A program made the position numbers and the translations under genes. From Salisaeta longa DSM 21114 (GTDB taxonomy: Bacteria > Bacteroidota > Rhodothermia > Rhodothermales > Salinibacteraceae): a stretch of 64,000 nt of DNA. The stretch is taken from contig NZ_ATTH01000001.1 in NCBI RefSeq assembly GCF_000419585.1, forward strand, positions 766,005-830,004. The letters are read 5' to 3'. The notes beneath the pieces were generated by a model that was given only the letters and a program-made list of their open reading frames with translations, did no database searches and was not told where the DNA came from. Positions 1-64,000 of the stretch are shown here, one piece after another. Positions within the stretch are counted from its first letter, which is position 1; every line of letters starts with the position of its first letter.

Positions 1-366
1 ATCGGCTGCCTGCAGGGCCGCGCGGTGCGGCTGAAGCGCGGGCCACTCGTCGGTGGGGTGCGAGCGCAGGTGCGAGAAGTACGCCGACACGAGCACGTCG
101 CGCGGGTCGCGCACCACGTGCACGCCGCGGTGGGCCGGCAGCGTACGGGCCTGGGCATGGGTGGCATTGGTGTAGAAGAGCAGGTCGGGCTGTCGCGTCG
201 CCACGCGGCCCCCCAAATTCCCATGCGGCGCAATATCGCTTGGGAGGTGGACGATGTCGTGACGGAGGCCGAGGTGAAAGGCGCATTCGCGCATGATCTC
301 GGTGATCCAGCCGGTGGCGCACTTGTGGTGGCCGTACACTACGCGAAGGGAAGGCAAGCGGGTCAT
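1..366 (-). CDS. Sulfotransferase domain protein (partial, C-terminus off window)
   Basis: Only the first 122 codons are inside the window; the rest lies beyond base 1. The protein begins MTRLPSLRVV and carries the two signatures of PAPS-dependent sulfotransferases: a 5'-phosphosulfate loop GHHKCATGW at residues 12-20 and a 3'-phosphate-binding segment with RDPRD at 86-90 and a serine at 94. The family moves sulfate from PAPS to a hydroxyl or amine acceptor; the acceptor here is unknown. The ATG (366-364) overlaps the TGA of the upstream glycosyltransferase as ATGA, so the two are probably translationally coupled and act on the same glycan, for example a sulfated surface polysaccharide. Function class is secure from the motifs; substrate is inference. 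Confidence 0.85.
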   Translation of the reverse strand, partial: MTRLPSLRVVYGHHKCATGWITEIMRECAFHLGLRHDIVHLPSDIAPHGNLGGRVATRQPDLLFYTNATHAQARTLPAHRGVHVVRDPRDVLVSAYFSHLRSHPTDEWPALQPHRAALQAAD

Positions 367-1469
367 GATGCAGGTAGGGGCGCTGGGGGAGAAGGGGTGA
401 GGGCGGGCAACAGCGACGTTGTAGCGGCCAGGGGACGGCGGCGCAGCATCTGCAGGTGGTCGATGAGAGCGGCGGTGTCTCCGGTGGGCACCACGTATCC
501 ATTGTCGCCCGGTTGCACGTACTCTTTCATGCCGGTGTCTTCGGTCACGATGACCGGAACGCCGCAGGCAAGGGCCTCCATGGGAGCGTAGCCAAAGCCA
601 TCTTCGTAGGTCGGATGCACAAAGACATCGGCGCGATGCAGGGCGGGCAGCGGGTCGCCGGGGGCCACGGTGAGGTTTGGGTGGGTCTGCTGCGCGCGTT
701 CAAGGTAGCGGCGCATCGGGCGGCCCGTCCATCCGCCCACGAGCGTGAGCTCGGCCGTCGGGTCGTTGAGGGCCGCAAAGGCTTCCACGAGGTGCGTGAT
801 GCCCTTGGTTGCATCGAGGCGGCCCACGTACACCATGCGGAAGCGCCCGTCTGCAGGGCGGGCCGCGGGGGGCGCAAAGCGCGGGTGGGGGCGCAGCACG
901 GTGCGCACCAGCTTGTGCGACGGAATGCCCGCAGCAACGAAGCTTGCCCGCACATAGTTGGAATGCACGTAGATCCGGTCGGCCAGGGCGTACTCGGCGC
1001 GCGTGGCCCGGCGCTGGGCGTCATTGAGCCACGAATCATGGAGGCCGGTGGCCCGGGCGGCGGTGCGGTGCTGGCGCATGACTTGGTCGACGTGGCTGTT
1101 GGCGGCCACGAGCTCCAGCGTCTCGTAGCCTTGTGCGCGGGCCGCGCGAAACGTGTGCAGCGACTTGCCCACAAAGCCCATGTAGGCCGATGCACCGTCG
1201 GGGAGGCGACGGGCCATGTGGCGATCGAACAAGGTGTTCAGCGTCCAGCTCTTCCAGCCGGGCGACCAGCGCAGCGGCGGCACCTGAAGCAGCGTGTGCC
1301 ACCACGAGGGCCGCGCAATGGGCGCCCCCAGCACATCGGCGGCGGGAATGTTGCCGGGGGTGTAGTAGCGATACAGCAGACCCGCCGCCCGCGATTCCTC
1401 TACGAGCTGCGCAAAATGCTGCCCAATGCCGCCCTGCTCATACGGCGAGTTGCACGCGAGAACGCGCAT
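363..1469 (-). CDS. GT4-type glycosyltransferase
   Basis: Predicted 368 residues from the ATG at 1469, giving MRVLACNSPYEQGGIGQHF, the usual N-terminal beta-strand and glycine loop of GT-B enzymes. An upstream in-frame extension to about 1673 lacks family character and would run into the divergent promoter region, so it was not used. The C-terminal donor domain shows VYVGRLDATKG near 213-223 and the EX7E-like block EDGFGYAPMEALACGVP near 289-305, which binds the nucleotide-sugar in retaining GT4 enzymes. The last 20 residues are proline/serine rich. Its stop overlaps the start of the sulfotransferase gene. It likely adds a sugar to an exported polysaccharide or glycolipid in the cytoplasm; sugar and acceptor cannot be told from sequence. 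Confidence 0.88.
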   Translation of the reverse strand: MRVLACNSPYEQGGIGQHFAQLVEESRAAGLLYRYYTPGNIPAADVLGAPIARPSWWHTLLQVPPLRWSPGWKSWTLNTLFDRHMARRLPDGASAYMGFVGKSLHTFRAARAQGYETLELVAANSHVDQVMRQHRTAARATGLHDSWLNDAQRRATRAEYALADRIYVHSNYVRASFVAAGIPSHKLVRTVLRPHPRFAPPAARPADGRFRMVYVGRLDATKGITHLVEAFAALNDPTAELTLVGGWTGRPMRRYLERAQQTHPNLTVAPGDPLPALHRADVFVHPTYEDGFGYAPMEALACGVPVIVTEDTGMKEYVQPGDNGYVVPTGDTAALIDHLQMLRRRPLAATTSLLPALTPSPPAPLPAS

Positions 1470-1684
1470 AGCCTGTGTGTTTGGATGGACGGAACGTACG
1501 AACTGCGCACAACCTACCGGCGTACGCAAGAGGCGGCGCACCGGATTTGGCGCAACCAGAACAGACCTTTGGATGACCGACGGGCGATGTTTGGGGCTAT
1601 CGCGCCAGTGCGCCCGCGCCCGGTGCCAACGTCTGGTGCGGTGCTGCGTGTAACCACCGATTTTTATCACCAAACCGCTGCTTT

Positions 1685-3115
1685 ATGCTTCGCGCTTTTG
1701 TTTTGGCTTGTTGCGTGCTCGCAGGATCAGTCGCGCCCGCCGGGGCGCAGTCCGCGGGCCCCGATTCGTCGCTTGTGGGCACCTGGATGGGACGCCTTTC
1801 GCTGCAGGGCACGTCGCTACGGGTGGTGTTTCATCTCCGCCCGGCCGCTGGCGATTCGCTCACCGGCACCATGGATAGCCCCGACCAGGGCGCTACGGGC
1901 ATTCCGCTAACGGACGTTGCCCGCCAGTCCGACACGCTCCGCGTTGCGGTGGGCTCCATTGCGGGGCGTTTTGAAGGCGTGATTGGCGACAGCCTACGGG
2001 TCATTCGCGGGCGCTGGGCGCAGGGGGGCTTGCAGTTGCCGCTTGTGCTGCGCCGTACCGACGCGCCGCCTACGGTGCGCCGCCCCCAAACGCCCAAGCC
2101 GCCCTTTCCCTACACCACGCGGCCGGTGGCTTTTCAGAATCCGCAAGCAGGCATCACGCTGCGCGGCACGCTCACGCTGCCCACGGGGCCCGCGCCGCAT
2201 CCGGGGGTCGTGCTCATCGCGGGCTCGGGGCCGCAAGATCGCGACGGCACCCTCTTCAAGCACAAGCCGCTGGCGGTACTGGCCGATTACCTCACGCGCC
2301 GCGGCATTGCGGTGCTGCGCTTCGACGAACGGGGCGTCGGGGCGTCGGGCGGCCAACAGCGCGGCGCCACCACCGCCGATCTGGCCACCGACGTGCAGGC
2401 GGCCCTTGCGCATCTCGCCACGGTGCCGGCGGTCGACACGTCGGCCCTCGGCCTCATTGGCCACAGCGAAGGCGGCCTCATTGCGCCGATGGTGGCCAAC
2501 GCCTCATCGCGCGTAGACTTCGTGGTGCTGCTGGCGGCGTCCGCGGTATCGGGCGATGTCATCCTCGCCGATCAGCTGGCCTACCGGACCAAGCAGCAGG
2601 GCTTTAACCGACGCAACCGGGCCGTGCAGCAGGGCGTGCAGCAGCGCATCTTTTACGTGCTCAAGCAAACGCAATGGGACTCCACGCGGGTGGCTACCGA
2701 GCTAAAGCAAATCATGCGCGATGTGCAGGGGATCTCGGGCACCCAAACGATGAACCGAGAGGTGCGCCGTCTCATGAGCCCGTGGCTGCGTTACTTCATC
2801 ACCTACGATCCGCAGGCGGCCTTGCGACAGCTGTCGGTGCCCACGTTGGCGCTCTTTCCCGGAAACGACCGGCAGGTAATGCCCGATACGAACCAGACGG
2901 CCATGCGCCAGGCCCTCGCGGCCCGCGATAATAACACGTTCACGATTGAGCGGCTGTCGGGGCTCAACCACCTGTTTCAGCCGTCTGCGACGGGCGATCC
3001 GTCAGAGTACGGCGCGATTGCGCAGACCTTCAGCCCGGCGGCGCTCCGGCGCATCTACCGCTGGATTCATGAGCAGACGCCGCAGTTGCTTCCCAAGACG
3101 CCCGAGGCGCCCTAG
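1685..3115 (+). CDS. Secreted alpha/beta hydrolase
   Basis: 476 residues starting with a signal peptide (MLRAFVLACC...AGAQ, cleavage near residue 22). Residues 25-125 form a beta-rich N-terminal domain; the alpha/beta hydrolase fold follows. Visible catalytic features are the oxyanion-loop segment GSGPQDRDG (about 180-188), FDERGVGASGG, the nucleophile elbow GHSEGG with Ser261, an acid in LALFPGNDRQ near 388 and a histidine in SGLNHLF near 428. This layout fits periplasmic or lipid-anchored esterases/acyl hydrolases of the BAAT/prolyl-oligopeptidase-like clan. It is transcribed away from the glycosyltransferase across a 215-bp intergenic gap and ends 12 bp before the convergent EF-G-like gene. 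The actual ester substrate is unknown. Confidence 0.85.
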   Translation: MLRAFVLACCVLAGSVAPAGAQSAGPDSSLVGTWMGRLSLQGTSLRVVFHLRPAAGDSLTGTMDSPDQGATGIPLTDVARQSDTLRVAVGSIAGRFEGVIGDSLRVIRGRWAQGGLQLPLVLRRTDAPPTVRRPQTPKPPFPYTTRPVAFQNPQAGITLRGTLTLPTGPAPHPGVVLIAGSGPQDRDGTLFKHKPLAVLADYLTRRGIAVLRFDERGVGASGGQQRGATTADLATDVQAALAHLATVPAVDTSALGLIGHSEGGLIAPMVANASSRVDFVVLLAASAVSGDVILADQLAYRTKQQGFNRRNRAVQQGVQQRIFYVLKQTQWDSTRVATELKQIMRDVQGISGTQTMNREVRRLMSPWLRYFITYDPQAALRQLSVPTLALFPGNDRQVMPDTNQTAMRQALAARDNNTFTIERLSGLNHLFQPSATGDPSEYGAIAQTFSPAALRRIYRWIHEQTPQLLPKTPEAP

Positions 3116-3127
3116 GCGCTCCAACGC

Positions 3128-5236
3128 TCAGGCGGCCACGTGTGCGTCGGTGAGCGAGGCTTGCACGTCGCGGGGCACCTGCGCGTAGTGGCTGAAGCGC
3201 GCGTGGTGAAGCCCGCGGCCATGGGTGATGGAGCGGAGGGCTGTGGCGTACTGGTACAGCTCGGCTTCGGGAATGAGTGCTTCAATCTTTTGGAACGGGC
3301 CGTCCACCGTCATGCCCTGGATGCGCCCGCGCCGCGCGTTGAGGTCGCTGATGACATCGCCCGTGTAGGCGTCGGGCGTCGTGACGGTAAGGGTAAAGAG
3401 GGGTTCGCGCACCGCGGGCCGCGCGTCTTCAAACGCACGGCGAAAAGCCGCTGCGGCCGCCGCACGAAACGCGGCCTCGTTGGAGTCCACCGGGTGCATA
3501 CCGCCGTCATACACCGCCACGCGGATGTCGCCGACCGGAAATCCGGCGGTGGGGCCCTCGGCCATCGCATCGAGCACGCCCTTCTGAATGGCGCCAGAGA
3601 AGCGCCGCATGTCGATGACACCGCCCACAATGGCATCCACAAAGTGCACGGTGGCGTCCCAGTCGGTGGTTAGGGTCGTTTCGTCGCGTACGGTAATGTC
3701 GGAGGGCGGATCGAACGTGTCGCTGAGCGGCGCAAGGTACAGCGCAATGTCGGCAAACTGCCCGGCGCCACCGCTTTGTTTCTTGTGCCGGTACGTAGCC
3801 CGCGCGTCCGTGCGCACCGTCTCGCGGTAGGCAATCTTTGGACGCTCAAACGTAATCTCGACGCCCGCGCGGTCGGCGAGGCGCTGCTTGGCAATGTCGA
3901 GGTGCATCTGCCCCTGGCCGCTCAGGGTCAGTTGGTTGAGCAGAGGATCGTGCGTCACAACGAGCGACGGATCTTCGGCTGTCAGCTGATGCAGCCCGCG
4001 CGCCAGCTTGTCTTCCTGCCCGTTGGCCGCGCGGACGGCCATGCGGTAGCGCGGCTCTGGAAACTCAATTGGCGAAATAGCCACATCGATTGACAGATCG
4101 TGCAGCGTGTCGTTGGTGTGCGTGTCTTTGAGCTTCACGATGGCGCCCAGGTCGCCGGTTACGAGGCGGTCGACGGGCGTGCGGTCGGCGCCGTTGAGGG
4201 TGTAGAGCGTGCCCAGCCGTTCGGCGGTGCCGGTGCGGGCATTGTGAAGGTCTTGCCCGGCGCGCACGCTGCCGTTGCACACGCGCACGAACGCGTACGA
4301 GCCCACGTGGGCCTCGCTCATGGTGCGGTATACAAAGGCGGCCGCGGGGCCGTCGGGATCGGGCACGAATGAGGCGTCGTCGCGCGTGGCAAGCGGGCGG
4401 TCGAGCGGGGTCGGGCACACGTTGGTGATGAAGTGCATGAGCCGCGACACGCCAATTTGCTCGGTCGCGCTGGTCACAAAAATGGGAAAGAGCTGTCGCT
4501 CTACCATGGCGGCGTGCAGCCCGTCGCGCATCTCATCCTCCGTCAGGTTATCCTTCTCGAAGTACAGCTCCATGAGGGCCTCGTCATTGGCCGCAATGTC
4601 TTCCACGAGATCCCGGTGCAGCGCCTGCGCCTCGTCCTGAAACGCCGCGTCGATGGGCTGCACCGCTGGCGTCGACTGGCCCTCCGGGTAGTACAGCTGC
4701 TCCATGCGCAGCACGTCAATGACCGTGCGCGTGCCCGACCCGGCCGGGAGCTGCACCACGGTTGCGCCCGCGCCAAAGCGATCCTTGATCTGCTCGACCA
4801 GCATTCGGAAGTCGGCCTCGGCATGATCCAGGTGGTTAATCACAAACATGGCGGGCGTGTCGGTCATGGCCCCGTACGTCCACGACAGCTCGGTGCCCAC
4901 CTGCACCCCGGCGCGCGCATCCATCAGGTAGACGGCGGTGTCGGCCACTTTCATGGCCGCAATCACCTCGCTCACAAAATCGGGGTAGCCGGGCGTATCC
5001 AGGATGTTGATCTTGTGACCGTGCCAGTCGGCGTGCAGCAGCGAGGTGAAAATCGACGTTTGTCGCTCTTGCTCGCTGGGGTGGTAGTCGCTACGGGTGG
5101 TGCCCTCGGCTATGGTGCCCATGCGTTCAATGGCACCGCTGGCATGAAGCATCGCTTCGGCTAGGGCCGTCTTTCCGCTGTCTTGGTGCCCCGCAAGGGC
5201 GATGTTGCGAATGTGCAATCCGTCGTAGGTAGCCAT
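3128..5236 (-). CDS. EF-G2-type translation factor with altered GTPase motifs
   Basis: 702 residues, the full five-domain EF-G length. G1 is GHQDSGKT (16-23). The switch II motif is DTPGYPDF (80-87), with Tyr84 where canonical EF-G has the catalytic histidine of DTPGHVDF. The guanine-specificity motif is NHLD (134-137) instead of NKxD. Switch I contains RQTSI rather than RGITI. Domains II-V are intact, including a domain IV region near YRHKKQSGGAGQFAD. The tyrosine in switch II is typical of the EF-G2 paralogs; a Bacteroides EF-G paralog has been reported to support translation without GTP hydrolysis. The housekeeping EF-G is presumably elsewhere. Likely role: ribosome translocation or stalling control under nutrient limitation. 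It stands alone, convergent with the hydrolase and divergent from the E1 gene. Confidence 0.88.
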   Translation of the reverse strand: MATYDGLHIRNIALAGHQDSGKTALAEAMLHASGAIERMGTIAEGTTRSDYHPSEQERQTSIFTSLLHADWHGHKINILDTPGYPDFVSEVIAAMKVADTAVYLMDARAGVQVGTELSWTYGAMTDTPAMFVINHLDHAEADFRMLVEQIKDRFGAGATVVQLPAGSGTRTVIDVLRMEQLYYPEGQSTPAVQPIDAAFQDEAQALHRDLVEDIAANDEALMELYFEKDNLTEDEMRDGLHAAMVERQLFPIFVTSATEQIGVSRLMHFITNVCPTPLDRPLATRDDASFVPDPDGPAAAFVYRTMSEAHVGSYAFVRVCNGSVRAGQDLHNARTGTAERLGTLYTLNGADRTPVDRLVTGDLGAIVKLKDTHTNDTLHDLSIDVAISPIEFPEPRYRMAVRAANGQEDKLARGLHQLTAEDPSLVVTHDPLLNQLTLSGQGQMHLDIAKQRLADRAGVEITFERPKIAYRETVRTDARATYRHKKQSGGAGQFADIALYLAPLSDTFDPPSDITVRDETTLTTDWDATVHFVDAIVGGVIDMRRFSGAIQKGVLDAMAEGPTAGFPVGDIRVAVYDGGMHPVDSNEAAFRAAAAAAFRRAFEDARPAVREPLFTLTVTTPDAYTGDVISDLNARRGRIQGMTVDGPFQKIEALIPEAELYQYATALRSITHGRGLHHARFSHYAQVPRDVQASLTDAHVAA

Positions 5237-5465
5237 GCGTACAGGGGGAAAGGTGAGCAGACGAACCGGCGCGTAGCGGATTCGCAGAAAAGCGCTTCCG
5301 CTGGTTGTTAAGATTGTTCACGTTTTGTTCATTGTCAAGTGCGCACGAAGTGTCGGCAACCGGTGCGCGCGCGAATCTTGCGAGGCAATGACAAGTTGCG
5401 GGGTAGGGAGCTGCGTGTCTCGTGCCGTGGTATCGCTGTTTCTTTGGTTCGCCATTCTTCCTTTT

Positions 5466-7469
5466 ATGCCCGACGTTCCGACCCAAGTGATTACCGACAT
5501 TCCGACCCGTTCGCTATGCCACGATCTGCTGCTGCCGCGCCTCATCGAGGAAAAGATGCTGCGCCTCATTCGGCAGGGACGCATTTCGAAGTGGTTCAGC
5601 GGATACGGCCAAGAGGCCATCGCCGTGGGCAGCACGTTGGCGCTGTCGGACGACGACTACATCTTGCCCATGCACCGCAACCTGGGCGTGTGGACGACCC
5701 GCGGCGTGCCGCTGAAGCCGCTGTTTTGTCAGCTGATGGGCAAGCAGGGCGGCTTTACAAAGGGACGCGACCGAACCTTTCACTTTGGACTGCCGGACCG
5801 CCGCATCATTGGCATGATCTCGCACATGGCGGCGATGCTGCCGGTGGCGTGCGGGCTGGGGCAGGCGGCGCGCTTAGGCGGCGAAGACTTTGTGGCGCTG
5901 GCTTTTTGTGGGGATGGCGGCTCGCGCGAGGGCGACTTCCACGAGGCGCTTAACCTGGCGGCGGTGTGGAAATTGCCCGTCGTGTTTGTCGTGGAAAACA
6001 ACGGCTACGGCCTCTCGACGCCCACCCATGAGGCCGTGGCGGCAGAAGACATCGCGGACGCCGCGATGGGCTACGGCATGCCCGGCGAGGTGGTGGATGG
6101 CAACGACCTGTTTGGCGTGATGGATGCCGTGCAGAGCGCCGCCGATTATGCGCGCAACGAGGGGCCGGTGCTCCTGGAGATGAAAACCTTTCGGATGCGC
6201 GGTCACGAGGAAGCCTCGGGCACGGCGTACGTGCCCGATCACCTGTTTGAGGAGTGGAAAGAACGCGATCCGGTGGAGCGCTTCCTGCGGCAGGTGCGCA
6301 GCAGCGACTGGATGGACGAGGAGGCGCTGGACGCCCTGCGCGCGCAGCTCACCGCCACCGTCGACGAGGTGGCCGAGTGGGCGCTGGAGCAGCCCCCGGT
6401 GACGAGCACCCGCGCCGACGAGCGTGCCGACCTCTTCGCCCCGGTGCCCGCGGGGCCCACCGATGCGTCGGAGGCGTCCGCGGACGAATCGGCCGCGTCC
6501 AAACGGTTCATCGATGCCATCAGCGATGGGCTGCGCGAGGCCCTTGCCACCGACGACCGTGTGGTGCTGATGGGCCAGGACATCGCCGCGTACGGCGGCG
6601 TCTTCAAGGTCACCGAAGGCTTCGTCGATACGTTTGGCCCGGCCCGCGTGCGCAACACGCCCATCATTGAAAGCGGCGCGATTGGGGCCGCGTTTGGGCT
6701 GGCCCTTGAGGGCTACCGGCCCGTGGTGGAGCTGCAGTACGCCGACTTCATCACGTGCGGGTTCAATCAGACGGTAAACAACCTGGCCACCACGCACTAC
6801 CGATGGGGGCAGCCGGTAAACGTGACGCTGCGCATGCCCTTTGGCGGCGACGTGGGGGCGGGGCCGTTCCACTCGCAGTCGATGGAGGCGTGGTTTATGC
6901 ACACACCGGGGCTGAAGGTGGTGGTGCCGTCGACCCCGGCCGATGCACGTCGCTTGTTGCAGACGGCGCTGGACGATCCGAACCCCGTGCTGTTCTTTGA
7001 GCACAAGAAGCTGTACCGGTCGGTGCGGGGCGCCGTCCCGAACGACCCGTCGCCGCTCCCTTTTGGCGCGGCCCGCGTAGCGCGCACCGGCACCGATGCC
7101 ACCATCGTCACCTACGGGCTGGCGGTGCACTGGGCGCTGGAAGAAGCCGAGTACCAGGCCGCCGAGAATGGCGTGGAGCTGGAGGTCATCGACCTGCGCA
7201 CGCTCGTGCCGTGGGATAAAGCAACGGTGCGGGCGTCGCTCGAAAAGACGAATCGCCTCCTCGTATTGCACGAGGCGACGCGCACAGCGGGCGTGGGCGC
7301 CGAGTTGGCCGCCGAGCTCTCCGAAGTTGCGTTCACAGCGCTCGATGCTCCGCCGACGCGTGTGGCGGCCGAGCAGCTGCCGGTGCCGTTTGCGCGGCCG
7401 CTGGAGCAAGACATCTTCTCGGCCCAAGCCAAGCTGCGCCCGGCCCTCGACACGTTGCTCCGCTTCTGA
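5466..7469 (+). CDS. Fused 2-oxoacid dehydrogenase E1 alpha-beta
   Basis: 667 residues from ATG 5466; the frame is open back to 5325 but that extension is cysteine-rich and not family-like. The N-terminal half is an E1 alpha subunit with the thiamine diphosphate motif GDGGSREGDFHEAL (149 onward) closing at VENNGYG (about 176-182) and the AMPHRNLG-like phosphorylation-loop region. After a linker near residue 330 the E1 beta domain follows (ALATDDRVVLMGQDIAAYGG). Fused alpha-beta E1 proteins are common in Bacteroidetes-type bacteria and oxidatively decarboxylate pyruvate or branched-chain 2-oxoacids, passing the acyl group to lipoyl-E2. E2 and E3 are not in the window, so pyruvate versus 2-oxoisovalerate specificity is left open. 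229 bp separate it from the divergent EF-G2 gene. Confidence 0.9.
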   Translation: MPDVPTQVITDIPTRSLCHDLLLPRLIEEKMLRLIRQGRISKWFSGYGQEAIAVGSTLALSDDDYILPMHRNLGVWTTRGVPLKPLFCQLMGKQGGFTKGRDRTFHFGLPDRRIIGMISHMAAMLPVACGLGQAARLGGEDFVALAFCGDGGSREGDFHEALNLAAVWKLPVVFVVENNGYGLSTPTHEAVAAEDIADAAMGYGMPGEVVDGNDLFGVMDAVQSAADYARNEGPVLLEMKTFRMRGHEEASGTAYVPDHLFEEWKERDPVERFLRQVRSSDWMDEEALDALRAQLTATVDEVAEWALEQPPVTSTRADERADLFAPVPAGPTDASEASADESAASKRFIDAISDGLREALATDDRVVLMGQDIAAYGGVFKVTEGFVDTFGPARVRNTPIIESGAIGAAFGLALEGYRPVVELQYADFITCGFNQTVNNLATTHYRWGQPVNVTLRMPFGGDVGAGPFHSQSMEAWFMHTPGLKVVVPSTPADARRLLQTALDDPNPVLFFEHKKLYRSVRGAVPNDPSPLPFGAARVARTGTDATIVTYGLAVHWALEEAEYQAAENGVELEVIDLRTLVPWDKATVRASLEKTNRLLVLHEATRTAGVGAELAAELSEVAFTALDAPPTRVAAEQLPVPFARPLEQDIFSAQAKLRPALDTLLRF

Positions 7470-7499
7470 TCACCCCGCGCCAATCGTGCGGCTGTGGGG

Positions 7500-8060
7500 C
7501 TATGCGTCCATGCGCGGTAGCGTAATGCCGCGCTGGTGCTGGTACTTGCCCGACTTGTCGGCGTACGAAATTTCGGGCGCTTCGCCTTGCAAGAACAGCA
7601 CCTGCGCGATGCCCTCGTTGGCGTACACCTTGGCCGGCAGCGGCGTGGCGTTGCCCACCTCAATGGTCACGTGGCCCTCCCAGCCGGGCTCAAGGGGCGT
7701 TACGTTCACAATGATTCCCGACCGCGCATAGGTCGATTTGCCAAGGACGACGGCGAGCAGGTCATCGGGCATGCGGAAGTATTCTACCGAGCGCCCCAGC
7801 ACGTACGAATTGGGTGGAATGAGAATGTGGTCGTCGGTTTGGTATTCCACCATGGCGCGCTCGTCGATCTGCTTGGGGTCGACGACGCTGTTGTAGATGT
7901 TGGGCGTAAAGACGCGAAACTCGTCGGCGATGCGCATATCGTAGCCAAACGAGCTGAGGCCGTAGCTGATTACGCCGTCGCGCACCTGGCCGTCAACGAA
8001 CGGCGCAATCATGTCGTAGTCTACAGCACGGCGGCGGATGCGATGGTCGGGCAGAATCAT
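7500..8060 (-). CDS. dcd: dCTP deaminase
   Basis: 186 residues, the expected size. It deaminates dCTP to dUTP in the dTTP supply route. Family signatures are SSFGYDMRI near 36-44, the conserved [10 protein letters not shown] block and the catalytic-glutamate segment [13 protein letters not shown], followed by the C-terminal [14 protein letters not shown] tail that folds over the active site. The start ATG (8060-8058) overlaps the TGA of the WbqC-like gene as ATGA, so the pair is one transcriptional and probably translational unit. It could also have dUTPase activity as in bifunctional homologs; sequence inspection cannot decide that. Confidence 0.94.
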
Positions 8061-8758
8061 GCGTTGGAGGCGGCTGGGTGGTAGGGTTGGGTGTGGGCGC
8101 CGGTGGTGAGAAAGCGGCGGGCTTCGGGTCCGTAGTTAAAGAGGGCGTCGGCAGCAGACATGCCCGGCACGAAGCCCTCAAAGTTTTGGCGGTAGGTGGG
8201 CGTTTCGTAGCGCAACACGCGGGTGTGCGGCGCCGCTGGTGCATCTTCTGCCGCGGCCTCGGGCGGGGCAAGGAGCGTCTCGGCCCCCACCGCCTCTACG
8301 ATGCCCGCTACAGAATTGGGGGCGCCGGGGAGCGCTGAAGCGCGCGTGATGGGCGTGTCCAGGTCCATCAGGTCGGCGAGCAGCGCAACCGAGCGGCACG
8401 TGAGGTCCGCCAATCGGCTCCACGACGCGTCAAAGAGCGGGCGGAGCCGATCCTCGAAGAACTCGAAGTACATCGTCGAGCGGTAGTTGTACATAAACGC
8501 GCGCCAGTGCTTCGCGCGCCACCGCCCGCGGTCGGCAATTGCAACGTCTTTGATGACCCGCCCGTGTTGTCCGCCTTCCAGCGGAACGGAGATCCATTGC
8601 CAGCCGTCGGGATTGCGTAGCTTGGCGCGGTTTTGAAACGACTGCCGGCTGTACTGCAGCGTATCGGCCACGATCAGCCGGTCGGCGTGGTGCGCAAGCG
8701 ACAGGTACGACAGGCGCGGAAAGTACTCGGGCGGACGGATGGCAATGGTCATGGGCAT
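8057..8758 (-). CDS. WbqC-like family protein
   Basis: 233 residues, or 231 from the second ATG at 8752. The N-terminus [20 protein letters not shown] matches the WbqC signature (xQPxYFPxxxYF), followed by [21 protein letters not shown] and WISVPLEGG, the conserved core of the family. WbqC-like proteins are found in O-antigen and surface glycan loci and are thought to act on nucleotide sugars, but no reaction is established in general. Here it is the upstream partner of dcd through an ATGA overlap. C-terminal tail contains [20 protein letters not shown], also family-typical. Function beyond family assignment is not claimed. Confidence 0.85.
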
Positions 8759-8880
8759 GGGGCGGTCGGGTCAGTTGGGGCCGCGGCATGTGTAAAGAGG
8801 CCGTTGGCGCGCCGGAATGCAAGGTTATCACATTTGCGCGGGTGCACTTTCCGGTCGGTTTCGCCTATATTTCCCATCTC

Positions 8881-9774
8881 ATGCACTTACGGTTTTACGC
8901 ATCACCCATGCCCCACCGCAAAATCCGGTTTATTGACCTGCCCGACACGATCGAGCAGGTGCTTACGTTTGTCTTCTGGCTGTTTGTGGGCTCCATCGCG
9001 TTCAGCGTGATGGGCCTGCTGCTGTTGCGGCTGTTTCCAAGCGTCATGCAATTCTTTGGCCCAATGTACACGAAGCTCGTGAAGTCGCCGACGTGGACGT
9101 ACATGACGCTGCTGGCTGTGATGCCGCTGCTCATGTACGGCGCGTCGTTGGGATGGAAGCGGATGACGTTCATCGCCGCCTGGGGCTGCATCATTGGCGG
9201 GGCAAGCGAGCTGATTGGAACGACAGGGGTGTTTACGCCGGGTGGGTTTGTCTTTCCGTTTGGCGCCTACGAGTACACGCACTGGCTGGGAGCGAAAATA
9301 GCGGGCCACGTGCCCTATTTCATTCCGCCGTCGTGGTTTGCCATGTCGATTGTCTCGCTGGATTTGGCGCGGCGGGTGGCCGATACGCGCTGGGCGGCGG
9401 TGGCCTGGGGCACGCTGTTTATGGTGCTGTGGGACGTATCGCTCGATCCGGCCATGAGCCGCGCATTTCCGTTTTGGACGTACGGCGTGGACGGCTTTTA
9501 CTACGGCATGCCGCTGTCTAACTGGTTTGGATGGGCTGGCGTTACCTTTGTGATTCTTGTGGGCTACGAGTACCTGGGCGGCGGCCTCGACAAGCTCAGC
9601 CGCTGGGCGCCGGCCGTGTATGCGCTCAACTGCCTGTTTCCGCTGGCCATCTGCTTGCTGCAAGGGTTGTATGTCGCGGCCCTCGTGGGGGCGGCGGCTA
9701 CGGCACTTCCATTTGTCATAATCTGGAAGGTGCGCGGCACGCCTACGCTCTCGATGACGCCTGCACAAGCCTAG
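8881..9774 (+). CDS. cruF: CruF-like carotenoid 1',2'-hydratase
   Basis: About 297 residues from ATG 8881 (a second ATG at 8908 would give 288); the frame is open upstream to 8788 but without family features. The protein is a multi-spanning membrane protein with seven or eight hydrophobic segments. Conserved polar blocks are GGASELIGTTGVFTPGG with FPFGAYEYTHWLG, DVSLDPAM, FWTYGVDGFYYGMPLSNWFGW, all hallmarks of the CruF / bisanhydrobacterioruberin hydratase family. The enzyme adds water across the terminal psi-end double bond of gamma-carotene or lycopene-type carotenoids, creating the 1'-OH that is later glycosylated. It leads a tight cluster: crtB starts 7 bp after its stop. In Salinibacter relatives this step is part of salinixanthin synthesis. 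Confidence 0.88.
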   Translation: MHLRFYASPMPHRKIRFIDLPDTIEQVLTFVFWLFVGSIAFSVMGLLLLRLFPSVMQFFGPMYTKLVKSPTWTYMTLLAVMPLLMYGASLGWKRMTFIAAWGCIIGGASELIGTTGVFTPGGFVFPFGAYEYTHWLGAKIAGHVPYFIPPSWFAMSIVSLDLARRVADTRWAAVAWGTLFMVLWDVSLDPAMSRAFPFWTYGVDGFYYGMPLSNWFGWAGVTFVILVGYEYLGGGLDKLSRWAPAVYALNCLFPLAICLLQGLYVAALVGAAATALPFVIIWKVRGTPTLSMTPAQA

Positions 9775-9781
9775 AGATGCC

Positions 9782-10708
9782 ATGGACGTTGCTGCTTCGA
9801 CGCATTCTGAAGATGTGGAGGCCCCGGATGGCGACCCGGATGCGTACATCTGGAACGCCTTTCACCATCACTCCCGCACCTTCTCGATGGCTGCGCGGCT
9901 GCTTCCGCCGTCGCGGCAACTGCCCATCGCCACGCTCTATCTGTTCTGCCGGCGGGTGGACACGCTCGCCGATGAGCGCGTGCTCGATGTAGGGGCCGAG
10001 CAGGCGCTGCGTGAGGTGGCGGCGCTGGAAGACCGCCTCGATCGGACGCTGGCAGGCCATCCGCCGGAAGCCCTGCTGTGGCAGCGGCTCGCGGATGTGC
10101 ATGCGCGCTACGGGCTGCAGCGGGCGCCGATGGATGAGCTCATCGCCGGGGCCCGCTTCGACTTGGAGGGGCGTACGGTGGAGACGCTGGACGACCTGGT
10201 GCACTATTCGAACCTGGTGGGCGGCAGCGTGGGCGCTATGATGCTGCCGTTTCTGTGCGTTGGGCAAGACCACGAACCGCTCGATGCGCCGGCGCGCACG
10301 CTGGGCATCGCCATGCAGATCACAAACATCACCCGCGACGTGGGGGAAGACCTCCGGATGCGCGAGCGGGTGTACCTGCCGCGGGCGTGGATGGACGAAG
10401 CCGGGGTGACGGTGGACGACCTGCGCGCCGGCCGCGTGACGCCGGCCTACCGTGGCCTCATGGAGCGCGTGATGGAAGCGGCCGAGGAGCGGTACACCGA
10501 AGGGATGGCGGCTATCGATGCCCTACCGTGGAAAGTGCGCCTCGGCATTGGCAGCGCGGCGCGCATGTACCGGGAGATCATGAACGAGGTGCGCCGCAAC
10601 GGCTACGACAACCTCACGGAGCGCGCATACGTCTCGTGGCCGCGCAAGCTGGGGCGCGTGGCGGTGGATACGTACGCCCGGCGCAAGGCGGCGCTCAAAG
10701 ATGCGTAA
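9782..10708 (+). CDS. crtB: Phytoene synthase
   Basis: 308 residues, normal for squalene/phytoene synthases. The two aspartate-rich motifs that bind the Mg-diphosphates of geranylgeranyl diphosphate are visible: DTLAD at 60-64 and DVGED at 186-190 inside NITRDVGEDLRMRERVYLP. It condenses two GGPP into phytoene, the committed step of carotenoid synthesis. The adjacent cruF favours phytoene over squalene synthase. It sits 7 bp after cruF and 6 bp before the acyltransferase gene, so the three are almost certainly one operon. Desaturase (crtI), cyclase, ketolase and glycosyltransferase genes are not in the window. Confidence 0.92.
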   Translation: MDVAASTHSEDVEAPDGDPDAYIWNAFHHHSRTFSMAARLLPPSRQLPIATLYLFCRRVDTLADERVLDVGAEQALREVAALEDRLDRTLAGHPPEALLWQRLADVHARYGLQRAPMDELIAGARFDLEGRTVETLDDLVHYSNLVGGSVGAMMLPFLCVGQDHEPLDAPARTLGIAMQITNITRDVGEDLRMRERVYLPRAWMDEAGVTVDDLRAGRVTPAYRGLMERVMEAAEERYTEGMAAIDALPWKVRLGIGSAARMYREIMNEVRRNGYDNLTERAYVSWPRKLGRVAVDTYARRKAALKDA

Positions 10709-10714
10709 TCGCCT

Positions 10715-11392
10715 ATGATGCCGTTCCTCATTCGCACGCTCATTCGGTACGAGCTGTGGCAGGCGTTCCGTTGGATCGACTATGCGGCGCCGCAGCTTCC
10801 TGCGCTGCCCGAGGGGCCGGTCATCTGCTACGCGAACCACCACCATGTGTACGACGCGCACCTCCTGTGGTACCTCGTCTCGCACACGATGGGCCGCCCC
10901 AGCACGGTGTGGATGGAGGAATGGGACCGGTATCCGCTGTTTGCGCCGGTCGGTGCGCAGCCGTTTCCGGCGTCCGACCCCGCCCGGCGCGCAGCAACGG
11001 TGCGCCGTACGGCGCGCCGGTTTCGGTCGGCGCCCCGCACGGTGCTCGTCTATTTCCCGGAGGGCGAGCTGCACGCGCCCGAGGAGGGCCTCCGGCCGTT
11101 TCCTTCGGGAGCCGTCGAGCGCCTGGCGCGGCTTTACCCCAACGCCCACTGGTGGCCGGTGGGGCTGCATGTGACGTGGCGGGGCCATCAGCGGCCGGTG
11201 GCGCTGCTCAGGGGCGGCACGGTGCAGCCGGAGCCGCCTCGTACGCCGCGGGCGACGCTGCAGGCGGTGTGGCGCCCCCTGCGCGATGCGGTGCCCGGCA
11301 CAACGGTGCGCCTCATGCGCGGGCCGCGGGCGCGGGCCGAGCGGTGGAGCCTGCGGTGGACCCGCGGCTTCTTTGCGCGCTACTTGCGCTGA
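10715..11392 (+). CDS. PlsC-type acyltransferase, CruD-like candidate
   Basis: 225 residues with the HX4D catalytic motif of glycerolipid acyltransferases (NHHHVYD, His42 and Asp47) and the FPEG motif (114-117). The family moves acyl chains from acyl-ACP/CoA to a hydroxyl at the membrane face. It directly follows crtB (6 bp) in the carotenoid operon. In green sulfur bacteria the CruD enzyme that acylates carotenoid glucosides belongs to this same superfamily, and salinixanthin of Salinibacter is an acylated carotenoid glucoside, so a CruD role is the best contextual guess. Ordinary lysophospholipid acylation remains possible. Two adjacent ATGs (10715, 10718) leave the exact start open. Confidence 0.8.
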   Translation: MMPFLIRTLIRYELWQAFRWIDYAAPQLPALPEGPVICYANHHHVYDAHLLWYLVSHTMGRPSTVWMEEWDRYPLFAPVGAQPFPASDPARRAATVRRTARRFRSAPRTVLVYFPEGELHAPEEGLRPFPSGAVERLARLYPNAHWWPVGLHVTWRGHQRPVALLRGGTVQPEPPRTPRATLQAVWRPLRDAVPGTTVRLMRGPRARAERWSLRWTRGFFARYLR

Positions 11393-11491
11393 AATGCCAC
11401 AAACAAAACGCCAACACGTGACGTAGGGCGAACAGCAGGCGGCTCAACCGTTATCCATGCGCTGGTCCTTTACCATCAACCGTTGCTTTCC

Positions 11492-12109
11492 ATGATAGCC
11501 CTGGTGCTTGCGGTGTCGCTTACCTTTGCCGACTCGGTTCAAGCAAATTACGCCCAACAGGATGTGGCCGCGCTGCGGAGCCTCCTGCAGCAGGCCGACA
11601 CCCGCATGCACCGCCTGCTGTGCCGGTATCGGCTCTATCCGCTCACCGAAGAGGGCGACATCATCGAGGACATTCCGGAAGACCTCCCGAACGGATCGGC
11701 GCGTGAGCTGGCGCTGTTGTCGGGGCTGTGGGCCTATCGCGCCGGGGAGGCGTCGTTCTTTGGGGCCATTCGCTACGGGCGCCGCTCGCAAGATCTGTTG
11801 GAGAAGGCACGGGCCCGCGACCCCAACGACCCGTATGTGCTGCTCGTGGCCGGGCAATCGCTTATGTTTCGCCCAGCCATCGCGGGGCGCGATCTGGAGG
11901 CCGCCGCACAGCACTTCCAGCGGCTGGTGGATGTCGTGCACGCGCATACCTCGGCGGGCATCGCGATGGCAGAAGCCAAGACGTGGTTGTGGATGGCGTA
12001 CCGTGCCCTTGAGTGGACGGGGAAAGCCGACCGCTTGCGTGCGGAGTTGTTAGCGGGTGGGCTGCCGTCGCTCTACACCCAATTTCTGAACGACCCGCCC
12101 CGCATCTGA
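11492..12109 (+). CDS. Exported TPR-like protein, function unknown
   Basis: 205 residues from ATG 11492; a TTG at 11483 is in frame but less likely. The N-terminus MIALVLAVSLTFADSVQA is a plausible signal peptide. The mature part is helical with TPR-like spacing: RYGRRSQDLLEKARARDPNDPYVLLVAGQS and AAAQHFQRLVDVV. It resembles small helical-repeat proteins that report on 'tetratricopeptide repeat' searches but I do not recognise a named family. It follows the carotenoid operon by 99 bp on the same strand and could be its last gene, or an independent unit. It converges on ruvB with a 22-bp gap. Confidence 0.72.
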   Translation: MIALVLAVSLTFADSVQANYAQQDVAALRSLLQQADTRMHRLLCRYRLYPLTEEGDIIEDIPEDLPNGSARELALLSGLWAYRAGEASFFGAIRYGRRSQDLLEKARARDPNDPYVLLVAGQSLMFRPAIAGRDLEAAAQHFQRLVDVVHAHTSAGIAMAEAKTWLWMAYRALEWTGKADRLRAELLAGGLPSLYTQFLNDPPRI

Positions 12110-12131
12110 TCGAGCGCGCCCTCGTGCGTCC

Positions 12132-13187
12132 TTATTCCTGACGCTCGCGGGGATGGCCGCGCGTAAACAGGTCGCCGGTGCGGCTGCCGCTATCGCGGTC
12201 GAAGTGTTTGTAGGCCCGCGGCAGCGCGACGCGCCCGCGCGGGGTGCGCTCCAGAAAGCCCTCCTGGATGAGGTACGGCTCGTACACCTCCTCCAGCGTC
12301 CCCGACTCCTCGCCGACCGAAACCGCCAGGTTTTTGAGGCCGGTGGGGCCGCCATCGAAGTTGTCGATGAGGGTGAGCAGGATGCGCGTGTCCATGTCGT
12401 CGAGGCCCGCGGCATCCACGTCGAGCGCATTCAGCGCATGATCGGCCACGGCGCGCGTGATGATGCCATCGCCCTCCACCTCCGCGAAGTCGCGCGTGCG
12501 GCGCAGGAGCCGGTTCGCCACGCGCGGGGTGCCGCGGCTGCGCGTAGCAATCTCGTGTGCGCCGTCGTGGGTGGTCTCCACGTTGAGGATTCCGGCCGAG
12601 CGGAGCGTAATCTGCTGGAGCAGCTCGGCCGTGTAGTAGTCGTAGCGGAAGTCGATGCCGAAGCGCGCGCGCAGCGGCGCCGTGAGCAGTCCCTTGCGGG
12701 TGGTGGCCCCCACCAGCGTAAACGGCGGCAGCTGAATCTGCACGGTGCGCGCGTTGGGCCCCGCGTCGATGACGATGTCGATGCGGTAGTCCTCCATGGC
12801 CGAGTAGAGGTATTCCTCCACCACCGAGCTGAGGCGGTGAATCTCATCGATAAACATCACGTCGCCCTCCTGCAGGTTGGTGAGCACGCCTGCAATGTCG
12901 GCGGGGCGCTCCAGCACCGGCCCGCTCGTGGTGCGAATGCGCGCGCCCATCTCGTGCGCAATGATGTACGAGAGCGTCGTTTTGCCCAGGCCGGGCGGCC
13001 CCGAGAGCAGCACATGATCCAGCGTCTCGCCGCGTTGCAGCGCGGCGGTCATGAAGACGCGCAGGTTCTTCTTGATCTTGTCCTGACCGATAAAATCATC
13101 CAGCGTTTGCGGACGCAACAGCTGCTCCACATCGGCATCGGAGGCGTCGGGGCGCGGCGTAAGATCGTTGGCGCGGGATTCGGGCAT
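12132..13187 (-). CDS. ruvB: Holliday junction branch migration ATPase RuvB
   Basis: 351 residues from ATG 13187 (MPESRANDL); an in-frame ATG nine bases upstream at 13196 is an alternative. Walker A is GPPGLGKTT, Walker B is DEIH within [13 protein letters not shown], and sensor motif [18 protein letters not shown] plus arginine finger region [13 protein letters not shown] are all present, followed by the C-terminal winged helix with RTPRGR. RuvB hexamers drive branch migration with RuvA and RuvC in recombination repair. ruvA and ruvC are not adjacent. Upstream lies a 700-bp repeat-rich gap that must hold its promoter. Confidence 0.96.
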
Positions 13188-13259
13188 GCCACACATAGGT
13201 TAGACACAAAAGCGACCGGTGCATTCAAGCCAACAGCAAATGGAGGGGTTCCGTGGCGG

Positions 13260-13289
13260 CCCTCGCTTCGCTCCTTGCAATACAATGAC
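13260..13289 (-). repeat. Partial copy of the GTCATTG dispersed repeat
   Basis: Read on the minus strand from 13289 it begins GTCATTGTATTGCAAGGAG and continues as a GCGAAGCGAGGG tail. This matches the left arm of the fuller copy at 13393-13493 (GTCATTGCGAGGAGCC...), with a short insertion. It lacks the GGCAATCTCC segment. It points away from the complete copy, 100 bp distant, giving a head-to-head arrangement. Confidence 0.6.
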
Positions 13290-13392
13290 GAGAAGAAGAA
13301 AACCAAGAACAGAGCACTGATGATTCAGAAGGTTATCCGGATTGGCTTTACAACTGCACGTTCACCATTCGAAAGAAAATGCACACCCACTT

Positions 13393-13493
13393 GTCATTGC
13401 GAGGAGCCGAAGGCGACGTGGCAATCTCCGTGTACGGAGGGAGACGCTTGTTGTGGAGATTGCCGACCCGTGGAGATCGCTTTTGAAAATGAC
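13393..13493 (+). repeat. Full dispersed palindromic repeat (GTCATT...AATGAC)
   Basis: A 101-bp element whose ends are inverted: GTCATTGCGAGGAGCC at the left and ...TTTTGAAAATGAC at the right. Inside, GGCAATCTCC (13420-13429) and GGAGATTGCC (13455-13464) are perfect complements and would form the stem of a hairpin over a 25-nt loop. Sequences of this type (cattgcgaggag..., gcaatctcc) occur as non-coding dispersed repeats in many bacterial genomes; they behave like MITE or REP elements. Related pieces are seen at 13260-13289, 13572-13602, 26806-26848 and 34878-34927. Confidence 0.8.
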
Positions 13494-13571
13494 CCACCTG
13501 GGGAGATGATTAACCGCGCGTTGATGGCTCAAATGTGCATGCTCAACGCACAGAAAAGTACGCCTCACCTT

Positions 13572-13602
13572 GGCATCGCGAGGACTGAGCAAAGACGAAA
13601 GG
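13572..13602 (+). repeat. Degenerate copy of the GTCATTG repeat
   Basis: GGCATCGCGAGGACTGAG followed by CAAAGACGAAAGG resembles the left arm of the 13393 element (CATTGCGAGGAG...GAAGGCGACG) with several mismatches and no right arm. Assignment rests on similarity alone and could be chance. Confidence 0.35.
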
Positions 13603-13891
13603 TGTGAAATCTACATTATATCTACGCTCTCTCTCGGTGCTACGGGCAGCAGCGCCTTCTGCCACAGGCTCGCGTACCCGTTACTTCTATCAAACAGCGC
13701 ATAGGCGCGTTGCGCCAAACGCGCCGCGCAACACAGGTGTCGTGCTTACGTTAAGAAATTCCGAAGCGGAATGGAAATTGCTAAGCGCGTGCCGTATGCT
13801 TAGCTGTGTGTTGCCGTCGTAGGCCACAGAGGGGAACCCGTCGGCGGCACAGCCCCTGCTTGCGAAGCTGATTCATCAGATCCGCCCTCCC

Positions 13892-15394
13892 ATGCTTGAA
13901 CTTCATCAGAAACAAGAGCTCCAACAGAAGCTCTCGCCGCAGCAAATTCAGTACATCAAGCTGCTGCAGCTTAACACGTTGGACCTTGAGCAGCGGATTA
14001 AGGACGAGCTTGAAGAAAATCCGTTGCTGGAGGAAGGACTGGACGACGAGGAGCGCCGGCGCGAGGAAGAGATCGAGGCGAACACCTCCGCCGAATCCGA
14101 AAACGAGGTGGAGACGGAGGACGTGGACGACGAGGAGTTTGACGTCGAGGACCTGCTCAACAGCAGCGACGACCTGTACGGCTACAAGGCGAGTCCGGGC
14201 TACAATGAAGACGATGACGACCGCGAGCGCCCCATGCCCTCGGCGCCCACGCTGGCCGAGCGGCTGTCCGATCAACTCTCGTTTCTGGACCTCAGCGACA
14301 CCGATCAGCTCATCGCCGAGCAAATCATCGGGTCGATTGACGAGGACGGCTACCTGCGCCGTCCGGTGGAGTCCATTCTCGACGACATCCTCTTCAATCA
14401 CGGCGTCGACCTCACGGAAGCGGACGTAGAACGCGTGCTCCGGCAGGTGCAGTCGCTCGATCCGGCCGGCATCGCCGCGCGCGACTTGCAGGAGTGCCTG
14501 CTGCTGCAGCTCTACCGTATGCCGGAGGACGTGGAGGGGCGCGCCGTCGCTATAGAGATGCTGGAGCGCCAGTACAAGGCGTTCACCATGAAGCACTTCG
14601 GAAAGCTGAAAAAGCGCCTGGACGTAGACGACCGGACGCTCAAGACGGCCTTCGAACTGATCCAGAACCGCCTCGACCCGAAGCCCGGCGAGGGGACCTT
14701 CTCGGAGGAGACGAACTACATCACGCCCGATTTTACCGTGCGGTACGTCGATGGCGAGTTCATCATCACGCTCAACGGCCGCAACGCCCCCGACCTGCAC
14801 ATCTCGCGCCACTACCGCAAGATGCTCGAAAAGCTGCGGGCGCAAAAGAAAAAGGAAACGAAAGAAGTGGACACCGACACGAAGCAGTTCCTGAAAAATA
14901 AGTTCGACTCGGCCCGCTGGTTCATCAACTCCATCAATCAGCGGCGCCACACCATGTCGCTGGTCATGGATGCGATTGTGCAGCTCCAGGAGGATTTCTT
15001 CCGATATGGCGAGGGCAACCTCAAGCCCATGATTTTGCAGGACGTGGCCGACATCATCGACATGGATATCTCGACGGTGAGCCGCGTGGTGAACGGCAAG
15101 TACGTGCAAACGGAGTTCGGCGTCTACGAGCTGAAGTACTTCTTCTCGGAGGGCCTGGAGACGGTGGACGGCGAGGAGGTGTCGAACAAAGAGGTGAAGG
15201 CGATCCTGCAGGACATCGTGGATCACGAAGACAAGACCGATCCGATGTCCGATCAGAGCCTGGCCGATGCGCTAGAGGAGAAAGGATTCAAGATTGCCCG
15301 CCGCACCGTCTCGAAGTATCGGAAGCAGTTGGGCATTCCGGTGGCGCGCCTGCGGAAAGAAATTGTGCTCGACGACGAAACCGTTGAGGGGTAG
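13892..15394 (+). CDS. rpoN: RNA polymerase sigma-54 factor
   Basis: 500 residues. Region I is the glutamine/leucine-rich activator-interacting segment (MLELHQKQELQQKLSPQQIQ). Region II (about 47-110) is exceptionally acidic, with runs of D and E, longer than in Proteobacteria. The core-binding domain follows (APTLAERLSDQLSFLDLS, SLDPAGIAARDLQECLLLQL). The C-terminal DNA-binding part includes the HTH (LQDVADIIDMDISTVSRVVN) and the RpoN box ARRTVSKYRK at 469-478, which reads the -24 promoter element. It directs transcription that depends on AAA+ activators. No such activator and no convincing -24/-12 promoter is seen in the window. It is monocistronic, with 172 bp to the next gene. Confidence 0.96.
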   Translation: MLELHQKQELQQKLSPQQIQYIKLLQLNTLDLEQRIKDELEENPLLEEGLDDEERRREEEIEANTSAESENEVETEDVDDEEFDVEDLLNSSDDLYGYKASPGYNEDDDDRERPMPSAPTLAERLSDQLSFLDLSDTDQLIAEQIIGSIDEDGYLRRPVESILDDILFNHGVDLTEADVERVLRQVQSLDPAGIAARDLQECLLLQLYRMPEDVEGRAVAIEMLERQYKAFTMKHFGKLKKRLDVDDRTLKTAFELIQNRLDPKPGEGTFSEETNYITPDFTVRYVDGEFIITLNGRNAPDLHISRHYRKMLEKLRAQKKKETKEVDTDTKQFLKNKFDSARWFINSINQRRHTMSLVMDAIVQLQEDFFRYGEGNLKPMILQDVADIIDMDISTVSRVVNGKYVQTEFGVYELKYFFSEGLETVDGEEVSNKEVKAILQDIVDHEDKTDPMSDQSLADALEEKGFKIARRTVSKYRKQLGIPVARLRKEIVLDDETVEG

Positions 15395-15555
15395 CCGCTG
15401 CCGGCAAACGCTCGTGGGACAGACGTTCAGCCGTTGGCGCATCAGGCGCCCCGTGGCAAGCGCGCATTGCAACAAGCGCGGAACGACGCGCGCGCTGAGA
15501 ATCAGGGCGCAGGGGCGGAAGTAGAACGGCGCGTCGCAAATCACTTCGCAAAATG

Positions 15556-15562
15556 AAGGAGG
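15556..15562 (+). promoter_or_regulatory. Shine-Dalgarno deciding a GTG start
   Basis: AAGGAGG lies 4 nt before GTG 15567. The ATG inside the same stretch (15553) is out of frame with the TolC-like protein and the frame has no ATG before the signal peptide, so this strong SD supports GTG as the true start. Few other genes in the window have an SD this good. Confidence 0.6.
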
Positions 15563-15566
15563 ACGT

Positions 15567-16904
15567 GTGTTTCGATATTGTTGGGTTGTCATTGCGCTGA
15601 CGCTTGGGGGCGCCCCGGTAGCAGCGCAGCCCGCGTCAAGCCCCGATACCTTGCGCGTGGGAGCGGTGGTGCAACGCGTACTACAGGCCAATCTGCAGGC
15701 GCAAGTAGCCCGCAACACCGCGCAGATTGCCCGCAACAACGTCAGCTGGGGCAACGCGTCGTTTTTGCCGCGCGTGACGGCGCAGGGGTACTACGACGGG
15801 ACCATCACCGACGCGACGCAGCAGTTTGTGGGCCAGCCGAGCGAGGAGATCAACGGGGCCCGCGAGACGCAGTACGGCGCCGGCGCCACCCTGTCGTGGA
15901 CGGTGTTTGACGGGCTGCGGCGCTTTTCGGTGTACGACCGCCTTCAGGCCGAGCGGGCCGGGGCAGAAGCCGGTGCCGCCGGCGTGGCCAACCAGCTGGT
16001 GGCCGACGCGCGCATCACGTACTACGAGATCGTGCGGCAGCAGCAACAGCTCGAGGTTTTGCGCGAGGCCGTCTCCATCTCGCGTGAGCGGCTGCGTATC
16101 GCCCGCGCCCGCGAAGCCGTAGGCACCGCATCGGTGCTGGACGTGCGGCAGGCGCTGGTGGACCTAAACGCCGACCGCTCCGATCTGCTGCGGCAGGAGA
16201 CGGCGCTTGTGCGCACGAAGGCCGCGCTCAACCGCCTCATGAACCGTCCGCCGCGCGCGCCGTTGGGCTACGCCGTCACGCCGCGCATTCCGGTTGACAC
16301 GACCCTGCAGAAGGATCGGTTGCAGGCGGCCGCCGTGCAGGCCAGCCCGGCCCTCGCGCAGGCGCAGCAGCAGGTGCGCGCCGAGCAGGCCACGCAGCGC
16401 GCCGTGCGGGCCGACTTTTTCCCGACGCTGGATGCCTCGGTGGGCTACAGCTATGCCTCGGTCAATGCCCCCAGCGGCTTCCTGATTGAGAGCACCAGCA
16501 CCAACCTCACGTACGGCCTCACGCTCAGCTTCGACATCTTTGACGGCTTGAACCGCTACCGGCGTCTGGAGAACGCGGCCGTCGCGGTGCGATCGGCCAC
16601 GCTGCAGGCCCGCGACATCCGGCTCCAACTTGCCACGCGCATCGACCAGCAGTATGCCGACTACCGCAATCAGCTCGCCCTTGTCTCCATCGTCCGCGAA
16701 AACCAGCAAGCGGCCGCCGCCAACGTGACCGTTGCGCTTGCGCAATTCGAGCAAGGCACCATCACGTCCGTCGAGCTTCGGGAAGTGCAGGAGCAATTTA
16801 TTCGGGCCGAGAGCCGCCTCCTCGACGCGCAATTTGAAGCCAAGCGCGCCGCGATAGAATTGCGCGCCCTTACAGGCGCCTACGCCTCGCCCGAGCGTCC
16901 CTGA
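15567..16904 (+). CDS. TolC-family outer membrane efflux protein
   Basis: 445 residues from a GTG start. A signal peptide (MFRYCWVVIALTLGGAPVAAQ) is followed by two homologous OEP repeats. Typical TolC features are long coiled-coil helices (QLEVLREAVSISRERLRIARAREAVGTASVLDVRQALVDLNADRS and FEQGTITSVELREVQEQFIRAESRLLDAQFEAKRA, here only cited in part) and alternating beta-barrel strands (SVGYSYASVNAPSGF, TYGLTLSFDIFDGL). It would form the outer-membrane channel of a type I or RND export system. No inner-membrane partner is next to it; the RND pair at 49.6-54.2 kb lacks its own outer-membrane component and could use this one. Not an exact TolC ortholog, so no symbol. Confidence 0.9.
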   Translation: MFRYCWVVIALTLGGAPVAAQPASSPDTLRVGAVVQRVLQANLQAQVARNTAQIARNNVSWGNASFLPRVTAQGYYDGTITDATQQFVGQPSEEINGARETQYGAGATLSWTVFDGLRRFSVYDRLQAERAGAEAGAAGVANQLVADARITYYEIVRQQQQLEVLREAVSISRERLRIARAREAVGTASVLDVRQALVDLNADRSDLLRQETALVRTKAALNRLMNRPPRAPLGYAVTPRIPVDTTLQKDRLQAAAVQASPALAQAQQQVRAEQATQRAVRADFFPTLDASVGYSYASVNAPSGFLIESTSTNLTYGLTLSFDIFDGLNRYRRLENAAVAVRSATLQARDIRLQLATRIDQQYADYRNQLALVSIVRENQQAAAANVTVALAQFEQGTITSVELREVQEQFIRAESRLLDAQFEAKRAAIELRALTGAYASPERP

Positions 16905-16927
16905 AACGCGGTATTGTAAGGTTATTG

Positions 16928-16955
16928 TTGGGCTGCCACAAACCTGTTACGTTGT
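16928..16955 (+). promoter_or_regulatory. Candidate Bacteroidetes-type promoter for the FAS1 gene
   Basis: TTG at 16928-16930, a 17-nt spacer, then TACGTTGT at 16948-16955, compared with the Bacteroidetes -33 TTG / -7 TAnnTTTG pattern. It lies 88 bp upstream of the fasciclin start. The -7 box matches 6 of 8 positions at best, so this is a weak prediction. Confidence 0.3.
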
Positions 16956-17043
16956 GAAGGACGCATGCAATACTTGAGGCGTGCGTGCGTTGTGCGTAGT
17001 AGATGTTTTTCCGACACCTACTCATTGCACAGTAGAACCAACT

Positions 17044-17580
17044 ATGTACCGTACACTCATTGCTAGCGGCCTCTTGGCGCTGTTGCTCGTGATTCCCGCC
17101 CAAGCACAATCCGACACGGGCGACATCGTAGAGACAGCCATCGAGGCGAAAGGCTTCAACACACTCGTGAAAGCCGTACAAGCAGCCGATCTGGTCGAGA
17201 CGCTGAAGGGGGAAGGGCCGTTCACGGTGTTCGCTCCGACGGACAAGGCGTTTGCCGCGCTGCCCGACGGCACGCTTGAAAGCCTGCTGAAGCCAGAAAA
17301 CAAAGATCAGCTGCGCGCGATCCTGACGTACCACGTCGTCTCGGGTGAAGTGACCGCCGAGGAAGTAGTGGGCATGGATCAGGCCATGACCGTGCAGGGC
17401 CAGCCCCTGGGCATCATGGTACAGGACGGTACGGTGTACCTGCAAGGCAAGAACAAAGCGCAGGTCGTCACCACCGATATCCAGACCTCCAACGGCGTGA
17501 TCCACGTGATTGACACCGTGCTACTGCCGCCCGCCGAAGAAGACAGCGGCGACATGGGCGGAGACAGCGACGGCCGGTAA
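17044..17580 (+). CDS. Secreted fasciclin (FAS1) domain protein
   Basis: 178 residues from ATG 17044, chosen because it opens directly onto a signal peptide ([22 protein letters not shown]). One FAS1 domain fills the rest: H1-type motif [17 protein letters not shown], the central [23 protein letters not shown] and the H2-type closing segment [14 protein letters not shown]. The tail is acidic and glycine rich ([14 protein letters not shown]). FAS1 proteins are extracellular or periplasmic adhesion-like proteins in bacteria; the ligand is unknown. A strong intrinsic terminator follows 60 bp downstream, so it is monocistronic. Confidence 0.92.
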
Positions 17581-17599
17581 CGCCCGTTTGCTTGCCTGT

Positions 17600-17992
17600 T
17601 CAACGCTGCTTTTGTGGCAGAACAGGATTGGACCGCACGCGACCCTCGGGGCCTTCAGGCACTGGGGGTCGTTTTTTTGTGCGCTGCGGCGGCGTAATGC
17701 CTCCGATGGCGCCGAGCTCCGTCTCTAATACGCGATCATAGAGAACCACGAGCGCATTGAGCGCCTGGTTTTGCGTGGAGGCCGCGACGTTTCGTTCCGT
17801 GGCGAGGTAGGAGAGGTACGTCCGAACGTCGGATTTCTCAAGGTGACGCGGGTGCGTGGTGTCGTGGTATTTTACGTATCGGACAATCCAGCGGGTGTAG
17901 GTCTGCTCGGTGCGGTAGCTGTAGCCTTTCCGCCGGCAGGCCGCCCGGACGCGGTCGAGGAGGGACGAGGATTCATGCGGGGACGTGGACAT
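17600..17992 (-). pseudogene. Truncated integron-type tyrosine recombinase (N-terminal domain only)
   Basis: 130 codons are open, of which about the first 105 are recombinase-like: LLDRVRAACRRKGYSYRTEQ, YTRWIVRYVKYHDTTHPRHL and AASTQNQALNALVVLYDRVL. This is the SAM-like core-binding domain, and the STQNQAL block is the form seen in integron integrases. The catalytic domain with the R-H-R-Y residues is missing; the frame runs into the FAS1 terminator (17641-17678) and stops at 17600. It is divergent from the cassette array that begins at 18228, exactly the placement expected for intI next to attI. It cannot be an active recombinase. N-terminal domains of XerC/D-like enzymes are similar, but the context decides for integron origin. 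Confidence 0.85.
17641..17678 (+). terminator. Rho-independent terminator after the FAS1 gene
   Basis: A 13-bp stem (GACCCTCGGGGCC with GGCACTGGGGGTC, one mismatch and two G-U type pairs) around a TTCA loop, followed by G and seven T. It ends the fasciclin transcript. On the opposite strand the same bases are read as the last codons of the integrase remnant, which shows that remnant has lost its native end. Confidence 0.85.
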
Positions 17993-18028
17993 GATGGCGG
18001 AAGGGGGAGTCGGGGATGAGTTACGAAT

Positions 18029-18059
18029 TTGATTCTCGGCAAAGAGGACTGTATCTTTT
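18029..18059 (+). promoter_or_regulatory. Candidate cassette promoter (Pc)
   Basis: TTG at 18029-18031, a 20-nt spacer and TATCTTTT at 18052-18059, which matches the Bacteroidetes -7 box TAnnTTTG at all but the last base. It sits between the integrase remnant and the first cassette and points into the array, the usual place of Pc. A transcript from it would cross the boundary at 18228 and reach the first cassette gene with a leader of nearly 200 nt. Confidence 0.5.
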
Positions 18060-18226
18060 AGGCACGTGGCCTCCCTCTGTCATAACGTCATATATGGAAG
18101 CCTTCAGTCTTCCACTCACCGCCGTTTGGGGAGCCCTATGAATTAGCTAGAGTTCTTCGAAATCCGGATTCGTCTTATGCCGAATGGATCCGTGATGTAA
18201 CACGGAATGGATCGGCTCAATACATA

Positions 18227-18235
18227 GTTATGCAC
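18227..18235 (+). other. attI-side recombination core / first cassette boundary
   Basis: GTTATGCAC. The cut is predicted between G18227 and T18228. It is the exact reverse complement of GTGCATAAC at 19062-19070 in the first attC. Upstream bases (18060-18226) would be the attI site; no second simple site could be defined by eye. A 14-nt word TTCGAAATCCGGAT at 18156-18169 recurs at 20142-20155 at the end of the second cassette and may be the relic of an earlier cassette end. Confidence 0.7.
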
Positions 18236-18260
18236 ACCCGAAGTAAGCCGGAATTTCTAT

Positions 18261-19055
18261 ATGTCTAACTTCTCCCGGGCGACGATATTGGAGACTATGT
18301 CACTGCTCGAATCCAAAACACATGGCGAAGTTGACAGGGTCGCACTTCGATTCGGCCTAGAGGACGTACTGACGGAGGATCTGAATTATCTGCGTGAGAA
18401 AGCCAATGCGATCGCGAGACACCTGATTAAGAATCCGGAGCAGCAAGGACCGAAAGGGACAAATCTGACTTTTGAGGTGATCGATCACCTTGTTAGCGAG
18501 GTCCCGGACGAAGACGATTGGACCTACTCAGACGATCAGTATTCGGAACTCAAAAATTGCCTCGCGCGCGACGGTTACGAAATTAAAGATGGGTCGCTGA
18601 AATCGAGACTGCCCAAAGAGCTGGATCTGCCTGAAAAGGAAAGCGAATTAGAGAATCTGCTTGAGGAGTATGAGTTTGAAGTAGCTGGCAACCATCTAAA
18701 CCAAGCCTTTTCATGCCACGCCCGGGGAGAATGGGAATCAGCGAATGCACAGATTCGAAGTTTCATCGAGAGCCTATTCGACGCCATTAGTCAGAAGCTG
18801 ATTCCTGAAGATGAAATGAGAGATTCAAGTCATGCTCGACGAGAGCACTTGGCTCAAATTGATCCGCCCTTCCTTATTCCTTCTCTCAACGAGTGGGAGG
18901 TAGGTGACAAGGGAGGATTTGTTCAGGGCTTTTGGAAACGGCTCTGTCCAGATGGGTCTCATCCTGGCTCTTCGGACAGGGAAGACAGTACGGTGAGGTT
19001 ACACCTTGCAATACTTTTGGCGCACCACTTTCTCAGGCGATTATCTGAATATTGA
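18261..19055 (+). CDS. Cassette gene 1: HEPN/Abi-C-like protein
   Basis: 264 residues, filling cassette 1. The N-terminal half (residues 1-85: THGEVDRVALRFGLEDVL, ANAIARHLIKNP) looks like the helical N-terminal modules fused to abortive-infection effectors. The C-terminal half has ANAQIRSFIESLFDAI and then RLCPDGSH (Arg227-x6-His234), which fits the R-X4-6-H active-site motif of HEPN RNases, followed by a closing helix VRLHLAILLAHHFLRRL. This is the Abi_C / HEPN arrangement. It would be predicted to act as a phage-triggered RNase that halts growth. Family assignment is from pattern recognition only; a search is needed to confirm. The stop is 7 bp before the attC R'' element, as in compact cassettes. 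Confidence 0.7.
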   Translation: MSNFSRATILETMSLLESKTHGEVDRVALRFGLEDVLTEDLNYLREKANAIARHLIKNPEQQGPKGTNLTFEVIDHLVSEVPDEDDWTYSDDQYSELKNCLARDGYEIKDGSLKSRLPKELDLPEKESELENLLEEYEFEVAGNHLNQAFSCHARGEWESANAQIRSFIESLFDAISQKLIPEDEMRDSSHARREHLAQIDPPFLIPSLNEWEVGDKGGFVQGFWKRLCPDGSHPGSSDREDSTVRLHLAILLAHHFLRRLSEY

Positions 19056-19061
19056 GTAGGT

Positions 19062-19177
19062 GTGCATAACCCATCACTGCTGCCGACGAAGGGCGGCGGC
19101 CAGATTTCAGCGGTGGTGACTCCGCTGCTCAATTTGCAAGTTTTCCCGCCCTTCGCGGCAGAGTTTCACCGTTATCC
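19062..19177 (+). other. attC1 recombination site
   Basis: 116 bp. R'' GTGCATAAC (19062-19070) and R' GTTATCC (19171-19177). Inner arms are CTGCTGCCGACGAAGGGCGG and CCGCCCTTCGCGGCAGAG. They pair completely except for one extra G and one extra A on the left arm, the extrahelical bases that give attC its strand polarity. A loop of about 55 nt forms the variable terminal structure. Confidence 0.88.
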
Positions 19178-19218
19178 GGCTTCTGGCAGATTCTGTCTTC
19201 CGTTTGAAAACAGCAAGC

Positions 19219-20136
19219 ATGGGCGGCAACAAGGAGTTTCACGTCGATGACTGGAGAGAGTACGAGAACGAGATATACGGACATCTAGTCCAAGAATATT
19301 CTGGTTTCTCCCACGCTGAGGTCAAGCGAGACGTGAGAATTGAGGGAGCAATTTCTGGGAGGAAGCGACAAGTCGACATCTTGCTGATCGAAGACATCGA
19401 GGGGGAGAAAATTCAGACGGCCTATGACGCCAAGTTTCACAGTAGGCCAATAGACCTGAAGCACGTCGAGTCATTTCTTGGGATGCTCAAGGATATTCAG
19501 GTCAATCGTGGAGTGCTGGTAAGCAAAGAGGGATATACAAGCTCTGCATACAAGCGGGTATTTCATGATGAAAGAGACCTAGACCTTGACATTTGGTCGC
19601 TCGATGAGTTCAAGAGCTGGCAAGCAGCCGGGGCCATTCCTTACGCTGGCGACGCAGCTGTAATCTTACCTGCTCCGATGGGCTGGACGGTTGATATAAA
19701 CAACAACCAACCAGCTCCCGGACTGGCACGGTTGTTTCGCCGAGGATTGACTTTCGAGGAAGCCCTGCAGATTCCCGAATTTGCTTATGTGCAGCTGTGG
19801 AATAGGCAGCATCGAATTGACGATTTAGACAAGCTGCTTCGGTTTCAAAAGCAAGAAATTCTAAGCGTACAACCAGAAGCAGAGTTCTCTTATGAGGAAA
19901 TAAACTCTAACTCAGGTCCACCTGTGAGAAGATTGGTTCGCAGAGTTGAAACGCCAGCGTATCCGAGCGCTGAAATAACCGGGTTTGCCGAGTTTGGACA
20001 CTTCATTTTCTTTATCGTCCTATTCAGCGAGCTCCATTATGAGCGAAGAAACATTCGGAAAATAAAGCACCTGCTCAAAAGAATCGTGCCTCTCACAGTC
20101 CATCACGATTCGAATCAGTCAGATCATGCCGGATAG
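19219..20136 (+). CDS. Cassette gene 2: Mrr-like PD-(D/E)XK nuclease
   Basis: 305 residues from ATG 19219; a TTG at 19204 is in frame but not needed. The first 120 residues match the Mrr / restriction-endonuclease-like domain: VKRDVRIEGAISGRKRQVDI, then AYDAKFHSRPID and ESFLGMLKDIQVNRGVLVSK and GYTSSA. Catalytic residues fit D53 and D70-x-K72. The C-terminal 180 residues are unrecognised, with a hydrophobic patch FGHFIFFIVLF near 265. Such stand-alone nucleases occur in antiphage and restriction settings. It is the only gene of cassette 2, and its stop lies 13 bp before the R'' element. Target DNA or RNA is unknown. Confidence 0.78.
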   Translation: MGGNKEFHVDDWREYENEIYGHLVQEYSGFSHAEVKRDVRIEGAISGRKRQVDILLIEDIEGEKIQTAYDAKFHSRPIDLKHVESFLGMLKDIQVNRGVLVSKEGYTSSAYKRVFHDERDLDLDIWSLDEFKSWQAAGAIPYAGDAAVILPAPMGWTVDINNNQPAPGLARLFRRGLTFEEALQIPEFAYVQLWNRQHRIDDLDKLLRFQKQEILSVQPEAEFSYEEINSNSGPPVRRLVRRVETPAYPSAEITGFAEFGHFIFFIVLFSELHYERRNIRKIKHLLKRIVPLTVHHDSNQSDHAG

Positions 20137-20149
20137 CCTTTTTCGAAAT

Positions 20150-20267
20150 CCGGATAACACCACGCTGCTGCTGACGAAGGGCGGGTACCCATTTCCAGCC
20201 GGTAGCGTCTTCTTCGCCTCGTTCGTAGCTTGCCGACGCCCTTCGCAGCAGAGCTCTCCCGTTATGC
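20150..20267 (+). other. attC2 recombination site
   Basis: 118 bp. R'' CCGGATAAC (20150-20158) and R' GTTATGC (20261-20267). Arms GCTGCTGCTGACGAAGGGCG and CGCCCTTCGCAGCAGAGC pair with the same extra G and extra A positions as attC1. The two sites thus belong to one attC subfamily, as expected for sedentary chromosomal integrons. Confidence 0.88.
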
Positions 20268-20355
20268 GGCCCGCGTAGAGAGACCTGAACCGAATTGTTC
20301 GCTTCGGCGTAGGTACTTTTGAGACGTGAATGCCTTTACATCCTCTGGCTCGATT

Positions 20356-20589
20356 ATGAACGTTGCCGAGAAGATCAACAAGCAGGTTCAACGCCTTCCG
20401 GAGCAAACGCAGGCCGAGGTGCTTGACTTTGTAGAGTATCTGCTTACGAAAACCGAGCGCGATCAGGCTCGCGAAGAGGATCAGGAATGGACGCAGTTCT
20501 CGCTAGCCTCTGCAATGCGGGGAATCGAAGAAGAGACGGAGCCTGAATATACAGAAGGAGATCTCGAAGAGCGGTTTACGTCGTCGTGA
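20356..20589 (+). CDS. Cassette gene 3a: DUF2281-like antitoxin
   Basis: 77 residues from ATG 20356. The N-terminus MNVAEKINKQVQRLPEQTQ, EVLDFVEYLL and the C-terminal FSLASAMRGIEEE, YTEGDLEERF follow the DUF2281 / VapB-like pattern, a small helical antitoxin with an acidic tail. It overlaps the start of the MazF-like gene (GTGA at 20586-20589), the standard antitoxin-first arrangement. It should neutralise the downstream toxin by protein-protein contact and may autoregulate the pair, although the operator is not recognisable. Confidence 0.8.
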   Translation: MNVAEKINKQVQRLPEQTQAEVLDFVEYLLTKTERDQAREEDQEWTQFSLASAMRGIEEETEPEYTEGDLEERFTSS

Positions 20590-20942
20590 AAGAACCTGGC
20601 CAAATCGTTCTGTATCGATTTCCCCGTACAGATTTGGCGGAGGGCAAACTTCGCCCAGCTCTGTTGATAAGCAAAGCTCCTGGGCCGTACGACGACTGGC
20701 TGATCTGCATGATTTCCTCGCAGCTCCACCAGCAGATTGAGGAATTCGATGAGTTGATTGAGGAAGGTGACAGCGATTTCCAGCAATCGGGGCTCAAAAA
20801 GACGAGTATTGTTCGAATCAGCAGGCTGGCGATTGTGGAGGGGCAGATCCTTGAGGGTAGAATTGGGAAGATCAGTTCCGGTCGGATGCAGCGGATACGA
20901 AGGCGGCTCGCGGAGTGGATTCAAGGAAGCAAGAGGAACTGA
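20586..20942 (+). CDS. Cassette gene 3b: MazF/PemK-family toxin
   Basis: 118 residues from GTG 20586. The beta-barrel start GQIVLYRFPRTDLAEGKLRPALLIS (cited in part) matches the MazF/PemK motif with the conserved K-x-RPA, followed by DDWLICMISS and a C-terminal RISRLAIVEGQILEGRIGKIS. The family are sequence-specific RNA endonucleases that stop translation when freed from the antitoxin. Toxin-antitoxin cassettes are frequent in chromosomal integrons, where they counter loss of the array. The stop is 13 bp before R'' of attC3. Confidence 0.85.
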   Translation: MKEPGQIVLYRFPRTDLAEGKLRPALLISKAPGPYDDWLICMISSQLHQQIEEFDELIEEGDSDFQQSGLKKTSIVRISRLAIVEGQILEGRIGKISSGRMQRIRRRLAEWIQGSKRN

Positions 20943-20955
20943 GCAGAACAGGTGT

Positions 20956-21149
20956 GGCCGCATAACATGCCCGGTTCAGCTGAAAATGGTCTCTGGCTGT
21001 TTTCAGGCGAGGTCAGCCAAACGGGTTCGGCTTCGCGGACCCAGATTGGCGACGCCGGCGATTGGGAATTTCGAGGAGCGATGCCGATTTGCCGTATCGG
21101 ATTCTGTTGAGCCTTTCCTGCACATTTCAGCTGAGCTTTGTCCTTATGC
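20956..21149 (+). other. attC3 recombination site (partly degenerate)
   Basis: R'' is GGCCGCATAAC (20956-20966), an 11-base complement of the cassette start GTTATGCGGCC at 20261. The outer arms are GGTTCAGCTGAAAATG (20972-20987) and CATTTCAGCTGAGC (21123-21136), complementary with one unpaired base and one mismatch. The right core reads CTTATGC instead of GTTATGC, so the conserved first G is lost and the site may be poorly active. At 194 bp it is longer than attC1 and attC2. Confidence 0.7.
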
Positions 21150-21203
21150 TGCAGGGCAACATCTGGGTTCGCTGTCGGTTTTGTAATCACTATAACTACT
21201 GCC

Positions 21204-21503
21204 GTCAAAACAAAACAAGATCTGGCTGAGCGTCTGAGACGCCTTCGAGACGATTTGCGTCGACTTGGTGTGCAGCGCTTGGGATTGTTTGGCTCATTCC
21301 AACGGGATGACCCCCATCTGGAGAGCGACGTTGACCTTCTCTTGTAGTTTGCTCCGGGAAAGAAGTCCTTTGATCACTACATGGCGCTGTCGTTCTTGTT
21401 GGAAGAGGAGCTTGGCCGCTCTGTAGAACTGGTGACCCCGGAAGCGTTGAGCCCACACATCGGTCCGCATATTTTGAAGGAGGTCGAATATGTCGAGATC
21501 GGA
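21204..21503 (+). pseudogene. Broken MNT-type nucleotidyltransferase (antitoxin class)
   Basis: The frame encodes VKTKQDLAERLRRLRDDLRR, LGLFGSFQRDDPHLESDVDLLL, then TAG at 21345-21347, then FAPGKKSFDHYMALSFLLEE and VTPEALSPHIGPHILKEVEYV without a frame change. The GSF...SDVD block is the MNT/MntA nucleotidyltransferase signature, usually paired with a HEPN toxin. GTC at 21204 stands where a GTG start would be expected. Two lesions (start and TAG) indicate a dead gene. No HEPN partner follows; a DUF5615 fragment is joined instead. Confidence 0.7.
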
Positions 21504-21731
21504 GAATGGAGAGATATTTCAGGCCGCGCGGGAAGCGAACGTTATCGTGATGAGCAAGGACAGCGCCTTTCTGAACCTGCTTGGCCGGCACGGCCCGCCT
21601 CCGAGCGTGATCTGGATAACGTGCAGAAACACGTCGAACCGGCGATGCGAAAGCTTCTTGGGAAGACGCTTCAGCCGGCCGTGGAGATGCTCAAAGGCGA
21701 TGAAACCGTTGTAGAAATCGGAGATCTGTAG
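21490..21731 (+). pseudogene. DUF5615 (PIN-like) toxin fragment, truncated and frameshifted
   Basis: One frame gives EIFQAAREANVIVMSKDSAF, LNLLGRHGPPPSVIWITC, NTSN (to about 21639); the family sequence continues in another frame as MRKLLGKTLQPAVEMLKGD, ETVVEIGDL. The N-terminal part that should precede EIFQAARE is missing because the preceding bases belong to the nucleotidyltransferase remnant. Together these point to a recombination scar plus a single-base indel near 21640. It is a relic of another toxin-antitoxin cassette. Confidence 0.65.
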
Positions 21732-21732
21732 G

Positions 21733-21743
21733 AGCTACATAAC
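21733..21743 (+). other. Possible relic of a fourth attC R'' element
   Basis: AGCTACATAAC resembles the R'' expected for a cassette that starts CTTATGCTGC at 21143 (expected GCAGCATAAG), matching 7 of 10 positions. No matching right arm was found before bioY. It marks the probable right limit of the integron. Confidence 0.3.
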
Positions 21744-21869
21744 CCCCGCCTGCTACAGCTGGACATGAGCCGCGGTCGTACGGCCCGCACCGACGTTACA
21801 ACATCGCGCTGGAAGTTCTCGGGGCGCACTCGTACACTGTAGCGATCATGCTGTTAAACAAACAAACGG

Positions 21870-22481
21870 ATGGCTGTAATGACGAAACTGCTTTCGCTTC
21901 GCTCGACGCGCGCGTCCTGGATTGACGGGCTGCGCGAAGAACAGGCCGCGGCGGCCCTGCAAGTGCTGGGGATCGCGGGCTTTGCGCTGCTCACCGCCCT
22001 GGGCGCACAGTTTAGCGCGCGGGTGTATCTCTGGGAGGTGCCCATCACGCTGCAAACGCTTGCGGTGTACGGCAGCGGCCTCTTTTTGGGCGCGCGTAAC
22101 GGCTTGCTGGCGCAGCTGCTGTACCTCTCGCTGGGATTGTTTGTGCCGGTGTACGCGGGCGACGGTACCGGCGTGGCCTACTTTGCGGGCGCGGCCTCCG
22201 CGGGCTACCTGCTGGCCTACCCGTTTGCTGCGGCCGTCGTGGGATTCCTCTCGAAGCGCTGGAAGACGCTCGCCGGGAGCACCGTCGCCATGCTGGCGGG
22301 CTCGGCACTCCTGTTTACGGTGGGCGTTTCGTGGCTCCACTACGCCGCTGATCATGCTTCGTGGTGGACGTCCATCGACCGCGGCTGGCTCCGCTTCGTC
22401 GTCATCGATCTCGCCAAAATCATCGCCGTGGCGGTGGTGTACAGCGGCGTCCGCGGACTTTTCCCGGCGGAGGACGCCTAA
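21870..22481 (+). CDS. bioY: BioY, S-component of a biotin ECF transporter
   Basis: 203 residues with about six membrane segments. The core VPITLQTLAVYGSGLFLGAR, YLSLGLFVPVYAGDGTG and ASAGYLLAYPFAAAVVGFL is diagnostic of BioY, which binds biotin in the membrane and works alone at low capacity or with the EcfA-EcfA'-EcfT module. The module is not adjacent. A second ATG nine bases downstream (21879) is possible. It is the first host-type gene after the integron and converges with the SDR gene across 73 bp. Confidence 0.92.
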   Translation: MAVMTKLLSLRSTRASWIDGLREEQAAAALQVLGIAGFALLTALGAQFSARVYLWEVPITLQTLAVYGSGLFLGARNGLLAQLLYLSLGLFVPVYAGDGTGVAYFAGAASAGYLLAYPFAAAVVGFLSKRWKTLAGSTVAMLAGSALLFTVGVSWLHYAADHASWWTSIDRGWLRFVVIDLAKIIAVAVVYSGVRGLFPAEDA

Positions 22482-22554
22482 TCCTACGCACACGTATCGG
22501 ACCTTTGTGCGCGGCGCGTCTGGACACAGGCGGGCCGCGCGTTGGTTGGGGGCG

Positions 22555-23328
22555 TCAGTCGCGCTGGAGCCACCCGGCAACCTTGGCGCTCAGGCGGCGC
22601 GGCGTGAGCTGCGCGAGCACCGCCCCGGCCTTGTTGGCGGCTCCGGGCACCACTATCCGCTGCCCCCGCCGAAAGCCCCGATAGCCCGCTGCGGCTACCG
22701 CCTCCGGCGTCATGACGCTGGCATGTTGAAAGAGCGCGGTCTCCTGCATCTTGGCTTTGTCGATGAACGACGTGTCCGTGGGGCCGGGGCACAGGCAACT
22801 GACGGTGAGCCCATCGGCGGCCACTTCCTCCGCGAGGCCCGCGCTAAAGGACAGCACGTAGGCTTTGGTGGCGTAGTACACCGCCATGTACGGTCCGGGC
22901 TGGAAGGCGGCCGTCGACGCTACGTTGAGCACGCCGCCCGTGCCGCGCGCCTGCATGGCCGGGAGCAGGGCGCGGGTGAGCGTGGTGAGGGCGGTCACGT
23001 TCACCTGCACCATGTCGGCTTGCTGCTCGGCATCCAACGTGGCAAAGGGCCCGCGCAGGCCAAACCCGGCGTTATTGACGAGCACATCCGGCGACAGCCC
23101 GCGGGCGTCGAGCGTGTCGACGATGTGTGCCGTAGCATCGGGACGGGCCAGGTCGGCCACCAGCACCTCGGCCTGTACGCCATGTGTGCGCGAAAGCTCG
23201 GTAGCCTGCTCGTTTAACGCGTCCTCCGAGCGGGCCAGCACGATAACATCCGACCCGTCGGCCGCGAAGCAGCGCGCCAGGGCGGCGCCAATGCCGGAGG
23301 AGGCGCCGGTGATAAGAGCGGTGTCCAT
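22555..23328 (-). CDS. Short-chain dehydrogenase/reductase
   Basis: 257 residues. The NAD(P)-binding loop is TGASSGIG near 7-14, NNAG marks the fourth strand, and the catalytic pair is in YYATK, with the serine in NVASTAAF. This is a classical SDR that oxidises or reduces a hydroxyl/carbonyl; the arginine in LARSEDAL suggests NADP(H) preference. Its closest pattern is the DltE/YqjQ-like subgroup, substrate unknown. The gene starts 38 bp after the ABC permease and is likely co-transcribed with it. Confidence 0.88.
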   Translation of the reverse strand: MDTALITGASSGIGAALARCFAADGSDVIVLARSEDALNEQATELSRTHGVQAEVLVADLARPDATAHIVDTLDARGLSPDVLVNNAGFGLRGPFATLDAEQQADMVQVNVTALTTLTRALLPAMQARGTGGVLNVASTAAFQPGPYMAVYYATKAYVLSFSAGLAEEVAADGLTVSCLCPGPTDTSFIDKAKMQETALFQHASVMTPEAVAAAGYRGFRRGQRIVVPGAANKAGAVLAQLTPRRLSAKVAGWLQRD

Positions 23329-23366
23329 GGGAACGATGGGCTGGATGAAAGCAAGCGGGCGAAGCG

Positions 23367-25913
23367 CTACGTCTCGGCGCGCAAGACCTCAAGCGGCGGA
23401 CGGTTGTACAGGCCGCGGCTTGTCGTGAGTCCGACGCCCACGGTGAGCGCGACCACCGCGAGCAAGGCCCCTGCAAGCGCCGCTGGGGCCCACACAAACG
23501 GACCCTCAAACACGAACAGCGACAGGCTCCACGCGGCCACGAGCGATAGTACGATGCCGGTGAGCGCGGCAAACGTACCCAAGAACAGGTACTCGATGGT
23601 CGTAATCTGAAAGACGGTGCGTTTGGACGCGCCCAGGGTTTTGAGGAGCACACTTTCGGCGGCGCGCTGCGAGCGGCTCACCACCACGGCGCCCACCAGC
23701 ACCAGCAGGCCCGTGAGGATGCTAAAGAGCGCCATGAACCGAATCACGAAGGCCATGCGCTCAAAGAGCGCGTTGAAGGTGGAGAGGATCAGCGAGAGGT
23801 CGATGGCCGAGACGTTGGGGTAGCGCTGCACCACTTCCGCCTGGACGCGGCCGGATGCCTCTTCCGTTGACGCCCGGCTGAGCACGACCCACATCTGCGG
23901 GGCTTGCTCCAGCACCCCTTCCGGAAAGACGACGAAGAAGTTGGTGCCAATGCGTTGCCAGTCGACCTGCCGGATGCTGCCCACGGTGGTGGCGAGCGGA
24001 ATGCCCTGCACGTCAAACGTGAGCGTATCGCCCAGCGTCACGCCCAACTCGCCGGCGATTTCTTCTTCGATCGAGACGGGCACCGCTGCGCCGCTCCGGA
24101 ACGGGTTGCCGGCTACCGAGTCGGCCAGCGAGCCTTTGAGGAGCGTTTCGCTTGGGCTGAGATGGTCGCGGTAGGTGACGCGGTAGTCGCGGCGGTGGGC
24201 CCACGTGAGGTCGACCGAGTCGGCCTCCAGGGCCTCAATCGACCGGCCTTTTACGCCTTGCAGCTGCGTGGTGACGATCGGCACGCGCTGCAACACGGGC
24301 AGGTTTTCGTTGCGCACGATGGAGGTGACACCCGCCAGCTGATCCGTCTGCACGTCGAACAGCACGAGGTTGGGCTGTCCGCTTCCGCCGGTGACCTCAA
24401 TGGTTTCGAGGAGTGTGCGCTGCGTGAGGAAGAGCGTCATGATGAGGAAGGTGCCCAGCCCCAGCGCCAGCATCAGCAAGGTGGTCTGGTTTTGGGGCCG
24501 GTACAGGTTGGCGAGCCCCTGCCGCCACGGGTACGACCAGGCATCGGAGAGGATGTACCGCGCGCCGACCGCGATGCCCCGGGCCGTAAGTGCTAGCAGA
24601 CCAAAGACGACGAACAGGCCGCCCGCGTAGCCCAGCCCAATTTCCCACGTGGGTGCCTGCAAGACAGCAAATCCGGTGACGCCGCTGGCAATGGCGAGCG
24701 CGATACCCACGCGCCACGGGTCCTTCCACGCCGGCGGGCCCGACTCCACCGACGACCGCAGCGCGCGCATGGGCGAAACGTCGCGCACCTCCAGCAACGG
24801 CAACAGCGCAAACAGCACCGTCACGCTCACGCCCACGCTCAGCCCCAGCACGAGCGCCTCCCACGACACCGCAAAGTTGACGGCCACCGGGAGGAAGTCC
24901 GCGAGCAGCCACGGCACGATCACCTGCACGCCGACGCCCACGAGGCAGCCCGCCAGCGCGCCAATGAGTCCCAGCGCAGCGGCCTGCAGCACGTAGATGC
25001 CGAACGTGGTGCGCCCGGCCGCGCCCAGGCAGCGCAGCACAGCAACCGTCTCGATGCGCTGCTGCACGTACACATGCACCGCGCTCGCCACGCCCAGGCT
25101 CCCCAAGATGAGGGCGATGAAGCCCACCAGGCTCAGGAAGCGGTACAGATTGCCCAGCCCCTCTTGCCAGCGCTCCGACGTTTCGGCCACGGTGTCGAGG
25201 TCTACGTCGGCCTTCTCAAACGCCGGGCGGATGGATTCCACGAGGGCCTGCACATCGCGGCCGTCGTTGAACTTGAACAGAATGGAGCGCTCCACGCGGC
25301 TGCCGCGGGCAAACAGCGTCGAGTCGATGCCGGCTTGGGGAACGTAGACGCGCGGGCTGATGGTGGAGAACGCCGCCGATTGTCCGGGCATCTTTAGCAC
25401 CTCGCCGGCGATGGGGTAGGCGCGGTCGCCGATGCGCACCGAGTCGCCCATCGTCAGGTTAAACTGCCGCAAGAGGGCGCCATCCACCAGTGCCCCGCCG
25501 CGTGCCCGGTAGGTGGCGTAGGCCGAGTCGGGCCGCGTTTGGGCGTCGCCGTAGAACGGATAGGGGCCGTCGATGGCGCGCACCGTGACGAGGCGCGTGC
25601 CGTTGGCGGAGGGGAAGTACGCCATGGAGGCGAACGAGGTGCGGCGGGCCTGCGTGCCCCCGATCGAGTCGATGAGGCTCACGATGTGGGGCGGCAGCGG
25701 CTCCTCGTGCTCGATCCGCAGATCGGCCCCCAGGAGGGCGCGGGCCTCGTTTTCGATAGACCGTGTGAGGTTGTCGCCAAAGCCATTGATGGCCACCAGC
25801 GCCGCTACACCAAGCACCATAGCGGCAAGGTACAGTAGCAAACGCGAGCGACTGCCGCGGCTGTCGCGCCACGCCATCCGAAACAAAAAGCCCATGGCGT
25901 TGAGGAGATACAT
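23367..25913 (-). CDS. FtsX-type ABC transporter permease (MacB/YbbP-like)
   Basis: 848 residues from ATG 25913; an ATG at 25895 is also possible. Architecture: first membrane helix (LLLYLAAMVLGVAALVAING), a large MacB-type periplasmic domain, a three-helix FtsX block (about 250-400), two further helices in the middle, a second periplasmic domain and a second FtsX block at the C-terminus. This double-FtsX layout is that of YbbP-like permeases, which use a separate LolD-like ATPase to perform mechanotransmission or lipid/lipoprotein extraction rather than transport through a pore. No ATPase gene is adjacent, which is unusual. It shares a transcript with the SDR downstream. Confidence 0.88.
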   Translation of the reverse strand: MYLLNAMGFLFRMAWRDSRGSRSRLLLYLAAMVLGVAALVAINGFGDNLTRSIENEARALLGADLRIEHEEPLPPHIVSLIDSIGGTQARRTSFASMAYFPSANGTRLVTVRAIDGPYPFYGDAQTRPDSAYATYRARGGALVDGALLRQFNLTMGDSVRIGDRAYPIAGEVLKMPGQSAAFSTISPRVYVPQAGIDSTLFARGSRVERSILFKFNDGRDVQALVESIRPAFEKADVDLDTVAETSERWQEGLGNLYRFLSLVGFIALILGSLGVASAVHVYVQQRIETVAVLRCLGAAGRTTFGIYVLQAAALGLIGALAGCLVGVGVQVIVPWLLADFLPVAVNFAVSWEALVLGLSVGVSVTVLFALLPLLEVRDVSPMRALRSSVESGPPAWKDPWRVGIALAIASGVTGFAVLQAPTWEIGLGYAGGLFVVFGLLALTARGIAVGARYILSDAWSYPWRQGLANLYRPQNQTTLLMLALGLGTFLIMTLFLTQRTLLETIEVTGGSGQPNLVLFDVQTDQLAGVTSIVRNENLPVLQRVPIVTTQLQGVKGRSIEALEADSVDLTWAHRRDYRVTYRDHLSPSETLLKGSLADSVAGNPFRSGAAVPVSIEEEIAGELGVTLGDTLTFDVQGIPLATTVGSIRQVDWQRIGTNFFVVFPEGVLEQAPQMWVVLSRASTEEASGRVQAEVVQRYPNVSAIDLSLILSTFNALFERMAFVIRFMALFSILTGLLVLVGAVVVSRSQRAAESVLLKTLGASKRTVFQITTIEYLFLGTFAALTGIVLSLVAAWSLSLFVFEGPFVWAPAALAGALLAVVALTVGVGLTTSRGLYNRPPLEVLRAET

Positions 25914-26012
25914 GAATCCGTGCAGAAAATCGTGAGTAGCCCCCAACGCACAGGCGCCGCAGGCGCTCCACGGTTACGGAACCGTTGCGGATGAAACGCG
26001 CTGCTGCTATGT

Positions 26013-26789
26013 TTGAACGATTCCCGTTTTTGCTCATCAGTCGTCGATCGGTTCTTGCCTGACGCTTCGTCCACGCTTGTCATCATTCCCACGTATAATG
26101 AGGCCCAAAACATTGAAGCCGTGCTGGAAGCGGTGCTGCAGCAGCCCGGCCGGCTGTCGGTGCTCGTCATCGACGACGGCTCGCCCGATGGCACCGCCGA
26201 ACTGGTGACAGCGCGGCAGGCGCGTCATCCCGAGCGCATTCATCTGATCCAGCGGGAGGGCAAGCTGGGCTTAGGTACGGCCTACCTGCGCGGGTTTCAG
26301 TTCGCCTTGCAGCGCTCGTACACCTACATCTGCGAGATGGACGCCGACCTGTCGCACGACCCGGAGGACCTGCCGCGGCTGGTGGGGCCGGTGCGCAGCG
26401 GATCGGCCGACCTGGCCATCGGGTCGCGCTATGTGGGCGGCGTGCGCGTCATCAACTGGCCCCTGACCCGGCTGATGCTGTCGTACGGCGCGGGCGTGTA
26501 CACGCGGCTCATCACGGGCCTGCCGGTGCAAGACGTGACGGCGGGCTTTAAGTGCTTTCACCGCCGGGTGCTGGAGCGGATCGACCTCGACCGCGTGCGC
26601 TCGAATGGGTATGCGTTTCAGGTGGAGATGCATTACCGCACGTGGCGCGCGGGCTTCGATATTGTGGAAGTGCCCGTGGTGTTTACCGAGCGCACCGAGG
26701 GGCAGTCCAAGATGAGCAAGGCCATCGTACGCGAAGCGGCCTGGAAGGTGTGGGAGCTGCGGCTGCGGGCGCTGTCGGGCAAGCTGTGA
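26013..26789 (+). CDS. GT2 polyprenol-phosphate glycosyltransferase (Dpm1-like)
   Basis: Up to 258 residues from TTG 26013; the start is uncertain because no ATG precedes the fold (TTG at 26055 is another choice). The fold begins STLVIIPTYNEAQNIEAVLE, with VIDDGSPDGT for UDP/GDP-sugar binding, the DAD motif in CEMDADLSHDPEDLP and the family-specific QDVTAGFKCFHRR. This is the dolichol-phosphate mannose synthase group, which loads a sugar onto polyprenyl phosphate at the inner membrane. It lacks the C-terminal membrane helices of some members. It could supply the donor for GT-C enzymes such as the one at 61.8 kb, which is an inference. It is divergent from the ABC permease. Confidence 0.88.
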   Translation: MNDSRFCSSVVDRFLPDASSTLVIIPTYNEAQNIEAVLEAVLQQPGRLSVLVIDDGSPDGTAELVTARQARHPERIHLIQREGKLGLGTAYLRGFQFALQRSYTYICEMDADLSHDPEDLPRLVGPVRSGSADLAIGSRYVGGVRVINWPLTRLMLSYGAGVYTRLITGLPVQDVTAGFKCFHRRVLERIDLDRVRSNGYAFQVEMHYRTWRAGFDIVEVPVVFTERTEGQSKMSKAIVREAAWKVWELRLRALSGKL

Positions 26790-26805
26790 GCGCGGGCGAC
26801 TTTAG

Positions 26806-26848
26806 GTCATCCCGTAGGGGCAATCTCCACAGTTGGGCAATCTCCACA
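26806..26848 (+). repeat. Partial dispersed repeat with duplicated GGCAATCTCC
   Basis: GTCATCCCGTAGG followed by GGGCAATCTCCACA, then a second GGGCAATCTCCACA 17 bp on. It shares GTCAT and GGCAATCTCC with the 13393 element but the left arm is shortened and the GGCAATCTCC part is duplicated in direct order. It lies in the gap between the GT2 gene and a toxin-antitoxin pair. Confidence 0.6.
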
Positions 26849-26927
26849 CATCGGAACGGCTGCTCATTTCGTTTATTTCACTTAACGCGTGTGTAGCTTA
26901 CTTCAGTATCCCAAAAAAACCATTGCG

Positions 26928-27359
26928 ATGCCCCAAGCCACACGCCGTAGTTCTACGCTACCGGATAGGCAAACGGATGCTCTTAATGATGTGCGCCGCG
27001 TGTTGGAGCGCCACCCTGACGCCTCAGCCGTGACGCTCACCGTCGAAGATGAAGCGGTTGACCTAGATGCTGGCCTGGTTGCTCAGATGCTAGAGGCGTT
27101 TGCAGCGCTTGCTCGTGGTGAGGATCCGCTTGCGGACAAGGAGTTGACGACAACTGAGGCCGCCGACCTGCTCAACGTCTCACGTCCCCATCTCGTGAAG
27201 CTCCTCACACAGGGCAAGATTCCCCACCATAAGGTAGGAACCCACCGCCGTGTGTACCGCGGTGATGTGCTGGCGTACAAACGCAAGCAGCAGGACATCT
27301 CTAACGAAGCCATGCAGGCGCTTGCCGATCAGGCACAAGCGCTAGATATGGGGTATTAG
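26928..27359 (+). CDS. Excisionase-type HTH antitoxin
   Basis: 143 residues from ATG 26928; the frame is open upstream to 26889 but without features. Residues 75-125 form a MerR/excisionase helix-turn-helix: TTTEAADLLNVSRPHLVKLL, GKIPHHKVGTHRRVYRGDVL. The N-terminal part resembles a small dimerisation domain (AVTLTVEDEAVDL). This family is the usual antitoxin partner of PIN-domain toxins in a two-gene operon, and a PIN gene follows 51 bp downstream. It probably represses its own promoter. It remains intact although its toxin is broken. Confidence 0.85.
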   Translation: MPQATRRSSTLPDRQTDALNDVRRVLERHPDASAVTLTVEDEAVDLDAGLVAQMLEAFAALARGEDPLADKELTTTEAADLLNVSRPHLVKLLTQGKIPHHKVGTHRRVYRGDVLAYKRKQQDISNEAMQALADQAQALDMGY

Positions 27360-27410
27360 GATGAGGTCGTGATGATTTTCTGTTCGTCTTTGACGTGACA
27401 TTTCTCATGT

Positions 27411-27983
27411 ATGTCCACACGGCCGGTCGTCCTCTACGACGCCAATGTGTTGTATCCGGCGCAGCTTAGGGACTTGTTAATGCGATTGGCCATAGCAGAT
27501 TTGGTGCGTGCGCACTGGAGCGACGCGATTCATGAAGAATGGATGCGTAGTCTGCTGGCCAATCGCAGAGACTTGACGCGTGCCCAATTAGAGCGAACCC
27601 GTGACCTCATGGAAGCAGCCCTTCCGGGCGCGTCGGTCGATAGGTATCAGCAGAACATACCAAAGGTCACGCTTCCCGATCCAGACGACCGGCATGTCTT
27701 GGCTGCTGCAGTCCATGCGGGTGCAGAATAGATCGTAACGTTCAATCTAGCGGATTTCCCTGCGTCGGCGCTTGACGGCTGCGGGGTCGAAGCCGTACAT
27801 CCTGATACGTTCCTTGTGATGCTTTTTGATCGAACGCCAAACGATGTCATAAAGGTCGCTAACAAGCATCGCGCTTCTCTGCGAAATCCGCCAATGAGTC
27901 CATCAGACTACCTCAAGTCCCTCAGAAATGGGCGACTGCCAAGCGTTGCAGGGAGGCTAGAGGCGCACGCAGATCGGATATGA
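27411..27983 (+). pseudogene. PIN-domain toxin broken by an in-frame TAG
   Basis: The start gives MSTRPVVLYDANVLYPAQLR with the first PIN aspartate, HWSDAIHEEWMRSL with the acidic pair, and LPDPDDRHVLAAAVHAGAE with the third acidic site. TAG at 27729-27731 interrupts, and the same frame then continues IVTFNLADFPASALDGCGVE to TGA at 27981-27983, including the last PIN motif. The expected sequence at the lesion is AEQIVTFN, so a single CAG-to-TAG change explains it. The truncated product of 106 residues would lack the final strand and helices of the PIN fold. PIN toxins are Mg-dependent RNases. Confidence 0.85.
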
Positions 27984-28324
27984 TTTCGTAAATGAATTCC
28001 AAAGTCTATGACGATTCAATACCCACAATTGCTCTGAACAGGGATCAAAAGCAGGCGAATGATCGGGCGTTGCGCGTGCAATTGGGCAAACCGAACCGAA
28101 TAACCATCTGAACCATCCATACCACATCGCTATCATCAACCCATCGCATCGTTTCTACTGCCACGGCCTCCTGCGCAGCGACGATAGCTGTGGTGCAGAC
28201 CCCTACACGCGAATGGGTTGTTTGCTGATTGCTGCTGTGGGGGTACGTGAAGCGAACGGCCACATCGGCAGTGGGTACGTTACCTGTAGTTTGTTGCTTT
28301 GCTCATCAACCGCTCCATCCGCTC
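27984..28324. other. 341-bp intergenic region before the Usp gene
   Basis: No gene or recognisable repeat is seen. It must contain the promoter of the downstream universal stress gene; a loose -7-like TGTAGTTTG occurs at 28286-28294 without a convincing -33 partner. Confidence 0.5.
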
Positions 28325-29245
28325 ATGCAGCTGCAAAACATCCTTGTACCCACCGATTTCTCCCCCTGCGCGTCGCACGCGCTCACCCAGGCGGTGGATC
28401 TCGCCCACCGGCGCGACGCCACCCTTCACGTCGTGCACATCGTCAACGAGCTGTCGCCCTCCTGGTACGGCCTCGACGCGGCCCGCGAGCAAGCCGAAAG
28501 CATTCAGCGCCTCATCGAGTCGGAGGCCATGGACCGCCTGGAGGCGCTGGTGCCGCCGTCGGGCGAAATTAGCGTCCGGGCCGATGTGGACGTGCAGGTC
28601 AGCTTCGACGTGGCCGAGGCGATTGAATCCAATATCGAGGAGCGGTCCATCGACCTGGTGGTGATGGGCATGCGCGGCCATGCCGATGACGAACGGCTGG
28701 GCCACGTGGCGCATGAGATCATCCGCCACGCCCCCTGTCCCGTGCTGGCCGTCAACGAACAGGCGCCCTGGGCCACCGCCGATGAACAGATCGGCCACGA
28801 TGACCTGCTGGTGCCCATCGACTTCTCGGAGGCCTCGGAGGCCGCGCTGGTGACGGCCCGTGAATGGGCGGAGTGGTACGGGGCGCGCCTCCACCTGCTC
28901 TTCGTAGGCGAGCAGCGCCTGGTGCCTACCTTCAGCGACATTGGCGTGCCTACGGTGCAGCGCCTGGACATGGACGATACCATGATCGAGAATGCCGAGG
29001 CGGCCCTACAGCAGCTGTACGAATCGGGCGATGGGCCTACGGGGCCGGTGTCGTACCACGTGGTGCAGGGCCATGTGGCGGAGGAGGTGCTGGACTATGC
29101 CGAGACGCATGGCATGAGCCTCATCGTGATGGCGCCGCGTGGCCTCTCGGGCATGCAGCGTTTCTTACTAGGCAGCAATACCGAGCGCGTGGTGCGTCTG
29201 GCGCCCTGCCCGGTGCTCACCTTGCGTCAGAGCCAGGATGCCTGA
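28325..29245 (+). CDS. Tandem universal stress protein
   Basis: 306 residues from ATG 28325; the open frame upstream is not family-like. Two UspA domains lie in tandem: residues 1-145 (NILVPTDFSPCASHALTQAV ... VVMGMRGHADDERLGHVAHEIIRHAPCPVLAV) and 155-306 (DLLVPIDFSEASEAALVTAR ... IVMAPRGLSGMQRFLLGSNTERVV, quoted in part). The second domain has the ATP-binding pattern G-x2-G-x9-G-S closely (PRGLSGMQRFLLGSNTE); the first has a weaker version. Such proteins aid survival of stress; the ligand and partner are unknown. It converges with nadB (118 bp between stops). Confidence 0.92.
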   Translation: MQLQNILVPTDFSPCASHALTQAVDLAHRRDATLHVVHIVNELSPSWYGLDAAREQAESIQRLIESEAMDRLEALVPPSGEISVRADVDVQVSFDVAEAIESNIEERSIDLVVMGMRGHADDERLGHVAHEIIRHAPCPVLAVNEQAPWATADEQIGHDDLLVPIDFSEASEAALVTAREWAEWYGARLHLLFVGEQRLVPTFSDIGVPTVQRLDMDDTMIENAEAALQQLYESGDGPTGPVSYHVVQGHVAEEVLDYAETHGMSLIVMAPRGLSGMQRFLLGSNTERVVRLAPCPVLTLRQSQDA

Positions 29246-29363
29246 TGCGTGCGTGCTGCTGCGGTGAAGGCCGCTGCAGACATGGGCTCCGGCGAGTCCC
29301 TATCGGCAACCGGACGCCCAACTTCCGCTGCCTTACCAAGCCTCATGGCGCTGGACACGCGCC

Positions 29364-30953
29364 TTACACCAGCGTGGCGCGTCGTTCGGCGTCGTGGGGC
29401 TCGGGGTAGTCGAGGGTGTAGTGCAGTCCGCGGCTCTCGCGGCGTTGCCGTGCGCACTCGATGATGAGGTAGCTGACGGCAATCATGTTGCGGAGCTCGC
29501 ACAGCGGCTCGGAGACGTGCGAGGCTTTGTAGTGCGCCTCGGTTTCTTCGTAGAGCAGGCGCGTCCGCCGCCGCGCGCGCTTCAGCCGCACGTTGGAGCG
29601 CACGATGCCCACGTAGTTGCTCATCACGCGCTGCAGCTCGTCGCGGTTGTGGGTGACGAGCACGTGCTCGCCGGGCTGCTCGGTGCCGCTCGCGTCCCAA
29701 TCCGGAATGCCGTCGGGGCGGTACGCGTCATCGCGCAGGTACTGCAGGGCGGGGGGGGCGGCGCGGTGGCTAAAGACGAGGCCTTCCAGCAGCGAGTTGC
29801 TGGCCAGGCGGTTGGCGCCGTGCAGGCCCGTGCAGGCCACCTCGCCCGTGGCCCAGAGGCCGTGGATGGACGTCCGGCCGTGCGCGTCGGTCTGCACGCC
29901 CCCGCACTGATAGTGGGCGGCGGGGACGACGGGAATGGGCGCAGCCGTGATGTCGATGCCGTACTGCAGGCACGTGTCGTAGATGGTGGGGAAGTGCGTA
30001 CGGATGGCCTCGGCCGGCTTGTGCGAGATGTCGAGCCACACGTGCGACTCGCCCCGCTGCTTCAGTTGGTCGTCGATGGCGCGGGCCACGATGTCGCGCG
30101 GGGCAAGCTCGCCGCGTGCATCATATTCGGGCATAAACCGCTCGCCGGCCTGGTTGCGCAGGATGCCGCCCTCACCGCGCACCGCTTCCGAGATGAGAAA
30201 GGAATCGGCCTCGGGGTGGTAGAGCGCCGTGGGGTGGAACTGCATAAACTCCATGTTGGCCACGCGGGCCTTGGCGCGATAGGCCATGGCCACGCCGTCG
30301 CCGGTGGCTACCAGCGGATTGGTGGTGTGGCGGTAGACTTGCCCGCAGCCGCCGGTGGCCAGCATTGTGACGCCGGCGGTACACGTGTGTACCGTGCCTG
30401 TGGCTTTCTCCAGGACGTACGCGCCAAAGCAGTGCACATCGGGCCGCAGCCGCGAGACGTGGCGGCCCAGGTGGTGCTCGGTGATGAGGTCGACGGCGTA
30501 GTGCGCCTCGAACACGTGGATGTTGGGATGGGCCTGCACGCGCTCCACCAGCGTGTGCTCTACCTCGTAGCCGGTGGCGTCGGCCGCGTGCACAATGCGG
30601 TTGGCGGAGTGCCCGCCCTCGCGGCCCAGGTGCAGCGCGCCGTTGCCGTTGATGCGAGTAAAGGTGGCGCCCATGTCCATGAGTTCGCGAACCCGCGCGG
30701 GGCCCTCGCGCACGACGATCTCTACAATGTCGCGGTTGCACAGCCCGGCGCCCGCGATGCACGTGTCCTCGATGTGTTGCTCGGGGGCGTCGTCGTCGGC
30801 CATCACCGCGGCAATACCGCCCTGTGCATACGCGGTGTTGGCTTCGTCAATCGCGGCCTTCGTGACGAGGGCAACGGAGGCATGGTCGGCCATGCGCAGC
30901 GCGAACGTGAGGCCCGCTACGCCGCTTCCAATCACAAGTACGTCGTGGTGCAT
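29364..30953 (-). CDS. nadB: L-aspartate oxidase
   Basis: 529 residues from ATG 30953; the 29-codon upstream extension is not conserved in type. FAD-binding begins at once (DVLVIGSGVAGLTFALRM). The succinate dehydrogenase/fumarate reductase-type core has AYAQGGIAAVMADDD, the substrate-binding HLGREGGHSANRIVHAADATG, MEFMQFHPTALYHP, and the active-site region SEAVRGEGGILRN. It oxidises L-aspartate to iminoaspartate, the first step of bacterial NAD synthesis, with NadA next. nadA and nadC are not in the window. Fumarate reductase FrdA is excluded by length and by absence of frdB. Confidence 0.94.
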   Translation of the reverse strand: MHHDVLVIGSGVAGLTFALRMADHASVALVTKAAIDEANTAYAQGGIAAVMADDDAPEQHIEDTCIAGAGLCNRDIVEIVVREGPARVRELMDMGATFTRINGNGALHLGREGGHSANRIVHAADATGYEVEHTLVERVQAHPNIHVFEAHYAVDLITEHHLGRHVSRLRPDVHCFGAYVLEKATGTVHTCTAGVTMLATGGCGQVYRHTTNPLVATGDGVAMAYRAKARVANMEFMQFHPTALYHPEADSFLISEAVRGEGGILRNQAGERFMPEYDARGELAPRDIVARAIDDQLKQRGESHVWLDISHKPAEAIRTHFPTIYDTCLQYGIDITAAPIPVVPAAHYQCGGVQTDAHGRTSIHGLWATGEVACTGLHGANRLASNSLLEGLVFSHRAAPPALQYLRDDAYRPDGIPDWDASGTEQPGEHVLVTHNRDELQRVMSNYVGIVRSNVRLKRARRRTRLLYEETEAHYKASHVSEPLCELRNMIAVSYLIIECARQRRESRGLHYTLDYPEPHDAERRATLV

Positions 30954-31067
30954 AAAAGCTGAATACGCTGCTGTAGTACAGTGGCACCACAGCATACGCC
31001 GGCCGCCGGAGGGAGTTGTCGCTACCGCGGGGGCCTCCAACGATACCGGGAATTTTCCAGTAACGCC

Positions 31068-32432
31068 TCATTTACCTTGCCGCTCCCTCAAGCGCTCGCG
31101 TTGTTCCGTGCGCCATGCCTCGTACGCGTCCATCTGTTGAGGGGTAAGGACGGTTCGCAGGCGCGCCGCGGTGCGTTCGTTGAGGCGACGCATCTTTTGC
31201 AGCAGGCGCCAGCGCGCGCGGCGGCTCAGGGCGTCGCGTTGGGCCTCTGGCGGCCTAAGGGCGCGAAGCTGCGTGATATGGTCAACGAGTATCGGGCGCA
31301 CGGCTTGCTCTTGCTTGGACGTGAGGTCTAAGTCCTTCGAGAGGCGGAGCAGGTACAGGTTGGCGATCATCTCCGGATCCGCCGGCGGGCGTGGCGGGGC
31401 TTCGTAGGCGGTGCCATCGAGCAGGCGCGCCAGAAACTCGCTGTCCTGCCATTCGGCATTCGGTCGTCCGAGCCGCACGACGACCATGTGGCGCGACGGG
31501 ATGATGTACAGGCGCTGGTTGAACAGACCGGCCGCCATGAACACATCCGGCGGCCCCTCGCCATAGATGAGGCGTTCTTGGGCACCGCCTACAGACCGGG
31601 GGATCTGCTGGAAGAACGCGTTGCTGGTATCTACCGGGGCGTTGAGCCAGACCGACAGCCCGTAACCCGGCGCTACAGGGCTCGCCGTGGTGAGGCGGTC
31701 GATGAGGCCCGGCGGCACCACCGCGGCGCCCGCCCAGCGTCCGTCGTTAAGGATGAGGCGACCGAAGCGCAGCCAGTCGCGGGCCGTCATGTACGCGCCG
31801 CCCGCCAGGTTCGGGTCGCCCTGCGTGCGGGCCCACCGCGCGACCTCGGCCCCGATGGGGTCGAGGAGGCGCTCCTGCAGGTACTGTGTGGGCGTCGTGT
31901 CGCCAAGCACGTCGCGCAGCACGGCCCCAAATACCTGAAAGCCGGTTGAGCCGTAGCGGAAGCCTTCGCCCGGCGGATGCACAAGCGGTTGGTTGAGGGC
32001 CTCCGCAAAAGTCATGGAGGGGTGAACGCCGGTCTTGAGTCCGCTGGTAAGGTGCAGCAGCTGCCGGATCGTAATCGTAGCCTTCTGAGAATCCGTGCGC
32101 CAGGACGGCAGGACCGTGGCTACGCGCTGGTCGAGCATCAGCAGCCCATCGGCAATGGCTGCGTGCGCGAGCACTCCGTTGAAGGTCTTGGTGCCGCTGG
32201 CCAAAAGATGCGGTGTCGTAGCGTCGTACCCGTTCTGGTACGTCTCCAACACAAGCGTGCCGTCCACCCACACCAGCACTGCATCGCCCGCATGGGCTTC
32301 GGAGTAGGCGGCTGCCATCTGGAGATTCTCTTCGGGGATGGGACCCGTTGTCGGAGGATCTTGGGCGACCGGCGGTGTTGCGGCGCTGCATCCAACGAGT
32401 AGAGCAAAGAAAATAAGTAGGGAGCGATACAT
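31068..32432 (-). CDS. Lipoprotein serine hydrolase with C-terminal Spy-like helical tail
   Basis: 454 residues from ATG 32432. The N-terminus MYRSLLIFFALLVGC is a lipoprotein signal with Cys15 as lipobox cysteine. The beta-lactamase/transpeptidase-like domain has SGTK (Ser79-Lys82) as the SxxK motif and YGS (160-162) as the YxN-like motif. Its last 110 residues (from about 345) are charged helices: YLLRLSKDLDLTSKQEQAV and LRTVLTPQQMDAYEAWR. The LTxxQ repeats are the signature of Spy/CpxP-type periplasmic proteins. That fusion is not standard for class C-like hydrolases. Likely an esterase or peptidase at the envelope. Frame upstream of 32432 lacks a signal. Confidence 0.85.
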   Translation of the reverse strand: MYRSLLIFFALLVGCSAATPPVAQDPPTTGPIPEENLQMAAAYSEAHAGDAVLVWVDGTLVLETYQNGYDATTPHLLASGTKTFNGVLAHAAIADGLLMLDQRVATVLPSWRTDSQKATITIRQLLHLTSGLKTGVHPSMTFAEALNQPLVHPPGEGFRYGSTGFQVFGAVLRDVLGDTTPTQYLQERLLDPIGAEVARWARTQGDPNLAGGAYMTARDWLRFGRLILNDGRWAGAAVVPPGLIDRLTTASPVAPGYGLSVWLNAPVDTSNAFFQQIPRSVGGAQERLIYGEGPPDVFMAAGLFNQRLYIIPSRHMVVVRLGRPNAEWQDSEFLARLLDGTAYEAPPRPPADPEMIANLYLLRLSKDLDLTSKQEQAVRPILVDHITQLRALRPPEAQRDALSRRARWRLLQKMRRLNERTAARLRTVLTPQQMDAYEAWRTEQRERLRERQGK

Positions 32433-32612
32433 GGCGGCTGCGTGTGTAGGAATCATAGCATGAGGCGATCCACTGTGCATACACGCTCGACGGTAACAAC
32501 CCCCCAATCTTAAAATGATACAATAATGTAACGCAGCCAAATGCAGCGCACCGCCACGCCGGGGAGCCGACGGGCGGTGCGGTGGGGGCTTTCGAGACGT
32601 GCTTGCGGGTCG

Positions 32613-33557
32613 TTATCCGATCTTGCCTTCGTCCTTCAGGCGGGCCAGCGTGTCGAGATTCGACTGCACGTGATCGGCCGAGGTGGCCATGAGGTCCTGC
32701 TCGTCGTCGTTGAGGTCCACCTCAATGATGTCCTCCACGCCGTCCGCGCCCAACCGAGCGGGCACGCCAATGAACAGGTCGTCGAGGCCATATTCGCCGG
32801 TGCAATAGGCCGCGCAGGGCAGGATGCGCTTGTTATCTTTGATGATGGCTTCGGTCATTTCCGCGGCCGCCGCGCCGGGGGCGTACCAGGCCGAGGTGCC
32901 CATCATCTCCACGATTTCGCCGCCGCCGCCCTTGGTGCGCTCCACGATGCCGTGGATGGTGTCGTCGTCGAGCAACTCGGTGATCGGGATGCCGCCAACG
33001 GTGGTGTAGCGGGGGAGCGGCACCATCGTGTCGCCGTGGCCGCCCATGAGCAGCGCCTGAATGTCGCGCACCGACACGTTTAGCTCCATCGCGAGGAACG
33101 CGCGGTAGCGGGCCGTGTCGAGCACGCCGGCCATGCCCATCACCTTGTTATCGGCAAAGCCGCTCTCCTCGAACGCCACGTACGTCATGACGTCGAGCGG
33201 ATTGGAGACGACGATGATGGCAGCGTCGGGGCTGCCCGCGGCGAATTGCGATGTCACCGAGCCTACGATCTCGGCGTTTTTGGCGAGCAGGTCGTCGCGG
33301 CTCATGCCCGGTTTGCGCGGCAGGCCGGCCGTGATGATACACACGTCCGAGCCTTCGGTGGGGCCGTAGCTGTTGGTGCCCACGATGCGGGTATCGAACC
33401 CGTGGATGGGCGCCGACTCCATCATGTCGAGGGCCTTGCCCTGCGGCATGCCTTCCTGGATGTCGACCATCACCACCTCTTGCACCATGTCTTTGCGTGC
33501 AACGCACTCGGCGGCGGTTGCGCCTACGTTGCCGGCGCCGATAACGGTAACCTTCAT
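32613..33557 (-). CDS. mdh: Malate dehydrogenase
   Basis: 314 residues of the LDH-like MDH type. The Rossmann loop is IGAGNVGAT (near 5-13) followed by VMVDIQEGMPQGKALDM. The substrate arginines are in LPRKPGMSRDD and the catalytic histidine in MGGHGDTMVP. It interconverts malate and oxaloacetate with NAD in the TCA cycle. A GGAG sequence lies 8 bp before ATG 33557. The gene is monocistronic; downstream 180 bp separate it from the serine hydrolase and upstream is a 267-bp gap with a small direct repeat. Confidence 0.96.
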   Translation of the reverse strand: MKVTVIGAGNVGATAAECVARKDMVQEVVMVDIQEGMPQGKALDMMESAPIHGFDTRIVGTNSYGPTEGSDVCIITAGLPRKPGMSRDDLLAKNAEIVGSVTSQFAAGSPDAAIIVVSNPLDVMTYVAFEESGFADNKVMGMAGVLDTARYRAFLAMELNVSVRDIQALLMGGHGDTMVPLPRYTTVGGIPITELLDDDTIHGIVERTKGGGGEIVEMMGTSAWYAPGAAAAEMTEAIIKDNKRILPCAAYCTGEYGLDDLFIGVPARLGADGVEDIIEVDLNDDEQDLMATSADHVQSNLDTLARLKDEGKIG

Positions 33558-33701
33558 AATATTCTCCGTTCGGATCAGAAAAGAGCGATTTTGAGCGTCT
33601 CACTACACAAAATGGCGGATGACGCATTGCCCTGCCACCAAAATTCGACAAATTCACGTGGCCTTCGGAAGCGCTTGCGTGCCGAAGCAGCGGCGACCGA
33701 A

Positions 33702-33740
33702 GGTCATATCTGCGATGGGGCCTTGGTCATATCTACGATG
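33702..33740. repeat. Short tandem direct repeat
   Basis: GGTCATATCTGCGATG (33702-33717) and GGTCATATCTACGATG (33725-33740) are direct copies, 15 of 16 identical, 23 bp apart, upstream of mdh. Two turns of the helix would place them on one face, so an operator is possible. The GGTCAT words also resemble the GTCAT ends of the dispersed repeat family, so a decayed repeat is the alternative. Confidence 0.45.
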
Positions 33741-33824
33741 CGATCTCCGGGTGTGAAAGGGATCGTCCCATGGCGCCGATTGCCTCCGATGATTGCACGG
33801 GTGATAGGTTGCTCGTGGGCGGCG

Positions 33825-34337
33825 TCAGTGTGCGGCTCTTGGTGAGTCAAAGACTCGCGGATCGGGGCGCAGCGGGCGTGGCGTGCCGATCTCCAAAGCG
33901 TCGAAGGCCGGATGCCGGGGGTTGATAAGATAGTTCGATTCGAGGGGCTCCACCACGCTCGGGACGTTCAACACAAGCGATTGATTAGACCGGGCCCACG
34001 CATCACCTACGGCTTGACTCACGGGGCCGTACGGGCGGTCGTCCCATCCATCGGGCAGGCGATCTGGCGTGGCAACGTGATCGGATGAGAAGTACGCGGG
34101 AATGCGTACGTATGACTGCAGATGCTTGCGTTGGGTGACGCGCACGAGCAGCTCTAGCGTTGCCAAAGCTAGCGACTCGGCGGTGTAGACCACGGGGACG
34201 CCCACGCTGTTGAAGCGTCCCCCGTATTGCTTGGCGCCTTCTCCCGTAAACGCTGTGTCCTGATACGTTGCCTGGGTGATGCGCCATGCCGTGATGCGTT
34301 GCGCCACAGGGACGGTGGGCTGAACGAAGGAAACCAC
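33825..34337 (-). CDS. RES-domain toxin
   Basis: 170 residues if GTG 34337 is used, which leaves 10 bp after the antitoxin stop; the frame is open further upstream to 34421 but that part would overlap the antitoxin. The RES core is visible: AWRITQATYQDTAFTGEGAK, YGGRFNSVGVPVVYTAES, LALATLELLV. RES toxins bind NAD and degrade it (phosphorylase or ADP-ribosyl-type chemistry in characterised members). The acidic/hydrophobic tail NYLINPRHPAF is also typical. It forms a two-gene unit with the Xre-type antitoxin upstream. Confidence 0.85.
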   Translation of the reverse strand: MVSFVQPTVPVAQRITAWRITQATYQDTAFTGEGAKQYGGRFNSVGVPVVYTAESLALATLELLVRVTQRKHLQSYVRIPAYFSSDHVATPDRLPDGWDDRPYGPVSQAVGDAWARSNQSLVLNVPSVVEPLESNYLINPRHPAFDALEIGTPRPLRPDPRVFDSPRAAH

Positions 34338-34347
34338 GTGGGCTGGG

Positions 34348-34776
34348 CTACAGGGCGACGCCGTGTGCAATTTGACCAAGCAGCTGGTCGACGCGACGCG
34401 CGCCGGGCTCTGTGTCGGCAAACTGTAGGGGCGTTTCGTCTCCTAGCGCCACGTTGGGTTCGTGCATCCAGGTTCGGGCGTCTTCCGTTGAGCCGAACAC
34501 AGACGTTGCGTGGCGGATGAGCTGAAGCAGGCGAATTACGCGCTCAGACTCGTCGGGGCGAAGCGTGCCCTCGCGTCTGCGGCGGGTTAGCGTGCGTTTG
34601 GGGATGCGCACAACACGTGCCAGCGCGGCGTCCGTGAGCGCCAGTGCTTCTTTTAGGCGCTGCAAGGCGTCAGTGGATACGCCCTCACGAATGATGGCAA
34701 TCGCTTCGGTGGGTGGCGCATCGGGAGCGAGGGCATCGTGCAGTGCAGCGGATGTCGTAGCAGCGGAGCATTTCAT
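34348..34776 (-). CDS. Xre/MbcA/ParS-type antitoxin (DUF2384)
   Basis: 142 residues. The middle part ALALTDAALARVVRIPKRTL and RRRREGTLRPDESERVIRLL is the helix-turn-helix of the Xre-like antitoxin, followed by the DUF2384 toxin-binding tail FGSTEDARTWMHEPNVALGD, TPLQFADTEPGARRVDQLL. This pattern is always coupled to RES toxins. It precedes the RES gene by 10 bp. Autoregulation is expected but no operator is evident in the 242-bp upstream gap, which instead holds a dispersed repeat copy. Confidence 0.88.
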   Translation of the reverse strand: MKCSAATTSAALHDALAPDAPPTEAIAIIREGVSTDALQRLKEALALTDAALARVVRIPKRTLTRRRREGTLRPDESERVIRLLQLIRHATSVFGSTEDARTWMHEPNVALGDETPLQFADTEPGARRVDQLLGQIAHGVAL

Positions 34777-34877
34777 AACCGCGCGGGGCGTGTGGCGGAG
34801 AACGGTGTGCCATGTGGCGTTCCACGCGATTAGATGCTTCGCTGTTTCTCATCTGCGGGAAGATGTTGTCTCATCGC

Positions 34878-34927
34878 GGAGATTGCCGCCAAAGGCCTCC
34901 ACGCTCCCGGTGTCCGCTCACAATGAC
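34878..34927 (-). repeat. Dispersed GTCATTG repeat, partial copy
   Basis: On the minus strand it reads GTCATTGTGAGCGGACACCG at the left and ends in GGCAATCTCC at 34878-34887. It therefore has the left arm and the first half of the inner stem of the 13393 element but not the right arm. It is upstream of the RES-Xre pair, in the gap after the mutase genes. Confidence 0.65.
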
Positions 34928-35018
34928 ATGAATGGTCAGAGGGGAGCTCGGATGTTGCTGGTTATAGGACGTAAGTCGGATTGATATGTCCTACTGCATG
35001 GCACACGAATATGGCCCT

Positions 35019-37172
35019 TTATCCGTGCGCTGGTGTAGGAGCGCCGTACTGTTCGAGCAGCACATGCAGGATTTGTGCGGCGGCCTCGGCGATGACGGTG
35101 CCGGGACCGAAGATGCCGGCCACGCCGTGCTCGTACAGCACGTCGTAATCCTTGTGCGGAATCACCCCGCCCACAATCACGAGGATGTCGTCGCGGCCAA
35201 AGTCCGCGAGCGCGTCCATCACCTCGGGCACCAGGGTCTTGTGGCCGCCGGCCAGACTGGAGACGCCCAGGATGTGCACGTCGTTTTCCACGGCCTGTCG
35301 GGCGGCCTCGGCGGGCGTCTGAAAGAGCGGGCCGATGTCAACGTCGAACCCCAGGTCGGCAAAACTGGTGGCAATGACCTTGGCGCCGCGGTCGTGGCCG
35401 TCCTGGCCCATCTTTGCGATCATGATGCGCGGGCGGCGCCCGGCCACTTCGGCAAACCGGTCGGCAAGGGCGCGGGTCGCCTGAAACTGTTCGTCGCGTC
35501 CGGCTTCTTCGGCATACACGCCGCTGACCGACGCGGTGCGCGCGACATGACGACCGTATACGTCTTCCAGCGCCCGCGAAATTTCCCCGAGGGTCGCGCG
35601 GGCCCGGGCGGCGTCTACGGCGCGGGCAAGCAGGTTGCCGTCGCCCGTTTCGGCGGCGTGGCGCAGGGCGTCGAGGGCGTCGTCGACGGTTGTTGCATCG
35701 CGGGCGTCGCGGAGCGCCCCCAACTGTTCAATCTGCTGGCGGCGCACGGCTTCGTTGTCTACTTCGAGCGTGTCGATGGGCTCAACGTCGTCGGGGCGGT
35801 AGCGGTTGACGCCCACCAGCACGTCTTTTCCGGTGTCGATGCGCGCCTGCTTACGGGCGGCGGCTTCTTCAATCCGCAGCTTGGGCAGGCCCTGCTCGAT
35901 GGCTTCCGTCATGCCGCCGGCGTCTTCCACCTCCTGGATGAGGGCCCAGGCGCGGCGGGCGAGCGTGGCCGTGAGGCGCTCGACGTAATAGGAGCCGCCC
36001 CACGGGTCGATGGCCCGCGTGATGTCGGTTTCGTGTTGCAGGTACAGCTGCGTGTTGCGCGCAATGCGAGCGGCAAAGTCGCTGGGCAGCGCAATGGCTT
36101 CGTCGAGGGCGTTGGTGTGCAGGCTCTGCGTGTGCCCCAGCGCGGCCGCGAGGGCCTCTAGCCCGGTGCGCATCACGTTATTGAACGGATCCTGCTCGGC
36201 CAGCGAGTACCCCGAGGTCTGGCAGTGCGTGCGCAGCGCCATCGACTTCGGATTTTCAGGAGCAAATTCCCTCACCAGCTTCGCCCACAGCAGCCGTCCG
36301 GCCCGCATCTTCGCGATCTCCATGAACGGATTCATGCCGATGGCCCAAAAGAAGGACACGCGCGGTGCGAAGTCGTCAATGCCGAGGCCCGCGTCCAACC
36401 CGGTGCGCAGGTACTCCAGACCATCCGCAAGCGTGTAGGCGAGCTCCAGGTCGGCCGGGGCCCCGGCCTCGTGCATGTGATAGCCGCTCACGCTGATGGC
36501 GTTAAAGCGCGGCATCTCGTCGGCGCAGTACGCAAAAATATCCCCAATGATGCGCATGGAAGGCTGCGGGGGATAGATGTACGTGTTGCGCACCATGAAC
36601 TCCTTCAGGATGTCGTTCTGGATGGTGCCGCTCAGTTGCGCGTGCGACACGCCTTGCTCCTCGGCGGCCACGATGTAAAAGGCCATCACCGGAAGCACCG
36701 CGCCGTTCATGGTCATCGACACGGACATCTCGTCGAGCGGAATGCCGTCGAACAGCACCTTCATGTCCTCCACGCTGTCAACGGCCACGCCGGCCTTGCC
36801 CACGTCGCCGCGCACCCGCTCATGATCGGAGTCGTAGCCGCGGTGCGTGGCCAGGTCGAACGCGACGGAGAGCCCCTTTTGCCCCGAGGCCAGGGCTTTC
36901 CGGTAAAAGGCGTTCGATTCCTCGGCGGTCGAAAAGCCGGCGTACTGCCGGATGGTCCACGGCCGAAAGTTGTACATGGTGCTGTACGGTCCGCGCAGAT
37001 AGGGCGGAAGCCCCGCGGCAAAGTCGAGGTGATCGAGGCCCGCTACGTCATCCGGACCGTAGGCGGCTTGTACGTCGATCTGCTCCGGGGTTGTCCATGC
37101 ATCGCGGGGCGGCGACGCGGCGGGCGCGTCGGCAGGCTGGTAGGCGCGGTTGGAAAAGTCGGGGCGCGTCAT
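35019..37172 (-). CDS. mutB: Methylmalonyl-CoA mutase, large (B12-binding) subunit
   Basis: 717 residues. The TIM-barrel N-terminal part has [33 protein letters not shown] and [10 protein letters not shown]-type substrate-channel motifs. The C-terminal cobalamin domain has [13 protein letters not shown], i.e. the DxHxxG that supplies the lower axial histidine, then [12 protein letters not shown] and [12 protein letters not shown]. With MutA it isomerises (R)-methylmalonyl-CoA to succinyl-CoA using adenosylcobalamin, linking propionyl-CoA and branched-chain catabolism to the TCA cycle. The gene starts 41 bp after mutA. No MeaB-type GTPase or epimerase gene is nearby, and no cobalamin riboswitch was recognised upstream of the operon. 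Confidence 0.95.
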
Positions 37173-37213
37173 GGCGGGAGGCGTAGGGGTTGGGTGGAAA
37201 AAGACGCGACGGG

Positions 37214-39160
37214 TTAGGCAAGGCCCAGGCGGTCTTGCGCGGTGGTGAGGGTGTCGAGCAGCGGCGCGTGGCGATGGATGAAGCCGTCGGCGGTGGCGTC
37301 GATGGACGCGGGGGCTCCGGCGATGTACACGAGGGGCGGCTGTTTACCGAGGGCGTCGCGTAGGGCGGGCATGGCATCGGCGTACGCCTCGTCGCTGCTG
37401 CACAAAACGATCAGGTCGGCGTCGGCTGCGGCGGCGTCGGCGCCTTCGGCAACGGATGCAAAGCCCACGTTTTCAACGATCTCGAAGCCCGCTACGCCAA
37501 AGAAGTTGCGCGCAAAGGTGGCGCGGGCGCTGCGCATGCGGCGCGGGCCCACGGGCAACAGAAAGACGACGGGCGTCCGCGGCGCGCGCTCGGTCCGCAG
37601 CCGGCATGCTTCCACCGCGGCGCTCAGGCGCTGCGCGGGCAGCGGGTCCAGAAAGGACTCGGCGTCGTCTTGAAGTCCGGCCCACCGGTCGGCCAGCGTA
37701 GCCGGGGCATCGGGCGCGAGCGGCGCTTCGGCGGGCGCATCTGCGGCAACGGGCGTCCCCGACGGCCGCGCGTCTACGTCCGCTGTACGGCGTTCCGCTG
37801 GGTTCGGGTAGTGATTGGTGCCCACGAGTATCCGCGTCCGGCGCGCGACCTCCGCCAGGCGCTGTTGTCCCACCGATCGAATCCGCTCGTGCAGGGCGCC
37901 GTCGCGCAGGGCTTCAAGGATGCCCCCGGCGCCTTCGATCGCCTGAAAACGCGACCATGCGGTGCGCGCGAGCTGGTCGGTGAGCGCCTCGATGTAGTAC
38001 GATCCGGCGGCCGGATCGGCCACATGGTTCAGGTGCGCCTCGTGCTTCAGGATGAGCTGCGTGTTGCGGGCCAGACGGTCGGCGAAGGCGTTCGGTGCGC
38101 CGCCCGCGGCATCAAACGGGGCCACGCTGATGACATCGGCCCCGCCAAGCGCGGCGGCGGTGGCGGCGGTGGTGCCGCGCAGCAGGTTCATGTGCGGATC
38201 GTACACGGTGCGGCTGCGCCATGCGGTGTGCGCGTGGAGGCGCACGCTGTTGGCGTCGTACGATGCGTCGGCTGCCGCGGCGTCCAGAAATCCGGCGGCC
38301 ACCTGGGGCAGCAGCAGGCGGAGCGCCCGGAGCTTGGCGAGCGCCGGGAAGAAGCTCGTGCCAACCGGAACGACGAAGTGGATTGCTGCCAGCAGGTCGT
38401 TGAGCGCCAGCCCCCGTTCCGTTTCCTGCGCGAGCAGTTCACTAAACGCGGCCAGCGTACAGGCCATCTCGTCCACCATGGCGGCCCCGGCGCGGTGGTA
38501 CGGCGTGGCGTCAATGGCCAGCGGGTGGGCCGGTCGCGTCTCCGCGCGCACAAGCTGGGCGGCGTAATCGTAGGCCTGCTGCGGACGCGTGAGCGTGCCG
38601 GTGACCAGCGCGGCGGTGGGGGCGTAGTTGAGCACGACGAGCGGGGGCGCTTGAGGCGTCGCGCTACGCACCATCGTCCATGCTGCGAGGCCGAGCGGGC
38701 CGCCGGGGAGGTGCAGGCGGGTGCTGGGGGCGAGGGCGTCGAGCACGCGGCGCCAGTCGTCCCGCGTCTGCAGCGCCGGCCCCACCAGCCGCCCGTCGCG
38801 GACGGCCATCTGCAGACCAATGTCGGTCACATCGGCGGCCTGTGCGGCGTCGAGGGCCCGGCAGAGGTCGTCTGGGGACGCGTGCGCAAGGTCTTGTCGG
38901 ATGCGCCAGGCATTGGCAGGCGTATCGTCGCTCGCGGCTAGCGGAGAGGAAGCGCTTTCATCGCTGACGTGCGAAAAGTCCGCCAGATCCTCGGCCCGAT
39001 AGTACGGCCGGAGGCGAAAGCCGTCGAGGCTGTCCCAGACGAGCGATTCAACGTCGTCTGTGCCCATATCCTTGCGGATGCGGGCGTTCCAGTCCTCGGT
39101 AGCGACCGGGGGAAACGCGTCGAAGAGCGGTGATTCAGGCGCGGGGATGTCGTTGGGCAT
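37214..39160 (-). CDS. mutA: Methylmalonyl-CoA mutase, small subunit
   Basis: 648 residues from ATG 39160; an in-frame extension to 39232 would overlap the methyltransferase gene. It shares the mutase barrel ([37 protein letters not shown]) but the C-terminal cobalamin-like domain lacks DxHxxG, having only a degenerate flavodoxin-like fold ([19 protein letters not shown] region). That is the hallmark of the noncatalytic beta subunit. It heterodimerises with MutB and stabilises it. Order is SpoU methyltransferase, mutA, mutB on one strand with gaps of 22 and 41 bp, so they are probably co-transcribed. Confidence 0.92.
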
Positions 39161-39182
39161 ACGCAGGGAGCGAAAATGAGCG

Positions 39183-39752
39183 TTACGTAGCATCGGTACG
39201 AGCGGCAGCGTCCGGCGGTCCGCAGAGCGCACGGTACCGATCCACCAGTTGGTAGACGGCCACGCCGTAGGCCACCGAGACGTTCAGCGACTGCTTGGCC
39301 CCGTACTGCGGGAGCTCCAGGGCAAGGTCGGCGGCGTCCATCCACACGTCATCCACGCCGTGCACTTCATTTCCAACCACGAGGGCCAGTGGAAAGTGAT
39401 GCGCCGCAACGGCGGAAGGGCGGGTGGGCGTATCGGTGATTTCGAGGACGCCAACAGTGTATCCGTTATTGCAGAGAAAGTCAATGAGCGTTTCTGGTGC
39501 TTCATGCTGTGTCCACGGAACGGTGTCTTGCGCGCCTAACGCCGTTTTTTGGAGATCGGGGTGAGCGGGCGTGCCGGTGTATCCGCTGAGGTGGACGTGG
39601 TGGATGCGGGCGGCATCGGAGGTGCGAAACATCGATCCGACGTTGTAAATGGACCGCACGTTGTGCAGCACGCCCGCGATGGGGTGCCGGGGTAACGTGG
39701 CGAGCTCATCGGGGGTGGGGCGGTCGATTTCGTCCCAGGTTAGCTTTCGCAT
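39183..39752 (-). CDS. SpoU/TrmH-family RNA 2'-O-methyltransferase
   Basis: 189 residues, a single SPOUT domain. Motif 1 is NVRSIYNVGSMFRTSDAA, motif 2 LALVVGNEVHGV and motif 3 LPQYGAKQSLNVSVAYGVA, the last two forming the trefoil knot that binds S-adenosylmethionine. The target could be tRNA or rRNA; the short form without an N-terminal RNA-binding domain resembles TrmL/TrmH-like proteins. It is the first gene of a likely operon with the methylmalonyl-CoA mutase subunits, which is a metabolic mismatch and may only reflect read-through. Confidence 0.9.
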   Translation of the reverse strand: MRKLTWDEIDRPTPDELATLPRHPIAGVLHNVRSIYNVGSMFRTSDAARIHHVHLSGYTGTPAHPDLQKTALGAQDTVPWTQHEAPETLIDFLCNNGYTVGVLEITDTPTRPSAVAAHHFPLALVVGNEVHGVDDVWMDAADLALELPQYGAKQSLNVSVAYGVAVYQLVDRYRALCGPPDAAARTDAT

Positions 39753-39831
39753 GGGCGGTCTGGTCGTTACGTTACAACGGGGCTTCGCATCTTTTGCCCT
39801 GTAAAGTTATCTGTCCAACCTTCCATCCACC

Positions 39832-40446
39832 ATGAAAAATAGATTCCGTACGGCCACCTGGACTGGTCTTCTCCTTGCTTTTGTTGCCCTTGCGGGCTGC
39901 ACGACGCTGCGCCAGGTTACGGCGCTGCGGAATGTCACGTTTGGGCTCGACCGGGTGGCCCAGGCGCAGCTGGCGGGCATCGACCTGCGTCGCGTCCAAT
40001 CGTACGAGGACCTGCGAGCTACCGATATGCTGCGGTTGGGCGCGGCCGTCGCGGATGGCGAGCTGCCTCTGTCGTTTACGGTCCACGTGAACGCGACGAA
40101 TCCCGAGAGCAACAGCGTGGCGGCGCGGCTTACCAAAATGGATTGGACGCTCATCCTGGATGGCGAGACGACCGTTAGCGGTGTGTTCAACAACGAGACG
40201 CTGATTGAGCCGGGCACCACGGCCGATGTGCCGGTGCCGGTGCAACTGGATCTGGTGAAGTTCTTCGGCAACGGACTGCAAGACCTGGTGGATTTGGCGC
40301 TGGCTGTAGGGGGCGAGGGGCCGCCGCAGAACGTGAAGCTGCAGGTTCAGCCGACGATTCGCACGGCGTTGGGACGCATCAAGTACCCGCAGCCCATCAC
40401 GGTGATGCACGAATCGGTTGGAGGAACGACGCAACCGGCACAGTAG
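39832..40446 (+). CDS. LEA type 2-like lipoprotein
   Basis: 204 residues. MKNRFRTATWTGLLLAFVALAGC is a lipoprotein signal with the LAGC lipobox. The mature part is beta-rich, LPLSFTVHVNATNPESNSVA and LDGETTVSGVFNNETLIEPG, the WHy/LEA2 immunoglobulin-like fold that occurs in envelope lipoproteins of Bacteroidetes. In plants related domains are linked to desiccation stress, but a role here is not established. It precedes the ferredoxin reductase gene by 44 bp on the same strand. Confidence 0.8.
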   Translation: MKNRFRTATWTGLLLAFVALAGCTTLRQVTALRNVTFGLDRVAQAQLAGIDLRRVQSYEDLRATDMLRLGAAVADGELPLSFTVHVNATNPESNSVAARLTKMDWTLILDGETTVSGVFNNETLIEPGTTADVPVPVQLDLVKFFGNGLQDLVDLALAVGGEGPPQNVKLQVQPTIRTALGRIKYPQPITVMHESVGGTTQPAQ

Positions 40447-40489
40447 CGCTTTTCCCACACAGCATGTACCACCACTTGCACGGAAGTCC

Positions 40490-41251
40490 ATGGATTGGTC
40501 TGGTTACGTTCAGCTCACCCTCCGCGAGTGCGTCGCGGTAGCCGACGATCTGCTCATTTTACGGGTTGAAAGTCCCGAAGCCATAGATTTTACGCCGGGG
40601 CAGTACGCAACGCTCGGCGTTCACGACGAAGCGACCGACCGGCCGTTACTACGCGCGTATTCGGTGGTGGCAACGCCCGGCGACCGTATGCTCGAGTTCT
40701 TTGTGGAGTTGGTACCCGACGGCGCACTCACCCCGCGACTGTGGGCGCTGGAATCGGGCGATAGGCTCTGGATGCGAAAGAAAATAGTTGGTCGTTTTGT
40801 GCGCGACACCGATCGGCAGCACCACGTGATGGCGGCCACGGTGACGGGCGTGGGGCCGTACGTGAGCATCGCTCGTCAGTTGGCAGCGGAAGCGGCGGAG
40901 GGCATCACGCCACCCCAGCTTCTGATCATCCATGGAGGCAGTCGCTCGTGGGAGCTGGGCACGTACCGCGACGAATTGCATGCGATGAGCACGCGGTACG
41001 ACTGGGTTTCGTACGTCCCGACCGTCAGTCGACCGTGGGAGGATGCGGAATGGACCGGCGAGCGTGGCCGCGTGGGCGACGTGCTGCGGAAGCACTGGGA
41101 CGCGGCGCGCTTTCCGCTGGAGGACACCGCGGTGTACGCGTGCGGGCATCCGAAGATGGTGCAGCATGTGGAGGCGCTCGCCCGGCGCGCGGGCCTGCCG
41201 GAGGCCGCGTTCTACGAGGAGAAATACTTCGTCGAGCGCCGGACCACGTGA
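40490..41251 (+). CDS. fpr: Ferredoxin/flavodoxin-NADP reductase
   Basis: 253 residues from ATG 40490. The FAD domain has PGQYATLGVHDEATDRPLLR and RAYSVVATPGD (RxYS), the NADP domain has ATVTGVGPYVSIARQL, IIHGGSR and YACGHPKMV, and it ends with KYFVERRTT, similar to the bacterial Fpr subclass II. It transfers electrons between NADPH and ferredoxin or flavodoxin. Placed after the LEA2 lipoprotein gene with a 43-bp gap. The start was set to the ATG that begins the conserved SGYVQLTLRECV region; the open frame upstream overlaps the previous gene. Confidence 0.9.
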   Translation: MDWSGYVQLTLRECVAVADDLLILRVESPEAIDFTPGQYATLGVHDEATDRPLLRAYSVVATPGDRMLEFFVELVPDGALTPRLWALESGDRLWMRKKIVGRFVRDTDRQHHVMAATVTGVGPYVSIARQLAAEAAEGITPPQLLIIHGGSRSWELGTYRDELHAMSTRYDWVSYVPTVSRPWEDAEWTGERGRVGDVLRKHWDAARFPLEDTAVYACGHPKMVQHVEALARRAGLPEAAFYEEKYFVERRTT

Positions 41252-41486
41252 GGCCGCACCCTGCAATCCCGGCCCCGAGCGGCCGTTCGACCTGCCACTT
41301 TATGTCTGTTATTGCAAATATAGAATGATTGCGTTTGGGTTCGCTTGATTTGACATTCGACCGCAATCGTTGAATAGCTATCGATACGTGGCTTCTCTTT
41401 TGTGCTCTTGCTATCTGCGGCCCGCGTTCCCCCGAAACGAATGATCCCCACACGAGGTGGGTCTGCACCGGCCGGGCTGCGATGCT

Positions 41487-42098
41487 TTAGGCTGCACGGA
41501 TGGTAGCTCGCCCGGCCGTCGCCTCTTGCATCTGATTGGTAAACGCCGCCACGGCGGACGGGCGTATGCCGAGCGTGAGCCGAACGGTGGCCGTGTATTC
41601 TGCATCCACTGCTGCCGTATCGAAACGGTCGATCACGCGCCGCACGGCGCTGGTGTCGTCATACGCAAACGCTACGATAACCTGCGTGCGGCGGACGATG
41701 GTTTGCGTGCCGGCATCGTCCAATGCAGCCGCTGCGGCGTCTCCGTAGGCGCGCACAAGGCCGCCGGTGCCCAGCTTGGTGCCGCCGTAGTAGCGCGTCA
41801 CGACGACGACCACGTTGGTGATTGCGCGGCCGTCGATGTGGCGCAAGATGGGTTGTCCGGCCGTTCCGCTGGGCTCGCCGTCGTCGTCGTAGTGGAACGT
41901 CTGCCCCTCCGGTCCCACGCGGTAGGCACTGCAATGGTGGGTGGCCTTGTGCTCGCGCGATCGAATGCGCTCTACGCATGCCTGCGCTTCTTCGCGGCTT
42001 TCCACCGGCATCGCCTCGGCGATGAAGCGCGACCCCTCTCGTTTGAGCTCCGCCCACCCGTCGCCCGCGAGGGTCCGATACGTATCGCTGCCGTCCAT
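41487..42098 (-). CDS. YigZ/IMPACT-family protein
   Basis: 203 residues from ATG 42098, the usual length for the family; ATG 42170 would add an atypical tail and reach into the divergent promoter. Core motifs are EREGSRFIAEAMPVESREEA-like start, ATHHCSAYR, DDDGEPSGTAGQPILRHID, VVVVVTRYYGGTKLGTGGLV. The N-terminal UPF0029/IMPACT domain is followed by a ferredoxin-like C-terminal domain. In Escherichia coli YigZ function is unclear; eukaryotic IMPACT inhibits Gcn2. A general translation-related role is only an inference. It is divergent from btaA, 100 bp apart. Confidence 0.9.
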   Translation of the reverse strand: MDGSDTYRTLAGDGWAELKREGSRFIAEAMPVESREEAQACVERIRSREHKATHHCSAYRVGPEGQTFHYDDDGEPSGTAGQPILRHIDGRAITNVVVVVTRYYGGTKLGTGGLVRAYGDAAAAALDDAGTQTIVRRTQVIVAFAYDDTSAVRRVIDRFDTAAVDAEYTATVRLTLGIRPSAVAAFTNQMQEATAGRATIRAA

Positions 42099-42198
42099 CC
42101 CATTGCTTACCCAATCACCATAGTTCGCTAATGCCAAGGTAACACGAGACCCGTAACCTATTGGTTGCATCCGTCCTGTCCACCAAGCATCTGCCCTC

Positions 42199-43446
42199 AT
42201 GCCGAGTGCTCCATCCGTTCGCGTTCCGTCCGTGGCCCGCCTGCTGCCCGATGCGGTGCAGCAAAGTCCAACCGTTTCGCGTCGCGGACTGCTGGAACGC
42301 CTTTTCACCACGTGGTTCGATGGCTGGGTCTACAACCAGATCTGGGAAGATCCGCGCGTGGATGCCCGGGCGCTGCAGCTGGATGGCAACAGCCGCGTGC
42401 TCACCATCGCCTCGGGCGGATGCAACGTCCTCAACTACCTCGGGCACGGCCCCGAACGCATCACCGCGCTCGACCTGAATCCGGCCCACCTGGCCTTGAC
42501 CCGATTGAAGCTGACGGCGCTTCGCCGCGTGCCCTCGCACGATGCCTTCTACGACCTGTTTGGGCACGGCGATCGTTCCTCCAACGTCTCAATCTACACG
42601 AGGCACCTCCAACCACACCTCGACGACGACACGCGCGCCTTCTGGACGGCGCGTCGCGGGTTGCGTCGCCAACGGCGCTATCATGTGCTCGCCAGCGGGT
42701 TGTACGACCGCAGCCGCATGGGGCTTTTCCTGCGGTTTGTACACGGGGTGGCACGGCAGATGGGGCTGCAGCCCGAGCGCTTGCTGCAGGCGCAGACGCT
42801 CGCCGGGCAGCGGGCGTTCTATCAGCGCGTGGTCGCGCCGTTTTTTGAGCGCCGGTGGGTCGCCTGGCTCACCCAACAACCGGCTACGGTGTTCAGCCTG
42901 GGCATTCCGCCGCAGCAGCACCGGTTCATGGCGGAAGAGTCGAGGGGCGGTGTGCTGGGGCTCTTTCGGCAGCGGCTTCGCACCATGGTCTGCGAGTTTC
43001 CGATTCAGGACAACTACTTCGCGTGGCAGGTCTTTGGCCGCCGCTACGATCATACGCACCGCCGGGCCATTCCGCCGTACCTGCGCGCCGAGGCTTTTCC
43101 TGCGCTCCGAGAGCGCGCGGGCCGCGTGGATACGCACGTGGCCTCGTATGCCGACTATCTCGCAGCGCAGCCGACGGGCGCGTACAACGCGTTTGTGCTG
43201 CTCGATGCCCAGGATTGGATGACGCCCTCGGCCATTGCACGGCTTTGGCGCGAGATTGCACGGGTTGGCGGCGCCGGGGCGCGCGTTATCTTCCGCACGG
43301 CGGGCACGCGCTCGCCGGTCGAGGCGGCCCTGCCGACGGCGCTCCGCTCGCGCTTCACCTACCACCGGATGGCCTCTGAGCGCCTGCACGCCCACGACCG
43401 CTCGGCCATCTACGGCATGTTTCATCTCTACGAGTGCACAGCATGA
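42199..43446 (+). CDS. btaA: BtaA-like: SAM:diacylglycerol 3-amino-3-carboxypropyltransferase
   Basis: 415 residues, DUF3419 family. N-terminal WFDGWVYNQIWEDPRVDARA is the BtaA signature; the methyltransferase-like fold follows with LTIASGGCNVLNYLGHGPER, ITALDLNPAHLALTRLKL. The C-terminal half retains SIYTRHLQPHL, FRTAGTRSPVEAAL and SAIYGMFHLYECTA. BtaA transfers the 3-amino-3-carboxypropyl group from SAM to diacylglycerol, forming diacylglycerylhomoserine. Its TGA overlaps the ATG of the BtaB gene (ATGA), a strong sign of a functional pair. In known bacteria the pathway is induced by phosphate limitation to replace phospholipids; no Pho box could be recognised here. Confidence 0.88.
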   Translation: MPSAPSVRVPSVARLLPDAVQQSPTVSRRGLLERLFTTWFDGWVYNQIWEDPRVDARALQLDGNSRVLTIASGGCNVLNYLGHGPERITALDLNPAHLALTRLKLTALRRVPSHDAFYDLFGHGDRSSNVSIYTRHLQPHLDDDTRAFWTARRGLRRQRRYHVLASGLYDRSRMGLFLRFVHGVARQMGLQPERLLQAQTLAGQRAFYQRVVAPFFERRWVAWLTQQPATVFSLGIPPQQHRFMAEESRGGVLGLFRQRLRTMVCEFPIQDNYFAWQVFGRRYDHTHRRAIPPYLRAEAFPALRERAGRVDTHVASYADYLAAQPTGAYNAFVLLDAQDWMTPSAIARLWREIARVGGAGARVIFRTAGTRSPVEAALPTALRSRFTYHRMASERLHAHDRSAIYGMFHLYECTA

Positions 43447-44147
43447 GCACCGCGCAACGCATGAACCGGATGTATCGCTACACGCGCCACGTGTACGACC
43501 TCAGCCGGCGTTACTACCTGCTGGGCCGCGATGATACGCTGGCGGCGCTGGCGGCCGATGCCCCCGCAACGGTGCTGGAGATAGGGTGTGGCACGGGCCG
43601 CAACCTGCTAGAGCTCCACGAGCTCCTGCCAACGGCGACGCTGTACGGCCTCGATGCGGCGACCGTGATGCTCGACACGGCGCGCCGGTCGATAGACCGG
43701 CATGCGCCCGATGCGTCGGTGCGGCTGGCGCAGGGCCTGGCCGAATCGTTCACCATGGACGTGGCCTTCGGACGTCCGGGGCCGGTTGATGCCATCGTCT
43801 GTTCGTACGTCTTGTCGATGCTGGACGACCCGCGGCCCGCGATTGACCGGGCGCTTGCGCAGCTGCGCCCCGGCGGCGCGCTCTACATCGTCGACTTCTG
43901 GGACATTGCCGACTGGCCGGCGCCGGCGGCAGCCCTCCTGCGCCAGTGGCTTGGGCTCTTTGGCGTGCGGCATCGCCCGGCGCTCCACATGCACCTGCAT
44001 GCCCTCAGCCAGCGCGGGCGCGTCGACGACCTCGTCATTACGCCCATTGCCGGCCGGTACGCGTACCGCGCGGTGCTCCGTTGCCCCCCAACAGAACGCG
44101 GGCGACCGCCGAAGCCGTCGCCCGCGCACCAACCGTCCATCGTGTAG
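43443..44147 (+). CDS. btaB: BtaB-like: diacylglycerylhomoserine N-methyltransferase
   Basis: 234 residues from ATG 43443, overlapping the btaA stop. A class I SAM-methyltransferase: motif I VLEIGCGTGRNLLELHELLP, motif II DAIVCSYVLSMLDDP, then ALYIVDFWDIADWPAP. The N-terminal MNRMYRYTRHVYDLSRRYYL is typical for BtaB. It adds three methyl groups to the homoserine amine to give the betaine lipid DGTS. The C-terminus contains an inverted repeat (GCGGGCGAC/GTCGCCCGC, 44098-44125) that might weakly terminate transcription but lacks a T run. A MITE lies 35 bp downstream. Confidence 0.87.
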   Translation: MSTAQRMNRMYRYTRHVYDLSRRYYLLGRDDTLAALAADAPATVLEIGCGTGRNLLELHELLPTATLYGLDAATVMLDTARRSIDRHAPDASVRLAQGLAESFTMDVAFGRPGPVDAIVCSYVLSMLDDPRPAIDRALAQLRPGGALYIVDFWDIADWPAPAAALLRQWLGLFGVRHRPALHMHLHALSQRGRVDDLVITPIAGRYAYRAVLRCPPTERGRPPKPSPAHQPSIV

Positions 44148-44182
44148 CACGCGTTCGCGCGCGACACGCTGCACAGGGTTTA

Positions 44183-44341
44183 GGCTGTGTTTAAAACACC
44201 TCGCGGACTGCGCCCGGTTGGAGAGCCGCTGCTGCTGCGTTGTTCTGCATCGCGGTAGGCCCGCTACCGCTGCTTCGAACGCCTTGCAGCTCCGGCTTCC
44301 CCCTCGGGCTCGCGCTCACGTTGACTTTTTAAAACACAGCC
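44183..44341 (+). mobile_element. MITE-like element, copy A
   Basis: 159 bp bounded by GGCTGTGTTTAAAA at the left and TTTTTAAAACACAGCC at the right, near-perfect terminal inverted repeats, and flanked by TA on both sides (44181-44182 and 44342-44343). No transposase is encoded. The right TA is part of the stop codon of the Oar-like receptor gene on the minus strand, and the first element base supplies its G. About 130 bp of the interior matches copy B at 57775-57908 in the same orientation. Confidence 0.85.
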
Positions 44342-47300
44342 TAGTTAAAGATGTAGCGGATGCCCAATTGCGCCCGCCAGCGTGACACGATGGCCACGTT
44401 GTCCTGGAACGTCCGCTGCGGGCCAATCCATTCAAAGACGGGCTCGCCGGCCGCGTTGTAGCGCTCAAACCGCAACACCTGCGTGCTGATGGGCACCTCT
44501 CGCACGCCCCAGGCGCTGTTGAGCAGGTTGGGCACGTTGAAGATGTTCAGCGACACGCGCAGCGTATTCGCCGTCGAGCCAACATCCAGGGTGAAGTCCT
44601 GCGCCACCTGCAGGTCGAGCGTCGCAAACCACGGACTTAGGGCGCCGTTGCGTTCTGCAATTGCGCCGCGCACGCTGCTCAGGTACTCGTCCTGGGTGAT
44701 GTAGCGGTTGAGTGCCGACCAGTTGCTGGGGTTCACGAGGTTGATGTCGCCCGGTCCGGTGGGCACGTACATCAGATCGTTGTTGATGACGCCGTCGCCG
44801 TTCATGTCGCCGGCGTAGGTGTACGAGAACCGATCGCCGCGTCCTACCTCAAAGAACATCCCGACGGTCGTCTTGTAGCGCTCGGCATACGCCACGCGGT
44901 AGCTCGCAGCGCCGATGATGCGGTGCTTCAGGCCAAACTCCGAGAAGCTCAGCTCCGGGTTGTTCGGATCGACCGACACCGGGTTGCCCTCGAACAGCAC
45001 CTGCGCAATCTCGGTGGAGGTCAGCTTGTTGCGGGCCTGACTGTACGTGTAGGCCAGGCGCGCATTTACACCCAAATCAAACTGCTTCTTCAGCTCGCCG
45101 GTGACGCTCCACTGGTAGCCTTCGTTGGTGTTATCCATCACGTAGGCGCCCGCTACCTCGTCGTTGATGCGGGTGGACGTCTCGTTGCCGGGATTGGTCA
45201 CGTTGCCAAACGTGGGGCGGCCGTCGGGCGCAGTGCCGGTAGGCCGGGCCAGGTTGGCGTTGCGCACCACAATGGCGTTCAGGTCATTGCCGTACAGCGC
45301 GTTCACCGTGGCAATGACGTTGCCCGGCAGTCGTTGGTCAATAGCCAGGCTCGACTTCCAGACCTGCGGCCAGCGGAAGTCGTCCGACAGCGCGTTCACG
45401 ATGCCCAGGCAGCCGTCGTTATTAGGCGTGTTGATGCAGCTCGGGTTGTCGGTGCCCTGGTTCGTCACCTGGTTGCCAATCCATACAAACGGCAGCCGTC
45501 CGGTGAAGATGCCCGAACCGCCGCGGATCTGCGTGGTGCGGTCGCCCAATACGTCCCAGTTGAAGCCCACGCGCGGCGACCACAGCGGGCGCACCTCGGG
45601 CAGTTCGCTGGTGTCAATCCGCTCGTTGTTCCGGAAGCGCAGCGAGGCGATGGCTTCGTTGCGCGGAATATCCATGTAGTACACCGGCATATCCACGCGC
45701 AGCCCGGCTGTAACCTCCAGGCGATCGCTCACCGTGTACTCGTCCTGCACGTACAGCGCGCCTTGCCCCACGTTTGTCTCATCAAAAGCAAACGTCGGGT
45801 TGTCCGGGACAAACTCGTTCAGCTCCAGGAAGCAAGGCCCATCGGCCGGATCAACGCCGGGCGCGCTACACGACGGATTGCTGGGATCTGTGTACGCAAA
45901 GAAGTCGTCGAGCGATTGAAACCGCGTGCCCCCGAACTGCACAGGCGCGACGAAGAGCCCGTACTTAAACAGGTTAAACGAGTTGTTGAACCAGAATTGC
46001 TCGTAGTTCACGCCCAGTGTGATGGTGTGCCTTCCGGCAAAGATGCTGAAGTTATTCGTGAACTGAAAGACGTCCTGGTCCAGCAGGTTATTGATGGAGA
46101 ACGGCTCATGCCCGGCCGTGGTGTAGAGCAGCCCGTTCTCAAAGATCTCCAGCGTGGGAAACGGGGTGCTGAACGGCTCCCGGTTATCGCGGAAGGCCGT
46201 GTAGCCGATGATCGTCTTGTTGGTGTAGCGGGTGCCAAACGAGCCGTTGTACTCGCCCACGATCGAGTAGATGTCGTTGTTGATCGTGTAGCCTGCGTTC
46301 TCGAAGGGCAGGGTGTTCTGATTGGGCCCGCGGCGGAAAATGGCCACCGGGTTGGCGTTTAGGTCTTTGGCGGCGTTCAGGTAATTGAAGCGCAGCGTGG
46401 CCGTCTGGCCGGTCGCGATATTCCAGTCCAGCTTGGCCAGCAGCTTGTCGTTGGTGGTATCCAGCAGGTAGCCGCGGCCAAAACCGCCCGTGTCGTAGTT
46501 GTACTCCTCTTGCAGCCGCTGGCTAATCCGTTCCATGACGTCGGCCTGCACGCGCGATACGTTTGGCCCATTGTTGTTGGGGTTGCCATCGGTGTCCGCG
46601 CTGAAGACGGAGCCGGGATCGTCGCGACGCACAATCTCGCCGTTGACGAAGAAAAACAGCTTGTCTTCAATGATTGGCCCGCCCACGCTGATGCCGGCCT
46701 GGTTGAAGGTGAGGTCGGGCTCAAAGAGCGTCGCGCTGCCCACCTGATCGCCAATTAGGTTTTCGTTGCGCGTGAAGTAGTAGGCCGTAGCGGTCAAGTC
46801 GTTCGTGCCGCTCTTGGTGACGGTGTTTACGCCGGCGCCGGTAAAGCCGCCCTGGCGCACGTCGAAGGGGGCGATGGAGACCTGCACCTGCTCCACCGCA
46901 TCCAAGCTGATGGGCTGCGCGCTGGTTTGGCCGCCGGGCACGGGCGAGTCGAGGCCGTACGGGTTGTTGAAGATTGAGCCGTCGACGGAAAAGTTGTTGT
47001 ACTGCGTGTTGCGTCCGCCAAAGCTCAGGCCGCTGGCCTGCGGCGTCAGCCGTGTGAAGTCTTGCGTGCTGCGGCTGATGGTTGGCAGGGCCTCGATGGC
47101 GTCCTCCTGCACAAAGGTGGAAATCCCGCTGCGGTCGCTGTTGAGGTCTGACTCTTCGCCTACCACAACGACTTGATCGAGGGCGCGGGCTTCTTCCTCA
47201 AGCACCACGTTCAGCTCGCGGTCTTCGCCCAGCTGCAGCCGGATGCCGGTTTGCTCGGCCGGCTTGTAGCCAATGAAGGTGACGCGGACGGTGTAGGGGC

Positions 47301-47538
47301 CGCCGATGCGCATGGCGCGAAAGAGAAACCGGCCCTGCGCGTTGGTTGCTGTGCCGTAGCGCGTGCCGGTGGGGGTATGAATGGCAAGGACGTTGGCGCC
47401 GGGCAGCGGCTCGCCCTGCGTGTCGACGACGGTGCCGTGCATGGCAGCACGCGTGACGCCCTGGGCGGCGGCTTCGGGAATGGTCCATGTGAATCCTGCC
47501 AAGAGCAGGAGGATGACGGTACGGTAGGTGTAAGTCAT
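44341..47538 (-). CDS. Oar-like TonB-dependent receptor with CarboxypepD-regulatory domain
   Basis: 1065 residues from ATG 47538. Signal peptide MTYTYRTVILLLLAGFTWTI...AAAQ, then a carboxypeptidase-regulatory-like domain (GTVVDTQGEPLPGANVLAIH, FIGYKPAEQTGIRL), then the plug (ALPTISRSTQDFTRLTPQAS, GFTGAGVNTVTKSGTN) and a beta-barrel of about 750 residues ending in phenylalanine-terminated GIRYIFN. It lacks an obvious SusD partner, so it fits the Oar family rather than a SusC system. Such receptors import or export large substrates or are adhesion-like outer membrane proteins. The stop codon is TAG made with the end of MITE copy A. Upstream 213 bp hold its promoter and end at the photolyase gene. 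Confidence 0.92.
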   Translation of the reverse strand: MTYTYRTVILLLLAGFTWTIPEAAAQGVTRAAMHGTVVDTQGEPLPGANVLAIHTPTGTRYGTATNAQGRFLFRAMRIGGPYTVRVTFIGYKPAEQTGIRLQLGEDRELNVVLEEEARALDQVVVVGEESDLNSDRSGISTFVQEDAIEALPTISRSTQDFTRLTPQASGLSFGGRNTQYNNFSVDGSIFNNPYGLDSPVPGGQTSAQPISLDAVEQVQVSIAPFDVRQGGFTGAGVNTVTKSGTNDLTATAYYFTRNENLIGDQVGSATLFEPDLTFNQAGISVGGPIIEDKLFFFVNGEIVRRDDPGSVFSADTDGNPNNNGPNVSRVQADVMERISQRLQEEYNYDTGGFGRGYLLDTTNDKLLAKLDWNIATGQTATLRFNYLNAAKDLNANPVAIFRRGPNQNTLPFENAGYTINNDIYSIVGEYNGSFGTRYTNKTIIGYTAFRDNREPFSTPFPTLEIFENGLLYTTAGHEPFSINNLLDQDVFQFTNNFSIFAGRHTITLGVNYEQFWFNNSFNLFKYGLFVAPVQFGGTRFQSLDDFFAYTDPSNPSCSAPGVDPADGPCFLELNEFVPDNPTFAFDETNVGQGALYVQDEYTVSDRLEVTAGLRVDMPVYYMDIPRNEAIASLRFRNNERIDTSELPEVRPLWSPRVGFNWDVLGDRTTQIRGGSGIFTGRLPFVWIGNQVTNQGTDNPSCINTPNNDGCLGIVNALSDDFRWPQVWKSSLAIDQRLPGNVIATVNALYGNDLNAIVVRNANLARPTGTAPDGRPTFGNVTNPGNETSTRINDEVAGAYVMDNTNEGYQWSVTGELKKQFDLGVNARLAYTYSQARNKLTSTEIAQVLFEGNPVSVDPNNPELSFSEFGLKHRIIGAASYRVAYAERYKTTVGMFFEVGRGDRFSYTYAGDMNGDGVINNDLMYVPTGPGDINLVNPSNWSALNRYITQDEYLSSVRGAIAERNGALSPWFATLDLQVAQDFTLDVGSTANTLRVSLNIFNVPNLLNSAWGVREVPISTQVLRFERYNAAGEPVFEWIGPQRTFQDNVAIVSRWRAQLGIRYIFN

Positions 47539-47751
47539 GAGTGTGGTGTTTGAAGATAATAGTTTGAACACATACTACCATACGATGGCTATGTAACGAA
47601 TTGAAACCAGTTACACAAGACTTAGCCGTAACGTTGAAGTGTATTCACGTTCGGGCGCTCTTTCAGGTAAGGGCCAGCGCCGCTACGGGTCGGTCAGTTT
47701 GTGGTCCCATGCGCTTCAACGCTGCGCTGGGTAACGGCTCAAGATTGGTCC

Positions 47752-49320
47752 TTATAGGTCGAGGGTTTGTTGCCTGTCGGGCGGCGTGTTGGATGTGGAC
47801 GATGCACCCTTCCCCCGCCGCCCGCGCCGGCTGCCGTGGCGCTCCAGTATCTCGGCGGCTTGTTGCTGCACTGCAGGCCGCTTGCGCGCCGCGGCGATGC
47901 GTTGGCGTGCCTGCGTGACGGCCGTCTCGTGCCGCACAATCGGCGCCGGATAGGTGCGCCCGATGCGGCACCCGCACGACGCCTGCACCGAGCGGGGCAT
48001 CAGCCAGGGCGCATGCACGTAGGCGGTGGGCACTGGGGCGAGCGCCGGTAGCCAGCGGCGAATGAAGGCGCCGTCGGGATCGTGCTCACGGGCCTGCTTG
48101 GTGGGGTCGTACATGCGCAGGGCGTTGATGCCGGTGGTGCCGGATTGCATCTGCAGCTGACTGAAGTGAATGCCGGGCTCGTAGTCGGTCCAGCGGCGCG
48201 CCAGCACGTCCTTGAAACGGCGCCAGTCGAGCCAGAGGTCGTACGCGGCAAAGGAAACGAGCATTGCGCGCATCCGGAAGTTGAGGTAGCCGGTGGCCGT
48301 GAGGGCGCGCATGCAGGCATCCACCAGCGGGTAGCCGGTGCGGCCCTCGGTCCAGGCTTCGTAGTGCGCGGCGTTGAAGGCATCGGCGCGGAGGGCGTCG
48401 AGCGCCGGGATGAAGCTTTCGTGCTCGATGCGTGGCGCCGACTCGAGCTTCTGGATGAAGTGATCGTGCCAGTGCAAGCGGCTCTCGAAGGCCGCGAGGG
48501 CCCGATGCCACGGCGCCGCCCGCCCCACGTCCGCCTGTCGCTTGCGCGTGGCATGAAGCACAGAGCGCAGGCTGACCGTGCCCCACGCGAGGTGCGGACT
48601 CAGCCGCGAGCAATGGTCGAAGGCGGTGTTGGGGCTGGACAGCTGCTTGTGGTAGCGCCGCCCGCGCGTCTCCAAGAACGAGCGTAGCACGCGCTCACCG
48701 GCCGCGGCGCCGCCACGTTGCACTGTATCGTACGACGCCGTCAGTCCGAGGTTGTCGGCTGTTGGGATTGTGCCCGGCCGTATCGGCACCGGGCGCAGCG
48801 CCTCGGGCGGCGCCACCGGCGGGTCAGCCATGTGGGCCGTCCAGCGATCAGACCAGGTGTCGCGGTCCTCAAGTCCCCGAAAGACGCCATGCTGGCGGAT
48901 TTCGTGAAAGGGGAGGGCATGGACGCGGGCCCAGCGGCGAACGTTCACGTCGCGCGCAAACGTGCGGGCGTTGCCGGTTTCCTCGTGCGCCCACAGCGTG
49001 AACGCGCCTGCTGCCTCGTACAGCCGCTGAAACGTGGGCACCGCGTCGCCCTGACGCACCACCAGCGGCTGCCCGCGTGCGGCCAGCGCTTCGCGCAGCG
49101 CCTGCAGGCTTTCCCGAATGAACGCCCAGTGCCGCGCCGAGAAGTCGGGGGCGTTTACCACCTGCGGCTCTACGATGTACAGCGGTAGCACCGGCCCGCG
49201 GCCCGCGGCTTCGCAAAGCGGCCGATGGTCGGTCACGCGCAGGTCGCGCTTCAGCCACACCACCTGCAAATGGTCGGGCGCGTGGGGCGATGGGCGGGCG
49301 TCGGTGGGGGGAGCGGGCAT
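47752..49320 (-). CDS. Cryptochrome/photolyase family protein
   Basis: 522 residues from ATG 49320; a TTG at 49341 is in frame. The alpha/beta antenna domain begins LQVVWLKRDLRVTDHRPL. The FAD-binding helical domain has RLSPHLAWGTVSLRSVLHAT, GRTGYPLVDACMRALTATGY, LNFRMRAMLVSFAAYDLWLD and GTTGINALRMYDPTKQA. The LNFRMRA variant replaces the MHNRxR of class I CPD photolyases, so it belongs to the less studied cryptochrome-like branch with this motif. Expected function is light-driven repair of UV photoproducts or light sensing; a C-terminal basic tail (HGSRRGRRGKG) could aid DNA binding. It would act together with carotenoids in light-exposed brine, an inference. Confidence 0.86.
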   Translation of the reverse strand: MPAPPTDARPSPHAPDHLQVVWLKRDLRVTDHRPLCEAAGRGPVLPLYIVEPQVVNAPDFSARHWAFIRESLQALREALAARGQPLVVRQGDAVPTFQRLYEAAGAFTLWAHEETGNARTFARDVNVRRWARVHALPFHEIRQHGVFRGLEDRDTWSDRWTAHMADPPVAPPEALRPVPIRPGTIPTADNLGLTASYDTVQRGGAAAGERVLRSFLETRGRRYHKQLSSPNTAFDHCSRLSPHLAWGTVSLRSVLHATRKRQADVGRAAPWHRALAAFESRLHWHDHFIQKLESAPRIEHESFIPALDALRADAFNAAHYEAWTEGRTGYPLVDACMRALTATGYLNFRMRAMLVSFAAYDLWLDWRRFKDVLARRWTDYEPGIHFSQLQMQSGTTGINALRMYDPTKQAREHDPDGAFIRRWLPALAPVPTAYVHAPWLMPRSVQASCGCRIGRTYPAPIVRHETAVTQARQRIAAARKRPAVQQQAAEILERHGSRRGRRGKGASSTSNTPPDRQQTLDL

Positions 49321-49588
49321 CGTTGGCGGGTGTACCTTCAACGGAGCTGTTACGTGGTGTCAGCAACCCTGCGCCGTGTGCCGCTGATTGCACGACCGTG
49401 TGATTCAGGGCAAACGCTGCGGCCCCACGGAAAGAAGTTGCAGGACACGGGTTCAGCGTAGCACAGGCACGTAGGAATTGCAGCGTGTGCCTGCAACGTT
49501 TTCGGTATGTTGCCCGCGCACGTCGATCTGCCTCCGACGGCCGCCTGTAGGACCGACTGCATTCCCTTTTCCTTGGATTTCTGCGCTT

Positions 49589-51010
49589 ATGCTCCGCTCC
49601 TCGTGGTCCGTGCTGCTTCTTAGCACGTTAACGCTGGCTCTCGTCTTGGCTGGTTGTGGCAGCGACGCGCCGTCGCAGGGCGGGCCGCCGAACGGTGATG
49701 ACACGATTCCGTCGGTTGAGGCTACGATCGCGCAGTATGGTGCATTGCCCCTCCAGGAACGCCTCAGCGGCACCGTCCGGGCCAAAAACCAGGTGGCGAT
49801 TTATCCGGAGATCAACGCGCGCATTGTGGCGGTCATGGTCCAAAACGGGGACTACGTGAACACGGGCGACCCGCTCGTGCGCCTGAACGATGACGTGTAT
49901 CGCCAGCAACTGCTGCAGGCCGAGGCCCAGCTGCAGATTGCACGCGCGCAGGCCGCCGAGGCTAAGGCCACCCTGGAAGAACGCCGCCTGCAGCTACAGC
50001 GTACCGAGAAGCTGGCGCAGCAGAATTTTGAGAGCGCCCAGCAGTTGCAGTCCATTAAAGCACAAGTGGCTGCAGCCAAAGCGCGCTACGAGCAAGCGCA
50101 GGGACAGGTGATGCAAGCCGAAGCCACCGTAGCGGAGCGCCGGGCCGATCTGCAACGCACCGTGGTGCGCGCGCCCACCAACGGCCACATCGGCATGCGC
50201 AACGCCGAAGTGGGGCAACGCGTGGACAGCAGCACGCGGCTGCTTACGATGGGAAGCTTCGACGAGGTGGAGGTGCAGGTTGATGTAACGGACGAGCTGC
50301 TTGGCAAAATTAACGTGGGGCAGACGGCGCGGGTACACGTTCCATCTAGAGACACCACCTTACAGGCACGCGTCTCGCGGATGTCGCCCTTCATCAATCC
50401 GAATACCTATCGGGCCGCTGCAGAAATTGACGTACCGAATGCTGACGGTTTGCTCAAGCCGGGCATGTTTGTGGAGGTCGACGTGGAGTACGGCGAAAGC
50501 CAGCAGGCAACGCTCGTGCCGGTGAATGCCCTGTACGAAGATCCGCAGACCGGCACGCAAGGGGTGTTCGTGGCGCCTTCGCTTGGGCAAGAGGTGCCGG
50601 TGGAGATGCCTGGCAACTACAACCCCAACAACCCGCCGCCGCTGACCAGCCCGACGCCCACTGTTTTCCGCCCCATTGAAGTGATTGCGGAAGGGCGCCA
50701 CACGGCCGGCATTCGGGGCGTAGACCCGGGCACGTGGGTCATTACTGTTGGGCAGAACTTGCTGAGTCGCCCGGAGCAAAACCGCGTCGATGCCCGCGTG
50801 CGCCCGCAACCGTGGAATCGTATTGTGGCGCTGCAGCGCCTGCAAGACCAGGATCTGCTCCGTCGCTTCATGAAGAAGCAGCAGCGCCTGGCCCGGCAAC
50901 GCGGAAGCTATGATGCGGGCAATACCTCAACACCCGCTGCGGCCACCGCCGCGCCCGACTCACTACAGTCGAGCCGCGTGCAATCTGTAGCCCTTACGTC
51001 TACCCCTTAG
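49589..51010 (+). CDS. RND efflux membrane-fusion lipoprotein
   Basis: 473 residues from ATG 49589. MLRSSWSVLLLSTLTLALVLAGC is a lipoprotein signal. The periplasmic adaptor has the barrel-sandwich hybrid strand ERLSGTVRAKNQVAIYPEIN, a coiled-coil hairpin (QLLQAEAQLQIARAQAAEAK to QQLQSIKAQVAAAKARYEQ), then VVRAPTNGHIGMRNAEVGQR. The tail from about 350 (PNNPPPLTSPTPTVFRP) and the last 80 residues are an unusual proline/glutamine-rich extension. It links the inner-membrane pump encoded 41 bp downstream to an outer-membrane channel. An imperfect inverted repeat CAGGCAC/GTGCCTG about 100 bp upstream may be regulatory. Confidence 0.92.
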   Translation: MLRSSWSVLLLSTLTLALVLAGCGSDAPSQGGPPNGDDTIPSVEATIAQYGALPLQERLSGTVRAKNQVAIYPEINARIVAVMVQNGDYVNTGDPLVRLNDDVYRQQLLQAEAQLQIARAQAAEAKATLEERRLQLQRTEKLAQQNFESAQQLQSIKAQVAAAKARYEQAQGQVMQAEATVAERRADLQRTVVRAPTNGHIGMRNAEVGQRVDSSTRLLTMGSFDEVEVQVDVTDELLGKINVGQTARVHVPSRDTTLQARVSRMSPFINPNTYRAAAEIDVPNADGLLKPGMFVEVDVEYGESQQATLVPVNALYEDPQTGTQGVFVAPSLGQEVPVEMPGNYNPNNPPPLTSPTPTVFRPIEVIAEGRHTAGIRGVDPGTWVITVGQNLLSRPEQNRVDARVRPQPWNRIVALQRLQDQDLLRRFMKKQQRLARQRGSYDAGNTSTPAAATAAPDSLQSSRVQSVALTSTP

Positions 51011-51051
51011 CCTCCGCCGCACGGTCTTTTTCCCCACGCCCCGCTGTTGTT

Positions 51052-54000
51052 ATGTCGATGACTGATGTTTCCATCCGGCGCCCGGTGGCCACCACAATGG
51101 CCTTCCTGGTGGTTATTACTGTCGGAATCGTGAGCTTTACGTACCTGCCGGTCGACCTTCTTCCGGAAATTGAGTACCCGCGCCTCACCGTCTACACCAA
51201 CTACGCCAACGTGGGGCCGGTGGAGATGGAAAAGATCATCACCGACCCGCTGGAGAATGCGCTGTCGGGCGTGCCCAACGTGCAACGCATGACGTCGCAG
51301 TCGGAGCAGGGCGGCAGCTACATCAACCTGGAGTTCGCACAGGGCACCAACCTGAATGCTGCCGCGAATGATGTGCGCGCCGCGCTCGACCGCATCCGCG
51401 ACGATTTGCCCCGCGAGGCCGAGCCCCCGGGCATTTGGAAGTTTGACCCCAACAGCATCTCGGTGGTGGATATCGCCGCGGTGTCGCAGCGGCCCTTGCC
51501 CGAGCTCACGCGCATCATGGAGCGCGACCTGGCAAAGCAGTTCGAGCAGATTGAGGGCGTTGGGACGATTGAGATTGAAGGCGCCATTCGTCGCGAAGTG
51601 CGCGTCGCGTTGCAACGCGACCGCCTGCAAGCCCTCGACCTTTCGGCCCAGGAGGTGCAGCAGGCCCTCGCGCAGGCCAACTCAACCGTGCCCGGCGGCA
51701 ACGTGAAGGATGGCATCAAGAACCTGTACGTGCGACCGCGGAGCGAATTCTCATCCATCGACCAAATACGCAACACCGTGGTGGCCATGCGCGATGGGCA
51801 GCCCATCCGGGTGTCTGATGTGGCCGACGTCATTGACGGGTACGAGGACATCCGGCGGCTGGCTGAGCTGAACAACGTGCCCATCGTGCGGATGTCCATC
51901 CAAAAGCAGAGCAACGCGAACACGGTATCGGTGGCCAATGAGGTGCGTGCTGCCGTAGAGCGGATCAATGCAGGACGCAATGATCTGACGCTGACGGTCA
52001 TCAGCGACCAGAGCGAGTTTATCCAGAAGTCGATCAACAACGTGAAATCGTCGGCCATCTGGGGTTCGCTGCTGGCGCTTCTGGTGCTGTATCTGTTTTT
52101 GCGGAATGGCTCGACGACGTTCATCATTGCCACGGCCATTCCCATCTCCATCATTGCTACCTTTGGGCTCCTGTACTTTGGTGGGCTGACGCTGAATCAG
52201 ATGACGTTTGGCGGCCTGGCATTGGGAGTAGGTATGATTGTGGACAACGCCATTGTGGTGTTGGAGAACATTGTTCGACAACGGGAAGAGAACGGGCGTT
52301 CATTGAAGGAATCGGCACGCATTGGCACGCGGGAGGTGGCGGGCGCCGTGATTGCGTCTACACTTACCACGTCGGTGATTTTCTTGCCGCTCGTTTTTGC
52401 GCGCACCACGTCCGCGGCGCTCTTTCAGGCGCTTGCCCTGGTGGTGGTGTTCGCGCTGTTCTGCTCGTTGCTCGTCGCGCTTACGCTCGTGCCGATGCTG
52501 GCCAGCCGTTTCCTCAGCGTATCGAGCGGGGGCGAGGCCCAGCAAGATCCATCGGCTTTTCAACGCCTCTTTCGCCGGCTCGAAAATCGGTACAAGAGCG
52601 TCATCCGTTGGGCGCTGCAGCATCGAACGACCGTGTTTGGCACAACGGCTGTGCTGCTTGTGGGCGCCGTGGTGCTCTGGCCGCTGGTGCCGGTTGAGCT
52701 GGCTCCGCAGACCGACACGAGCGAGATCGACATTGAGCTCGAAATGGCGCAGGGTACAAATATCGCGGTGGTGAACGAGTACCTGGAAGAGCTGAACCAG
52801 AAGGTGCGCCCGCTCCTGCCGAAACAGGACATGGAGAACTACGCGAAGGTGATTCGCGGCGACGACGGCGAGATTGAGATCCGGCTGAAGCCCGCGGGCG
52901 AGCGCACCACCAACAGCTTCGTGCTGGCTGATCGCATCCGCGAGGCCGTAATGGGCACGGTGCCCGGCGCCCAAATTCGGGTGGAGGCGCAATCGGGCCT
53001 GTGGGTGCTGCGCCGCGTGTTTAGCAGCGGCAGCGGGACGCAGGCGGTGCAAGTCGAGCTGCGCGGCTACGACCTGGACGCCGCCCAGCGGCTGTCGCAG
53101 CAAATCAAGCAACGCCTGCAAGAGATTCCGGGCGTTACCAATGTGCGCTCGGGGCGCCGCGAGGGACGACCGGAGCAAGATGTGCTGCTCAACCGAAGCA
53201 AGATTGCACGCATCGGCCTGACCCCCGATCAGGTGGCCAACGCGCTGCAAACCAATGTGGGCGGCAGCCGGGCCGGGGTCTTTCGTGAGGACGGCGAGCA
53301 AATTCCGATCATGGTGCGCCTCCGTCCGCAAGACCGACTGACGACGGAAGACCTCCGCAACGTGTCGGTGCGCACGCCCAGCGGCGAAAACGTGCCGATC
53401 TCGGCGCTGGTTACCACGCGCCAGAGCCGCGGCCCTACGTCCATCAGCCGCATCAACGGGCAGCGTGTTACGTACATCAGCGCATCGCTGGAAACAGGCA
53501 TTGCGTTGGGAACGGCTGTTGAGCGCATCCGCGCCGACCTGAGCACGGTGAACCTGCCCGAGGGCTTCTCCATCACCTACGGCGGCGAATACCGCGAGCA
53601 GCAGCAGGCGCAATCGGACTTCCTCATTGCCATCATCATGGCGCTGATTCTCATCTACATGGTGATGGCCGGGCAGTTTGAGCGGTTCTTTGATCCGCTG
53701 ATTGTGATGTGCAGCGTGCCGCTGGCACTTGTGGGCGTTATCCCGACGTTGCTTTTAACAAACACGACGCTCAACATCCAAAGCGTCATGGGCATCATCA
53801 TGCTGATTGGCATTGTGGTGAATAACGCCATTGTGCTCATGGATTACATCAACCTGTTGCGACGCGAGCAGGATCTGTCGCTTGAGGATGCGGTGGCAGA
53901 AGCCGGCCGGTTGCGGCTGCGGCCCATCCTGATGACGACGCTTACCACCGTTTTGGGGCTGTTGCCGCTGGCGCTGGGATTGGGCGCGGGCGCCGAGATT

Positions 54001-54171
54001 CAGGCGGCGCTGGCACGCACCGTGATTGGCGGGCTCACCGCTTCCACCCTCATCACGCTGGTGCTCATCCCCACGGCTTATGTGAGCGCCGAGCGCTTGA
54101 AGCGCCGCGTGCAGGCACAGCTTCCCAACTGGCACTGGCTGCCAAGTGGACAGGTGGCCCCCTCCAAGTGA
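51052..54171 (+). CDS. RND-family inner-membrane efflux pump
   Basis: 1039 residues, the full AcrB/HAE1 length with 12 membrane helices and two large periplasmic loops. N-terminal SMTDVSIRRPVATTMAFLVV is typical of the N-terminal cytoplasmic helix and first TM. TM4 contains GVGMIVDNAIVVLENIVRQR, with one acidic residue of the proton relay kept as D and the second as N, as in the HAE1-like and Gram-negative variants of Bacteroidetes. The second half repeats the pattern (IGIVVNNAIVLMDYINLLRR). It exports hydrophobic drugs, lipids or metabolites by proton antiport with the preceding adaptor. There is no outer-membrane gene in the operon; the TolC-like gene at 15.6 kb is a candidate partner. Confidence 0.94.
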   Translation: MSMTDVSIRRPVATTMAFLVVITVGIVSFTYLPVDLLPEIEYPRLTVYTNYANVGPVEMEKIITDPLENALSGVPNVQRMTSQSEQGGSYINLEFAQGTNLNAAANDVRAALDRIRDDLPREAEPPGIWKFDPNSISVVDIAAVSQRPLPELTRIMERDLAKQFEQIEGVGTIEIEGAIRREVRVALQRDRLQALDLSAQEVQQALAQANSTVPGGNVKDGIKNLYVRPRSEFSSIDQIRNTVVAMRDGQPIRVSDVADVIDGYEDIRRLAELNNVPIVRMSIQKQSNANTVSVANEVRAAVERINAGRNDLTLTVISDQSEFIQKSINNVKSSAIWGSLLALLVLYLFLRNGSTTFIIATAIPISIIATFGLLYFGGLTLNQMTFGGLALGVGMIVDNAIVVLENIVRQREENGRSLKESARIGTREVAGAVIASTLTTSVIFLPLVFARTTSAALFQALALVVVFALFCSLLVALTLVPMLASRFLSVSSGGEAQQDPSAFQRLFRRLENRYKSVIRWALQHRTTVFGTTAVLLVGAVVLWPLVPVELAPQTDTSEIDIELEMAQGTNIAVVNEYLEELNQKVRPLLPKQDMENYAKVIRGDDGEIEIRLKPAGERTTNSFVLADRIREAVMGTVPGAQIRVEAQSGLWVLRRVFSSGSGTQAVQVELRGYDLDAAQRLSQQIKQRLQEIPGVTNVRSGRREGRPEQDVLLNRSKIARIGLTPDQVANALQTNVGGSRAGVFREDGEQIPIMVRLRPQDRLTTEDLRNVSVRTPSGENVPISALVTTRQSRGPTSISRINGQRVTYISASLETGIALGTAVERIRADLSTVNLPEGFSITYGGEYREQQQAQSDFLIAIIMALILIYMVMAGQFERFFDPLIVMCSVPLALVGVIPTLLLTNTTLNIQSVMGIIMLIGIVVNNAIVLMDYINLLRREQDLSLEDAVAEAGRLRLRPILMTTLTTVLGLLPLALGLGAGAEIQAALARTVIGGLTASTLITLVLIPTAYVSAERLKRRVQAQLPNWHWLPSGQVAPSK

Positions 54172-54223
54172 CGCCGCGAAAGGGCGCGCCCGGCGGGGCT
54201 TCCGTACGTTTTCCGTGAACCCC

Positions 54224-54255
54224 TTGCAGAACCTCTGGGCGACCCTTTAGTTGTA
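54224..54255 (+). promoter_or_regulatory. Candidate promoter of tRNA-Pro
   Basis: TTG at 54224-54226, 21-nt spacer, TAGTTGTA at 54248-54255, against TTG/TAnnTTTG. A start about seven bases downstream would lie just before the tRNA 5' end at 54269. The -7 box is only partly matched. Confidence 0.3.
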
Positions 54256-54268
54256 CCTGTGAAAACAT

Positions 54269-54343
54269 CGGGACATGGCGCAGTCCGGTTAGCGCGCCGC
54301 TCTGGGGGAGCGGAGGTCCCCGGTTCAAATCCGGGTGTCCCGA
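54269..54343 (+). tRNA. tRNA-Pro (anticodon GGG)
   Basis: The cloverleaf closes by hand: acceptor CGGGACA with TGTCCCG, D-stem GCGC/GCGC around AGTCCGGTTA, anticodon stem CCGCT/AGCGG with loop CTGGGGG (anticodon GGG at positions 34-36), T-stem CCCGG/CCGGG with loop TTCAAAT, discriminator A. CCA is not encoded, since ACT follows. GGG reads CCC and CCU proline codons. The gene lies between the RND pump and the rodZ-like gene on the same strand. Confidence 0.95.
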
Positions 54344-54475
54344 CTGTTGCAGGCATCTAGCGGATGCTTGCTTGTGCGCTTGCCCTGGGCCGTTTCTGGT
54401 ACTCGTGCCGGAGACGGCTTTTCTGTACCTGCATCGCAAGCGCTTCGTCCCACCTACCGACGACGCTTTCTGTTT

Positions 54476-55645
54476 ATGGCCACTGATGCTTCAATCGCTG
54501 CGGGGAAGCGCTTTGCACACGACATGAAGCGCATCCGCGAGGCGCGCGATGTGTCGCGGCAAGACATTCAGCGGGCCACGCGTATTACGCCGGTGCTCAT
54601 CGCCTCGTTTGAAGAGGACGGCCTCTTCGATCATCCGTCGTTTAACCGGGTGTACCTGCGGTCGCTGGTTCGTGCCTACGCGGAGTGCGTCGACCTTCCG
54701 CCCGATAGGGCCTTGGATGCGCTCGACCGCGCGCTGGACGGCAACTATCAGCACGAGATGGCCACGCAGTTCCTGGGCAGCAGCCCGCCGGCTGAAGATG
54801 TGCCGCGCGAGGCATCGGGTGCATCCGATGCGGAAGATGAAGTAGAATCCGATGGGTCTTCCGGCGAGGAGGGAGCAACCGAGGAAGATTCGGAAGCGAG
54901 CGATCAGGAGGACGCGGCGCATGATGACGCCTCCGCCGATACAGCGACGCGCTGGGGGATTCCGTCTGAGGAGCCTGCGCGTTCGCCGGAGCCGTCGTCG
55001 GTGGCAGGTGATGCTGCGTCGCCGGAGGCTTCCTCACCTAGCGCTAAAGCACAGACGGCCGGTTCCACGCGGGCGGCGGGTGGTGCGCCTTCGTCTGATG
55101 GCGCCGCGGGCACGCGCCGGTGGCTGGTCCTTCTCGCGGGCGTCGTGGCGGTGGGGCTCCTTGTGGGCGTTGGGTGGTGGATGTACGCGCAACTGGGTGC
55201 GCCCCCATCATCGCCTGTCGTTCCCCCGGCCGATACCCTGACGCGCGCCGATACCATGGGCGCTGCGGTCGATACGGCGGCCGCGCCTCCCGCCCCGCCA
55301 CTCGCCGACGTATCTATTGGCGAGGTGATGGAGCTCACGGTGATTGCCACGGGCCGCGTGAGTCCCATCCGCGTACAGCGCGACAGCGACCTGCGGCGGC
55401 CGTACTGGATCAACGCGGGCGAAGCAAAGATCTTTCAAGCGCGCTCGCGGTTTGTGTTAGAAGAAGCACTCGACAGCATCAGGGTGCGCCTGGAAGGCTA
55501 TCCGTATCCGCTGCGACCCGGCGCCGACGGCCGCGCGGTCATCAGCCGCGACTCCGCCCTCATCTTTGTCGATAGCTTGCGGGGCGAACCGCCGCGCCCG
55601 GTGCCCTCCCCCGACACCATTCCGCTCCCGCCTGCCAGCCTGTAA
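54476..55645 (+). CDS. RodZ-like HTH / transmembrane / DUF4115 protein
   Basis: 389 residues from ATG 54476. The open frame upstream overlaps the tRNA and is not used. Residues 8-80 form a HTH_25 domain (DMKRIREARDVSRQDIQRAT, VYLRSLVRAYAECVDL). Residues 100-230 are an extremely acidic, low-complexity Ser/Glu/Asp linker, then one membrane helix (WLVLLAGVVAVGLLVGVGWW) and a periplasmic beta domain (ELTVIATGRVSPIRVQRDSD, WINAGEAKIFQARSRFV) like the DUF4115 part of RodZ. RodZ couples MreB to the elongasome; the acidic linker suits a halophile. The gene is followed by ligA after 24 bp. Confidence 0.82.
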   Translation: MATDASIAAGKRFAHDMKRIREARDVSRQDIQRATRITPVLIASFEEDGLFDHPSFNRVYLRSLVRAYAECVDLPPDRALDALDRALDGNYQHEMATQFLGSSPPAEDVPREASGASDAEDEVESDGSSGEEGATEEDSEASDQEDAAHDDASADTATRWGIPSEEPARSPEPSSVAGDAASPEASSPSAKAQTAGSTRAAGGAPSSDGAAGTRRWLVLLAGVVAVGLLVGVGWWMYAQLGAPPSSPVVPPADTLTRADTMGAAVDTAAAPPAPPLADVSIGEVMELTVIATGRVSPIRVQRDSDLRRPYWINAGEAKIFQARSRFVLEEALDSIRVRLEGYPYPLRPGADGRAVISRDSALIFVDSLRGEPPRPVPSPDTIPLPPASL

Positions 55646-57774
<2,129 letters not shown>

Positions 57775-57775
<1 letters not shown>

Positions 57776-57908
57776 ACTGTCCTCGCGGCTGCGCCCGCTT
57801 GGACAGCCGCTGCTGCTACGTTGTGCTGCATCGCTGTAGGCCCGCTCCCCCTGCTTCGAACGTCGTGCAGCCACGGGCTCGCGCTCACGTTGAGTTTTAA
57901 ACACAGCC
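57775..57908 (+). mobile_element. MITE-like element, copy B
   Basis: 134 bp, same orientation as copy A, with TA on both sides (57773-57774 and 57909-57910). The right end TTTTAAACACAGCC is a perfect complement of copy A's left end GGCTGTGTTTAAAA. The left end is GACTGT and then jumps to CCTCGCGG, so about ten bases of the terminal repeat are deleted. The left TA and the element's first G form the stop codon of ligA. Interior similarity to copy A is high with small indels. The deletion suggests this copy is no longer mobile. Confidence 0.85.
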
Positions 57909-58053
57909 TAGAACAGTCCAGCGTAGGTCTGAAAGGGAGGCGTCTGCACGCCCCCGGCGCGCCGCCGTTTGGGCGGGGAGCGCGCCTCGGGTGGATCCTT
58001 CGTCCCGGGCGGGCATTAGCGATGTGCTGTATGCGCTGATCACAACGCCCCCT

Positions 58054-60708
58054 ATGGATATTCTGGAAAAGATTGGCTGGCGAAAGCCCAAGGCCCGTCC
58101 GGTCGGACAGAGCCTCGAACGTGGGCGCGCGCCCGGAGACGACGGCACCCGTCGGGCCCTTTTGCTTCGTGTGGGCCTTTTCGTTGCACTGCTTGCGGCC
58201 GCCGTGCTGGCCTTTCCGCAGGGCGACACGTTCGAGTACACCGTGCAGGTGGGCGACGTATGGCGACAGCCGACGCTGGTGGCACCGTTCAACTTTCCGG
58301 TGTACAAAGACCCGGCGCTCGTGCAAGCCCAGCGCGACAGCGCCCGCGCCACCGCGCCGCCGTACGCCCGCGTGCGGCCCAACGCGCTGAACAATGTGCA
58401 AGCGCGGCGCGACACGCTCCGCAAACAGCTCGATGAAGTTGTGTCCGCGTACGCCGCGGCGCAGTACCACAGCCAGCAGGGCGACGCCGCTAAAGCCCGC
58501 TCCGACTCGCTGCGCTACGTCGAGCTGCGCCGCAACACGCCTGTGATGCTAACCCCGCAGCAGTGGCGCATGCTCGTGCAGTACTATGTCGACAACCTGG
58601 AGGGCCTCTCGCAGGCTACCCGCAACCCCTCGGCCCCTACGACGCGCCTTGACGTTCGGTTGCTCGACGCGGCCTACACCATTGCCGAGAACGTGCTGCA
58701 GCAGGGCGTACTCAACGTCGCCCGCGATACGCTCGCAGCAGCATCGGTGATCATCCGTAACGAGGAAGAGCGCGTGCAGCAGCGCGTGCCCATCGACCAG
58801 GTGTACGGACTCAAGGAGGCGTACCAGTACGCCGAGCAGCAACTCAAGAAACGCTTCCCCCAACATCCGCAGTGGGTGGAGGCTGGGATGGTGCTTTTTC
58901 GCGACATCTTTCAGCCGTCGCTGCACTACCTGGCCCAAGAAACCGCCGAGGAGCGCAAGCAACGGGCGCAAACGGTGTCGCCCATCCAGGGCGGCGTAGA
59001 GCGCGGGTCGATTGTGGTGAGCAAGGGCGAGCGCGTGACGCCCGCGATCAAACAAAAGCTGACCTCCCTTGAGCGGGTGCGCAACGAGCGGACCGAGCCT
59101 ACCATTCTGTGGCAGCGCCTCTCGGGCGAGATCCTCTTTGGCGTCCTCACGTTTGGCTTTTTCTTCCTCTACCTGTTTGCGCTGCGGCCCAGCATCTGGC
59201 GCCACGACCGCTCCTTCCTCATTGTCAACATTCCGCTTCTCATTGCCGTGCTCCTGTTTGCAGGGGTGGTGCGGTTGCCGTGGGCGTCGTTGTACGTGGT
59301 GCCGGTTCCGCTCATCGTAACGGTGCTCACCATCATCTTCAACTCGCGGCTCGGGCTGTTTAGTGCGCTCACGCTGGCCTTGATGGGCGGACAAATTGTG
59401 GGCCTCGATTTGGAATACACCTTCGCCACGTTTATCGCCAGCGCGGTTGGTGTCTTTAGCGTGCGCGACATCAAAAACCGCGGGCAGTTCTTTGGGAGCG
59501 CCCTCGTCGTGTTGCTTGCTTACATGCTCGTGCTGGTAGCTGGGTGGCTGTATATGGGAACGCCCGTGGAGCGCCTCGGCACGAACTTGCTCTATGCCAG
59601 CATTGGCGCCTCGTTTACCATCGCCGGCCCCATGCTGCTATGGACGCTGGAGCGGCTGTTCGACATCACGACCGACCTGACGCTCCTGGAGCTATCAGAC
59701 ACCAACCGTCCGCTCCTAAAAGAGCTCAGCCTGAAGGCCCCAGGGTCGTTCAACCACTCGATGCAGGTGGCCAACCTCGCTGAGGCGGCCGCCGACCGCA
59801 TCGGGGCCAACGCGCTGCTTGTGCGGGTGGGCGGGTTGTATCATGACATCGGCAAGATGAAGAAGCCGGAGTACTTCGTCGAAAACCAGAGCGGAACGAA
59901 CCCGCACGATACGCTCAAGCCCAAGATGAGCGCGCTTATCATTGCGAGTCATGTGAAGGAGGGCGTCAAGATGGCAAAGGAGCACAACCTCCCGCAGCGG
60001 GTGCTGCAGTTTATCCCAACGCACCACGGCACGTCGCGCATCGAGTACTTCTACCGGAAAGCCCAGGAAGACCGGGCCGAAGACGCCCCCGATGTGCTCG
60101 AATCAGAGTTCCGGTACCCCGGCCCGCGCCCACATTCGAAAGAGACCGGCATCCTGATGCTTGCGGACGGTGTGGAAGCCGCCAGCCGAAGCCTCGATGA
60201 TCCGTCGCGCAAACGCCTGCAATCACTCATCGACCTCATCTTCAAGGATCGCATCGAAGACGGTCAGCTTGACGATACCGATCTCACCTTTCGGGACCTG
60301 CAGGCCATCAAGGAGACGTTCCTCAAGATGCTCACGGGCATCCATCACGTGCGGGTGAAGTACCCCGATCAGGATGACGAGGAGGCGCCGGAAGGGACCG
60401 CCGATGCACCGGACGCGCCCACCGAGCAGCAGCCAATCGTGTCGGTAGCGCCGGGCGGGCCGGAAGCCTTCAACAACGCGGTGTCCGTTCTCATGGAGCG
60501 CGACGTGTGGGGGACGCCGGAGCAGAGCATCAGCATTGACAACCTGCGCAACATGCCGGGCATTCGTCCGCACGTGGCCAACAAACCCGCCGGGGCCGAT
60601 TCGGTGGCCGCGCGCAACGGGCCGGCCCCATCAGAACACGAAGGCACGCCGGCGGCCCGCGATGATACGAAAGCATCGCCGGCGTCCGATGACAAAGCAG
60701 AAGAGTGA
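58054..60708 (+). CDS. PgpH-like 7TM-HD c-di-AMP phosphodiesterase
   Basis: 884 residues from ATG 58054; the GTG at 57991 lies in the MITE flank. One N-terminal helix, an extracellular 7TMR-HDED domain (residues 60-320), seven helices (about 350-540), then the cytoplasmic HD domain: SFNHSMQVANLAEAAADR, LYHDIGKMKKPEYFVENQ, HVKEGVKMAKEHNLPQRV, HHGTSRIEYFYRKAQ, LADGVEAASRSL. The family hydrolyses c-di-AMP to pApA. The last 150 residues form an unusually long acidic tail (GTADAPDAPTEQQPIVSV...). c-di-AMP controls turgor and potassium, fitting a salt-adapted cell. A GntR-type gene converges on it. Confidence 0.9.
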   Translation: MDILEKIGWRKPKARPVGQSLERGRAPGDDGTRRALLLRVGLFVALLAAAVLAFPQGDTFEYTVQVGDVWRQPTLVAPFNFPVYKDPALVQAQRDSARATAPPYARVRPNALNNVQARRDTLRKQLDEVVSAYAAAQYHSQQGDAAKARSDSLRYVELRRNTPVMLTPQQWRMLVQYYVDNLEGLSQATRNPSAPTTRLDVRLLDAAYTIAENVLQQGVLNVARDTLAAASVIIRNEEERVQQRVPIDQVYGLKEAYQYAEQQLKKRFPQHPQWVEAGMVLFRDIFQPSLHYLAQETAEERKQRAQTVSPIQGGVERGSIVVSKGERVTPAIKQKLTSLERVRNERTEPTILWQRLSGEILFGVLTFGFFFLYLFALRPSIWRHDRSFLIVNIPLLIAVLLFAGVVRLPWASLYVVPVPLIVTVLTIIFNSRLGLFSALTLALMGGQIVGLDLEYTFATFIASAVGVFSVRDIKNRGQFFGSALVVLLAYMLVLVAGWLYMGTPVERLGTNLLYASIGASFTIAGPMLLWTLERLFDITTDLTLLELSDTNRPLLKELSLKAPGSFNHSMQVANLAEAAADRIGANALLVRVGGLYHDIGKMKKPEYFVENQSGTNPHDTLKPKMSALIIASHVKEGVKMAKEHNLPQRVLQFIPTHHGTSRIEYFYRKAQEDRAEDAPDVLESEFRYPGPRPHSKETGILMLADGVEAASRSLDDPSRKRLQSLIDLIFKDRIEDGQLDDTDLTFRDLQAIKETFLKMLTGIHHVRVKYPDQDDEEAPEGTADAPDAPTEQQPIVSVAPGGPEAFNNAVSVLMERDVWGTPEQSISIDNLRNMPGIRPHVANKPAGADSVAARNGPAPSEHEGTPAARDDTKASPASDDKAEE

Positions 60709-60741
60709 GCGCCTCTTTTGCGCTGGGCGCTGAACGGTGCG

Positions 60742-61659
60742 TTACACCGGCACAGCGGCCCGGATGGCATCGATGGCGTCCTGCGCGATGCGTAGCGTAA
60801 GCCGCGCGTGGGCCCGTTCCGAGAGCATGGACGCGATGCGCCGGTGGCTCTCGGACGTATGCAAGAGCAGATCGGTCTGATCGATGAAGCTCGCGAGGTG
60901 TTCGCTGCCGTCTTCGATGGAAGCGGCAATGAGCTGGCCCTTGAACGCCGACGACTGACGGATGTGTTGCGACAGGGGCCGTACGCTGTCGCGGGTTGCG
61001 GTGACGAGGCCCAGCGTATCCGTGGAGCGCAAGCGGGCCACGCGTTCCAAAAGGTCGGCCGGTAGATGGGCGCTAAACCCCAACACGTCGGCCCGCGGCA
61101 CGCGCTGCATTACATCTTGCAAGTGGGCAAACGGCGTGAACACGAAGTCGGCGGTCACCTGCTCCTCGATGTGCGACAGCGGAACGGGCCGCACCGTACG
61201 CTGCAACGCGCTCCGCAGCTGATCCGCCCAGCGCCGGTTGAGTTCGTCGTGGGGGCCCGTGCAGTACAGCTGATGTTCGAGCTGCGCATCGCCCAGCAGT
61301 TGCGACTGTTCTTGCACCAGGTAGTCGATCTCCTCGGGCGCCAACCCGAGGCCCATCAGCTGCCGGATGGTCTCCTGCATCAGGGCGGCCCCACGCTCCA
61401 TACGCTCGCCTTTCGAGAGCGGGGTGCGCTCTTTCACCACATAGCCGCGCCCCTGCTGCGCCTCCACCAGGCCCTCTGCCTCAAGCGTCTGGTACGCCTT
61501 GCGCACGGTATGAAACGATACGCCGACGTCCTGGGCAAGCGCACGCGTTGAGGGGAGCGTATCGGCAATGGAGTACTGGCCGCTTGCAATGCGGTACCGC
61601 ACGTGGTCGACGAGCTGGTCGTGTACCGAGGTGGGCGCCGAGCGGTCGATTGTAATCAT
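60742..61659 (-). CDS. GntR-family (YtrA-type) transcriptional regulator
   Basis: 305 residues from ATG 61659; the upstream extension is hydrophobic noise. The winged helix is near residues 10-75: DQLVDHVRYRIASGQYSIAD, LPSTRALAQDVGVSFHTVRK, YQTLEAEGLVEAQQGRGYVV. The C-terminal 230 residues are larger than in YtrA and resemble a TyrR/sugar-binding effector domain in outline (ADVLGFSAHLPADLLERVAR, LGLVTATRDSVRPL). The ligand is unknown. It is divergent from the GT-C/methyltransferase fusion (104 bp), which is the natural candidate target. Confidence 0.85.
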   Translation of the reverse strand: MITIDRSAPTSVHDQLVDHVRYRIASGQYSIADTLPSTRALAQDVGVSFHTVRKAYQTLEAEGLVEAQQGRGYVVKERTPLSKGERMERGAALMQETIRQLMGLGLAPEEIDYLVQEQSQLLGDAQLEHQLYCTGPHDELNRRWADQLRSALQRTVRPVPLSHIEEQVTADFVFTPFAHLQDVMQRVPRADVLGFSAHLPADLLERVARLRSTDTLGLVTATRDSVRPLSQHIRQSSAFKGQLIAASIEDGSEHLASFIDQTDLLLHTSESHRRIASMLSERAHARLTLRIAQDAIDAIRAAVPV

Positions 61660-61763
61660 GCAAACGCAGAAGCCAAGAACCAACAACAGGAACGACGTAA
61701 CGCGAACCTCTGGTGCCACACGAAGGTTGCGGCGGTGTCCCGCAGGCTTACTTTCTCTCTCCG

Positions 61764-63647
61764 ATGGCATTTCCATATTCGCATCGTTTGTACGCGCTCG
61801 TTGCTGCGGCGTTTGGCGGACTCGTGGCGGGTGCGCACGCCCCCGCGGCGTGGCCCGTCATGGTAGGCAGCGGACTTGCCCTCGGCGGCCTCATGGCTTA
61901 CGCGTGGCACCGCGATCTCGTAGACGGCCGCGCGGTGCTCGTCCTGGCCATCGCCGCACGGCTGGCCGCGTTTACGCTCCCGCCGGTGCTGTCCGACGAT
62001 ATGTATCGCTACCTGTGGGACGGCCGGTTGCTGTGGGAAGGCATCAACCCGTACCGCTTCCGTCCCTCCGACCCGGCGCTCGCGGCTTTTCGGGACGGCT
62101 TCCTCTACGAACGCCTCAACTCCGCCTCCTACTTCAGCGTCTATCCGCCCCTCTCGCAACTCGTGTTTGCCGTGGGCGGCGTATGGTACGACCTCCATCC
62201 CCTCGCGGGCTACTACGCCATCAAGGCCCTCGTTGCCGGTGCCGAGATGGGCGGCCTCTTGGTCCTTCGCCGCATGGTTACTGCCCGTGCGTTCATGCTC
62301 TATGCCTGGCATCCGCTGGCCGTTTTGGAAATTGCGGGGCAGGGCCACACCGAGGGACTGGCCGTTGCGGCGCTGGTGCTCACCGTGTGGTACGCGCGCG
62401 CCCGTCGCCCCCGCCTCGCCTCCGTAGCGCTTGCAGCCGCGGCGCTTGTCAAGCTCACGCCGGTGCTGGGGGCGCCGCTGTTGGCCTGGCGGTTTGGGTG
62501 GAAGGGCGTGTGGCCGGGGCTCGGGCTCGCGGGGGCGGCCCTCGTGCCGTTTTGGGCGCCGTATGCCGCCCCGCACGTCCTGGAGTCGCTGCGGCTGTAC
62601 GTGCAGCTGTTCGAGTTCAACGGCGGCCTCTACAGCGGCCTCAAGCAGGGCCTCTGGATGCTTACCGGCACGGATTGGAGCAAGGTCCTGGGGCCGCTCA
62701 TGGGCGGGACGTTTGGCGTAGCGCTCATCGGCTGGTACGTATGGGATTATCACCGCCGGCCCGCGCTTGGGTGGACCCTCTACGGCATCCTGGGAACGTT
62801 TTTGGCGCTGAGCACCACCGTGCATCCGTGGTATCTGCTGTTCGTCCTGCCGCTAGCGGTTGTCGTGGGGCGCGCGCCCTGGGCGTGGACGTGGCTGGGC
62901 CTGTGCAGCCTGGGCACGTACCTGTTCTACACCACCGGCTGGTACGTGCCGTGGGTGGTGGCCGGCTGGGGCGGCTGGGTCGTTCTGTTGGTGCGTGCCC
63001 ACGGTGGCGATGCCCTGCAGGCCCTCCAGCGGCGGCGGGCGGCCCGCAAAGCCGCACGTGTCGCAGCCCTTACGGATGATGAGACCCTGCGCGACGCGCG
63101 CGTCCTGGATTGTGGGGCGGCCGAGGGCTACGTCGGGCAAGCCCTGCTGCCGTACGGCCCCACTGCGGTGCAGCTCGTGGATGTCGCGGATATGAACCAG
63201 ACGGCCCTGCCGCACACCGTGTACGATGGGCACACGCTGCCGTATGCCGATGATGCGTTTGACGTGACGGTGCTCTACTTTGTGCTGCATCACTGCGCGG
63301 CCCCCGAGCGGGTGCTGACCGAAGCGCTGCGCGTGAGCCGCGGGCCGGTCGTAATTGTGGAGTCAACGTACACCACCGCGTGGCAGCGGCGCTTGTTGCG
63401 TGTGCTCGACGTATGGGCCAACCGGCTGCGCGGCGGCGCTGTGATGCAGGCGCAGGAGCTGCATCTGGCGTTTCGATCGCCCGAGGGCTGGGCGTCAGCG
63501 ATTCGCCGGTGCGGCGGCCGCGTGACAACGCGCGTCTCCTGGGGCCCGTGGTGGCACCATCAGGTGGGATTCGTGGTGGAGGCCGCGTCCTCTTCGCGGA
63601 GGGCAAGCACTGCTGCGGGCGTTGCCTCTTCGGCGTCTAGGGTGTGA
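61764..63647 (+). CDS. GT-C glycosyltransferase fused to a class I methyltransferase
   Basis: 627 residues from ATG 61764. The first 440 residues have about 11 membrane helices with the GT-C loop SDDMYRYLWDGRLLWEGINP (D78, D79), as in GT87/MptA-type polyprenol-mannose mannosyltransferases; SVYPPLSQLVFAVGG and YAWHPLAVLEIAGQGHTEGL are further family blocks. From about 449 a soluble class I SAM domain follows: RVLDCGAAEGYVGQAL, VQLVDVADMNQTALPHTVYD, LPYADDAFDVTVLYFVLHH, EALRVSRGPVVIVES. Motif I is GAAEG rather than GCGTG. A single protein would add a sugar and methylate a product. The last 88 bp overlap the convergent miaA end. A frameshift fusion is not suggested. Confidence 0.85.
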   Translation: MAFPYSHRLYALVAAAFGGLVAGAHAPAAWPVMVGSGLALGGLMAYAWHRDLVDGRAVLVLAIAARLAAFTLPPVLSDDMYRYLWDGRLLWEGINPYRFRPSDPALAAFRDGFLYERLNSASYFSVYPPLSQLVFAVGGVWYDLHPLAGYYAIKALVAGAEMGGLLVLRRMVTARAFMLYAWHPLAVLEIAGQGHTEGLAVAALVLTVWYARARRPRLASVALAAAALVKLTPVLGAPLLAWRFGWKGVWPGLGLAGAALVPFWAPYAAPHVLESLRLYVQLFEFNGGLYSGLKQGLWMLTGTDWSKVLGPLMGGTFGVALIGWYVWDYHRRPALGWTLYGILGTFLALSTTVHPWYLLFVLPLAVVVGRAPWAWTWLGLCSLGTYLFYTTGWYVPWVVAGWGGWVVLLVRAHGGDALQALQRRRAARKAARVAALTDDETLRDARVLDCGAAEGYVGQALLPYGPTAVQLVDVADMNQTALPHTVYDGHTLPYADDAFDVTVLYFVLHHCAAPERVLTEALRVSRGPVVIVESTYTTAWQRRLLRVLDVWANRLRGGAVMQAQELHLAFRSPEGWASAIRRCGGRVTTRVSWGPWWHHQVGFVVEAASSSRRASTAAGVASSASRV

Positions 63648-64000
63648 TAGTCGTCATAGCGCCGAAACCACGTGAGCTGCCGCTTGGCGTAGCGCCGCGT
63701 GTTGCGCTTCACGCGGCGTATCATCTCCTCGCGCGACATCTCGCCACGCAGGTGCTGGATGGGCTCGCGGTAGCCGATGGTGCTCAGCGGCGGTTCGTCG
63801 AGGCGCGCGCCGCGGTCCATCACCGCTTGCACCTCGTCCAAAAGCCCTGCGTCGAGCATAGCGTCCACGCGGGCATTGATGCGGTCGTACAGCGCAGGCC
63901 GCGGGCGATGGAGCACCGCCGTGACGTACCGGAACGGCGGCTCCGGCTGATTGGCGTAGTAGTACGACAGCGGCTTGCCCGTGCCGTGGTACACCTCCAG
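63560..64000 (-). CDS. miaA: tRNA dimethylallyltransferase (C-terminal part)
   Basis: The 5' end lies past base 64000. The visible C-terminus reads LEVYHGTGKPLSYYYANQPE, DRINARVDAMLDAGLLDEVQAV, LSTIGYREPIQHLRGEMSRE, EEMIRRVKRNTRRYAKRQLTWFRR, the MiaA swinging and C-terminal helices with the RYAKRQxTWFR signature. The enzyme adds dimethylallyl to A37 of UNN-reading tRNAs. The last 88 bp overlap the end of the fusion gene in a tail-to-tail fashion, so the tail DAEEATPAAVLALREEDAAS may be freely evolving. Confidence 0.92.
   Translation of the reverse strand: MEVYHGTGKPLSYYYANQPEPPFRYVTAVLHRPRPALYDRINARVDAMLDAGLLDEVQAVMDRGARLDEPPLSTIGYREPIQHLRGEMSREEMIRRVKRNTRRYAKRQLTWFRRYDDYHTLDAEEATPAAVLALREEDAASTTNPT

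Follow-up and report, generated by a model that had tools for sequence, protein, structure and literature searches.

Putative phosphate-controlled DGTS synthesis by a btaA-btaB bicistron of Salisaeta longa

Salisaeta longa DSM 21114 (Salinibacteraceae) carries a btaA-btaB bicistron, whose product we propose to be the phosphorus-free betaine lipid DGTS. The bicistron would work together with an unlinked plcP gene, and the promoters of both share a box of 11-bp repeats. As this common box is most likely bound by a PhoB-like regulator, DGTS would take the place of some of the phospholipid when phosphate is limiting, a scheme that we hold with considerable confidence. We infer that, in S. longa, BtaA would transfer the 3-amino-3-carboxypropyl group of S-adenosylmethionine to diacylglycerol, generating diacylglycerylhomoserine, and that BtaB would add three methyl groups to the nitrogen of the latter, resulting in the formation of DGTS (this reaction sequence is reviewed in PMC3972451). 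PlcP would turn phospholipids into the diacylglycerol used by BtaA, and a PhoB-like response regulator, encoded beside pstB and phoU, would most likely bind the box at btaA and plcP. The enzymes are already known; what is new is the lineage and the apparent Pho-type box. No report of betaine lipids in the halophilic branch of the Rhodothermota was found in the literature, and the present data place a complete DGTS pathway there, together with a defined cis-element through which control by phosphate can be put to the test.

The btaA-btaB gene pair

The window, the whole stretch of DNA analysed here, comprises 64,000 nt of contig NZ_ATTH01000001.1 (766,005-830,004, forward strand). The initial annotation had described a DUF3419 gene and a small methyltransferase gene at 42199-44147, joined by an ATGA overlap. 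Both open reading frames are found there, and the four bases are common to both (Table 1); this overlap may couple the translation of btaB to that of btaA. Homologous adjacent btaA/btaB pairs occur in about 90 loci, and the overlap is exactly 4 bases in 22 of the 79 pairs measured, hence the pairing is not a matter of chance.

Table 1 Features of the btaAB and plcP loci of S. longa. Position 1 is the first letter of the 64,000-nt window; genome coordinates are given as C1:
Feature	Position	Strand	Description
PhoB-box-like element 5' of btaA	42129..42159	+	half-sites TAAT (42129) and TAAC (42140), 11 bp apart
btaA	42199..43446	+	ATG at 42199, stop ends at 43446, 415 aa; putative S-adenosylmethionine:diacylglycerol 3-amino-3-carboxypropyltransferase, DUF3419
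ATGA overlap, btaA stop/btaB start	43443..43446	+	read from the sequence
btaB	43443..44147	+	ATG at 43443, stop ends at 44147, 234 aa; putative S-adenosylmethionine:diacylglycerylhomoserine N-methyltransferase
plcP	C1:289164-289904		519 kb from btaAB; PlcP homology

The pair is a free-standing bicistron, with a divergent UPF0029-family gene on the minus strand at its 5' side and a convergent gene for an outer-membrane protein (44341-47571) at its 3' side. A generic scan for sigma-70 promoters and terminators gave nothing useful. The proposed adjacency to carotenoid acyl-glycoside genes does not hold, as the carotenoid genes (encoding a carotenoid synthesis protein, a phytoene synthase and an acyltransferase) lie at 8788-11392, 31 kb from btaAB. 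The interval from btaB to the gene for the outer-membrane protein contains a MITE-like element of about 160 bp (44181-44343) with 16-bp terminal inverted repeats (TAGGCTGTGTTTAAAA). Genome-wide this element gives 27 matches, and 12 of these are nearly full-length with ≥90% identity.

BtaA matches PF11899 (DUF3419) over residues 38-412 with 347 bits (E=1.9e-103; cut-off 28.2) and is encoded by a single gene copy in the genome. It shares 43-45% identity with the Sinorhizobium and Shinella copies and 40.9% with that of R. leguminosarum. The alignment of BtaA proteins from Rhodothermota, Planctomycetota, Thiotrichales and alphaproteobacteria has 69 invariant columns, and the S. longa protein keeps every residue that is invariant in 20 homologs (QIWEDP 47-52, S72, C75, N76, D92, D336, D339, W340, DRS 400-402 and YG 405-406 among them). 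Its AlphaFold model has a pLDDT of 91.2. A tree of DUF3419 proteins, from a set without the Rhodobacter sphaeroides BtaA, is split with a support of 100 into a long and a short subtype, the S. longa protein falling into the long one together with Rhizobium. The short subtype (about 24-31% identity to BtaA) occurs without BtaB elsewhere in the order and in other contexts; it should not be taken for BtaA and is probably a different aminocarboxypropyl transferase. Its loci in our set are L009-L015, L018 and L022, and in Roseinatronobacter sp. S2 it clusters with UbiA prenyltransferase, PEP/pyruvate-binding and AMP-binding proteins.

BtaB is a class I S-adenosylmethionine-dependent methyltransferase (PF13489, E=1.6e-15; pLDDT of the predicted structure 91.7), 40-45% identical to the methyltransferases encoded directly 3' of btaA in rhizobia, with 31 invariant columns in its alignment. 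In a survey with one genome per species, which returned 80 loci, btaB was the next gene on the same strand in every long-type btaA locus having sequence beyond btaA. Among 18 Salinibacteraceae genomes searched, BtaB was found in exactly the five that have a long BtaA, at 288 bits or more, anything else scoring at most 69 bits. Domains, rhizobial homology, linkage, tree and invariant columns thus agree with the initial identification of the genes and of the DGTS pathway; by these sequence criteria the pair is a genuine btaAB, and synthesis of DGTS by its products is very likely.

Two other products of the pair have to be considered. It is improbable that the pair generates a different amino lipid, by using an acceptor other than diacylglycerol or by stopping short in methylation (giving DGHS, a mono- or dimethyl form or a carboxypropyl-modified sulfonolipid). 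The DUF3419 family may indeed be functionally diverse, since its short subtype sits without BtaB in other contexts; moreover, no solved structure homologous to BtaA was found by sequence and the fold search returned weak class I methyltransferase similarity alone, so that neither provides a solved BtaA in which to probe the acceptor pocket. The S. longa protein, however, belongs to the rhizobial long subtype with its invariant columns and ever-adjacent BtaB, and diacylglycerol as the acceptor is in keeping with the linkage of the pair to PlcP, a source of this lipid. Harder still to credit is that BtaB would be a phosphatidylethanolamine (PE) N-methyltransferase (PmtA) making phosphatidylcholine (PC). 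The closest solved structure by sequence is a PE N-methyltransferase (8ys9, E=2.7e-7), which is also among the best fold hits, and PC is among the lipids reported for the family (PMC5167729). Against this, BtaB is always beside BtaA and missing where BtaA is missing, and a Pcs-like gene, present both in S. longa and in G007, a family genome without btaAB, explains the PC better.

PlcP and the promoter box

DGTS synthesis by btaAB, as proposed above, would draw on the diacylglycerol supplied by PlcP. Clustering of the neighbouring genes over all loci revealed that btaAB has a metallophosphoesterase gene as a neighbour in the nearest relative as well as in Thiothrix, Leucothrix and Rhodobacterales; no plcP linkage was seen by this clustering in the btaAB loci of Planctomycetota. 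Within the family plcP lies directly 3' of btaAB in five of eight loci (G001, G017, G020, G024 and G025). Three genomes of the family, all from one genus (L222, L226 and L228), have plcP doubled in tandem after btaAB. In Phaeobacter sp. MED193 plcP encodes a phospholipase C that is required for DGTS (PMC4796936). The unlinked PlcP of S. longa is 48-65% identical to all btaAB-linked copies (48-56% to the gamma- and alphaproteobacterial ones) and, over the best stretch, 71% identical to that of G001, while a second, LpxH-like homolog in S. longa scores far lower. PlcP-like genes are also extant in family relatives without btaAB, which implies that PlcP is not restricted to DGTS synthesis.

The Pho-box-like site envisaged by the initial annotation upstream of 42199 is absent in its classical form, the best match to the E. 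coli-type box having 6 mismatches and being no better than in shuffled sequence, but a lineage-specific direct-repeat box, common to btaA and plcP, is present. In the btaA promoters of the relatives, three xTAAY half-sites recur at a spacing of exactly 11 bp, and TAnnTT comes 14 nt later. A matrix was built from seven of these btaA promoters, without any plcP promoter; when left out in turn, the btaA sites of three relatives outscored all 127,902 window positions. Within the 300 bp 5' of S. longa btaA no site scores higher than the btaA box, which ranks third of the 127,902 positions, albeit it is degenerate (8.5 bits compared to 40-48 bits in the relatives), with a weak -7-like TAACCT 14 nt after the start of TAAC. 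The S. longa plcP promoter, whose box is at C1:288997-289027, is the top matrix site of its own locus (18.4 bits). Across the order, 16 of 19 PlcP loci have their top site 35-151 bp 5' of the matched plcP start; one of the 16 (L181, inside a btaAB operon) has a negative score and is thus not a site, and for operon-internal plcP copies no box is expected.

In pattern searches with two half-sites the btaA box is the sole match in the window, and the S. longa genome contains four matches (plcP, btaA, a TonB receptor and C1:590284), the reversed control giving none. The match at C1:590284, where long flanking open reading frames run on the other strand, is probably due to chance. The pattern with three half-sites has 16 hits in 20 genomes and none in the reversed control: four are at btaA, two at plcP, eight at TonB receptors, one at a PhoB-like regulator (genome G027) and one is unclear. 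The best S. longa match of the G027 regulator (52%), encoded at C1:335319-335990, adjoins pstB and phoU; none of the PhoB-like regulators reaches the strict PhoB cut-off.

PhoB sites consist of 11-base tandem repeats just before the -10 element. We infer PhoB as the binder from the resemblance of the Rhodothermales box to this build: both have 11-bp repeats in tandem, set 10 bp ahead of the -7/-10 element. The half-site is different (xTAAY instead of CTGTCAT), and PhoB is a candidate binder. Phosphate control of btaAB and plcP appears well supported by sequence comparison. We also lean, less firmly, towards a broader reading, in which the Rhodothermales would possess a Pho box variant peculiar to them (tandem xTAAY at 11 bp, 10 bp before a Bacteroidota-type TAnnTTTG). 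Throughout the order this variant would co-regulate, at low phosphate, a set consisting of plcP, btaAB and a TonB receptor, joined in one genome or more by the PhoB-like regulator itself; the salt-adapted family, which has sulfonolipids and PC, would thus switch part of its membrane to DGTS.

Alternatively, DGTS could be made at all times, or be induced by salt or some other stress, the box being bound by a different member of the OmpR family, a reading that we consider rather unlikely. OmpR-family regulators generally bind direct repeats of about 11 bp, and the S. longa genome encodes eight full-length PhoB/OmpR-like regulators. The box was not found at the S. longa pstS, alkaline phosphatase and phoB-pstB-phoU promoters, and the btaA site itself is weak. 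What speaks for PhoB is that the box precedes plcP across the order as well as the regulator of G027, whose S. longa ortholog has pstB and phoU as neighbours, and that the btaAB genes of sinorhizobia, the alphaproteobacterial counterparts, are PhoB-regulated (PMC3972451).

The strongest copy of the box in S. longa (L237:6938-6990, G000:C1:3102937-3102990), with four perfect TAAY at 11-bp spacing and a perfect TACCTTTG, is located upstream of genes for a PKD-domain lipoprotein and a TonB receptor; the TonB receptor box is at C1:3102948-3102985. This locus also encodes two divergent proteins of 510-526 aa that have no Pfam or NCBIfam match. We regard it as a candidate outer-membrane locus for phosphorus uptake.

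Phospholipids of the envelope

The initial annotation had hinted at a non-phospholipid envelope, which is at odds with the gene content of S. longa. Genes for Psd and PssA are adjacent to each other in the genome, which also has genes for PgsA and for proteins resembling cardiolipin synthase and Pcs; from these S. longa is predicted to make phosphatidylserine, PE and PG, and probably cardiolipin and PC. Members of the family are reported to contain DPG, PC, PE, a glycolipid and a halocapnine sulfonolipid, DGTS not being among them (PMC5167729); these lipid lists probably come from phosphate-replete cultures. DGTS would accordingly supplement the phospholipids or replace them under certain conditions, and is not the sign of a phospholipid-free envelope. 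The divergent Pcs-like proteins L178 and L180 match phosphatidylcholine synthase models only, well below the cut-offs, and are a likely source of PC in the family. Since DGTS and PC are both zwitterionic and have a quaternary amine, TLC-based assignments of "PC" in btaAB strains merit a check.

Origin of btaAB and comparison with known systems

The S. longa BtaA forms one clade (SH-aLRT 96) with L024, a protein of a Great Salt Lake MAG that is 62% identical to it, and with six other family members. This clade is near those of Planctomycetota and Thiotrichales and away from the alphaproteobacterial one, a position that rules out a recent import of btaAB from alphaproteobacteria. The range given in the initial annotation (alphaproteobacteria and some eukaryotes) is too narrow: outside the family, it is Planctomycetota and Thiotrichales that have the closest relatives. 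In the family btaAB is present in 8 of 27 genomes, and loss or within-family transfer would be the simplest account of this patchiness. Betaine lipids of hypersaline and environmental samples, often credited to algae or alphaproteobacteria, could also stem from this halophilic branch of the Rhodothermota.

Among named records, the rhizobial pairs are the nearest systems to have been described. The btaA-btaB genes of Sinorhizobium and Rhizobium encode the same two enzymes in the same order and on the same strand (41-45% identity for most copies), with the 4-base overlap in R. leguminosarum as in the window. The annotation of the Sinorhizobium btaA, SMc01848, states that DGTS synthesis requires it (PMC12542648). 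Unlike these, the S. longa pair is found in a different phylum, among different neighbours and behind a control box of TAAY repeats rather than an E. coli-type CTGTCAT box. The plcP-btaA-btaB cluster of Phaeobacter sp. MED193 (PMC4796936) resembles the loci of the Salinibacteraceae relatives in linking the PlcP phospholipase C to btaAB, whereas in these relatives plcP is downstream of btaB, often doubled, and in S. longa it is far from the pair. The Planctomycetota and Thiotrichales pairs have the same gene order and about 49-55% identity, but form clades separate from the family, and the linkage to plcP is found in Thiotrichales. The eukaryotic BTA1, in which BtaA and BtaB domains are fused, carries out the same two reactions (PMC10685587), a likeness drawn from its described function.
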